The position numbers and the translations under genes were made by a program. DNA of 41,265 nt from Armatimonadota bacterium (GTDB taxonomy: Bacteria; Armatimonadota; UBA5829): contig JAAYKE010000070.1 in NCBI GenBank assembly GCA_012522575.1, positions 1 to 41,265 on the forward strand, in the 5' to 3' direction. Every line of letters starts with the position of its first letter. The stretch's first letter is position 1. Shown in pieces: positions 1 through 41,265 of the stretch. The notes beneath the pieces are model-generated. The model was not told the origin of the DNA, searched no databases, and saw nothing but the letters and a program-made list of their open reading frames with translations.

Positions 1-482
1 CGCACTGGCTGTGTAGATCGCTGCCGCGCTAAATGAGATGCAAATGCCTCTGAACACGCTTATGGTCGCTAGAAACGCTACCATAACCATATCAATTATG
101 CGCTCAATAATAAAGGAGCCGTATCCCGGTGCGCGCTCTAAAAGCCCATACCGCTTCAAAAACTCCGTTCGCAGGATCTCACCGGACCTCAATGGCGTCA
201 TAGTCGCCAATCCAACAGTTATAGCCGTACACATATAAAGCGACACGATGCTGATCTGCACGCCCATTTTACGCAGCAGGATATACCATCTCAGCGCACG
301 CAAGACCCAGAATATCAATATCGATACCCCGCAGCCGAAGATCAACAAAAACAGGTTGGTCTTCTTCAATATTGATGCGATGACAACCCAATGGAAGCTG
401 CGGCAACATACCAGGCACAAGCAATGAACAGCAATAAACCAAAACCCCATACAGCAACTCTCTTGACGGATATTTTGACCAT
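1..482 (-). CDS. Flippase-like multi-pass membrane protein (LPG_synthase_TM type), partial, probable frameshift
   Basis: The gene runs off the left edge, so only its N-terminal part is visible. The ATG at 482 lies 2 nt after the stop of the ATP-grasp gene and has an AGGA ribosome site. It opens with a natural membrane segment (VKRVAVWGFGLLLFIACAWY) but meets TGA at 368-366 after 38 codons. A second frame, open from an ATG at 450 to the window edge, carries the family-like part: a hydrophobic helix (LFLLIFGCGVSILIFWVL), then RALRWYILLRKMG, TPLRSGEILRTEFLKRYG and a further helix. Joining the two frames around 385-400 restores a conventional protein, so I infer a one-base frameshift or sequence error; a start at 450 would avoid it but gives a poor N-terminus. 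The family (lysylphosphatidylglycerol synthase membrane region, AglD2-like) is often found in glycan clusters and is thought to act in lipid or lipid-linked sugar translocation. Confidence 0.6.
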
Positions 483-484
483 AT

Positions 485-1681
485 TTAGTCCTGTTCCGCT
501 TTCAAGGCAAGGGCGGTTTTCAGATCGTGGATGCGCTCGCGGAGCTGTTCCGGGTTTTCGGCATATATCAACGCTTCTCCAACCCTGTGGCGGCCGTTTA
601 TAAACGCCTCAACAGAAGTGCCGTTAGGCAAATCAATTGCTATGTAGTCAACCCATTTTTCTTGTTGCAAGCGCCGCAGTTCGGACACGTCGTAGCTAAG
701 TTTACCGGTTTGATGCGTGCCGAGCAGGACTAGACCAACAACCCGAGGTTCGCCAAGCTCCGACATATTTGGGGCTTGTCCGCAAGCGGCCTTGACGCTG
801 TATTCCACAATATCGAAATCGTAACACTTGCGCCACAAAGTATTGAGCGAGTTGCCGCCCATTCGCGGGGTCATTTCGATGAGATATACATCATCTTTTG
901 TTGCAACAAAGTCGCAGTCAAAAGGCCCGTCAGTAATTTTAAGAATGCTGAACACCTGGTTCAGACGGTCTAAAAGCCTAGACTTCTGCAACTCTGACAA
1001 ACTCGACGGAACATTATGACCACAAGTGGCAACATACGGCAGAGGCATCGTCTGCCTGTCTGTAATCAGTGTCACAAGCAGCTTGCCGTCGCGCAAAATA
1101 CCTTCGCAAGTGCCTTGATGGCCGGATATGTACTCCTCAATGACTCCGCAACCTGTAGGGCTGAAACTCAGCGTCTGAGGAAGCCTCTGCACAAAATCAG
1201 AGGCAGACTCCAGCACAAAAATACCCTTGCTTCCTGAGGATTTATCCGGTTTGATTATCCATTTTTGATTAGCAGAGATTTCGATGCTCAGTTGAGTATC
1301 GCGGTTGATTTTGTATGCTCTGGGACAAGGCAAGCCTTGTGACGTGAGAAAATCTCGAAACGCCGCCTTGTCGCATAAAATAGTCGTGCTTTCATATGGC
1401 GGGCCGACCAATCCCATTCTCTCGGACACATAGGCGGCGGTGGGAACCGAAACATCGGTGCATGGGGAAATTATCCCGTCGATACGCTCGTCAAGAGCTA
1501 TGGCCAGCACGCCTTCAAGGTCGGTGGTGTCGATGTGATAGCTTTTGTCTGCAAGAGCGTGCCCTGGATTTGATGGCACATTATCCGTTGTGATAACCCT
1601 ATAGCCAAGTCGCTTTGCAGTCTGTATGGTGTCGAGTTGATATAACGATGCAGCCAGCACCAGAAGTGTCTTTTTACTCAT
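485..1681 (-). CDS. ATP-grasp domain ligase
   Basis: This protein of about 398 residues has an N-terminal pre-ATP-grasp Rossmann-like lobe (KKTLLVLAASLYQLDTIQTA), a lysine-bearing ATP-binding strand (WIIKPDKSSGSKGIF) and the second ATP/Mg lobe with VIEEYISGHQ and VYLIEMTPRMGGNSL, where Glu and Asn are the usual metal ligands. ATP-grasp enzymes join a carboxylate to an amine or thiol through an acyl-phosphate. The substrate cannot be read here; relatives in polysaccharide clusters may add amino acids to sugars or act in carbamoyl-phosphate-like steps. I chose ATG at 1681, which overlaps the upstream glycosyltransferase stop by 8 nt (ATGAGTAA). A GTG at 1690 would add three residues. It is in the surface-polysaccharide operon, just before the flippase-like gene. 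Confidence 0.8.
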   Translation of the reverse strand: MSKKTLLVLAASLYQLDTIQTAKRLGYRVITTDNVPSNPGHALADKSYHIDTTDLEGVLAIALDERIDGIISPCTDVSVPTAAYVSERMGLVGPPYESTTILCDKAAFRDFLTSQGLPCPRAYKINRDTQLSIEISANQKWIIKPDKSSGSKGIFVLESASDFVQRLPQTLSFSPTGCGVIEEYISGHQGTCEGILRDGKLLVTLITDRQTMPLPYVATCGHNVPSSLSELQKSRLLDRLNQVFSILKITDGPFDCDFVATKDDVYLIEMTPRMGGNSLNTLWRKCYDFDIVEYSVKAACGQAPNMSELGEPRVVGLVLLGTHQTGKLSYDVSELRRLQQEKWVDYIAIDLPNGTSVEAFINGRHRVGEALIYAENPEQLRERIHDLKTALALKAEQD

Positions 1682-2612
1682 AGATTTCACTCACAGTATA
1701 TCCGACCTTCGTGCCGGTAAGCTGCTGATTTAACCGCGACAGATACAGGCTGAAAATCAGAAGACATAGAAGCGTAATAGCATTGAAAAACGATGTGACC
1801 ACCACAAGACTTGCCCAACCCGGAACGCTGATCCCCATCACCAAAGCTCGATATGAGACATAGCCTGCAAGAATAAGTGCGAAGGCAAAAGCGGCAGCGC
1901 AGGCGGCGGCAACCAAATAGACCGGATATGACGAATAGCTAAATATCATATTTGCCGCTAATAAAAAGCTGCGCTTGATAGTATAGCGGGACTGACCAAA
2001 ATGCCTCGGTCTATGGTCAACTTCGACGTTAGTATAAAGGGCCGTATGAGATAGAAGCATTGATGTAATGTAGGGAAAAACCCCGCCCATTTTTACTACG
2101 TTGTCGACCACTACCCGCCGAATAGCGCGAAAGCTTGTAAGTTGAAAATCTTTGGGCAGGCCAAACATCCTGCGCTGGAGGATATCGATCATTCCGCCTG
2201 CCGCATTGCGAATCCCGCTGTGCTTTTTGGAGTCATAGGAAGCTATGGCTAAATCAAAACCACGGTCAATAGCCGCGATTAATTTCGGAACCTCGGAAGG
2301 CGGATTTTGAAGGTCATCATCCATCGTCACCACAATATCGCCGGTAACAAGAGAAAAACCGCATAGTATGGCGTTGTGCTGCCCGCTGTTTTTGAGCAGA
2401 TGGACAATTTTGAGATGCTTGTCATATTTGCCCTTGAGGTCCTTCATCACCGCCCAGCTATTGTCCGGGCTGCAGTCATCCACTAGCACGATCTCGAAGT
2501 CCCGGTTCAGATTGCCCAGCACATCAACCAACTCCGGAACGAGAATCGGCAGCGAATCCTCAGACCTGTATACCGGTATGACAACGCTTATTTTGTCGTC
2601 GGCTTTAGACAA
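1674..2612 (-). CDS. Family 2 glycosyltransferase with C-terminal membrane anchor (DPM1/ArnC-like)
   Basis: The 312-residue protein starts at TTG, with GGGAGG about 6 nt upstream. The GT2 fold is clear: ISVVIPVYRSEDSL, the nucleotide-binding LVDDCSPDNSW and the metal-binding VVTMDDDLQNPP. The region around QSRYTIKRSFLL is the conserved turn of the dolichol-phosphate-mannose synthase / ArnC / GtrB group, and two hydrophobic helices follow near residues 230-300 (VYLVAAACAAAFAFALILAG and ITLLCLLIFSLYL). Such enzymes move a sugar from a nucleotide donor to undecaprenyl phosphate on the cytoplasmic face. Sugar identity is not visible. It overlaps the ATP-grasp gene by 8 nt and follows the ABC permease by 48 nt, so it is probably cotranscribed with both. 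Confidence 0.85.
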   Translation of the reverse strand: MSKADDKISVVIPVYRSEDSLPILVPELVDVLGNLNRDFEIVLVDDCSPDNSWAVMKDLKGKYDKHLKIVHLLKNSGQHNAILCGFSLVTGDIVVTMDDDLQNPPSEVPKLIAAIDRGFDLAIASYDSKKHSGIRNAAGGMIDILQRRMFGLPKDFQLTSFRAIRRVVVDNVVKMGGVFPYITSMLLSHTALYTNVEVDHRPRHFGQSRYTIKRSFLLAANMIFSYSSYPVYLVAAACAAAFAFALILAGYVSYRALVMGISVPGWASLVVVTSFFNAITLLCLLIFSLYLSRLNQQLTGTKVGYTVSEIYE

Positions 2613-2660
2613 GCGTAACCTCCCAATTACCTGTTCTTTGACCTTGCAATGCGCATCGCG

Positions 2661-3509
2661 CTAAATGGTCTCTGCGAATGCCGGTTCAAGACGTTTGAAA
2701 TTGCGGTATCCCAATATCAATATTACGATAGAGACCACCGCCGAAATGCCGACGTAGTTCCACATCGGAGCCTGACCCTCCAACACCGTTTTTCTGATCC
2801 CGTCTATCAGCGGGGACATTGGGTTGAGCATATACAAGCCCACATACTTTTTGGGCACTAAACTGATCGGATAGACGATTGGCGATGCATACATCCAGAC
2901 CTGCAACAACAACGGCATCACGTGTCGTATATCTCTATAAAACAGGTTCCAGCTCGATAGAATAAAAGATACGCCCAGCATAAGGCACATTTGAATCATC
3001 AGCAATGGTATCGCAAAAAACGCCATCGGTGACAAGTGGACTTTGTAGTAGACAAGCAAAGGAACCAATACCAGCAGACCCAACGCCAGGTCCACTGTTT
3101 TGCCCAGTATTGCGGAAATAGGAAAGACCTCGCGGGGAAAGTAAATCTTTGTGATAAGACTAAAGTTATTGACAAGGCACTCGGAGCCGGTTGTCATTCC
3201 GCCGGAGAAAAACGTCCAGGGCAGCATCGCTATATATGCAAAAATCGGATATGGGATGTTGCCGGTGTCGATTCTGACGATATAAGACATCACAATCGTA
3301 AAAACGATCGTCATCGCCATCGGTTGAAGCAGCGCCCACAATATGCCGAGCGCCGATTGTTTATAGCGGCCCCTGATATCGCGCCGGGTCAGACTTGCTA
3401 CCAGTTCTCTATGTTGCCACAGAATGCTCAACGCACCGAGTTTGCGCTCCTCCGGCCACTCTTGTTGCGGGCTTTCGCAAACCTCAGTATCTTCTACTAC
3501 CTTCTCCAA
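2661..3509 (-). CDS. ABC-2 type polysaccharide export permease (Wzm/TagG-like)
   Basis: The 282-residue protein has a cytoplasmic N-terminus, an amphipathic gate helix ending in RRDIRGRYKQSALGILWALL (a hallmark of O-antigen and teichoic-acid exporters) and six hydrophobic spans to about residue 270. The motif NLFYRDIRHVMPLLLQVWMY and LNPMSPLIDGIR are typical of the ABC2_membrane family. It would form the membrane channel that exports an undecaprenyl-linked polysaccharide. The start is TTG at 3509 with an AGGGG site; no ATG lies in the first 80 codons. No Wzt-like ATPase lies beside it: the flanking genes are a glycosyltransferase and the co-polymerase. The ATPase may be beyond the left edge or elsewhere. 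Confidence 0.88.
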   Translation of the reverse strand: MEKVVEDTEVCESPQQEWPEERKLGALSILWQHRELVASLTRRDIRGRYKQSALGILWALLQPMAMTIVFTIVMSYIVRIDTGNIPYPIFAYIAMLPWTFFSGGMTTGSECLVNNFSLITKIYFPREVFPISAILGKTVDLALGLLVLVPLLVYYKVHLSPMAFFAIPLLMIQMCLMLGVSFILSSWNLFYRDIRHVMPLLLQVWMYASPIVYPISLVPKKYVGLYMLNPMSPLIDGIRKTVLEGQAPMWNYVGISAVVSIVILILGYRNFKRLEPAFAETI

Positions 3510-3619
3510 ACTTGAAATACCCCTGTTTTATTGAACGAATCGTCCTGTTCGTTCTTCCTGCCGGTCTCCATATCGCCCTGCCCGGCTTGCTTTTTGATTG
3601 CGACTTTTAATACAAGTAT

Positions 3620-5866
3620 CTACGCGCTGCCGGATGATTGGTCGGTGAGACGAGCATCCGACGTGCCAAAATCTGCATAATAGCGGGAGTAGAAATGAAT
3701 GCTGTCGACATTATCAGGAGACATCCTGTTGACAGCCACGCCAATTATATTGGCCTGGGCTTTTTTCAACAAGTCGCGCGCTTGAATTTCGGTCTCCCTG
3801 GGAACCTGGTTCGCCGAGACCACCATCAACGCTGAGTCAATCCAGTTTGCCAGCATAGGCCCGTCGCTGAACACTATCGCACTCGGCGTGTCGAAAAGCA
3901 CAAGATCGCAGTGTTCTTTGAGGCTCTCCACCAGCTCACGCATACGCTCAGATCCCAGCAGTTCGGAGGAATTCGTCGGTTTGGGACCGGCAGGCATCAC
4001 AAAAAGATTCTCAGTTTCCGTCTCGTGCAATGCTTTTGTCAAATCGCAGTTGCCCTGCAGCACTGCGCTCAAACCCACATTGTCGGGCAGGTCAAAGACA
4101 GTATGCAGGCTTGGCTTGCGCATATCCGCATCTATCAGGATAATCCTTTTGCCGGCTTGAGCAAGAGCAATAGCTAGATTGCATATTGTGGTGGTCGCGC
4201 CCTGCTCCGGTCTACCTGATGCCACCATCAGCGTTTGGAACGGATTATCCCTCATAGCAAACAGTATATTGGTGCGCAACATTCTGTAGGATTCCGCCAT
4301 TGGCGAGGCAGGGTAAAGATGCGTTACTCTGGCGAGCATTCCCTCTCGAGTCGAGAGTTGCGGCGTCATACCAAGCACGGGAACGCCCAGCATTCCCTCA
4401 ACATCGGAGGCTTTTCGCATGCGGTTGTCGATGGAGTCGAGCCACACAGCCGCCACGATTCCAACGGCCAGCGACAGCACAAACCCATATACCAGCAGCG
4501 ATTTACGGGACGGCCCCTGTTGAAAAGGACCCTGTGAATAATGCGCCCAGCCATACGGCACAATCGATCCGGTCCTGGTAAATTCTTTCTCCGCAATTAA
4601 CGCCTGATCGTGCTTTTCGGAAAGCATCTTATAAGTCGCCTCAGCCTGGGCATATTCCGTCATCATCTCCGCCAACTGCGGTTGTGAATCCGACAGTTTT
4701 TTGACCCTGCTCTCAGCTTCGGCCAGGCTTTCCTCAACGGACTGAACCCTGGCTTGTGCGGTTGCCAGGTTATACTGCGCATCGGATTGTCTTCTGAGCA
4801 GCGCCTGGTGAACCTCGTTCATAGTCGGCGCCTGATAGTCCGGGCCTTCCTGCTCCAGCCTGTCTTTTAGGATGTTAATGCGAGCCTCGGCGGCCTTATA
4901 CAATTCGTGCTTTGGTTTATAGCGTTGTGAAATCATCCTCAGATCGACTTCAGCCTGCATCAATTGCTCATCAAGCTTGATCGCCCTAGGATTCATTTTC
5001 GCAGGCACTGTCTGATCTCGTACCAGTGGCTGGATGCCCATTTGCAAATCTACATCAACCACGGCAGCCTGCGCCTCTTTCAAGGTCGCTTCCGCCTCAG
5101 TTTTAGCCGCCCGCAACCCTGCTATTGAAGATATGGCAGTTGCGGTCTCAGCATCGACCGAGACAACATCATTTTTGTCCTTATAGTCGGCAATGTCAAC
5201 TCGGAGTTGATCGAGTTTGGCTTTCGCTTCCTGCTTGCTGGTTTTCAGAAAGTGTTCGTATGTGCGTGTATCTGCTCGACTTTTTTCCTGATAAGTCTCT
5301 GCAAACGCCAGCGCAACCGCATTTGCAAGATAGGGAGAATCGTGTCCGTTGGGCATTTTAATTGTGAGGCGAATGATATCTGTCGTAGTGCCCTTTTCCC
5401 CAACGGTTTCGTTTTTCACCGGGGTCACTTCGAGGACTTTTGACCAGTCCTGATGCCGCAACGGGCGACCCGGTTCAATCATTATAGTGGTCATAGGTCT
5501 GCCTGTTCGAGGAGGCAACTCAGAGTCAGGCACATCCGGGCCGACAAGGGTTCTAAGCTGCTTTTTTTGTTCTTCCGCGTTTTTTTCCAGAAACGATCTT
5601 GCCTTGTCGTAAACTTCTCCCTGCTGCGCAAGGATAATGAGGTTACTGAGAATAACCGTTCGATCGCGAACAGAACTGCGCTGCGTGCTCGCCGTAGTAA
5701 TCCCGCCCTGCATTACCTGCATGCTGGGGGACACATAAGCCGATGCTTCATAGACGATCCTGGGCTTGGGAGCAGCGATAATCACAACAAGCAGCGTGAC
5801 TGCGACGATACCAATAATCATCCACCTGCGCTGCCTGATAATTCTGATTGTATGCCAAAAGTTCAT
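3620..5866 (-). CDS. Polysaccharide co-polymerase with BY-kinase-like domain lacking the Walker A lysine (Wzc-like)
   Basis: This protein of about 748 residues has a membrane helix near residues 16-35, a long periplasmic region rich in coiled coil (about 190-430), a second helix near 455-475 (SLLVYGFVLSLAVGIVAAVW) and a C-terminal CpsD/CapB ATPase domain. The ATPase keeps Walker A' (IILIDADMRKP) and Walker B (DLVLFDTPSA), and its tail has a tyrosine cluster (FYSRYYADF). In Walker A the conserved GKT/GKS lysine is alanine: the DNA reads GPEQ-like PEQGATTT (Glu-Gln-Gly-Ala-Thr-Thr-Thr). Family members control chain length by cycles of tyrosine autophosphorylation; this one may be kinase-dead or regulated differently. 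ATG at 5866 is preferred to an in-frame TTG at 5881. The gene has its own likely promoter at 5953-5980. Confidence 0.85.
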   Translation of the reverse strand: MNFWHTIRIIRQRRWMIIGIVAVTLLVVIIAAPKPRIVYEASAYVSPSMQVMQGGITTASTQRSSVRDRTVILSNLIILAQQGEVYDKARSFLEKNAEEQKKQLRTLVGPDVPDSELPPRTGRPMTTIMIEPGRPLRHQDWSKVLEVTPVKNETVGEKGTTTDIIRLTIKMPNGHDSPYLANAVALAFAETYQEKSRADTRTYEHFLKTSKQEAKAKLDQLRVDIADYKDKNDVVSVDAETATAISSIAGLRAAKTEAEATLKEAQAAVVDVDLQMGIQPLVRDQTVPAKMNPRAIKLDEQLMQAEVDLRMISQRYKPKHELYKAAEARINILKDRLEQEGPDYQAPTMNEVHQALLRRQSDAQYNLATAQARVQSVEESLAEAESRVKKLSDSQPQLAEMMTEYAQAEATYKMLSEKHDQALIAEKEFTRTGSIVPYGWAHYSQGPFQQGPSRKSLLVYGFVLSLAVGIVAAVWLDSIDNRMRKASDVEGMLGVPVLGMTPQLSTREGMLARVTHLYPASPMAESYRMLRTNILFAMRDNPFQTLMVASGRPEQGATTTICNLAIALAQAGKRIILIDADMRKPSLHTVFDLPDNVGLSAVLQGNCDLTKALHETETENLFVMPAGPKPTNSSELLGSERMRELVESLKEHCDLVLFDTPSAIVFSDGPMLANWIDSALMVVSANQVPRETEIQARDLLKKAQANIIGVAVNRMSPDNVDSIHFYSRYYADFGTSDARLTDQSSGSA

Positions 5867-5952
5867 AACATAGATAACCAATAACCATCTTTCACAACAA
5901 AAGACGGCAACGGCTTAAAATAAACTCCGTATATCCTCAATCTATCTCTGCC

Positions 5953-5980
5953 ATTATACCACGTTGGGGGTATTGCTCCA
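5953..5980 (-). promoter_or_regulatory. Extended -10 promoter for the co-polymerase gene
   Basis: Reading on the minus strand, a perfect TATAAT (5953-5958) is preceded by TGG, giving the extended -10 TGNTATAAT. A poor -35 (TGGAGC, 5975-5980) lies 16 nt upstream. It would start transcription near 5946, about 80 nt before the gene. Confidence 0.5.
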
Positions 5981-6087
5981 CATATAGATATTGTTGGCAC
6001 GACAGTCGTCGGAATGTATGAGCATAAGCAAAATACGCACGAAGTATTGTGAGAGGTTCCGGTGGGGATAAAAAAGGTCAGTCGTGG

Positions 6088-6876
6088 CTAGCAGGCTCCC
6101 CGCTTCAACAAGACTGCCGGGATGGTGTACAGCAGAATCCACAAATCGAGCATTACGCTTCGCTGTTCTATGTAGAGCATATCCATCTGGACGCGCTCTT
6201 CGTAGGATGTGTTGCTGCGGCCTCGCGTTTGCCAAAGCCCGGTAAGGCCGGGTGTGACGGTCTTGAACAGTTCAATGCAGGGGCCATAAATCTCAACTTC
6301 ATCGGCATGTATCGGACGCGGCCCGACAAACGCCATATCTCCAAGTATGACGTTGAACAGTTGAGGCAGTTCATCCAGGCTGGTTTTGCGCAGGAATCGC
6401 CCGATCCTGGTCACTCGCGGATCGGATTTGAGCTTGCAACTGATGTAGTAGTCTCGCTGAAGTTGCTCATCACGTGCCAGAATGCCCTCTGCACCATCGA
6501 CCATTGAGCGGAACTTCAGCATATCGAAGCTCCTGCCGCCCTTGCCAATTACTCGCCGCTTAAATAATATAGGGCCAGAACCGGACGCCCTTACCAAAAG
6601 CGCAATAACTCCGAACAACGGAGAGGTTATCAGGAGCAACCCGACCGCGAAAACTACATCGAGGCATCGTTTAATGCTGTGATACAGCACTCCTGCTCGC
6701 CGTTCGAGTTCTGACATTCGACGCTGTCGCCGTCTGATCATAACGACGGCTCCGAGTCCTATAGGGGCCAATACCGCAGCCGATACCTCAGGCACAGCGA
6801 CAATATCGCTGTCGGCGCATACAACGCATGCGCCTGCCAAAAGCAACAAGGCCGACAGTATTAAAATGGAGTGCAT
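6088..6876 (-). CDS. Polyprenyl-phosphate sugar phosphotransferase (WbaP/WcaJ-type) with PEP-CTERM-like N-terminus
   Basis: The C-terminal ~190 residues form the bacterial sugar-transferase domain: a re-entrant membrane helix (CLDVVFAVGLLLITSPLFGV), KGGRSFDMLKFRSM, LRKTSLDELPQLFNVILGDM with the catalytic Asp-Glu pair, FVGPRP and PGLTGLWQTRGRS. It would move a sugar-1-phosphate from a nucleotide sugar to undecaprenyl phosphate, the first step of the repeat unit made by this operon. The N-terminus is unusual: a signal-like helix (ILILSALLLLAGACVVC), then VPEV, a short hydrophobic stretch and RRRQRR, which is the layout of a PEP-CTERM sorting tail rather than the usual four-helix WbaP region. 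I chose ATG at 6876; a TTG at 6885 fits the GAGGGAAG site better. The gene is first in the polysaccharide operon. Confidence 0.88.
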   Translation of the reverse strand: MHSILILSALLLLAGACVVCADSDIVAVPEVSAAVLAPIGLGAVVMIRRRQRRMSELERRAGVLYHSIKRCLDVVFAVGLLLITSPLFGVIALLVRASGSGPILFKRRVIGKGGRSFDMLKFRSMVDGAEGILARDEQLQRDYYISCKLKSDPRVTRIGRFLRKTSLDELPQLFNVILGDMAFVGPRPIHADEVEIYGPCIELFKTVTPGLTGLWQTRGRSNTSYEERVQMDMLYIEQRSVMLDLWILLYTIPAVLLKRGAC

Positions 6877-7065
6877 TTGTCGCAAAACTTCCCTCAAACA
6901 CAACTCGACAAAGGCTCTACAGCACGGGTAGAATTGCCAAAACCAAGCATTTGTATAAAAAATCTGCTTGCAGCGCAGAAACGAAATGTGCCCTGCGGTA
7001 TCGAAGGCTCGCCCGCAAAGTCACAATAAACCCGCTCTGCCATGAAACGGGCCAACGGTAGCAGC
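6877..7065 (-). promoter_or_regulatory. Long untranslated leader of the polysaccharide operon
   Basis: About 190 nt separate the predicted start site from the phosphoglycosyltransferase. No convincing ORF lies here. Possible RNA structure: a 5-bp TGCGG/CCGCA stem at about 6990-7017 and, downstream, TCTGC-loop-GCAGA followed by a run of six T (about 6955-6978), which resembles a weak intrinsic terminator. This could be an attenuator, but I recognise no known riboswitch class. Confidence 0.3.
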
Positions 7066-7071
7066 ACACTC

Positions 7072-7100
7072 TTTATATCACAGTTAACATTGCAAGTCAA
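7072..7100 (-). promoter_or_regulatory. Sigma-70 promoter of the polysaccharide operon
   Basis: Minus strand: TTGACT (7095-7100), a 17-nt spacer and TATAAA (7072-7077). Both hexamers match consensus at five of six positions. Initiation is expected near 7065. Confidence 0.7.
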
Positions 7101-7217
7101 CACTAACGACTACAGGCACAATAAATCAGGTATATTTACTGGTGTTTTGACATATATACTTGTCCGACAGGCTGACATAGCCGAACAGGCTTTGCACCAG
7201 GAGTTTTTGCGCAGGCA

Positions 7218-8225
7218 TTACTTTCTATCGGCATACCATTGATCGCTGAATCGCCTGTGTTCATCGCTCTCCTTAATCGAGCGCCACCAATCTTGATTTT
7301 CCATATACCAGCGGATTGTATCACGCATTCCGATGTCGAAATCGTGTTTTCGCTCCCATCCCAACTCCAGCAGTTTGGTGGAATCCAACGCATAGCGTCT
7401 GTCGTGGCCGGGTCGGTCCTCGACGTGTTTGATCAACGAATCGTCCTTGCCGGTGACTTCGAGGATGATCTTAATGATCTCAATGTTGGGACGCTGATTG
7501 TCCCCTCCCACATTATATATTTCACCCGGCTCCCCTTTGTCCATCGCCAGCTCAACTCCGGTGCAATGGTCTATCACGTGCAGCCAGTCGCGTATTTGCA
7601 TTCCATCGCCATAAACGGGAAGCGATTTATCGTCGATCGCATTGCTTACGAAAAGAGGAACCAGCTTCTCCGGCTGCTGATATGGCCCGTAGGTGTTGGA
7701 GCCGCGGGTGACTACAACAGGCACGCCATAGGTTCTCCAATAGGCGCGCGCCAGAAGTTCTCCTCCGGCCTTGGTGGCTGAATATGGACTGTTGGGAGAA
7801 ACCGGGTCGACTTCTGTTGAAAATCCCTCTTCGACATCGCCATAGACTTCGTCTGTGGATATCTGGATGAACTTCTCAATGCCGTGTGACCGAGCGGCCT
7901 CCATCAGCGCGTAGACTCCCATCACATCGGTGGTAATAAACGCTTCCGGATCATAAATAGAACGATCAACGTGGCTTTCCGCCGCAAAATTGATGACAAT
8001 ATCTGCATTGGCTACAGGCGTTGATACGTCGTCGCTGTTTCGAATGTCACCTTTGATGAAACTGAAGCGAGGATCGTCTTTGACATCTTCGAGATTTTCC
8101 AGGTGTCCGGCATAGGTGAGCGCATCCAATACGACAACTGCGCAATCATCTCGAGTGTTTAGTATATGCCTGACAAAGTTGCTTCCTATGAAACCGGCTC
8201 CGCCGGTAACGAGCAGTTTTTTCAA
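7218..8225 (-). CDS. rmlB: dTDP-glucose 4,6-dehydratase
   Basis: The 335-residue protein is a full-length extended short-chain dehydrogenase: NAD-binding GGAGFIGSNF at the N-terminus, the family-specific ISTDEVYG, the catalytic YSATK (in SPYSATKAGGELLARAY) and NTYGPYQQPEKLVP. It removes water from dTDP-glucose to give dTDP-4-keto-6-deoxyglucose in the cytoplasm. The start is TTG at 8225 with an AGAGG site 7 nt upstream; no better ATG is close. It is the last gene of rmlA-rmlC-rmlB, 42 nt after rmlC. The product would feed the adjacent polysaccharide operon. I saw no clear terminator after it. Confidence 0.93.
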   Translation of the reverse strand: MKKLLVTGGAGFIGSNFVRHILNTRDDCAVVVLDALTYAGHLENLEDVKDDPRFSFIKGDIRNSDDVSTPVANADIVINFAAESHVDRSIYDPEAFITTDVMGVYALMEAARSHGIEKFIQISTDEVYGDVEEGFSTEVDPVSPNSPYSATKAGGELLARAYWRTYGVPVVVTRGSNTYGPYQQPEKLVPLFVSNAIDDKSLPVYGDGMQIRDWLHVIDHCTGVELAMDKGEPGEIYNVGGDNQRPNIEIIKIILEVTGKDDSLIKHVEDRPGHDRRYALDSTKLLELGWERKHDFDIGMRDTIRWYMENQDWWRSIKESDEHRRFSDQWYADRK

Positions 8226-8267
8226 ATTACAACCTCTTATATTTTTATAAATCGGCCACCGCCGACT

Positions 8268-8723
8268 TCATACAAACTTTATATCCCAATCGTATGGAAT
8301 CTTGTCGCTGTTCCAGGTTTCTCGATATTCGTCCGGGTCATTCGGATCATAAGGTTTGGTGGGAAAGTTTACCAGCAAAGACGGCTCATCGCCGATAGTT
8401 TTGTATCCGTGCATAGCTCCAACGGGAATCTTTAACAAAACAGGGTTGTTATCGCCAAGAAAGAATTCGTTTACCTCTCCGTATGTCGGCGAATCCTCGC
8501 GGCAATCATAAACGACCGCCTTGACCATGCCCTTTACCACCGCCCACACATCGTGCTGCTTTTTGTGGTAGTGCCAGGCTCGAATTACGCCGGGATAGTT
8601 GAGGGAGACATAGCACTGACCGAATCGGTCGAATATATCATCATCTTCCCTTAGCATCTCCATAAGAAAGCCGCGCTCATCCGCGTGTCGCTTCAGTTGT
8701 TTGATCTCGATTCCGTCGATCAT
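8268..8723 (-). CDS. rmlC: dTDP-4-dehydrorhamnose 3,5-epimerase family cupin
   Basis: The 151-residue protein is a RmlC-type cupin: KRHADERGFLMEML near the N-terminus, the strand GVIRAWHYHKKQHDVW that carries the catalytic His, DCREDSPTYGE, and KIPVGAMHGYKTIG. True RmlC epimerises C3 and C5 of the 4-keto-6-deoxy sugar. It is shorter than typical RmlC (about 180), and where the catalytic Tyr is expected (FLY in classical enzymes) it reads LVNFPTKPYD, apparently Asn, so its exact reaction may differ. The ATG overlaps the rmlA stop by one base (TAATG), implying coupling. No rmlD reductase is in the window, so rhamnose as end product is not proven. Confidence 0.8.
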   Translation of the reverse strand: MIDGIEIKQLKRHADERGFLMEMLREDDDIFDRFGQCYVSLNYPGVIRAWHYHKKQHDVWAVVKGMVKAVVYDCREDSPTYGEVNEFFLGDNNPVLLKIPVGAMHGYKTIGDEPSLLVNFPTKPYDPNDPDEYRETWNSDKIPYDWDIKFV

Positions 8724-9787
8724 TATAATACGCTGACCTCGCTGTTATCCCCAAGCATCATTCTATAAGCCCTTGGGGTCTTGTGATTTCGAGAAATGTT
8801 GGCATTTTTGCCTATCAAACTATCTGCCAGTCTGCTGCCGATATCAAGCACCCTGGAATCCTCCAATATAATGCTGTGCTCGATTTCGCTGCCACGCACA
8901 ATCGAACGATCGTTTACGGCGGTGTATGGCCCGATAAAGGAATTCTCAATTACGCAGTCCTCGCCAATTATCGCCGGCCCGCGCACACAACTATTGATAA
9001 TTTGGCTGCCCTTGGCGGTGACTACCCTGCCTTCAATGGTGGACTGTTCATCGACTTGCCCGCCAATATCAGTTTGAAGCCCATCGAGTATCATACGATT
9101 GGCTTCGAGCATATCATCAAGCTTGCCCGTATCCTTCCACCATCCGGTAACGATATGGCTCTCGACTCGAAAGCCTTTATCTATCAAATACTGTATTGCA
9201 TCGGTGATTTCCAATTCGCCGCGGGCTGATGGGGCTATGGAATTGACCGCCTCAAATACGTTATGATCAAACATATAAACGCCCACAAGCGCAAGATCCG
9301 AAGGAGGGTTTTGCGGTTTCTCGACCAGCCTGACAACCCTGCCGCCTTCGATTTCCGCAACGCCGAACTCGCGAGCATTGGGCACATGCGCGAGCAATAT
9401 CTGAGAATTGGCATCGGTTTGCTCATATTCGGCGACAAATGGCTTGATTCCATCCTTGATCAGGTTGTCACCAAGAAACATCACAAACGAATCGCCGGCC
9501 ATAAATTCCTCGGCTATCTTCACTGCGTGAGCAAGCCCAAGGGGCGCGTCCTGCTGAATGTAGGTTACGCTGACGCCAAATTGATACCCATCCCCGACAG
9601 CAGCACGGATTTCCTCGTGGGTGTCTCCGACGATGATGCCGATATCCGATATCCCCGCATCTCGAATTGCCTCAATCGCATAAAATAAAATGGGTTTGTT
9701 GGCCACCGGCACAAGTTGTTTCGCACTTGTGTGAGTGATTGGACGCAACCTAGTCCCCTTGCCTCCACTGAGTATAAGCGCCTTCAT
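8723..9787 (-). CDS. rmlA: Glucose-1-phosphate thymidylyltransferase, long form
   Basis: This protein of 354 residues has the nucleotidyltransferase signature LSGGKGTRLRPITHTSAKQL, the substrate loops QQDAPLGLAHAV and FLGDN, and RLVEKP. After about residue 240 comes a left-handed beta-helix of hexapeptide-like repeats (IINSCVRGPAIIGEDCVIEN). This long RmlA form occurs in archaea and many non-proteobacterial phyla. It makes dTDP-glucose from dTTP and glucose-1-phosphate. ATG at 9787 is the start because GGAGG lies 6 nt before it; an in-frame GTG at 9799 overlaps that site. It is the first gene of the rml operon, with a promoter at 9810-9838. Confidence 0.93.
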   Translation of the reverse strand: MKALILSGGKGTRLRPITHTSAKQLVPVANKPILFYAIEAIRDAGISDIGIIVGDTHEEIRAAVGDGYQFGVSVTYIQQDAPLGLAHAVKIAEEFMAGDSFVMFLGDNLIKDGIKPFVAEYEQTDANSQILLAHVPNAREFGVAEIEGGRVVRLVEKPQNPPSDLALVGVYMFDHNVFEAVNSIAPSARGELEITDAIQYLIDKGFRVESHIVTGWWKDTGKLDDMLEANRMILDGLQTDIGGQVDEQSTIEGRVVTAKGSQIINSCVRGPAIIGEDCVIENSFIGPYTAVNDRSIVRGSEIEHSIILEDSRVLDIGSRLADSLIGKNANISRNHKTPRAYRMMLGDNSEVSVL

Positions 9788-9809
9788 GTATACCTCCACT
9801 GTCCCCTAA

Positions 9810-9838
9810 AGCATAGACCTTCCAAGTTGCGGCGTCAA
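9810..9838 (-). promoter_or_regulatory. Sigma-70 promoter of rmlA-rmlC-rmlB
   Basis: Minus strand: TTGACG (9833-9838), a 17-nt spacer and TATGCT (9810-9815). It predicts a start near 9803 and a leader of about 16 nt containing the GGAGG site of rmlA. Confidence 0.6.
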
Positions 9839-9909
9839 CCTGACGGCCTGCTGAAGTGTCTTGTTATAATCATTCCAAGAAAGGACCTTTTATCGCAGAA
9901 CAAAATAGC

Positions 9910-9967
9910 GTAACCTCTCACGAATGATGATTAATACTGTCCGTAGTGTCCGATCTCCGTCTCGGAC
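9910..9967. repeat. 58-bp dispersed repeat, copy 1
   Basis: A 58-bp stretch ending in GATCTCCGTCTCGGAC matches 41161-41218 in the same orientation with about 49 of 58 bases identical by eye. Both copies are intergenic. The core resembles the TCCGAGGTCAGATGTCCGA module of the other repeats. Confidence 0.7.
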
Positions 9968-10018
9968 TGCGCCAGGACAGATGTCAGCTGCCTACTATAC
10001 TTGAATGCTCCAAGTTAA

Positions 10019-10137
10019 TTGTCATTCCGAGGCAAATGCCGAGGAATCTGCTTTTTCCCTTCTCTTTTCCGGGTTTCGCTTCTTTCGAGCTTTCGCGATT
10101 TGCGTAAAAGCAGATTTCTCACTTCGTTCGAAATGAC
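10019..10137. repeat. ~120-bp MITE-like element with inverted ends
   Basis: The left end reads GTCATTCCGAGG then GAATCTGCTTTTT; the right end reads AAAAGCAGATTTCTC then CGAAATGAC, its imperfect inverted complement. The middle holds the TTTCGCTTCTTTCG module also present at 13.9, 25.6 and 34.6 kb. There is no ORF. I could not define a target duplication. Confidence 0.6.
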
Positions 10138-10149
10138 ATACCAATATAA

Positions 10150-10166
10150 TCACTCACAAAGAGTGA
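10150..10166 (-). terminator. Possible terminator of the lepA-lipA operon
   Basis: TCACTC-TTTGT-GAGTGA forms a 6-bp stem, followed on the minus strand by the AT-rich TTATATT. It is about 60 nt after lipA. The T tract is weak. Confidence 0.35.
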
Positions 10167-10223
10167 GTTGTTACAAAATAGCCTGTTTAGTGACATTCAG
10201 CCCAATATAGATTCTTGGCCGCC

Positions 10224-11102
10224 TCAGCTACGTAACTTAGGGCTTGTTTGGCTGGCAGCGTGGTAGGAACTGCGCACCAGCGGGCCGGATTCAACGTGGG
10301 AAAAGCCCATTTCCAATCCTGTTGCGCGCAGTTGATCGAATTCTTCGGGCGTATAGTATCTGGAAATAGGGTGGTGATGCGGAGTCGGAGCCAGATATTG
10401 ACCGATTGTGAGGATGTCGCAGCCCGCCGAGCGAAGATCCCGCATAGCCTCCATCAGCTCATCGCCGGTCTCAGATACGCCAACCATAATGCCTGATTTG
10501 GTGCGCAACTTCGCATCGAACTCTTTTGCCTTACGCAGCAGTTCAATCGAACGGCGATACTCAGCCTGCGGGCGGATTTGCGGATAGCATCGGCTTACTG
10601 TCTCGATATTATGGTTCAGTATATCCGGCTTTGCATCGACAACTGCCCTGAGAGCCTCTGAGCTACCCTGAAAATCCGGAATCAACACTTCAATGGCGCA
10701 TTCCGGCAGGGTGTTTTGAATATGAACAATCGTCTGTGCAAAGATAGAAGCGCCGCCGTCCGGGAGATCATCTCTGGTGACACTTGTGATCACAGCGTGT
10801 TTCAGGCCGAGATATTTCACCGCTTCGGCTACCCTGCGCGGCTCATCTTCGTCCAGCGGCAGCCTTTTGAGATTAGCTGCGCCGGTCCAGCACGATGGAA
10901 CCGCGCAAAATCGGCAATCCCTCGTGCAAGTGTTGCCTAATATCATAAAAGTGGCGGTTCGCTCGCGCCAGCATTCGCCGATATTCGGACAGCACGCGCT
11001 CTGACATACCGTATGGAGGCGGGCGGATTCCACCAGGTTTCTCAGCTCGTGATACTCAGCCCCATCCGGAGCCTTTGCTTTGATCCAGGAAGGTCTATTC
11101 AT
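10224..11102 (-). CDS. lipA: Lipoyl synthase
   Basis: This 292-residue radical-SAM enzyme has both iron-sulfur signatures: the auxiliary cluster motif CQSACCPNIGEC and the SAM-cluster CTRDCRFC, plus the C-terminal RSSYHA that supplies the serine ligand. It inserts two sulfur atoms into octanoyl groups on lipoyl domains. ATG at 11102 gives the usual MNRPSWIKAKAP start and overlaps the upstream stop by 8 nt (ATGAATAG); a longer reading frame to 11141 would overlap more and is unlikely. It is last in lepA / TIM-barrel / lipA. No lipB or lipoate ligase is visible in the window. Confidence 0.95.
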   Translation of the reverse strand: MNRPSWIKAKAPDGAEYHELRNLVESARLHTVCQSACCPNIGECWRERTATFMILGNTCTRDCRFCAVPSCWTGAANLKRLPLDEDEPRRVAEAVKYLGLKHAVITSVTRDDLPDGGASIFAQTIVHIQNTLPECAIEVLIPDFQGSSEALRAVVDAKPDILNHNIETVSRCYPQIRPQAEYRRSIELLRKAKEFDAKLRTKSGIMVGVSETGDELMEAMRDLRSAGCDILTIGQYLAPTPHHHPISRYYTPEEFDQLRATGLEMGFSHVESGPLVRSSYHAASQTSPKLRS

Positions 11103-11922
11103 CTTTAGCTCGTGCAGTTTTTGTATTAGCCGCTGTCGCAATCAGGAAATCATGAGACTCTTTGAGAGCGTTGAGCGGGTCCGCCGGCCACGCGATTTCG
11201 AGGCATATCACAGCCTCGTCGCGCAGTTTGAGCATCTCTTCTACAACCGGCAGCCAATCGACGCTGCCGTGTCCCGGAGGAAGATGCAGATCCTTATGGC
11301 CGAAGTTATCATCAACATGCACTTCATAGATGAGGTCGCCAAGCTCCGAAAGAAACTTCTCCGGCCGTATGCCATCGTCAGTGCAGCTTCGATGTGCATG
11401 GCCGATATCGACGCAAATACCCAGCCCTGTTGTCACAGGATCCGACCCTACCATATCTATTGCGCAGCGAAGAGCCGGCAAAGCCAACTTGCCGAGGTTT
11501 TCGAGGACGAGAAATACTCCGTTATCGCCGGCAAACTTGCACAGTTCACGGGCTTGACAGGCCGATGGCTCGTGATCATCGAGGCCAATGCCCAGCACGT
11601 ATGGGTGGATGACCATCTGCTTGATGCCCATGCGCCGGGTGATCGCGATTTCCTGTTTCAACACATCCGGCGCCCACGTATTTACGCATGCATGAGTGGT
11701 TATTATCCGGGCGGATTTTCCTATCTCCGCCATTTGCTCTATCAGCGCATCATCAGGCAGAGCGCGATCGTCCCAGCCCTGCGCTACCAGTATTTCTACT
11801 CCGTAGCCTGCATCTACTATTTTTCGCGCAGCCTGCGCCAGCGGCATATCGCAGACCGAGGAGTTGCGAACGCCATAAAATACTTCCACCGAAGCAGCCA
11901 GATTTTTTGATATATCGAGCAA
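11095..11922 (-). CDS. Sugar phosphate isomerase/epimerase-like TIM barrel
   Basis: The 275-residue protein belongs to the xylose-isomerase-like TIM-barrel (AP_endonuc_2) family. Likely metal ligands occur in order on strand ends: the Glu of LVLENLGKL, the Asp and His of CVDIGHAH, the His of EVHVDDNFG and the Glu of CLEIAWP. Family members isomerise or epimerise sugars or cleave DNA; this substrate is unknown. The start is TTG at 11922 with an AAAGGTG site. It lies 14 nt after lepA and overlaps lipA by 8 nt, so it is made with two housekeeping proteins, but nothing links it mechanistically to either. Confidence 0.8.
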   Translation of the reverse strand: MLDISKNLAASVEVFYGVRNSSVCDMPLAQAARKIVDAGYGVEILVAQGWDDRALPDDALIEQMAEIGKSARIITTHACVNTWAPDVLKQEIAITRRMGIKQMVIHPYVLGIGLDDHEPSACQARELCKFAGDNGVFLVLENLGKLALPALRCAIDMVGSDPVTTGLGICVDIGHAHRSCTDDGIRPEKFLSELGDLIYEVHVDDNFGHKDLHLPPGHGSVDWLPVVEEMLKLRDEAVICLEIAWPADPLNALKESHDFLIATAANTKTARAKDE

Positions 11923-11936
11923 TTACACACCTTTCG

Positions 11937-13748
11937 TTATGTGTCGTCCCCTATCTTGAGCACGCTCATAAATGCCTCCTGCGGAACCTCTACGCTGCCG
12001 ATGTTCTTCATGCGCTGTTTACCCTCTTTCTGCCTTTCGAGCAACTTGCGCTTGCGGCTGATGTCCCCGCCGTAACATTTGGCGGTTACGTTCTTCCGGT
12101 ATTGTCTGACCGATGCAGCAGCGATTACTTTATGTCCGAGCGTGGCCTGAATCCGAACCTCGAACTGCTGGCGCGGTATTACGTCTTTAAGGCGTTCGAC
12201 GAGCACTTTGGCGCGGGAGTATGCCCTGTCTCGATGGGTAATAAATGACAGTGCATCCACAGGGTCCCCGTTTAGCATAATATCAAGCTTGCTGAGTTGG
12301 CTGACCTCGTAGCCGCAAAATTCGTAGTCAAAACTGGCATATCCGCGAGTGCGACTCTTCAATGAATCGAAGAAATCCATTACAATCTCGGCAAGCGGCA
12401 GTTTGTAGTGTATCATAACTCGGCCCGGCGCGGGATAGTCCATGCCGACATAAATCCCGCGGCGTTCCCGGCATAGCTCTATCGCAACTCCCGTATATTC
12501 CGATGGCACAAGGATGGTCGCCTCGACAAACGGCTCCTCGACTTCCTCGGTTTCTGTCGATGGCGGCAGATTATTCGGATTATCTACGTCGATGATATCC
12601 CCGCTGGTCTTAAGCACCCTGTAGACAACGCTTGGCGCGGTTGCAATCAGGGTCAGGTCGAACTCTCGCTCCAGCCGCTCCTGAACGATATCCATATGCA
12701 GCAGACCCAAAAATCCACATCGGAAACCAAACCCTAAAGCTGCCGAGCTTTCAGGCTCAAAGGCAAGCGCAGCATCGTTAAGCTGGAGCTTTGTGAGCGC
12801 ATCGCGCAGAGTGGTGTACTGGTTTGAGTCGGTCGGAAAAAGGCCGCAAAACACCATCGGTTTTACTTCTCGATAGCCGGGCAGCGGCTTATCGGCGGGT
12901 TTAGCGGCGTTGGTCACGGTGTCCCCTACTCGACTATCCCCTACGTTTTTCATCCCCGCAACGAAATATCCGACCTCACCGGCCTGCAGAGTCTGGGTTC
13001 GAGCCATATCCGGTTTGAAGACGCCGACATTGCTTACCTCAAACTCCTTGCCGCTCGACATCATCCGAATACGTGCGCCGGGCGTTATCTGTCCGTCCAC
13101 TACGCGCACATAGGCAACAACGCCAAGGTACTGGTCGAAATGTGAGTCAAATATCAACGCGCGCAGCGGCTTATCAGGGTCTCCCGATGGAGGAGGAACC
13201 CGCTTGACTATCGCCTCCAACACTTCCCGAGTGCCAATCCCTTCCCTTGCGCTGGCCAAAATCGCGTCCGATGCATCGATGGCCACGACATTTTCTATCT
13301 CCTCGCGCACGCGCTGCGGGTCTGCCATTTCCAGATCGATCTTATTAATTACAGGTATGATCTCAAGATTCGCCGCCATCGCAAGGTTAGTGTTGGCCAG
13401 AGTCTGGGCTTCGACTCCCTGACTGGCATCCACTACCAGGATTGCTCCTTCGCAGGCTTGAAGAGACCTTGAGACTTCATAGTTGAAATCCACGTGGCCG
13501 GGAGTGTCGATAAGGTTCAACTCGTAGGTCTCGCCGTTATCGGCTGTATAGGAGAGGCGCACGGCCGTCATTTTTATCGTGATGCCGCGCTCGCGCTCCA
13601 AATCCATGCCGTCGAGCACCTGGTCCTTCATCTCCCGGTCGTCTATAGCGCCGGTGTGTTGAAGGATGCGGTCAGCGAGGGTGGACTTGCCGTGATCGAT
13701 ATGAGCAATAATGCAGAAATTGCGGATGTAGGTTTGCGAACTATTCAT
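11937..13748 (-). CDS. lepA: Elongation factor 4 (back-translocating GTPase LepA)
   Basis: The 603-residue protein has full family length. The G domain has [15 protein letters not shown] (G1), RGITIK (G2), DTPGHVDF (G3) and NKIDL (G4), followed by EF-G-like domains II, III and V and the LepA-specific C-terminal domain ([20 protein letters not shown]). It acts on the ribosome, promoting back-translocation or initiation recovery. The ATG at 13748 has no ribosome site and is only 7 nt from a plausible -10, suggesting a leaderless mRNA. It leads the operon with the TIM-barrel gene and lipA. Confidence 0.97.
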
Positions 13749-13755
13749 TGCTTCT

Positions 13756-13785
13756 ATTTTACCAGAGACAGGCTAATAGTAGCAA
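13756..13785 (-). promoter_or_regulatory. Promoter of the lepA operon
   Basis: Minus strand: TTGCTA (13780-13785), an 18-nt spacer and TAAAAT (13756-13761). The lepA ATG begins 8 nt beyond the -10, where transcription itself should start. Confidence 0.5.
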
Positions 13786-13792
13786 TTGGTAA

Positions 13793-14114
13793 TAGAGGTT
13801 AGGGTTTAGAGGTTAGAGGTTAGAAGTTAGAGGTTAGAAGGATTATTGAGAGGGTGTGCGGTTTACCGTATCGGACATCTGACCTCGGACATCGAAAAAA
13901 GCAGATTTATTGTATTTTTGGGAAAGCGCGAAAGAAGCGAAAGCCGGAAAAAACTATAAGGTATCGTAATAGGGGTAGCCTAAGAAGGCTTGATCGAACT
14001 TCGGACATCTGACCTCGGACCCCCATTCCCAACCTCTAACCTCTAACTTCTAACCTCCAGACCGACCTCGGACATCGAAAAAAGCAGATTTCTCGCTGCG
14101 CTCGAAATGACATA
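13793..14114. repeat. Repeat element A with inverted heptamer arrays
   Basis: This fills the lepA / URO-D intergenic gap. The left arm (13793-13840) is a run of TTAGAGG/TTAGAAG-type heptamers; the right arm (14019-14058) carries the complement (AACCTCTAACCTCTAACTTC). Between them lie the GGACATCTGACCTCGGAC and CGCGAAAGAAGCGAAAG modules. Bases 13871-14083 are the reverse complement of 34500-34720, with about 100 consecutive identical bases. A GCAGATTTCTC...CGAAATGACAT tail ends at 14114. There is no ORF. Confidence 0.85.
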
Positions 14115-14115
14115 G

Positions 14116-15279
14116 TTATCGATTGAGAGCTTTTCGGAGGGCGTCAGTATAGTACTGCACGTTTTCCCAAACAGCATCATCGGCTATTCTATGATCCGGG
14201 CACGGGATAAACCCGCCGAGGTCGACTAGCCGAACCAGCCGCTCCACTTCTTCATCTATAGCGGCATAGTCCTGAGCCAGGACGTGTTTGCGCATTCCCC
14301 CTACTCCAAGCGCCTGCTTTCCGTATTTCTCCCGCCAGTTGGCGATGCTCGCACCCCATGTTCCTACCTCGATCGGGAACATCACGTTGACTCCGTTTTC
14401 CAGCCAGATCGGAACCAGCGCGTCGATCATGCCGTCACAGTCCAGAGAAACCAGATTGATGCCATAGGATGCGAGCAGTTCGGTAATACGCCTGTAGTGC
14501 GGCCCTACGTGTTCGGCAAAAAACTTTGGATTGACCAGCGGCCCGCTTCTGTAGCATATATCCTCCCATAGGTGGCCTATATCAAACAGCGCGCCGGTCT
14601 CAAGAGTTGCTTTGGCGCATTGATAGCACAATTCCGCGCACACATCAATCATCTCGATGACAAGATCAATGTCATCTGCGATCAGATAGCACAGGTTTTC
14701 CATGCCCACGTAGTCGCGAATAGCTCCATAGAGGCTGCCGCAGTGGATTAAATAGTGATCCTCTCTATTGGGTTGCTTTAGATACTCCAGACCGCCCTGG
14801 TCGAACGGCTTCATATCGGTCTCGCAGTTGACCCACGCGCCCGTTACGCGATCCATAGAGAACTGCAGACGCGGCACAAATAGCTCCTCCCATTCCTTGC
14901 GGCCTTTCAGGATATGGTCGAACTCCATCGGGATGCCTGTAGCTCCCTGCCTTTGCAGGATTATTACTCCGTGACCGGTCTGGATTTTTTGTGAGCCGTC
15001 CGGGAGAACTTCGATTACTTTGGTCTCAAATCCCGGTGCAATCCTGGTGTTTGGGGAAAACACTCTATGATAGGCCAGATCAAAGCCTAGACGCTTTGTT
15101 AACGGCTCAAGCCTGACATCACCATCGCCACAGCGCGCCTCGTTGTATTCCTGCTCATTAAGATGACCTTCTTTTCTCCATCTGTCCAGAGTCTCTCCGA
15201 GAAACCCAAAATGCAGGATGGGCAGGTAGTCATAAGGTTCATAATTTAAGGCTGCGAGAATCCGCTCTCTGTTAGTCAC
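14116..15279 (-). CDS. Uroporphyrinogen decarboxylase (URO-D) family protein
   Basis: The 387-residue protein starts with the family phrase MTNRERILAALNYEPYDYLP and has a TIM-barrel layout with GSLYGAIRDYVGMENLCYLI, LVSLDCDGMIDALVP and GGFIPCPDHRIADDAVWENV. It belongs to the divergent URO-D-like group related to HemE and corrinoid methyltransferases. It is probably not HemE, because no other haem genes are near, and a methyl-transfer or unknown role is likelier. The start is GTG at 15279 with a GGGAGA site. It stands alone behind a strong promoter, divergent from the protease. Confidence 0.75.
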   Translation of the reverse strand: MTNRERILAALNYEPYDYLPILHFGFLGETLDRWRKEGHLNEQEYNEARCGDGDVRLEPLTKRLGFDLAYHRVFSPNTRIAPGFETKVIEVLPDGSQKIQTGHGVIILQRQGATGIPMEFDHILKGRKEWEELFVPRLQFSMDRVTGAWVNCETDMKPFDQGGLEYLKQPNREDHYLIHCGSLYGAIRDYVGMENLCYLIADDIDLVIEMIDVCAELCYQCAKATLETGALFDIGHLWEDICYRSGPLVNPKFFAEHVGPHYRRITELLASYGINLVSLDCDGMIDALVPIWLENGVNVMFPIEVGTWGASIANWREKYGKQALGVGGMRKHVLAQDYAAIDEEVERLVRLVDLGGFIPCPDHRIADDAVWENVQYYTDALRKALNR

Positions 15280-15323
15280 TTCTTTTGTCTCCCGTTTAAC
15301 GGCCGGAAATGCAGGTTGATATG

Positions 15324-15353
15324 CTTATACAACACCAACAGAGTCAGTGTCAA
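15324..15353 (-). promoter_or_regulatory. Sigma-70 promoter of the URO-D-like gene
   Basis: Minus strand: perfect TTGACA (15348-15353), an 18-nt spacer and TATAAG (15324-15329), about 45 nt before the GTG. Confidence 0.6.
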
Positions 15354-15400
15354 TATGCGCTGCTGAATATAATATCCATGCTTTTGTGTTGCCTGTGGGA

Positions 15401-15406
15401 TATAAT
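15401..15406 (+). promoter_or_regulatory. Candidate -10 element for the protease gene
   Basis: TATAAT lies 36 nt upstream of the protease GTG. No good -35 is seen, so the call is weak. Confidence 0.3.
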
Positions 15407-15441
15407 GGAATAAGCTAGAAGTGAAAGGTGAGGCTTGATAA

Positions 15442-18400
15442 GTGAAACCAGCAGTGCGCACTCTATTTCTTTTCATTATAATCTGCCTTGCAGCCTCGTA
15501 TGCCTGCGCATCCGTTCTGTCATCTGACGCCAAACAGCCCGAAGTAAAATATGCTCCAGACAAAATCATTGTAGCATTCAAAAGTAACGCTTCGGGAGCT
15601 ATGCGGGCGCATAGCACGGCCTCGGTTGCAGTCAATGCCCTTAATTCACGCTTTCGTGTCACTTCCATTGAGCCATTATACTCGACGAAGGCGCTGAAGA
15701 CGATGGCCGTATCGAGTATGCGCGCCAATTCTGAGGGTGTATATATATTCAAGCTCGCGCCAGGCTCCAATGCGATGGATGCTGCGAAGGAATATGCGAA
15801 ACTGCCCGAGGTGCGATATGCAGAACCTAGCTACATCAGAAGGATAATGCGCACCGACCCGAACGATACATACTGGTCAACTTCCGGCTCGTGGGGACAG
15901 AGCTATAGAGATCAATGGGATATGGAGATTATGCGATGCCCGGATGCCTGGGATATTCAAACCGGCAGCGCATCAACGGTAATCGCCGTTATAGACAGCG
16001 GCATCGACTATAATCACCCGGATATCACAGATAATCTATGGGTCAATACCGGCGAGATACCGGGCAACGGCATAGATGATGACGCAAACGGGTTCATTGA
16101 CGACTATTACGGCTATGACTTTTGCAATGAAGACCCTGACCCTATGGATGATAACGGCCACGGAACCCACGTATCCGGCACGATCGGCGCGGTTGGCAAT
16201 AACTCGGTCGGGATAAGCGGAGTCAACTGGAATTGCAGCATTATGTAGCTTAAGATACTGGACTCCAGCGGCAACGGGGAGGACGCGGACCTTGCAAGGG
16301 CGATTATCTATGCTGCCGATATGGGCGCGCATATAATCAATATGAGCCTGGGAGGGGATGAGTATTCTCAGACCATTCACGACGCATTCGCCTATGCGCA
16401 CGCCGAACGCGGTTGCACGCTGGTGATCGCAGCAGGCAATGGAAGCAAGGACATCACCGGCACATATCCCGCCTGGGACAACCTGTGCCTGACGGTAGCC
16501 GCCAGCGATCAGAACGATAATAAATGCGGTTTTTCTAATACGGGTGTCAAAATATCGGTTGCCGCTCCCGGCGGCGGGCCGAACGGCTCTAATCCGCCAT
16601 GCGCACAGTATAATTGCCTTTCTCTGCGAGCAGTAAAAACAGATCGACTCCCCGCAAGCTGCGGGCCAGGAGTCGGGATTATCGGCGAGGATTATTATCG
16701 ACTCTCCGGCACATCCATGTCCTGCCCGCACGTTGCCGGGCTTGCAGCTTTGATACTTGCGCAGAATCCCACATGGACAAATGAGCAAATCCGCCAGGCA
16801 ATTCAGATGAGGGCGGACGATATTTTGAATGCGGGATTCGATATTAAGTCGGGTTTCGGGCGAATTAACGCCTACGCTTCCATCACGTCGCCCGAGCCTC
16901 TCGAAGCGCTGATAACCAGCCCATTCAACGGCGCCAGGCTGTGGGGTCGAAATATGATCAACGGCATAGCCGCAGAGCCGGGCTTCAGCAGCTTTACAAT
17001 TGACTATGGCGCAGGCCGCGAGCCGTCGAACTGGACACATATATACACCGGCTCGACTCCGGTAATCAACGGCCCGTTGGCTGCCTGGGATCCTAATCAA
17101 CTTGGGCCAGGGCTTTACACTCTCAGGCTGAGAACAACCGGCTCAGGCGCGGAGCTTGATGCGGAGTATCGCATGGAGGTGATGATAGATTCGCCGATAG
17201 GATCAGGACACTACACCGAGCTTTTTGTCTCCGGTTCTGCGTTTGACCTCGATAATCTATCCATACAGTTTACTCCTGATGGGTCGTCCGGGTTCTATTC
17301 TTTGTGCTTAACGGATATAACCGAACTGCCGACTGATCCCTCCGGCGGCGCTCCGCTGCAGTTGGAGGATGATGACTACGCGGAAGTTATTCTTGATTCC
17401 GGCGCACAGGTCTCGATATACGGCAAGTCCAGAGATAGGTTTTATGTAGGCAGCAATGGATATATCACATTTGACGCAGGGGACACGAGTTGGTCGGAGA
17501 GCATCTATCAGCACTTCTCATTGCCGCGTATCTCCGCGTTGTTTGATGATCTGTCGCCAACGGAAGGTTCGGTCAGTTGGAAGCAGCTTGATGATCGCGC
17601 AGTAGTCACCTACTTTGAAGTGCCCGTATATGGCGATTCTGAAGGCAGCACTTTTCAGGTGGAAATGTTTTACGATGGCAGGATCGTGATCTCATATCTC
17701 GGCATTAGCATAGATGATGGCCTTGTGGGACTATCGGAAGGGGACGGCGAACCTTACGAATTTCTGGCAAGCGACCTTTCGAGGTACGATCCCTGCGGCG
17801 TTATCAGCAGAGATGTCGAGTTAGTCAGTCCAAATGGCGGGGAATATTTCGAGCCTGGAGCTATCGTGCAGATACAATGGAACGCTTCGGGCAGCGGATG
17901 GGAGCCGGGCGATACCGTCAGCCTGCTGTATAGCGATGGATCTGAAAACTGGATCGTTGTGCCGAACGCCGGCGGCCTTGCATATAGCACAGGCTCATTT
18001 AACTGGGATACGGCGGCCTCACCACTGCAGCAGTCCGACCAATACAAGATACGCGTCGAATATGACGCCGACACTTCCATCTTTGACGTTAGCGATGATA
18101 ACTTTGCAATAGCAACCGACAATGCCAAACCGACTATTTTGCACACGCCATTGGCCGATGCCAAAAATCAGGCAGGGCCATATTACGTATGCGCGAAGGT
18201 GACCGATAACTATGGAGTGGATAGCGTCACCCTGTTCTGGTCGAAAAACGGCTCTGCGTTTGCTCAGTTCGATATGTCGGCTGCCGCATATCCTGACGAA
18301 TATTGCGCTTCTATCCCCGGGCCGAGCGAGGTCGGGGATCAGTATTGTTACTATATTGAAGCCCGCGACTCGTCATCCGCTCACAACCTGTCCCGCAGCC

Positions 18401-20112
18401 CGACTGAAGATGCATATTGTTTCAATATACTCGACTGCAAACCAGCCCTGCCGGCTGACCCTGTGCCGACAGATGAATCGACTGATGTGTCGATCAATGC
18501 CATATTGAGCTGGACGCAGCCTGAGGATACTCTCAATGTTGTGAATGGTGGTTTTGAGACCGGAGATTTTGCAGGCTGGTCGATAGCAACAGGAATGGGA
18601 TATTTCGATCCGTGGATCGTGGCAACAGGTGAAGAATTGTCGTCGCTGGAAAGCGGATTTCCGTTTGAAGGCGTCTACTTTGCTCGAAATGGATTTGACG
18701 GGCAGGCCGGACAATACTGCGATCTGTATCAAGAGATAACAATACCGAGCTGGGTAAGTTCGCTGGCGTTGCGATGGAGCGATCGCTTGCAGTGGGATAT
18801 TACATATAACGCCACCAAGCCGCGCACCTATGAGGTGACTCTGCAACCCGTCGGAGGGGGCGTCTCGATTGCCACTCTATACTCGATTGATCTGGAACCG
18901 ATGACCTTCGGGGATACCGGATATGTGACACATACTGTCGATCTTTTGGCTTTGGCTCCCGACATAATCGGCAAGACCGTTAGAATCAACTTCCATCAAT
19001 CGGTTCTTGAGAGCTATACCGGTCCCGCTCAATTAGATCTGGATGCGATCTCGTTGATATTGGAACCCGTAGCCCAAAGCCATCAACCTGCAAGCTCAAG
19101 AGGCATGTCTTATAGCTCAAATACGACAGAAAGAGTCAGCTATGAAATGCTGAGAGCCGAGAAACTGGTCGCCATCTCTTGTAATGAGAATACATATTCC
19201 CCGTCCGTAAGCCCGCACGATCTGCAGGTACAACAATCTGCGACCGCGTTTGATGTGTTATTCGGAAAATCGCCGGATGCGATGTCTTTGGCAGCAATGG
19301 GATTGAACGTATCCTCGTTTGACCCTGGGCCGCTGGACAGGAGCGCGAAATACTATTGGAGCATAATTGCGCATAACAGTTGCGGAAGCATTCAGGGGCC
19401 GATATGGTCATTTGCTACCGAATCTGCGCCGATAACCAAGCCTGCCGATGGAACGTTCATACAACTGCCGCAGGTAGCTGTAACCTCGGCAAACCCGGAT
19501 TTCTTCTATGTGGAGACCGCAAATCGTGAGTCCGGAATCAGAGTGGAGAAGATCGCTCATGGGCTGAATATCGGCTCAGTAATCAACATCGGCGGCATTC
19601 TCAGGACGAACTCCAATTTTGAGCGTTATATAGAGGATGCCGACATAACCAACGCGCCCATAACCATGCTTATCGAGCCTCTCGGCATAGTGAATAAGAG
19701 CGTAGGCGGAGGGGATTGGTTCTACAATCCATCGACCGGCGCAGGACAACGGGGCATAGATGGATGCAGCGGGTTAAATAATATTGGTATTTTAGTAAGC
19801 ATTTGGGGCAAAGTAACGGAGAGAGGACGACATTGGTTCTACGTCGACGATGGGTCTCGCGTGGCAGACGGGACAGGCATCGTCGGCATATATTGCGAGG
19901 TCCCGGAAGGCGTTGCGACGCCGCTTGTCGGTGATTTTGTAAAGGTGACCGGCATTTCAAGCTGCGAACTGTACGATGGCTCTCTGGTCAGCGTAATTGC
20001 CGTGCGGCGTTCTGATGATATTTATAATTCGTCGGTCGGCATCACAGCCAATTCAGCGCCGGGCTCATATTTGACACCTATGAATATGCGGCCTCGAGAT
20101 AAAACAAAATAA
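15442..20112 (+). CDS. Large secreted subtilisin-like (S8) protease interrupted by an in-frame TAG
   Basis: One reading frame of 1556 codons is broken only by TAG at 16246-16248 (codon 269). It begins at GTG with a GGTGAGG site and a signal peptide (LFLFIIICLAASYACA), then an inhibitor-like prodomain (about 30-130). Catalytic residues are Asp185 (VIAVIDSGID), His240 (NGHGTHVSG), oxyanion Asn333 (AAGNGS) and Ser425 (SGTSMSCPHVAGLAAL). The TAG falls between His and Ser, inside SIM-stop-LKILDSSGNG, where subtilases normally have one ordinary residue. Beyond residue ~490 come several beta-sandwich modules, a VNGGFETGDFAGWS carbohydrate-binding-like region and C-terminal OB-like units (WGKVTERGRHWFYVDDGS). 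Either the gene is newly broken, the stop is read through, or the base is an error. Starts for a separate downstream product (ATG 16321) would lack Asp and His. Confidence 0.85.
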
Positions 20113-20116
20113 ACAT

Positions 20117-20145
20117 TTGACAACTCATATTCTTGCTATTATAGT
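20117..20145 (+). promoter_or_regulatory. Sigma-70 promoter of the GerMN/amidase gene
   Basis: Perfect TTGACA (20117-20122), a 17-nt spacer and TATAGT (20140-20145). It begins 4 nt after the protease stop. The leader holds a CCCGGA/TCCGGG hairpin (20166-20187) before the AGGAGG site. Confidence 0.7.
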
Positions 20146-20209
20146 GCAGATGCTATTGTTTGTCTCCCGGATACCGTAGGTTCCGGGACAGTGTTACAGG
20201 AGGACACTC

Positions 20210-23200
20210 ATGAAAAGGCCTGCCTCGTGTTGGAAGGCGCCGGTATTATTGGCGCTTGTATTCTTGCTTTGCGCAGGAATTGCCAATGCCGCTACTGTTC
20301 AAGTTCGGTTTTGGCAAAATGATCAGCTTTTTATCGTGTATCGAGAGGCTCCGGCTGGAACAGCCCCTGCCGAAGCGGCGATCCGCGCTCTTGTAGCCGG
20401 TCCGACCGTCGAAGAGGCTGCCGTGGGCATCAAATCTATGATTCCGTATGGCGTCAGCATAGTCAAACTATCGGTGACTGAAACGGCCGCGGAAATTGAT
20501 CTATCCGCCGGAGTCGTAAGCGGTCTCAGTGAGGCCGGATTGACAGACATTTTCCATCAATTCCGAGCTACGCTTGGAGATTTTCCTGCAATCACGAGCA
20601 TCAAACTGACCTCAAAGGGCAAACCGCTGGGGTCCTACCTGTCTAAAACAGCCGTTGTTGGACAGCCTGCGGCTCCTTTGGTAAAGACTAACGCCGTGGG
20701 ACTTGCAGGCAAGAAGATTTGCGTTGGGCCTTCTCATGGCAAGTTTTGGAACGGCGGCGGCTGGTATTGGCAGAGAGCATTGACCTGCGGCTGGGGCGAG
20801 GCTGCACTCGAAGACATGCTCAGCACCAAGCTGGTCTCTTTGCTCGGTCAGTATCTGACACAGGACGGAGCTACAGTCGTTTATCCAAGACAGATGGACC
20901 TCAACGACTGCTGCCACACTGAGACTGGTCTGCATTGGCATAAGATGTGTGCGCAGTCATGGCTGAAGCACGCAGGGCTGCCCGGCAGCGTCTGGGCGAG
21001 CGCTAGTGGTAACTACGGCGCTGAAACTGCAGTTGATCGCTCCAGTGACGATATCCGCGCCAGGCCGCTTTATGCCGATTACACCAACTCGGACATATAT
21101 ATTGCTCATCATACCAACGCTGGCGGGTCGGGCACTGCAACCGGAACTGAGACATACCGAGACAGCCAGATGGCTAATCAGCAGTATGTTACTGCGAGCC
21201 TCAATCTCGCAACCGCGGTTCAGAACAACGTCGTGAGCGCAATTCGCTCCGCGTTCGATGAAGAGCCGAGCTGGGCTAACCGCGGAGTCAAGGACTCTGC
21301 TGCCGGATTCGGCGAGATTCGCGTTCCTTCGCGCCCGGCGATTCTAATCGAGCTTGGGTTCCACGACGACTGCACCAGAGACGCCCTTTATATGACACAA
21401 GACCACTTCTTCAATTCCGTCGCGGAATGGGGTCTGTATAAAGGAATCTGCGAGTATTTCGGCAATACGCCAACCTGGGATAAGTATTCATGTGAGTATG
21501 TTTCGGATACTATTCCGGCAACGATGAACCCGAAACAGGTTTATAACTGCTCCGTCACTCTGCGGAACCGTGGCGTGGCCTGGTATAGCGCAAGAGGTTT
21601 CAGGCTTGTTGCGACCGGCAACAACGACTCGTGGTTCAAGAGCGTTTCTTTTGTCAATTCACCAAACGGAATCAAGCCGGGTGAGACAGCTACGTTTAAC
21701 TTCCAGTTGACCGGCCCGGTTGTGGGCGGCGTGCGCAAGACCGAATGGAGAATGGCTCGAAACGGATACAGCGCCGGATTTGGCCCTACCATTACTAAGA
21801 TGGTTGATGCGGGAACGGTGGTAGATAACGATCCGCCGACCGTGCCGACCAATCTGCACTCGACAGCGGCAACCACCGTCACCATTTCACTTGCGTGGAA
21901 TGCTTCGACGGACGTGTACAGCGAAGTTTCAGGATATACTGTATATCGCAACGGTAGCGCGGTTGCGACGGTAACAGGCACCGCATTCACCGATACCGGT
22001 CTGACACACGGCACAACCTACACCTACGAAGTAGACGCTTTCGACGCATTTAATAATAGATCAGCCAAGTGCGCTGCAATTCAGGCGTCCACAGTGGAAG
22101 ACGGCGAAGCTCCGACAGTGCCGGGCAACCTGCGCACTACTGCGGTAAATGCCAACAACGTTGCGCTCGCGTGGGACGCATCGACCGACAATATCGGCGT
22201 GACCGGTTATACGGTCTATCGCAACGGTGCGGCTATAGCAAGCATCGCTGCAACCACCTACAACGATACCGGAGTGACCCAGAGCAGCAGCTACACGTAT
22301 CAAGTAGATGCTTATGACGCGGCGGGCAATCGCTCTGCCAAGAGCAATACAGTCGCGGTCAATACTCCGATTCTTGCCACCTGGGGTCCCTATTCTCTGA
22401 CCCAGGGCGGAACGATCTACTATCCGAGTTACTTTAACTCTACTTACACCACAGGGTGGTATACGACCACGGAGGGCACAGGAGCAGCCAGGACGGTGCT
22501 TAAGGCGACTGACGCCCAGATGGCGACTATGCCTGCGCAGAATCTGGTCAACGGCGCTAAATTTACTGTTCAGTATCAGGTATCCGGAACATACAGCCCT
22601 TCCGCGAACAACCCTTTGAACATCTACAGGGTAACCAGAGATTGGACGAACGGCTCTATACTCTGGAACGCGCCGTGGGCTAGTGCCGGAGGAGATTATG
22701 CCTCTGTCGGTACCGCCTCTCAACCTGTCACAGCGCTGGCGGACGGGACTGTGTTTACATTTAATGTCAGTGGAACCAATGGCTGGTTCCCGTATGGCGT
22801 GTTGATGAAGGGCGACAACGAATCGGGCATCACTTACAGGAAGAAGTGGATTACCAACAGCGGAACTCTTTCTGTAAACTACGTGCCACCGACTCCGACG
22901 ATCAGAACGTGGGCGTATCTTGGGCATTATGCTCAGGGCACAACTAATGACCATGCGCTGCGCGTCAACACGGACCATGTTTCCGGAACGTATGGCGAGA
23001 TACCGATCACCGAGGCTAATATAGCTCCGTGTGCATCGAACGGCGCCTCCGGGCCGAGCTATGGCAACAGCTATGGCGCGTTCAAGTGGAAGAAGGGCAC
23101 GTCAGAAAACGACGTCTGCAGCCTGCTTCAGCCGTCGTTCTATAACGCATCGGCAGTTGACAATGGCACCACCTATGCGGCCACATACGTTTATAACAGT

Positions 23201-24061
23201 GGCGCGCAGGTAACTAACGCATATCTGTTCATAGGATCTGACGACGGTGTCAAGGTCTACTTGAACGGAGCTTTGGTCGGCAGTTATACAGCCGGCCGCG
23301 GTTGTGTAGCGGACAACGATATGTATGGCCCGGTCACCATTAAGAGTGGCTGGAACAGACTGTTGGTCAAGGTCGAAAACGGCGGCGGCGCTTATGGGCT
23401 GTATGCTCGCTTCGGCTATATCAACCGCTCCGCTGTGCCGAACCTGACTGCCTATGCGGTGGATGGGACGGCTCCGACCAACCCGACTGCTTGCACGGAA
23501 GCCGGCGGCGCTGTTAATAACACGCCTCAATCAGCCGTTATCGCGCCAAGCTTCAACTGGAGTGGCGCTGCTGATCCTCAGGGAGCCGGTGAAGGCGTAT
23601 CAGGCATTCGCGGTTACAGAGTCTACTTCGGAAATGACCCCGAAGGCGCGCCATTTGACTTCCAGACCGGCGCTACGTTTGCTCCCGGAGCCAAACCTGC
23701 GGGCACATACTATCTGCGTGTAAGCACGGTGGACATGGCTCTCAACGAGTCTGAGCCACAAACGCTGTTTACATTCGTGAGACAGGAACCGCATGTGGAT
23801 TCCTACGGCATAACCAATAAAGCGGCTGTGGATGCATTGACTGCAACCGCCGCTGCGACTACCAAGTTCACCGTTTGGGGCGCTGTGACTGTGATTGATG
23901 CCAACAGCTTCGTCGTAGATGACGGATCTGGCGAGCCGATCAAGGTCCTCAAGACCGCTCACGGCTTCTCCGATGGCGACTACGTATCGGCTGCCGGAAC
24001 GCTTGATGTGAGCGGAGCGCAACCGGTGCTGACTGCATTGACGGCTAAGAAACAGAACTGA
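20210..24061 (+). CDS. Giant secreted GerMN / N-acetylmuramoyl-L-alanine amidase-like surface protein
   Basis: The 1283-residue protein has a signal peptide (LLALVFLLCAGIANA) and then a GerMN domain (about 28-145). An Amidase_3 domain (about 165-435) follows, with candidate zinc and catalytic residues His176 (GPSHG), Glu197 (GEAALE), His300/His301 (IAHHTNAGG) and Glu381 (IELGFHDD). Next are an Ig-like region (440-540), two fibronectin III domains (about 541-720, both with TVPxNL and YTVYRNG), a DNRLRE-like beta domain (722-895), a PA14-like domain (900-1080, LFIGSDDGVKVYLNGALVG), another FN3-like unit and a C-terminal OB-like module (VWGAVTVIDANSFVVDDGSG). Amidases cut the bond between muramic acid and L-alanine. 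The metal site departs from the standard DPGHGG, so activity on peptidoglycan is probable but not certain. The tail suggests cell-surface or matrix binding. Confidence 0.82.
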   Translation: MKRPASCWKAPVLLALVFLLCAGIANAATVQVRFWQNDQLFIVYREAPAGTAPAEAAIRALVAGPTVEEAAVGIKSMIPYGVSIVKLSVTETAAEIDLSAGVVSGLSEAGLTDIFHQFRATLGDFPAITSIKLTSKGKPLGSYLSKTAVVGQPAAPLVKTNAVGLAGKKICVGPSHGKFWNGGGWYWQRALTCGWGEAALEDMLSTKLVSLLGQYLTQDGATVVYPRQMDLNDCCHTETGLHWHKMCAQSWLKHAGLPGSVWASASGNYGAETAVDRSSDDIRARPLYADYTNSDIYIAHHTNAGGSGTATGTETYRDSQMANQQYVTASLNLATAVQNNVVSAIRSAFDEEPSWANRGVKDSAAGFGEIRVPSRPAILIELGFHDDCTRDALYMTQDHFFNSVAEWGLYKGICEYFGNTPTWDKYSCEYVSDTIPATMNPKQVYNCSVTLRNRGVAWYSARGFRLVATGNNDSWFKSVSFVNSPNGIKPGETATFNFQLTGPVVGGVRKTEWRMARNGYSAGFGPTITKMVDAGTVVDNDPPTVPTNLHSTAATTVTISLAWNASTDVYSEVSGYTVYRNGSAVATVTGTAFTDTGLTHGTTYTYEVDAFDAFNNRSAKCAAIQASTVEDGEAPTVPGNLRTTAVNANNVALAWDASTDNIGVTGYTVYRNGAAIASIAATTYNDTGVTQSSSYTYQVDAYDAAGNRSAKSNTVAVNTPILATWGPYSLTQGGTIYYPSYFNSTYTTGWYTTTEGTGAARTVLKATDAQMATMPAQNLVNGAKFTVQYQVSGTYSPSANNPLNIYRVTRDWTNGSILWNAPWASAGGDYASVGTASQPVTALADGTVFTFNVSGTNGWFPYGVLMKGDNESGITYRKKWITNSGTLSVNYVPPTPTIRTWAYLGHYAQGTTNDHALRVNTDHVSGTYGEIPITEANIAPCASNGASGPSYGNSYGAFKWKKGTSENDVCSLLQPSFYNASAVDNGTTYAATYVYNSGAQVTNAYLFIGSDDGVKVYLNGALVGSYTAGRGCVADNDMYGPVTIKSGWNRLLVKVENGGGAYGLYARFGYINRSAVPNLTAYAVDGTAPTNPTACTEAGGAVNNTPQSAVIAPSFNWSGAADPQGAGEGVSGIRGYRVYFGNDPEGAPFDFQTGATFAPGAKPAGTYYLRVSTVDMALNESEPQTLFTFVRQEPHVDSYGITNKAAVDALTATAAATTKFTVWGAVTVIDANSFVVDDGSGEPIKVLKTAHGFSDGDYVSAAGTLDVSGAQPVLTALTAKKQN

Positions 24062-24089
24062 TCTATGCGGTCATAGCAAATGACTCTAA

Positions 24090-24122
24090 GGGGGTTGTCA
24101 GAAATGGCAGCCCCCATTGTTT
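24090..24122 (+). terminator. Intrinsic terminator after the amidase gene
   Basis: GGGGGTTG (24090-24097) pairs with CAGCCCCC (24108-24115) through one G-U pair, and ATTGTTT follows. It sits 29 nt after the stop codon. Confidence 0.6.
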
Positions 24123-24137
24123 GATGGTCAAAATGAT

Positions 24138-25556
24138 ATGATTCTTTCAATAGACCTTGGCACTTCCAAAATCTGCGCAGCGGTCATTCAAATAGACTCA
24201 GGACTGCCGCTTGCGATACGTTCGCGTAGCAACGATGCCGATGTGCCGAACCTCGCGGACGACTTGCACGAACAAGACCCATATCGTATTCGAGAGATAT
24301 GCTTCGAATTGATACGCGAGACGCTTGCCGATGAATCGGTCGCGCACAAACCCATCCAAGCAATCGCCATTTCCGGACAGATGCACGGCGTGCTGCTGGT
24401 CGATCGGTCAGTCAATCCTATAACTAACTTGATAACCTGGAGGGATCGCAGGACTGCGCGAGAGGGTGCGCCGGGCAGCATAATTGAATCGCTGGAACTG
24501 CTTGATGATGAAGCCATAAATCGGACCGGGTGCAGGCTGGCTGTCGGATATGGAGCGGCAACTCTGAGATGGCTCAATCAAAATGGAATGATCCCTCCGA
24601 ATTGCACGGCATTGACTATAGCCGGGTTCATCGCCGCATCCCTTTGTGGCAGATCCGCTATCGATGAGACACATGCAGCGAGTTGGGGAATCCTTGAGCT
24701 TGGAAAGAACCGGTGGGATCAACGCTGCACAGTCGATCTCGGGCTATTGCCAAAGCTGCTGCCTGAGATTGTCGCCTCCGGCACGCCGATGGGTGAGATT
24801 AGCGACAATATGAGAGCCGAAATTGAAACAGAAGGCCCTGCGGTGGTGTGCTCACCTGTTGGAGATTGCCAGGCAAGCGTGATTGGATGTGCGGGGTTTT
24901 CTTCCGATACGGTCGTGGTCAACTTGGGAACCGGTGCGCAAATATCAATACCGGGCGCAGTCGCTGCATATACAGATGAGTGGGACGCGTGGCCTAGGCC
25001 GTTTGGCGGATATCTGCAACTTGGGGCGGCGTTGTGCGGCGGGTGGGCGTATGCTTATCTGAGGCAGTTCTATCAACAGATAGCATGCGAAGTGTGCGGC
25101 GTTCAACTCAGCGATGAGGCTGTGTATGAGGCAATGAATGCACTGGCGGCTTCGGCTGATGTCGATGCGGGAGGGTTGATAGTCGATACTCGATTCTCTG
25201 GAACTCGTAAGGATAAACAACCAAAAGGGGCTATTGCTGGTATAAATACGTTTAACTTTAGCCCTGATAATTTGACACTTGCTTTTTTGGAAGGAATAGT
25301 TCGAGACCTGCATTCTATGCTGCTTACCTCAGGCTCCGATTGCGCGGCAAGAGTTGTTGCCAGCGGCAATGCTGTCCGAAAGAACCCCGTGCTTGGCTTG
25401 GTCATACAGCGCGTCTTCGACCGGGATTGCTTTATATCCGCCTTGCCGGAAGAAGCGGTTCGAGGAGCGGCTTATGCTGCAGCAGTCGGCGTTGGGGCTG
25501 TCGATGCGGCGGGTATTACTGCTAAGATCAGGGGATTTGTTGAGCCGATAGGCTGA
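24138..25556 (+). CDS. FGGY-family carbohydrate kinase
   Basis: About 472 residues with the two actin-like lobes of sugar kinases: ILSIDLGTSKICAAV (phosphate 1), AIAISGQMHGVLLVD, TWRDRRTAREG, the glycine motif VVVNLGTGAQISIP and VVASGNAVRKNPVLGLVIQRVF (adenosine region). The GQMHG and the ITWRDRRT phrase resemble xylulokinase and sedoheptulokinase more than glycerol kinase; the sugar cannot be fixed. ATG at 24138 gives the conserved start; an in-frame TTG at 24117 lies inside the upstream terminator. No clear ribosome site is seen. It stands alone between the amidase and the flagellar block. Confidence 0.8.
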   Translation: MILSIDLGTSKICAAVIQIDSGLPLAIRSRSNDADVPNLADDLHEQDPYRIREICFELIRETLADESVAHKPIQAIAISGQMHGVLLVDRSVNPITNLITWRDRRTAREGAPGSIIESLELLDDEAINRTGCRLAVGYGAATLRWLNQNGMIPPNCTALTIAGFIAASLCGRSAIDETHAASWGILELGKNRWDQRCTVDLGLLPKLLPEIVASGTPMGEISDNMRAEIETEGPAVVCSPVGDCQASVIGCAGFSSDTVVVNLGTGAQISIPGAVAAYTDEWDAWPRPFGGYLQLGAALCGGWAYAYLRQFYQQIACEVCGVQLSDEAVYEAMNALAASADVDAGGLIVDTRFSGTRKDKQPKGAIAGINTFNFSPDNLTLAFLEGIVRDLHSMLLTSGSDCAARVVASGNAVRKNPVLGLVIQRVFDRDCFISALPEEAVRGAAYAAAVGVGAVDAAGITAKIRGFVEPIG

Positions 25557-25560
25557 GGGG

Positions 25561-25766
25561 GAAGGGATATAAACGCGAAAGCGCGAAAAGAGCGAAAACC
25601 AGAAACGAATATAATAGTTTTTGAATGTGGCAAAGGCAATATTACTTTATCAGACAACGGACATCTGACTGCGGATATCGAAAAAAAGCAGATTTCTCAC
25701 TTCGTTCGAAATGACAATGAGGGTACGTCCTCCATCATCAACCATCCATCATCAATCATCAACCGA
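25561..25766. repeat. Degenerate repeat remnant and short CATCATCAA tract before flgF
   Basis: GCGAAAGCGCGAAAAGAGCGAAAA (25574 on), GGACATCTGACTGCGGATATCG (25659 on) and GCAGATTTCTCACTTCGTTC (25688 on) are the modules of elements A and B in decayed form. Bases 25731-25764 are a short irregular repeat of CATCATCAACC. Confidence 0.65.
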
Positions 25767-25799
25767 CAAGCGTTAACCGACAACTTCTACAAAAGACGC

Positions 25800-25827
25800 T
25801 AAAGACTATGCCATCACCTGTCGATAA
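25800..25827 (+). promoter_or_regulatory. Sigma-28 (FliA) type promoter of the flagellar operon
   Basis: TAAA (25800-25803), 16 nt and GTCGATAA (25820-25827), close to the TAAA-N15-GCCGATAA consensus. The expected start is about 10 nt before the flgF ATG, and AGGAG is within the short leader. Confidence 0.7.
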
Positions 25828-25844
25828 GTGCATAGGAGACAATT

Positions 25845-26531
25845 ATGATCAAAGCATTGCACACGGCAGCCAGCGGAATGGTCGCCCAATCCATAAAGCA
25901 AGACGTCATAGCGAATAACATTGCGAACTCGCAAACCCCGGGCTTCAAACGGGAGCGGGTAGTATCGTGTTCATTTGACCAGATACTGCAACAGGCATCG
26001 GTAAAGGTCAGCCCGAGCATAGACCCATATTTTTCCGCTTCAATGGCGCAACCAACGAGGATAAACCTGCAATCAGCAGATAATTTCAGCGAAGGGCCAA
26101 TCAGACAGACCGGAAGCGATCTGCACTTTGCCATTGAGGGTGAAGGCAGCTTCGAAGTGACAAGCGACGGGACGGTGCGGCAGACACGAAATGGCAGTTT
26201 TATGATCGATGCCGATGGCGAACTGGCCACGACAGACGGTGAAAAGGTGCAGTGCAGGTCCGGTGCGATACAGATGCCGATGGGCAAATGGAGCGTATCG
26301 GAAAACGGATCTATCGTCAGCGACGGCAGCGAAGTTGATCAGATAAAGATCACCGGAGCCTCTCAGTCTACGCGAATAATCCAGGGCAGCCTGGAGGGAA
26401 GCAACGTCAATGTGATTCGCGAAATGGCGGATATGATCACCAACTTACGCAGCTATGAAGCGAACCAGAAAGTGGTCGCATCGATTGACAACACGTTAGA
26501 CAAAATAATCAACGAAGTTGGTCGGGTATAA
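25845..26531 (+). CDS. flgF: Flagellar proximal rod protein FlgF
   Basis: The 228-residue protein has the rod-protein N-terminus (MIKALHTAASGMVAQSIKQD, then NNIANSQTPGFKRE) and the C-terminal coil (MADMITNLRSYEANQKVVAS) common to rod and hook proteins. It lacks the longer central domain of FlgG. It is exported by the flagellar type III apparatus and assembles in the periplasmic rod. It is first in the plus-strand flagellar operon, directly before flgG, the usual order. FlhO-type naming would also fit a rod gene of this size. Confidence 0.88.
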   Translation: MIKALHTAASGMVAQSIKQDVIANNIANSQTPGFKRERVVSCSFDQILQQASVKVSPSIDPYFSASMAQPTRINLQSADNFSEGPIRQTGSDLHFAIEGEGSFEVTSDGTVRQTRNGSFMIDADGELATTDGEKVQCRSGAIQMPMGKWSVSENGSIVSDGSEVDQIKITGASQSTRIIQGSLEGSNVNVIREMADMITNLRSYEANQKVVASIDNTLDKIINEVGRV

Positions 26532-26564
26532 CGACAACTCCGATCTTTGCGCGGGGGAACAACA

Positions 26565-27353
26565 ATGATCCGAAGTTTATACACAGCGGCAACGGGAATG
26601 GAAGCCCAACAGCTCAATCTCGACATTACTGCAAACAACCTTGCTAACGTCGGCACTGCAGGCTTCAAAAAAAGCAGGCTGGATTTCCAGGACCTCTTAT
26701 ATCAGACGATTCGCAGCGCAGGAGCCGATCAGGCACAGGGCATGCACGTTCCTACGGGAATACAGGTCGGCCTTGGGACACGTCCCGGGGCTACGCAGAA
26801 GATATTCACATCCGGTGATATGCAGCAAACCGGCAACCCGCTCGATATAGCAATCGAAGGATCGGGATTTTTCCAGGTGATGCTGCCGTCGGGAGACTTG
26901 GCCTACACGAAAGACGGGTCATTTAAGATAGACGGCACCGGCAAAATAGTGACATCAGACGGCTATCCCGTGCAGCCGGAGATCACAATACCGGATCAGG
27001 TGAGAGATATCGTTATCGGAGAGGACGGCACCATATCGGCGATAATCTCCGGTCAAAACGAACCGCAGGAACTCGGACAGTTGCAGACGGTGAATTTCCT
27101 CAACCCTGCCGGACTTTTCAGTATGGGCAGAAATCTTTACTCGCCTACCCGCGCATCCGGTGAGCCTATAACCGGCACTCCCGGTCAGGACGGCCTTGGC
27201 ACGCTGGCATCAGGCTATTTGGAGATGTCCAACGTAAAAGTTGTCGAAGAGATGGTAAACCTGATTGTCGCGCAGAGGGCGTATGAGGTCAACTCCAAAA
27301 GCATCCAGAGCGCGGACGAGATGCTCAACATAGCAAACAACCTGCGCAGGTAA
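26565..27353 (+). CDS. flgG: Flagellar distal rod protein FlgG
   Basis: The 262-residue protein has the FlgG hallmarks: [54 protein letters not shown], and the C-terminal [20 protein letters not shown]. It forms the distal rod that crosses the P and L rings. ATG at 26565 is preferred because GGGGGA lies 8 nt upstream; an in-frame TTG at 26547 overlaps that site. It is 33 nt after flgF and 7 nt before flgA. Confidence 0.95.
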
Positions 27354-27360
27354 GCAAAAA

Positions 27361-28329
27361 ATGAAACGCTCTATAATCACAATCTTCCTGCTCGTGGTTA
27401 GTCTGGCAACGCAGATTTGCGCACAGAAGCTGCCGTCGGCCAAGATTACCCTGCATGCAAAATGCGAGGTATCCAGCGCTCAGCCTGTTACCATTGGCGA
27501 TATTGCATCAGTGGAAGCTCCTGCGGCGGCTGCCGGGAAGATAAAGGATACCGTAATCTGCACAGGCCCGATTCCGGGCAGCCAGAGGATTGTGGACGCG
27601 GAATATATCCGATTGAAACTCAATTCGCTGAATACAGGATGCTCCGTGCTGATATCAGGCGCAGAGAGTGTGGTTCTGAGCGGAAAGAGCCTTAAAATCA
27701 CTTCGGAGCAACTCGAAGAAGCCGCCCTGCAGTTCGTGAGCGGGCAGACTCTATCTGAAGAAATCGGGTATGGATTCAGCATACAACGCACTCCAAAGGA
27801 GATCATATTGCCCGGCGGATCAAATGTCGAGATACAGCCTAAATTGACAGGGCGATCCGTAAGGCCGGGAGCAAACACCGTCCTGCTGGATGTTGTCGCC
27901 GATGGCAAGGCAGTCTCGAAATCGAGCGTGACTGTGCTTGTGAAGGCCGTAGCAAATGTGTTGGTGGCCGGAGCTTCGATTGGTCAGGGAACTGCCGTTG
28001 ACGCACAAAACACCAAATGGGAAAAACGCGAACTGACCGGGTCATCAGAACCCATCATTATGGGCAAAGAGAATGCCGACTGGGTCGCAAGGCGTACTAT
28101 TCGCGCCGGAGCAGTTATAACTCTGGCAGATGTGGAGCTTCCGTCTGCGATAAAGTCCGGAGATTCGATTATGCTGGTGGTGAGATGCGGCGGAGTATCG
28201 TTAACGACAACTGCCCAGGCAAAGCAGAGCGGCCGTATCGGTGACAACATCAGAGTGCGAACCGAGGCATCCAACGAAGAACTGCGCGCCAGGGTCGTCA
28301 GTTCCAATGCGGTGGAGATAGTCAGATAG
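27361..28329 (+). CDS. flgA: P-ring assembly chaperone FlgA
   Basis: The 322-residue protein has a signal peptide (IITIFLLVVSLATQICA) and a C-terminal ChapFlgA/SAF region (about 190-322) with VLVAGASIGQGTAVDAQNT, WVARRTIRAGAVITLADVE and ASNEELRARVVSSNAVEIV. FlgA binds FlgI in the periplasm and helps the P ring form round the rod. It is longer than the E. coli protein because of an N-terminal domain. It lies between flgG and flgH, the genes it serves. Confidence 0.92.
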   Translation: MKRSIITIFLLVVSLATQICAQKLPSAKITLHAKCEVSSAQPVTIGDIASVEAPAAAAGKIKDTVICTGPIPGSQRIVDAEYIRLKLNSLNTGCSVLISGAESVVLSGKSLKITSEQLEEAALQFVSGQTLSEEIGYGFSIQRTPKEIILPGGSNVEIQPKLTGRSVRPGANTVLLDVVADGKAVSKSSVTVLVKAVANVLVAGASIGQGTAVDAQNTKWEKRELTGSSEPIIMGKENADWVARRTIRAGAVITLADVELPSAIKSGDSIMLVVRCGGVSLTTTAQAKQSGRIGDNIRVRTEASNEELRARVVSSNAVEIVR

Positions 28330-28341
28330 AGAGGTATAGCA

Positions 28342-28926
28342 ATGTCCAGGTTTACAGCATTATCCTGCATATTATTATTGGTAATTACAACGCCGCTGGC
28401 GGCCGAATCGCTCTGGTCTGAGGCTAAAACTCCAACCGGTTCTATGTATTCGGATAAAAAAGCAATGCAGGCCGGAGATATCGTGACCATCATTATCGAG
28501 GAATCGGCTGTCTCCAAACAGCAGGCATCCACAGACGCCAAAAAGGACAGTTCGCTGAAAGCCGGTCCCGGAGTCGGCCCGCTGCTGAAAAATATTCCGT
28601 TGTTCGATTATTCCGGCGGGGATTCTGTCAAGGCCAGTGGATCGAGCACCCGATCGAGTGCGTTCGTGACGCGCATGTCCGCAGTTGTAACCAAGGTGAT
28701 GGATAACGGCAACCTCGAGATCGAGGGCACGCGCTTTGTGGAAACCAACAAGGAAAAAGCGCAGGTGAAGCTGACCGGGATCATCCGCAGACAGGATATC
28801 TCCCCGGATAATACAATATCGTCGGCGTATATCGCCAATGCGCAAATCACTCACACCGGCAGCGGCCCTGTCGGCAGCAGACAAAAAGAAGGCATCGTCA
28901 GCAGGATATTCAAGGTTTTGTTCTAG
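28342..28926 (+). CDS. flgH: Flagellar L-ring protein FlgH
   Basis: The 194-residue protein has FlgH motifs: SLWSEAKTPTGSMYSDKKA, AGDIVTIIIEESA, TRMSAVVTKVMDNGNLEIEG and ISPDNTISSAYIANAQI. It forms the outer-membrane L ring. In proteobacteria FlgH is a lipoprotein. Here the leader (ILLLVITTPLAAES) has no lipobox cysteine, so it looks like a signal-peptidase-I substrate. The gene shows that the organism has an outer membrane. A GAGAGG site precedes the ATG, and flgI follows after 26 nt. Confidence 0.94.
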   Translation: MSRFTALSCILLLVITTPLAAESLWSEAKTPTGSMYSDKKAMQAGDIVTIIIEESAVSKQQASTDAKKDSSLKAGPGVGPLLKNIPLFDYSGGDSVKASGSSTRSSAFVTRMSAVVTKVMDNGNLEIEGTRFVETNKEKAQVKLTGIIRRQDISPDNTISSAYIANAQITHTGSGPVGSRQKEGIVSRIFKVLF

Positions 28927-28952
28927 TTCGGTTCATTGCACGAGGCACAAAT

Positions 28953-30053
28953 ATGTCAAGACAAACAGCTCTCATCGTAATATTGATATTCATATTGGGA
29001 ACCGCCGCGTGGTCTCAAACCGTGCGGATAAAGGATATAGCCACAGTTGAAGGCGTTCGCGCCAATCAATTGATCGGCTACGGGTTGGTGGTGGGTCTGG
29101 AAGGCTCCGGCGATAGCCAACAGACCAAATTCACCACCACGACATTAGCTAATTTGCTGGATTCGTATGGTATCAGCGTGCCTGCGGACAAGCTGAAGGT
29201 GAAGAACGCCGCATCGGTGATGGTGACGGCGACGCTTCCTCCTTTCGCTCGGCCCGGAACCACCATCGACGTAGCGGTATCGTCTATGGGCGATGCTCGA
29301 ACCCTGCAAGGAGGGACGCTTCTGCAGACTCCTCTTCGAGCGGCAAACGGTGAGGTATATGCGGTGGCGCAAGGGCAGGTTTCAATCGGTGGGTTCAGCG
29401 CAGCCCGCGGCGGTTCCTCAGTCGCGAAAAATCATTCCACTGCCGGACGAATCCCCGGCGGAGCGCTGGTCGAAAAAGAGACTAAAACCAATATCGCCGC
29501 GCAGGATTCTATCAACATTTTGCTCAACTCCAACGATTTCACTACTGCATCGCGCGCTGCTCAAGCCATAAATGAAAAACTCAATGGCGACTATTGCAGC
29601 GCAAAGGACGCAAACAGCGTGATCGTGAGCATACCCAGGGAGTATCAGGGCAATGTCGTAGGACTCATAGCCGAGGTGGAGTTGGCAGAACTGGTGACCG
29701 ACGCATCAGCCAAGCTGATTGTCAACGAGCGCACCGGGACCGTAATCATCGGCGGCGCAGCCCGTATCTCTCCTTGCGCGGTATCACATGGCTCGTTGGT
29801 GGTGGAAATCGCCACGCAAAGCGATGTATCACAGCCGAATCCGATGGCAAGCGGCCAAACGACGACTACTCAAAACACGGTTATGACCGTCACCGAGCAG
29901 ACCGGGCATGCGGTAGAACTGTCTGGCGGAGCAAGTATTGATGAACTGGTGCGCGCGCTCAACGCACTGAAGGTCACGCCCCGTGATCTCATCGCAATAC
30001 TGCAGGCCATCAAAGAGGCCGGCGCATTGCAGGGCCAACTGGAGGTCATCTGA
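28953..30053 (+). CDS. flgI: Flagellar P-ring protein FlgI
   Basis: The 366-residue protein has a signal peptide (LIVILIFILGTAAWS) and conserved FlgI sequence throughout: VRIKDIATVEGVRANQLIGY, GLVVGLEGSGDSQQTKFT, MVTATLPPFARPGTTIDV, GGTLLQTPL and LNALKVTPRDLIAILQAIK. It polymerises in the peptidoglycan layer as the P ring round the FlgG rod. It overlaps flgJ by one base (TGATG), so the two are translationally coupled. Confidence 0.96.
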   Translation: MSRQTALIVILIFILGTAAWSQTVRIKDIATVEGVRANQLIGYGLVVGLEGSGDSQQTKFTTTTLANLLDSYGISVPADKLKVKNAASVMVTATLPPFARPGTTIDVAVSSMGDARTLQGGTLLQTPLRAANGEVYAVAQGQVSIGGFSAARGGSSVAKNHSTAGRIPGGALVEKETKTNIAAQDSINILLNSNDFTTASRAAQAINEKLNGDYCSAKDANSVIVSIPREYQGNVVGLIAEVELAELVTDASAKLIVNERTGTVIIGGAARISPCAVSHGSLVVEIATQSDVSQPNPMASGQTTTTQNTVMTVTEQTGHAVELSGGASIDELVRALNALKVTPRDLIAILQAIKEAGALQGQLEVI

Positions 30054-30409
30054 TGAGAATTGACCACTATTCACTGCAAAGCCGCTTGCAGACACAGACG
30101 GCCAAATCTAAAACCGGCCTCGATGCTGCCGATGTTAAAGAGCGTGAGGACAAGAAACTGAAAGAGGCCTGCAAGGATTTTGAGGCGCTGTTTCTGTCGA
30201 GCTTGATGAAAGCGATGCGAAAGACGGTTCATAAGACCAATCTATTCGGCTCTGACTCAGGAGAACAGACATTTCAGGAAATGATGGACGTAGAAATCAG
30301 CAACGCCGCAGCGAGGAATTCCTCGATGGGAATTGCCGATATGCTTTATAAACAACTCATAAGGGAGATCGCACAAAAGACTCCCGAGATATCGGGTGAT
30401 AAACAATGA
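30053..30409 (+). CDS. flgJ: Rod-binding protein, FlgJ N-terminal domain only
   Basis: The 118-residue protein corresponds to the rod-capping domain of FlgJ: ACKDFEALFLSSLMKAMRKT and GSDSGEQTFQEMMDVEISNA. The C-terminal muramidase of the E. coli protein is absent, as in many non-proteobacterial flagellar systems, so another enzyme must open the peptidoglycan. It overlaps flgI at its start and flgM at its end, inside a tightly packed operon. Confidence 0.9.
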   Translation: MRIDHYSLQSRLQTQTAKSKTGLDAADVKEREDKKLKEACKDFEALFLSSLMKAMRKTVHKTNLFGSDSGEQTFQEMMDVEISNAAARNSSMGIADMLYKQLIREIAQKTPEISGDKQ

Positions 30410-30693
30410 TAGACAAAACAGGTGGCGTGGACAGGCTCTTTAAGGTCCACCTTAACAGCAAAATACAAATCAATGGCGCGGAGGCCGCTCAGCGCGCGGG
30501 CAAGAGGGATGCCGTGAACATATCCAGATTCTCCGCTTTAGTTGAGCAGGCAAGAACACGTGCGCTGTCATCGCCGGATCTCAGGGCAGACCGCGTCGAG
30601 CAGGTCAAATCATCGATTGACAGCGGCCAAATCACCGTCTCGACTGATATCGCTTCTGCCATCATCAATGGCGCAGTGAAAGGGAGAGTGTAG
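30406..30693 (+). CDS. flgM: Anti-sigma-28 factor FlgM
   Basis: The 95-residue protein matches FlgM in size, position and C-terminal pattern: DRVEQVKSSIDSGQITVSTD then IASAIINGAVKGRV. FlgM holds sigma-28 (FliA) inactive until the hook is complete and it is exported. Its presence agrees with the sigma-28-type promoters seen before flgF, flagellin and fliD. The ATG overlaps the flgJ stop by 4 nt. Confidence 0.88.
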   Translation: MIDKTGGVDRLFKVHLNSKIQINGAEAAQRAGKRDAVNISRFSALVEQARTRALSSPDLRADRVEQVKSSIDSGQITVSTDIASAIINGAVKGRV

Positions 30694-30695
30694 CA

Positions 30696-31199
30696 ATGCC
30701 GGCTCTTGAAGAACTCACTGATGCGTTGCTGGAGTGTCTGAGGGAGGTCTCGGACTTGCTTGATCAAGGCATTACAATCGCCGATGCGCAGCGTGAAGCT
30801 CTTATAGCCAGCGATGCCGAAAAGATCGCGGTGACCTGCACATCATATCAAGAGATTCTGAGGCGACTTGCGCAGACAGACGAGCGAGCGGCAGCGATTG
30901 CTGCGCGAATAGCGGACGAAAACGGAATTGAGGGCGAGGTCGATGTGGAATCGGTGGCTGATACGGTAGACTCTTCGTTTAGTCCTCTTATATCCGCAGA
31001 GCTTGTTCGTATTTCCGCTCTTGCCGTGCGGCTTCGAGAGGCGAACGATATCAATTCTACGCTGCTGAGCAACGGTTTGGATATTATCACAACCTGCCTG
31101 CGCATCGTGGCAAATGACCCGGAGCCGACCGTATATTCCAGTCAGGCAAGTATGGCGGGATCGAGTGTGAATATTTTGAGTCTGGATTCGCGCGTATAA
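30696..31199 (+). CDS. flgN: Flagellar export chaperone FlgN
   Basis: The 167-residue, mostly alpha-helical protein has the FlgN layout (LTDALLECLREVSDLLDQG, IADAQREALIASDAEKIAVT) and lies between flgM and flgK, its normal place. FlgN escorts the hook-filament junction proteins FlgK and FlgL to the export gate. The family varies in sequence, so the call rests on helix pattern, length and position. Confidence 0.82.
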   Translation: MPALEELTDALLECLREVSDLLDQGITIADAQREALIASDAEKIAVTCTSYQEILRRLAQTDERAAAIAARIADENGIEGEVDVESVADTVDSSFSPLISAELVRISALAVRLREANDINSTLLSNGLDIITTCLRIVANDPEPTVYSSQASMAGSSVNILSLDSRV

Positions 31200-31214
31200 T
31201 CCAGGGCGAACACT

Positions 31215-32615
31215 ATGGCAGGAACTTTTTTCGGTATAAATGTAGCGGCCAGCGGCCTTGCGGCTCAGCGTGCAGCGATGGAGATTCTATCGCAGAATAT
31301 CGCTCACGCCAGCGATCCCGCCTACAAGCGTCAACGGTTAGTTCTCTCTGAAGGTCTGCCGCTTGCACAGTCACAGCAAGCCAACTACGCAGGGTCCTCC
31401 ATAATCGGCTCGGGCGTGCAAATCGGAGCAGTCCAACGCGTTCGGGATGCTCTCATCGAACGACGGCTGTTACTGACCGGGCAGTCGTGCGCGCAATACG
31501 ATTTTATGACCAAGACTCTCCAGCAGCTTGAGGCGGCAATCGGAGAGCCTAACGACACCGGATTTCAAAATGATCTGGACCAATTCTGGGCGGCCTGGAG
31601 CAAAGTGGCCAGCACGCCGGATTCAATCTCAATCAGAGCGGCCCTCCTCGACGATGCACAGGCTATGTGCTCCAGAATACAGTATATTCATCAGCAAATG
31701 CGAGCATCCATTGACGACATGAACATTGCGGCATCAGCAGGTGTCGTGCAGATCAATCAGATAACTCAGGACATCGCGCGAATCAACCGAGAGATCGCCG
31801 TCCTGCCGACCGGAACATTAGAGTCTAACGGTCTTATGAATCGTCGTGACAGCCTGGTGCAACAGCTTTCCAATCTGGCATCTGTGTCGCAATTCGGCGA
31901 AGATGGCGGCAGTTTTGTGCTCACCCTGGGCGGCAGGGTTCTGGTGCACGGCACGCACGCCAACGAACTGACAACCGCCGTCGACTCAAATGGCAATCGG
32001 GTTGTGATGTGGGCGAACGATGGAGAAGCTGTGAAGATTCAGGGCGGCGAAATTAAGGCACTCTATGAAGTTCGCGATTCCGTAATTCCTGGCTATATGG
32101 ATCAACTCGATAAGATGGTCGCCACGCTGGTCGAGCAGGTAAACGCGCTGCATCGCACCGGCAAGACCATAGCCGGCGAGGACGGAGGAGATTTCTTCAG
32201 GGCGGACTCAACCGCTGTGAACATATCCTTGGATTCTTCAATTTTAGATCAGCCAAGGCTGGTTGCGGCATCGTCCGTCTCCGATGGTCAGGACAGCGAA
32301 GTAGCCTGGGCGATAGCCGACCTCAAAAACTGGATTGATCCGACCAGCGGCCTTACTATCAACGGCCTGTATAGAGAACTCGTCGGCACAATCGGCAGCG
32401 ATACCGCAACAGCCGAAAAGACCGCCACCGCGCATCAGTTGTCGTATCAACAATTCCTGACACAGCAACAGTCTATCTCAGGAGTATCGCTGGATGAGGA
32501 AATGACAAATATGATCAAGTTCCAGCAATCGTACAACGCCAGTTCCCGCGTATTGAGCGTGATGGACGAGATGCTGTCGACGTTGATTGAGCGGACCGGC
32601 ACGGTCGGGAGATAA
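31215..32615 (+). CDS. flgK: Hook-filament junction protein FlgK (HAP1)
   Basis: The 466-residue protein has the FlgK N-terminus (FFGINVAASGLAAQRAAMEI, NIAHASDPAYKRQR), the central FGEDGGSFVLTLGGRVLVHG region and the C-terminal SISGVSLDEEMTNMIKFQQS with YNASSRVLSVMDEMLSTLI. It forms the first junction ring between hook and filament. FlgN, encoded just upstream, is its chaperone, and flgL follows after 5 nt. Confidence 0.95.
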   Translation: MAGTFFGINVAASGLAAQRAAMEILSQNIAHASDPAYKRQRLVLSEGLPLAQSQQANYAGSSIIGSGVQIGAVQRVRDALIERRLLLTGQSCAQYDFMTKTLQQLEAAIGEPNDTGFQNDLDQFWAAWSKVASTPDSISIRAALLDDAQAMCSRIQYIHQQMRASIDDMNIAASAGVVQINQITQDIARINREIAVLPTGTLESNGLMNRRDSLVQQLSNLASVSQFGEDGGSFVLTLGGRVLVHGTHANELTTAVDSNGNRVVMWANDGEAVKIQGGEIKALYEVRDSVIPGYMDQLDKMVATLVEQVNALHRTGKTIAGEDGGDFFRADSTAVNISLDSSILDQPRLVAASSVSDGQDSEVAWAIADLKNWIDPTSGLTINGLYRELVGTIGSDTATAEKTATAHQLSYQQFLTQQQSISGVSLDEEMTNMIKFQQSYNASSRVLSVMDEMLSTLIERTGTVGR

Positions 32616-32620
32616 ATTAG

Positions 32621-33538
32621 ATGAGAACTTCCCTTAATCTGCAAATACAAAACACGCTGCAAAGCATTGCCCGCGCATCGGACGGGTTGACGGCGGTGCA
32701 CTTAAAGGGCACATCCGGGAAGCGTATTCTCAAACCATCAGATGACATACCCGGCACGGACCGCATATTATCCCTGAGATCTGCCATAAATACCATAGAT
32801 CAACTTACCGATAATACAATAGTCGGCAAGCCGTCCCTGCAGACCGCGGAAGCAGCTCTTAACGAGGCGACAAAGATAATCAACACCGTGCGGGACATTG
32901 CTCTGAGGGTGATCAACTCATCGGTGACGGATCGGTCAACGTATCTTGCTCAACTGGATGACCTTACGGCTCATTTGGTAGATATAGCAAATACTCGATA
33001 TATGGATCAATACGTATTCAGTGGCACAGCGTCCGATAAGCCGGCTGTAAGTGTTCAAAATGGCCCGCCGGTGGAATACTCCTATATAGGCAACGCCGGC
33101 ACAAAGAAAACTCAAGTGCTGAGTTGGGTAAGCGTGCCAACAAACATTCCGGGCAGCGCAGTCTTCAATTTTGACGGCAGCGCAGGCGCGGATACAACTG
33201 ATGTGTTTACAATGATTTCCAGAGTCCGCAGTGCAATGGAAAGCGAAGACTACACGGCATTGAGCGAGGAATTGGCAAATATCGACGCCAATCACAATAA
33301 CATTCTGGCTTGCAGATCGCGGCTGGGTTCGTGGATGCAGAGAATGGATGACGCGACCAATATGCTCATCGATTCCAAAATGAGGATGCGCGAACTGCTC
33401 TCTGACATCGAAGACATTGATCTGCCCTCGGTGGTCGTCGAGTTGCAGACCCAGGAAAATATCTATCAAGCAGCTCTCGCGATAAGTTCGCGAGTGATGA
33501 ATATGTCGCTTTTGAGCACACAATTAGGCAGTCGCTAA
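32621..33538 (+). CDS. flgL: Hook-filament junction protein FlgL (HAP3)
   Basis: The 305-residue protein is flagellin-like: the N-terminal helix ends in SGKRILKPSDDIPGTDRIL and the C-terminus reads VVELQTQENIYQAALAISS then VMNMSLLSTQLGSR. DQYVFSGTASDKPA is the familiar FlgL segment. It forms the second junction ring. It is 38 nt before fliW. Confidence 0.94.
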   Translation: MRTSLNLQIQNTLQSIARASDGLTAVHLKGTSGKRILKPSDDIPGTDRILSLRSAINTIDQLTDNTIVGKPSLQTAEAALNEATKIINTVRDIALRVINSSVTDRSTYLAQLDDLTAHLVDIANTRYMDQYVFSGTASDKPAVSVQNGPPVEYSYIGNAGTKKTQVLSWVSVPTNIPGSAVFNFDGSAGADTTDVFTMISRVRSAMESEDYTALSEELANIDANHNNILACRSRLGSWMQRMDDATNMLIDSKMRMRELLSDIEDIDLPSVVVELQTQENIYQAALAISSRVMNMSLLSTQLGSR

Positions 33539-33576
33539 CGCATCGGGCGCGGCTGGCTGATGGAAGGGATTTTGTC

Positions 33577-34026
33577 ATGAGAATCGAGACAACTCGATTT
33601 GGGGTTGTGGAAGTGGACGAAAGCGCCTTGGTGAACATTCCGGGCGGCCTGTTGGGTTTTGAGGAGCAAACAAAGTATTGTTTGATCCAACACAGGCCAT
33701 CGGCGAACTTTCGATGGCTGCAGTCAACACAGGAGCCGTCGCTGGCTTTCGTAGTTGTGGACCCATCGGAATATTTCGCCGACTATGAGATCGAACTAAG
33801 CGATCGCGACGTCCAGAGATTGCAGCTTTCCGGCGCAGAGGATGCGATTATCCTTACTATTTTGACCATCCGGGATAGCGGCAGCGATGTGTCCGCAAAC
33901 CTGGCTGCGCCAATTGTAATCAACTCCAAGAACTTAATTGCCGCTCAAGTCGTCTTAGAAGATGAGCGGTATCAGACAAGACATGTGCTCGCTACAGCGC
34001 AGAATAAACATATTGCTGCGGCGTGA
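33577..34026 (+). CDS. fliW: Flagellar assembly factor FliW
   Basis: The 149-residue protein has the family motifs IPGGLLGFEEQTKYCLI, WLQSTQEPSLAFVVVDP and LAAPIVINSKNLIAAQVV. FliW binds either flagellin or CsrA: when flagellin is exported, freed FliW captures CsrA and lifts its block on flagellin translation. The GAAGGGA site and ATG at 33577 are clear. It lies between flgL and csrA, with flagellin 1.2 kb downstream. Confidence 0.95.
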   Translation: MRIETTRFGVVEVDESALVNIPGGLLGFEEQTKYCLIQHRPSANFRWLQSTQEPSLAFVVVDPSEYFADYEIELSDRDVQRLQLSGAEDAIILTILTIRDSGSDVSANLAAPIVINSKNLIAAQVVLEDERYQTRHVLATAQNKHIAAA

Positions 34027-34163
34027 GCAGGCGGTATTATATATAAGAACAGAGCATATCGCCTAATGCAGGTTGTCCTGTATAGATAACAGGCTTCCAA
34101 GGGTAATCTGCAATGTCAGAGGGAGCTACTAGACCTGTCCCTCGAGTGAAAGGATGCACTCAA

Positions 34164-34394
34164 ATGTTAGTTCTGGCAAGAAAAGTCGGGCAATCCATAA
34201 TAATAAACGATAACGTCGAAGTGCTGGTCATAGAGGTTCGCGGAGACCAGGTCAGGCTGGGCATCGAGGCCCCGAGAGCGATTCCTGTACATCGAAAAGA
34301 GCTTTTCGAACAGATTCGAGAGGAAAACATTCGGGCTTCCACGGAAACTGATGTCGAGTCGGCCACCCGCGCCCTGGGCGACACGCAACCCTAA
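34164..34394 (+). CDS. csrA: Carbon storage regulator, RNA-binding protein CsrA
   Basis: The 76-residue protein has the full CsrA core: MLVLARKVGQSIIINDNVEV, VRGDQVRLGIEAPRAIPVHR and KELFEQIREENIRA, with the RNA-contacting Arg near residue 44. The C-terminal 20 residues are variable. It is a dimer that binds GGA motifs in mRNA leaders. ATG at 34164 has an AAAGGA site 9 nt upstream; an open extension to 34113 lacks support. Likely targets here are the flagellin leader sites at 35196-35234. Confidence 0.96.
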   Translation: MLVLARKVGQSIIINDNVEVLVIEVRGDQVRLGIEAPRAIPVHRKELFEQIREENIRASTETDVESATRALGDTQP

Positions 34395-34506
34395 GCTCAG
34401 CGAGCCTCAACAGCTTCATGCTTTTTTGAGGGTGCAAGCTGAATGCGAGCTTTTCGGCTGAGCTTGGGTTATGCTACCCTTGTGTCGCATTTTGCACCCT
34501 TTTTTC
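34388..34506 (+). terminator. Terminator region after csrA with two nested stems
   Basis: AACCC-TAAGCTCAGC (34388-34402, including the csrA stop) pairs with GCTGAGCTT-GGGTT (about 34458-34472). A second stem, GGGTGCAA (about 34431) with TTGCACCC (about 34492-34499), is followed by TTTTTT (34500-34505). The two arms interleave, so they may be alternatives. Confidence 0.5.
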
Positions 34507-34790
34507 GATGTCCGAGGTCGGTCTGGAGGTTAGAAGTTAGAGGTTAGAGGTTGGGAATGGGGGTCCGAGGTCAGATGTCCGAAGTTCGATCAAGCCTTCT
34601 TAGACTACCCCTATTACGATACCATATAGGTATTTCCGGCTTTCGCTTCTTTCGCGCTTTCGCGTTTCCCCAAAAATACAAGAAATCCGCTTTTTTCGAT
34701 GTCCGAGGTCAGATGTCCGAAGTTCGAGCCGGTATCGCAACCCCATTCCCAACCTCTAACCTCTAACTTCCAACTTCTAATCTCTAAATG
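34500..34790. repeat. Repeat element B with inverted heptamer arrays
   Basis: Left arm 34525-34562 (GGTTAGAAGTTAGAGGTTAG and so on) and right arm 34741-34780 (CCCCATTCCCAACCTCTAAC and so on) are inverted copies of each other. Bases 34500-34720 match the reverse complement of 13871-14083, identical for about 100 bases. There is no ORF. It sits between csrA and the flagellin promoter. Confidence 0.85.
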
Positions 34791-34988
34791 TCCTCTGGCT
34801 CCTGCTTATGCCGGCTCCATATTTTGCACGATTATCTCTCTTTGGAACCCGATTTGCATACACAATAAATACCTGCGATTTCGGCAAGTATTATTACCTG
34901 TTTGTGTTATTTAGTGGAACAAATCATTTGAACGTGAATGCATCGTGCGTGCAGTGATTCAAGGAAGAGTTCGCTGCGCTTATTAGGC

Positions 34989-35016
34989 TAAGGTGTTTAG
35001 CCCGTTGTGTCGATAG
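34989..35016 (+). promoter_or_regulatory. Sigma-28 type promoter of flagellin
   Basis: TAAG (34989-34992), 16 nt and GTCGATAG (35009-35016): the same spacing and nearly the same -10 as the flgF promoter. A perfect inverted repeat GGCTAA-N5-TTAGCC (34986-35002) covers the -35. The leader to the ATG is about 220 nt. The rest of 34791-34985 shows no gene. Confidence 0.6.
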
Positions 35017-35195
35017 ATGCTATGGAGAATATACACCCAGCCTTGCCGCGAATGGAGGTGAGGTGGCGGAAAAGCGCCGTAGATAGGTCAGTTCTTTCGC
35101 GCTCAGGATGGATGCGGGGGATGGGACTAATACTTTCAGGTAGGCAGATATGCCCTCCTATTTGTTCGACGAACATTGCTCATTTGGCCTAAAGG

Positions 35196-35234
35196 CCGCC
35201 GCTTAAGGACAGGCGGTAACAGATCCATGGAGGA
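35196..35234 (+). promoter_or_regulatory. Predicted CsrA-binding sites in the flagellin leader
   Basis: A CCGCC/GGCGG stem (35196-35200, 35212-35216) presents AAGGA (35205-35209) in its loop, the classic CsrA site. The ribosome site ATGGAGGA (35227-35234) is a second GGA motif, about 20 nt away. Blocking both would stop flagellin translation. Confidence 0.55.
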
Positions 35235-35242
35235 AGTTTCTA

Positions 35243-36649
35243 ATGAGTCTAAGAATCAACTTGAACAGCGCGGCAATGACCGCACACAGACAATTGGCCG
35301 CAACGGACAACGCCGTTAGTAAATCTATCGAGCGTCTATCGTCCGGCTATAAGATCAACAACGCTGGAGATGACCCTGCGGGACTCGTCATCTCCGAGAA
35401 ACTGCGCGCCCAGGTCGGTGGCCTGAATCAGGCGATCAAAAACGCGGGCGACGCCGTTAACATGGTCAAGACCGCTGAAGGCGCTCTTACCGAGGTAAAC
35501 CGACTTCTGCGCACGATGAGAGACCTTGCAGTGCACGCCGCTAACACCGGTGTCAACGACCAGGCATCTCTGGCCGCAGATCAGGCTCAGATTCGATCAG
35601 CGATTGAATCCATCAACAAAATCTCCTCGGAGACTCAGTTCGGTGGTAAAACGCTGCTTGATGGTTCGGCAGGTATCGTGACTACGGTCAAGGGTTCTTC
35701 GGTTATATCCGCCGACCTGGCTAAAGCCAACCTGAGTACGGCACTAACCGGCATCGGCATCGACCTTACCGCGACCGGGGCGCAGGTTGCCACCAAGGCA
35801 ACGCTGACAGGCTCCGTAGCGATAAACGTCGACCTGACCGGCAAATCGATCACAATCAATGGCAAAACCATTGCATGTGGCGCGAACGAAGCGGCTACTC
35901 TGCAGGCCATTAACAACGAGACCAATGCGACGGGGGTAGTGGCTACGGTAGACGGTTCCCATAATCTGGTTCTCACTCAGAGAAACTACGGGTCCGCAAA
36001 CCGAATTGACGTGACCGGCGGCGTTGACGCCTTCGGCTCAGCCAGCGCTGCAGCCGTTGGTGGAGATGCCAGAGCGGCAGTCTCGGCAGGTGGAGTAAAC
36101 GTATCGGACGCGGTATGGAGTCACGGATCAGGCACAGTCCTGAAGGACTCGCTCGGCAACGCGATTCAGCTTACTGACGCCGCTGCAACTGCTGCTGCTG
36201 AATACACCGACCAGCTCGACTTGTCTGTAGGCAGCCTGACATTCCAGGTGGGTGCATACGCGGGACAGACTCGTTCAATGAACATAAGTTCATCGCACAC
36301 CAACCAGTTGGGTCTTGCCAACGGCAGCGGGTCGACTGTGAGCGTGGCCGCCATTGACGTCATGACTAACGCAACCGATGCAATCACCGTTCTCGACAAG
36401 GCCATATCGGACGTTTCCAGTTTGAGAGCGAATCTGGGAGCTGCTTTGAAGAACACATTTGAAAGCAGCATCAACAGCCTGGGAATCGCTGCTGAGAACA
36501 TCGCTGCGTCCGAGTCGACAATTCGTGACACGGACATGGCTGCCGAGATGGTCGAGTTCACAAGAAACCAGATCATGCAGCAGGCGGGAACCGCTATGCT
36601 GGCTCAGGCAAATCAAGCGCCGCAGGCTCTTTTGAGACTGCTGCAGTAG
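35243..36649 (+). CDS. fliC: Flagellin
   Basis: The 468-residue protein has both conserved ends: N-terminal NAVSKSIERLSSGYKINNAG with DDPAGLVISEKLRAQVGGLN, and C-terminal NIAASESTIRDTDMAAEMVE with ILMQQ-like IMQQAGTAMLAQANQAPQAL. The middle (about 150-360) is a variable surface domain rich in Ala, Thr and Val, with a FlgD/flagellin-IN-like segment (GSVAINVDLTGKSITINGKT). It polymerises into the filament after export with FliS. GGAGGA lies 8 nt before the ATG. The gene is alone between its own promoter and a terminator. Confidence 0.97.
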   Translation: MSLRINLNSAAMTAHRQLAATDNAVSKSIERLSSGYKINNAGDDPAGLVISEKLRAQVGGLNQAIKNAGDAVNMVKTAEGALTEVNRLLRTMRDLAVHAANTGVNDQASLAADQAQIRSAIESINKISSETQFGGKTLLDGSAGIVTTVKGSSVISADLAKANLSTALTGIGIDLTATGAQVATKATLTGSVAINVDLTGKSITINGKTIACGANEAATLQAINNETNATGVVATVDGSHNLVLTQRNYGSANRIDVTGGVDAFGSASAAAVGGDARAAVSAGGVNVSDAVWSHGSGTVLKDSLGNAIQLTDAAATAAAEYTDQLDLSVGSLTFQVGAYAGQTRSMNISSSHTNQLGLANGSGSTVSVAAIDVMTNATDAITVLDKAISDVSSLRANLGAALKNTFESSINSLGIAAENIAASESTIRDTDMAAEMVEFTRNQIMQQAGTAMLAQANQAPQALLRLLQ

Positions 36650-36662
36650 GTTACGCAACCCT

Positions 36663-36691
36663 AAGGTGGGGTGGCTTGATCGCTCCACCTT
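36663..36691 (+). terminator. Hairpin terminator after flagellin
   Basis: AAGGTGG (36663-36669) pairs with CCACCTT (36685-36691) 14 nt after the stop. The T tract is short, so termination strength is uncertain. Confidence 0.5.
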
Positions 36692-36770
36692 CATGAATTA
36701 AATATTGGCTTAGCCTGCCCGGATCAAATCCCTCGTCGCTCGGGGCAGTAAAGCCATTATAGACATTCAT

Positions 36771-36820
36771 CCGGAGCGGGGCGAAGAATCTCAATTTACC
36801 GGGATTTTTCGCACCGCTCG
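36771..36820. repeat. 50-bp imperfect palindrome between flagellin and fliD
   Basis: GAGCGGGGCGAA (36774-36785) and TTCGCACCGCTC (36808-36819) pair at 11 of 12 positions, with further pairing inside. The ends (CATTCATCCGGAG...CTCGGAATAATATG) resemble the GTCATTCCGAGG end of the 10.0-kb element. Confidence 0.55.
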
Positions 36821-36823
36821 GAA

Positions 36824-36851
36824 TAATATGATTCATACTTGCGAGCGATAG
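36824..36851 (+). promoter_or_regulatory. Sigma-28 type promoter of fliD
   Basis: TAAT (36824-36827), 16 nt and AGCGATAG (36844-36851). The -10 ends 17 nt before the fliD ATG, almost the same geometry as at flgF. Confidence 0.5.
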
Positions 36852-36867
36852 AAAGCGCGGATGCTAT

Positions 36868-38895
36868 ATGGCAGGCACTAGTTCGATAAACGGCTTGATT
36901 TCCGGTTTGCGAACCGATGAGATCGTCACAAAAATGATGGAACTTGCCAAGCGTCCGCAAACGAAGTTGCAAACCGACAAAACGGACGCGCAGTTGAGGT
37001 TGTCGACATGGCAAAACCTGAACGTGCGCATTATGGCCCTGAAGTCCAAGGTCGACTCTCTCGCCGTTTCCAACGCGTTCGAAAACTGTCAGGCAAACTC
37101 CAGCGATCTTAGTGTTTTGCAGGCAACCGCAGGAGTTGGCGCATCTCCGGGCACATATTTTCTCAAGGTGATCAACCGAGCGCAGGGACATCAAGTGGCC
37201 GGTGCGGCCTCCGGTGAATCTGCAACGCCTTTCACCAGTGCAGGCGCTGTTATAGGGACAGGCAATGTAAGTTTCAGCTTCGATAACGACCATACAAAAG
37301 ATTTTACCGTCAAAATCGACACCGCCAACAATACCTTAACGGGTCTGCGAGACTCGATCAACAGGGAAAACAAAGGCATACAGGCGTCCATTATCAATAC
37401 AGGCTCCACCAGCAGCCCTGCCTATCAACTGCTGCTCACCTGCTCCGAGACAGGGGAGATATCGCAATTTACGGTCGATGCGGATGAATCCATAGGCATC
37501 GACTTCTCCGGCGTCATTCAAAAAGGCACTGATGCGGAAATACAATTTGGAGGAGGCGGTGACGGCAGCAACCCGATTACAGTTAAGAAAAGCTCCAACA
37601 CCATCACCGATCTGATAGCCGGAGTCACGCTCAATATAGTAAATCACGCGCCGGATAAAACCATCAAACTTGAGGTCGTCCGAGGCACTTCGGTCATCAA
37701 AAACTCAATTCAGGAGTTTGTCGCGCAATATAATGACCTGGCCGACGCGATCAGTGAACAGTTCGCTTATGATCCCGCGACCAATATCACCCAGCCGCTC
37801 ATGGGCAGTTGGGATTTGCAGCAGGTCCAGATGACTCTGAACAGCCTGATCGGCAGCGTGGTGACAGGCGTGGAGAAGCAGTTTAGCGCATTGGCCACAC
37901 TCGGGATCACGCTGGATTCTTCCGGGCATCTGCAAATAGACGAAGCAGCCCTGAACAAGGCTCTCGAAAGTAACCTGCAAGACGTCAGCAGGCTGTTCGC
38001 CTCAGATTTGAGATCTGACAGTTCGCATATTTCTATGCTTTCCTCTTCTGCCGAAACCCAGCCCGCTTCTCTTAACGGCTGGGAGGTCAACATTACTCAG
38101 GCAGCCCGTCAGGCTCAAGTGACAGCAGCAGGGGCGTTTGCGAGCAGCCTCAACGCGGATGAGACACTAACGATTTATACTAACTCTTCGAGTTCCGCCA
38201 ATATCGCTTTAAAGCAGAGATGGTCTCTGGATCGAGTGATTTCGGAGATTAACAAATATGCCGACAAGACACAGGCAACCGCGATAGCGACAAGGGCCGA
38301 TGGTTCCGTGTCTGCAGACCCAAACGAAAACGTGTATCTGTCAATAAGATCGGTTCGATATGGCGGGGATGCGGATGTAAACGTGTATTCCAGCACGGAT
38401 ATCAATGTCGGCAACACCACAGGATTCGGCAATGTGGTTGTGACTTCGCAGGAACCTGGCGCGGGAAGCGGCCTTCGGGCATTGGATGTGGTCGGGACAA
38501 TAAATGGGGAAGCATGCACCGGCAAGGGACAGATATTGACCGCCGAACCGAACAACCCAAAGAGCAGCATTAAAGGTCTTACGCTTCTTATAACCAGCAG
38601 TTCGGCAATGGTCAGCAAGGTATATTTCACGAAGGGAATTGCTACTTCGCTGAGGGATTCGCTGGTGGATATGACCTCGTCTAACGGCACGGTCACCAAA
38701 GCTCAGGATGCGCTTACCGAGACAATGTCCGATATCGATAAAAACATAGCCGATATTGCCGAACGCCTCCGCATTCAGGAAGACAAGCTCTATACTCAAT
38801 TCAATGCAATGGAGGCCCAATTGGCAAGGCTCCAGCAGCAAGGGCAGTATCTGACGCAGCAGATCGCTGCAATGAACAATACTTACAGCAAGTAA
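36868..38895 (+). CDS. fliD: Filament cap protein FliD (HAP2)
   Basis: The 675-residue protein has the FliD N-terminus (NGLISGLRTDEIVTKMMELA, then RLSTWQNLNVRIMALKSKVD), a flagellin_IN-type segment (SFSFDNDHTKDFTVKIDTAN), LRDSINRENKGIQASIINTG, and the C-terminal coil (RLRIQEDKLYTQFNAMEAQL then LQQQGQYLTQQIAAMNNTYS). It caps the growing filament. It is longer than many FliD proteins; the extra sequence is around residues 390-590. It is followed 15 nt later by fliS. Confidence 0.94.
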   Translation: MAGTSSINGLISGLRTDEIVTKMMELAKRPQTKLQTDKTDAQLRLSTWQNLNVRIMALKSKVDSLAVSNAFENCQANSSDLSVLQATAGVGASPGTYFLKVINRAQGHQVAGAASGESATPFTSAGAVIGTGNVSFSFDNDHTKDFTVKIDTANNTLTGLRDSINRENKGIQASIINTGSTSSPAYQLLLTCSETGEISQFTVDADESIGIDFSGVIQKGTDAEIQFGGGGDGSNPITVKKSSNTITDLIAGVTLNIVNHAPDKTIKLEVVRGTSVIKNSIQEFVAQYNDLADAISEQFAYDPATNITQPLMGSWDLQQVQMTLNSLIGSVVTGVEKQFSALATLGITLDSSGHLQIDEAALNKALESNLQDVSRLFASDLRSDSSHISMLSSSAETQPASLNGWEVNITQAARQAQVTAAGAFASSLNADETLTIYTNSSSSANIALKQRWSLDRVISEINKYADKTQATAIATRADGSVSADPNENVYLSIRSVRYGGDADVNVYSSTDINVGNTTGFGNVVVTSQEPGAGSGLRALDVVGTINGEACTGKGQILTAEPNNPKSSIKGLTLLITSSSAMVSKVYFTKGIATSLRDSLVDMTSSNGTVTKAQDALTETMSDIDKNIADIAERLRIQEDKLYTQFNAMEAQLARLQQQGQYLTQQIAAMNNTYSK

Positions 38896-38910
38896 AGGCG
38901 CTCATATATT

Positions 38911-39312
38911 ATGTCTATGAACGGTTATTCAAGCTATCAGCAAAATCATCTTTCGACTGCCACTCCTGCAAGGCTGCTGCTGGCCGCCTATGACGGCGCG
39001 ATACGCTTCTGCAGAATAGGGCTGGAGAAGATGAAAGAAGGGCGCATTGAGGAGCAAAGCGTCAATATCAATAAAGCGCTGGCGGTCGTATGCGAACTGC
39101 TCTCGACCTTGAACGAGGACGCCAACCCGGCTCTGGTTGCCAAGCTGAAGTCTTTGTATCTGTATATAATCGAAAAACTGGCGCACGCCAATCTGGCATC
39201 AGACGAGACTTGCCTGCAGGAATCACTTGACATCCTTGTCGCCCTGCGCTCATCCTGGGCTGAGGCGGAAAAGATTATTCAGCAGGACAATTTACAGGAG
39301 GAAGCAGCGTGA
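38911..39312 (+). CDS. fliS: Flagellin export chaperone FliS
   Basis: The 133-residue helical protein has the FliS signature: YQQNHLSTATPARLLLAAYD, GAIRFCRIGLEKMKEG and INKALAVVCELLSTLNED. It binds the flagellin C-terminus in the cytoplasm and prevents early polymerisation. It lies after fliD and overlaps the next gene by 4 nt (GTGA). Confidence 0.94.
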   Translation: MSMNGYSSYQQNHLSTATPARLLLAAYDGAIRFCRIGLEKMKEGRIEEQSVNINKALAVVCELLSTLNEDANPALVAKLKSLYLYIIEKLAHANLASDETCLQESLDILVALRSSWAEAEKIIQQDNLQEEAA

Positions 39313-39806
39313 CGGGGTTCTCTTCTTCGAGGGATGATCTGGTTGCATCGCTAAGGGCCTATACAACGCACCTTTCGGCACAGCACGAGGCTCTGCAGCA
39401 ACTCTCGTCAACCACATCCCATATTAGAGAGACACTCGATGCGCAAAGCGCTCCGGATATATCAGACGACCTGGTTAAACGGCAAAATGAACTCGAAAAA
39501 TATACTGCGCTGTGCGAAGATGCAGCGCAGGATGAATCGCTAATCGATGCCGCGCTCGATGCAGCCAACTGCGCCAACGAGGAACTCAACGCAATCGCAA
39601 GGTCGATTATCACAATTCGGGAAGATTCGCGTTCACTAGCCGAAGAAATTATACACTGTCAGGCCGAGTGTGAATCACTGCTGAAACAAAGGCTCCAGGC
39701 GACTTCAGATGCAATTCGCCGGTCAGCGCAACGACGTAAACTCGACGCGGCATACGGACCTGCCGTCAGCCACGAGATACCGACTTTTATGGATAAGCAG
39801 CAGTGA
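39309..39806 (+). CDS. Coiled-coil protein, possible FliT/FlgN-type chaperone
   Basis: The 165-residue protein is almost entirely predicted helix, acidic, with heptad-like stretches (VKRQNELEKYTALCEDAAQD, AEEIIHCQAECESLLKQRLQ). It has no catalytic motif and no signal peptide. Its place directly after fliS, where fliT usually lies, suggests an export chaperone for FliD, but I see no decisive FliT motif. The GTG start at 39309 has GGAGG 7 nt upstream and overlaps the fliS stop. It is itself coupled to the peptidase gene by GTGA. Confidence 0.6.
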   Translation: MTGFSSSRDDLVASLRAYTTHLSAQHEALQQLSSTTSHIRETLDAQSAPDISDDLVKRQNELEKYTALCEDAAQDESLIDAALDAANCANEELNAIARSIITIREDSRSLAEEIIHCQAECESLLKQRLQATSDAIRRSAQRRKLDAAYGPAVSHEIPTFMDKQQ

Positions 39807-41083
39807 TACCGGCCTTAATACTCAAAAGAAACCAATCGGCCACATCTACTCGTGACCCGACCTCAAAATGGGCGTGGATTGCTCCCCTGCTCCGCTCATC
39901 TGCCGCTGTGATACGTCGATGTTGCAGCTTATCACTATCGCTCGGATTCACGTTCTTCGCACTTTTAAGCCCTGCCTGCGCCAATTTGTACGACGACGCC
40001 ATACAACAGGTGCGAGCGATCTCGGATTCACCCAATGTCAGGTTGCTCCCGTTTGGAAAATCTGCCCAGGGGCGATCGATTCCCGCGTTTTTGATTACGG
40101 ATTTTTCATCTAACAGCGTCGGCAAAGCTCGAGTGATGATAATATCCGGCCAGCACGGAGATGAGCCTAATCCCATAAGCGCTGTCCTCAAACTATGCAA
40201 CGATCTGGCAGGCGGGTCGAATCAAGATATGCTCAAAGGATGCATTATCATTGTTGCGCCAACCGTTAATCCGGATGGAATAGCCGTCAAAAATAGATAT
40301 AACTCACAGGGCATAGACATCAATCGCGATTGGATAGACCGCCAGACCGCAGAGGCGCGCTATGTCCACTGCCTAATCCGACATTGGCGACCGCAGGTAA
40401 TCCTTGACGTGCACGAATGGACCGGCCCATCGCAGGTTCCGGGCAACGGAATTGAAGTCGCCTATGTATCAAGAAGCAGTCAGAGCAATGCAATGTTGGT
40501 GTTGGGCAAGCGCATTGCGCAGAGTTCTGGTTTGACCCTTATTCAGGTGTCTTCTCACAGCAACAAGCATCTGTTCCACCGGCGATATTCCGATCTTGGT
40601 TATGCATCGTTTCTGCTTGAAACGGCTCCGGGAGAGTCTCGCGACTATAAATTCAAGGCCTATATCTCTGCAATCGAGCAGGCTGCGCAGGAGGTGGCTG
40701 GGAAAGTCAAACTCAGAGAGCAACTTTCGCCATCGTCCGCTTCATTCAACGCGACGGCAGTAAGCTCATATCTGGAACCTGCTGCCAAAAGGCCATTTGC
40801 AGACCCTGAAGCATCCGCTATTATGTGCGTCTCTTTGGTAGTTGCAGCGTATTGTGTGTTGATGTGGATACTCAAACCACTTGCAGCTATCAGGGAAATC
40901 AAATGGTCTCGGAGATTCCTCAGATGCAGCATTGAATGGGACGATCAGATTCACCCATTGCTGAAAAAGCGACGAATCGAGCCGATCACATCCAGAAGCT
41001 GGGCGCGCAGGAGAATCAGATCCAGATATGCGGACTCAGATTCAGTGTCCTCGCAATCAGAACCCGCCGGTTTATTATTCTAA
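39803..41083 (+). CDS. M14-family zinc carboxypeptidase with C-terminal membrane anchor
   Basis: The 426-residue protein has a long N-terminal leader with a hydrophobic core (LSLSLGFTFFALLSPACA), then a full M14 active site: zinc ligands in SGQHGDEPNP (His, Glu) and LDVHEW (His), NPDG and INRDW for substrate binding, and the general-base Glu in SFLLETAPGE. A helix (ASAIMCVSLVVAAYCVLMWI, about residues 335-360) and a basic tail follow. It would face the periplasm, anchored at its C-terminus. M14 members trim peptidoglycan stem peptides or proteins. The GTG start overlaps the stop of the FliT-like gene, so it is cotranslated with flagellar chaperones. Activity on cell wall is inference. Confidence 0.85.
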   Translation: MIPALILKRNQSATSTRDPTSKWAWIAPLLRSSAAVIRRCCSLSLSLGFTFFALLSPACANLYDDAIQQVRAISDSPNVRLLPFGKSAQGRSIPAFLITDFSSNSVGKARVMIISGQHGDEPNPISAVLKLCNDLAGGSNQDMLKGCIIIVAPTVNPDGIAVKNRYNSQGIDINRDWIDRQTAEARYVHCLIRHWRPQVILDVHEWTGPSQVPGNGIEVAYVSRSSQSNAMLVLGKRIAQSSGLTLIQVSSHSNKHLFHRRYSDLGYASFLLETAPGESRDYKFKAYISAIEQAAQEVAGKVKLREQLSPSSASFNATAVSSYLEPAAKRPFADPEASAIMCVSLVVAAYCVLMWILKPLAAIREIKWSRRFLRCSIEWDDQIHPLLKKRRIEPITSRSWARRRIRSRYADSDSVSSQSEPAGLLF

Positions 41084-41160
41084 AGCCTCCTGAACATTCA
41101 CGCGATGATACCAAGTCTGAGCGAACCGACGCCTGCCGGGCATGCATTACATCATTTTCG

Positions 41161-41218
41161 GTAACAGCTCACGAATAATGAGTAATCCTACCTGTAGTGT
41201 CTGATCTCCGTCTCGGAC
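41161..41218. repeat. 58-bp dispersed repeat, copy 2
   Basis: Direct copy of 9910-9967, differing at about nine positions. It lies 77 bases after the peptidase gene. Confidence 0.7.
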
Positions 41219-41244
41219 AGCAGGTGTTCGTTGATAGATTATCT

Positions 41245-41264
41245 GGCTGGGACAGAGACCAGCC
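41245..41264 (+). terminator. Hairpin at the right edge
   Basis: GGCTGG (41245-41250) pairs with CCAGCC (41259-41264) across an 8-nt loop. The downstream bases are outside the window, so it could be the end of the fliD-peptidase transcript or unrelated. Confidence 0.3.
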
Positions 41265-41265
41265 G

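Follow-up and report, generated by a model that had tools for sequence, protein, structure and literature searches.

The two non-coding elements that lie inverted relative to each other in the window (the whole stretch of 41,265 nucleotides analysed here, which is contig C30 of a 3.06-Mb draft genome in 189 contigs) belong to a family of about 110 copies genome-wide, and the interpretation of this family as an IS-derived MITE of the ordinary kind, with an unusual modular interior containing heptamer arrays, is well supported. The family is very probably of the IS66 / ISBst12 type, an assignment that rests on its ends, on the length of its target duplications and on a complete element found in a relative, and not on a resident enzyme.

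Use of the first of the two elements as query retrieved 116 matching pieces from the genome, and genome-wide searches for the outer ends yielded 94 left and 109 right ends, reversed-pattern controls giving 0. Complete copies start with GTAACAGCTCACGAATGATGAGTA and finish with CACTCACGAAGAGTGAGTTGTTAC, and are mostly 250-340 bp long (about 280 bp), paired copies spanning 108-338 bp. Terminal inverted repeats of the GTAACARCTCAC type were found on 40 paired copies, of which 18 are flanked by a perfect 8-bp target duplication and 26 by one with no more than one mismatch, other exact lengths being rare. The 8-bp duplication has two or more mismatches in 14 of the 40, and in at least two of these (L108 and L026) 7 bp are shared with an offset of one base. 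Such terminal repeats and 8-bp duplications on paired copies are a signature of transposition. Family members show neither coding capacity nor a transposase gene, and no autonomous element with MITE ends was seen at the unpaired left ends, most of them lying at contig ends or in decayed copies. In the 418-kb sample of the genome, taken by stretches, on which the island and array surveys were carried out, repeat islands (40 when detected by k-mers, 38 by modules) appear about once per 10-11 kb and make up ~1.8% of the sequence. Pairwise identity within two subfamilies is ~90%, suggesting that amplification was not very recent. A scan of the window against Rfam gave no match.

The interior of the family was described by means of thirteen modules, defined by eye and mapped with blastn-short. 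A single succession of modules, O1 - Q - W - B (heptamer array) - middle cassette - T - W - O2, was found in the 40 full-length copies, the middle cassette being n u g, C a or M a, with a few internal duplications of a stretch. The passenger modules comprise small hairpins, an older palindrome, TGTCATTCCGAG...CTCACTTCGTTCGAAATGACA, and heptamer arrays, and are optional or interchangeable: heptamer arrays are missing from the commonest full-length form, O1 Q W u g T W O2, and are found in other forms as array B (GARGTTR) and array a (reverse of GATGTCC GAGGTCA GATGTCC GAAGTTC). A 22-bp tandem duplication was also observed at the AAATGACA end of the T module (AGGGTTGACGTTCGAAATGACA-like) in L118, L044 and L123. 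The features assigned to the family within the window are collected in the table.

Table. Copies of the MITE family, and modules mapped in them, along the window
Feature	Position	Strand	Remarks
Left 8-bp target duplication AAAATAGC	9902..9909	.	
Complete MITE copy, 265 bp	9910..10174	+	Architecture O1 Q u g T O2, without heptamer array; terminal repeats, perfect 8-bp duplication
Right 8-bp target duplication AAAATAGC	10175..10182	.	
First element, end-less MITE fragment	13793..14117	+	Architecture B M a G K a b T; aligned to complete relative L003 1480-1843
Heptamer array B (GAGGTTA / GAAGTTA)	13795..13836	+	
Heptamer array A (GATGTCC GAGGTCA GATGTCC)	13873..13893	-	
Heptamer array A, second copy	13996..14016	-	
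Heptamer array B, inverted orientation	14030..14057	-	
T module AAAAGCAGATTTCTCGCTGCGCTCGAAATGACA, common to other genera	14080..14112	+	
Degraded family fragment, modules G, a, T	25571..25716	+	
Second element, end-less MITE fragment	34499..34788	-	Reversed module reading B C a G K a b
Heptamer array B	34526..34553	+	
Heptamer array A	34567..34587	+	
Heptamer array A	34698..34725	+	
Heptamer array B, inverted	34750..34777	-	
Left portion (O1 Q W) of a further MITE copy, truncated by contig end	41161..41265	+	

The inverted repeat pair described in the first-pass annotation was borne out, its arms 13922-14084 / 34499-34661 being 98% complementary over 163 nt and a second pair, 13871-13934 / 34657-34720, being 94% complementary over 64 nt, with ~100 consecutive bases identical between the two elements upon alignment. 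Both elements are intergenic, each situated between called ORFs. Their description as MITE-like stands as regards the kind of element, given the family of ~110 copies with terminal inverted repeats and 8-bp duplications, but neither element is complete, both of them being inner fragments. The view of the inverted TTAGAGG arms as the ends of the elements is not supported, since the arrays of heptamers lie inside as cargo and both copies lack the true ends, GTAACARCTCA; neither module mapping nor alignment revealed a recognisable GTAAC end in either of them. The missing outer ends, as read from the repeat islands, are GTAACAGCTCACGAATGATGAG and, at the opposite end, CACTCACGAAGAGTGAGTTGTTAC.

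A complete relative of these copies, at positions 1480-1843 of L003 (C165), displays the architecture O1 B M a G K a T W O2 and a target duplication matching at 7 of 8 positions (TGTGGAAG/TGTGAAAG), its left end reading GTAACATCTCATGAATG, which is too diverged for the module scan. The two elements of the window are therefore family members stripped of their ends. They fall into the 'B M a G K a T' subfamily, both ends having been lost by deletion. Neither of them shows a clear target duplication. Around the first copy, a candidate duplication matches at 6 of 8 positions (AGCAATTG / ATCGATTG), and only when the ends are shifted. A 9-bp direct repeat, ATTTTGCAC, surrounds the second copy (34488-34497 and 34821-34831) without terminal inverted repeats, and may reflect either chance or another route of insertion. 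Judging from their relatives, the two copies would themselves have been inserted by an IS66-type route; having lost both ends, they should no longer be substrates for a transposase, and they are probably inert leftovers that provide, at most, homology for recombination. The chimeric stretch that they share is 98% identical, compared with the ~90% typical of the family, consistent with either a late duplication or gene conversion. When folded as DNA, the first copy gives one long heptamer-to-heptamer hairpin (z -2.6), which is no proof of a function, the z value for the complete copy of the window being -3.3.

Ends that start with GTAA, together with 8-bp duplications, point to IS66. An example from this family is ISDge4, a member of the ISBst12 group that is bounded by GTGACTACTCAGCA / GTAACTGCTCAGCA and flanked by an 8-bp duplication (PMC12898284). 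A search for IS66 domains was carried out over 121 genomes, namely the own genome and its relatives, and G004, from the same taxonomic family and another genus, was found to contain a complete 1440-bp IS66 element (L306 983-2422) with ends GTAACAGCTCAGTCTTGATGAGTA / GTAACAGCTCACTTTCGATGAGTA, the 8-bp target duplication CGTATTCT and one gene for a 442-aa transposase (NF033517, 1.9e-72; PF03050, 7e-39). The left end of the MITE, GTAACAGCTCACGAATGATGAGTA, agrees with that of this element in its first 11 bases and in GATGAGTA after a 5-base spacer. Both ISDge4 and the L306 element share with the MITE the GTAAC[AT]GCTCA ends and the 8-bp duplication; on the contrary, these ISBst12 insertion sequences measure 1.4 kb and encode a transposase, whereas the MITE measures ~280 bp, has no transposase and carries unrelated passenger modules. 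Elsewhere in the phylum, the IS66-domain loci L304, L312, L314 and L316 are flanked on either side by GTAAC-type motifs, and L312 (887-2704) shows near-identical ends and the 8-bp duplication GCTGACTG.

In the 189-contig draft of the own genome, the search for an IS66 transposase returned a sole PF03050 match below the cut-off, a false one located in the region of the ribosomal-protein gene rplT, and a further search with the L306 transposase, run without a positive control, found nothing. The family may therefore be immobile at present in this genome, no IS66 transposase having been found in the assembly; this absence bears on present mobility, and not on descent. A transposase associated with the same ends was found in G004, of the same taxonomic family, and not in the own genome. 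Rather than only two copies and no related transposase, the outcome that would have told against mobile elements, some 110 copies and an IS66 element in a related genus were encountered. The most plausible course of events is that the MITE ends were acted upon in trans by an IS66 transposase that inserted copies of the elements into intergenic DNA, and that this transposase would later have been lost from the genome, or be missing from the draft.

The TTAGAGG arrays reported in the first-pass annotation are real, being far above chance both in the window and in the 418-kb sample: TTAGAGGTTAGA, with up to two mismatches, has 19 occurrences in the window where 1.5 would be expected, degenerate heptamer arrays number 55 in the sample and 0 in a Markov control, and a 19-base heptamer pattern has 293 matches in the genome (overlapping ones counted) against 0 for the reversed pattern. 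In the sample, tandem repeats most often have a period of seven (36 of 135 arrays), the consensus being AACCTCT in 22 of those 36. Among the 33 B arrays of the sample, 18 lie inside islands with MITE ends and most of the others adjoin inner MITE modules; the tandem 7-bp units are indeed intergenic, and they do not stand free outside a transposable element. Arrays consist mostly of four units, a mode that need not reflect selection because the copies descend from a small number of sources. Other heptamer families (GGCTGAT/AGCTGAC, GGCCCCT and CATCATC/AACCATC) were observed in the same order (L072, L139, L134) and at 25736-25770 of the window, and period 7 seems to be favoured whatever the sequence.

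Considering these arrays, it might be argued that they are themselves the element, as simple-sequence repeats expanding by slippage, comparable to the heptamers of cyanobacteria or Xanthomonas, and that the resemblance to a MITE is secondary. Heptamer arrays lacking IS66-type ends exist in the same order (G016-G018) and, among the matches listed, in many phyla, their overabundance and patchy spread have been published (PMC4692102, PMC4679880), and some copies here show local expansion (12 units in L094, 'a a a a a' in L023). Nonetheless, this explanation is quite improbable, as the arrays have fixed positions within elements that show target duplications, the commonest full-length form (O1 Q W u g T W O2) is entirely free of arrays, and slippage cannot produce 8-bp target duplications. 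Those duplications and that array-free form refute it as an explanation of how the arrays were dispersed in this genome, while slippage is likely as the first origin of the heptamer arrays. Intergenic location, abundance of hairpins, high copy number and composite structure would also suit REP/BIME-type palindromes mobilised by a Y1 (RAYT) transposase, a possibility rendered next to negligible by the lack of any Y1_Tnp (PF01797) match in the genome, control genomes being positive, and by the presence of 8-bp duplications; REP insertion is not known to produce 8-bp duplications around GTAAC ends.

Recombination within the inverted pair, envisaged in the first-pass annotation as inverting the 20-kb segment with most flagellar genes, would amount to a switch; in its favour are the ~100 identical bases, inverted and 20 kb apart, and the different neighbour found on the lepA side in G001, a species of the same genus (~70-73% nucleotide identity here). 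No match to the family was found in G001, whose corresponding gaps measure 45 bp against 398 bp at window 9839-10237, 107 bp against 330 bp at 25489-25819, and 415 bp against 813 bp at 34382-35195. Across the last of these sites, flagellin comes after csrA in G001 as well, a genome that lacks the elements, and collinearity with the window extends from ~24.3 to 39.8 kb; therefore, the 34.5-kb junction is not inverted with respect to that genome. Next to lepA, G001 has another gene order, with the break at the first element (window 13771-14129; L142, L145). The G001 neighbour of lepA is neither the csrA nor the flagellin end, this lepA-side junction thus not being comparable, and, with ~110 copies scattered genome-wide, the pair is not special. 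Inversion of the segment is accordingly not supported, and such a switch is highly unlikely; the inverted pair by itself is no evidence of one, and inversion would be possible only as an unobserved rare isomer in the population.

Cyanobacterial STRRs are heptameric tandem repeats that resemble the present ones in unit length, intergenic position and shortness of the arrays, with another unit sequence. Other heptamer repeats have been described in Xanthomonas and Nostoc (GGGAATC; PMC4692102) and in Beggiatoaceae (TAACTGA; PMC4679880), and share with the present ones the 7-bp unit, the intergenic location and the shortness of the arrays, those of Xanthomonas likewise having mostly four units. 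The arrays described here differ in unit sequence and in being placed inside a transposable element with target duplications. Regarding the dispersal of heptamers, it has been stated that 'no mechanism is evident' (PMC4679880), and the present family offers one concrete way in which heptamer arrays can be dispersed, a question left open by published work on them. It also provides an abundant repeat of a little-studied lineage, probably Armatimonadota, with a named mobilising family, exact ends and target duplications. As in MITEPsy1 (PMC3189936) and MITECca01 (PMC9769881), copies are short, non-coding and scattered, and bear the ends of a parental IS; in contrast to them, the parent is of IS66 type and the interior is modular with heptamer arrays. 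No ISBst12 MITE was found in the literature searched. Pneumococcal BOX elements (PMC3049150) have a similar layout, being likewise intergenic composites whose end modules are conserved and whose middle varies, although the family described here has several different middle cassettes and BOX has one boxB.

Several genera belonging to the family and order contain the inner palindrome TGTCATTTCGAG...GAAATGACA by itself, and in genus g4 it is enclosed by a different flanking inverted repeat, AGAGGTAATTGCAAAAG...TTTTGCAATTGGCTCTT (L063, L073, L074, L135; L064), which suggests a second MITE family with the same cassette. GARGTTA arrays were found, among the matches listed, in Bacteroidota, Cyanobacteria, Armatimonadota and others. 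It is conceivable, and is put forward only tentatively, that an older cassette, formed by the TGTCATT...AATGACA palindrome and heptamer arrays, was captured by different transposon ends depending on the genus, IS66-type here and AGAGGTAATTGCAAAAG in g4. If so, MITEs would be the vehicles that spread heptamer arrays, and would provide a route for their patchy spread between phyla.

Finally, it serves as a warning that the breaks between contigs of this genome are prone to lie in MITE repeats. These repeats probably break the assembly of the draft, and several contigs other than the window likewise terminate at most a few hundred bases away from MITE ends.
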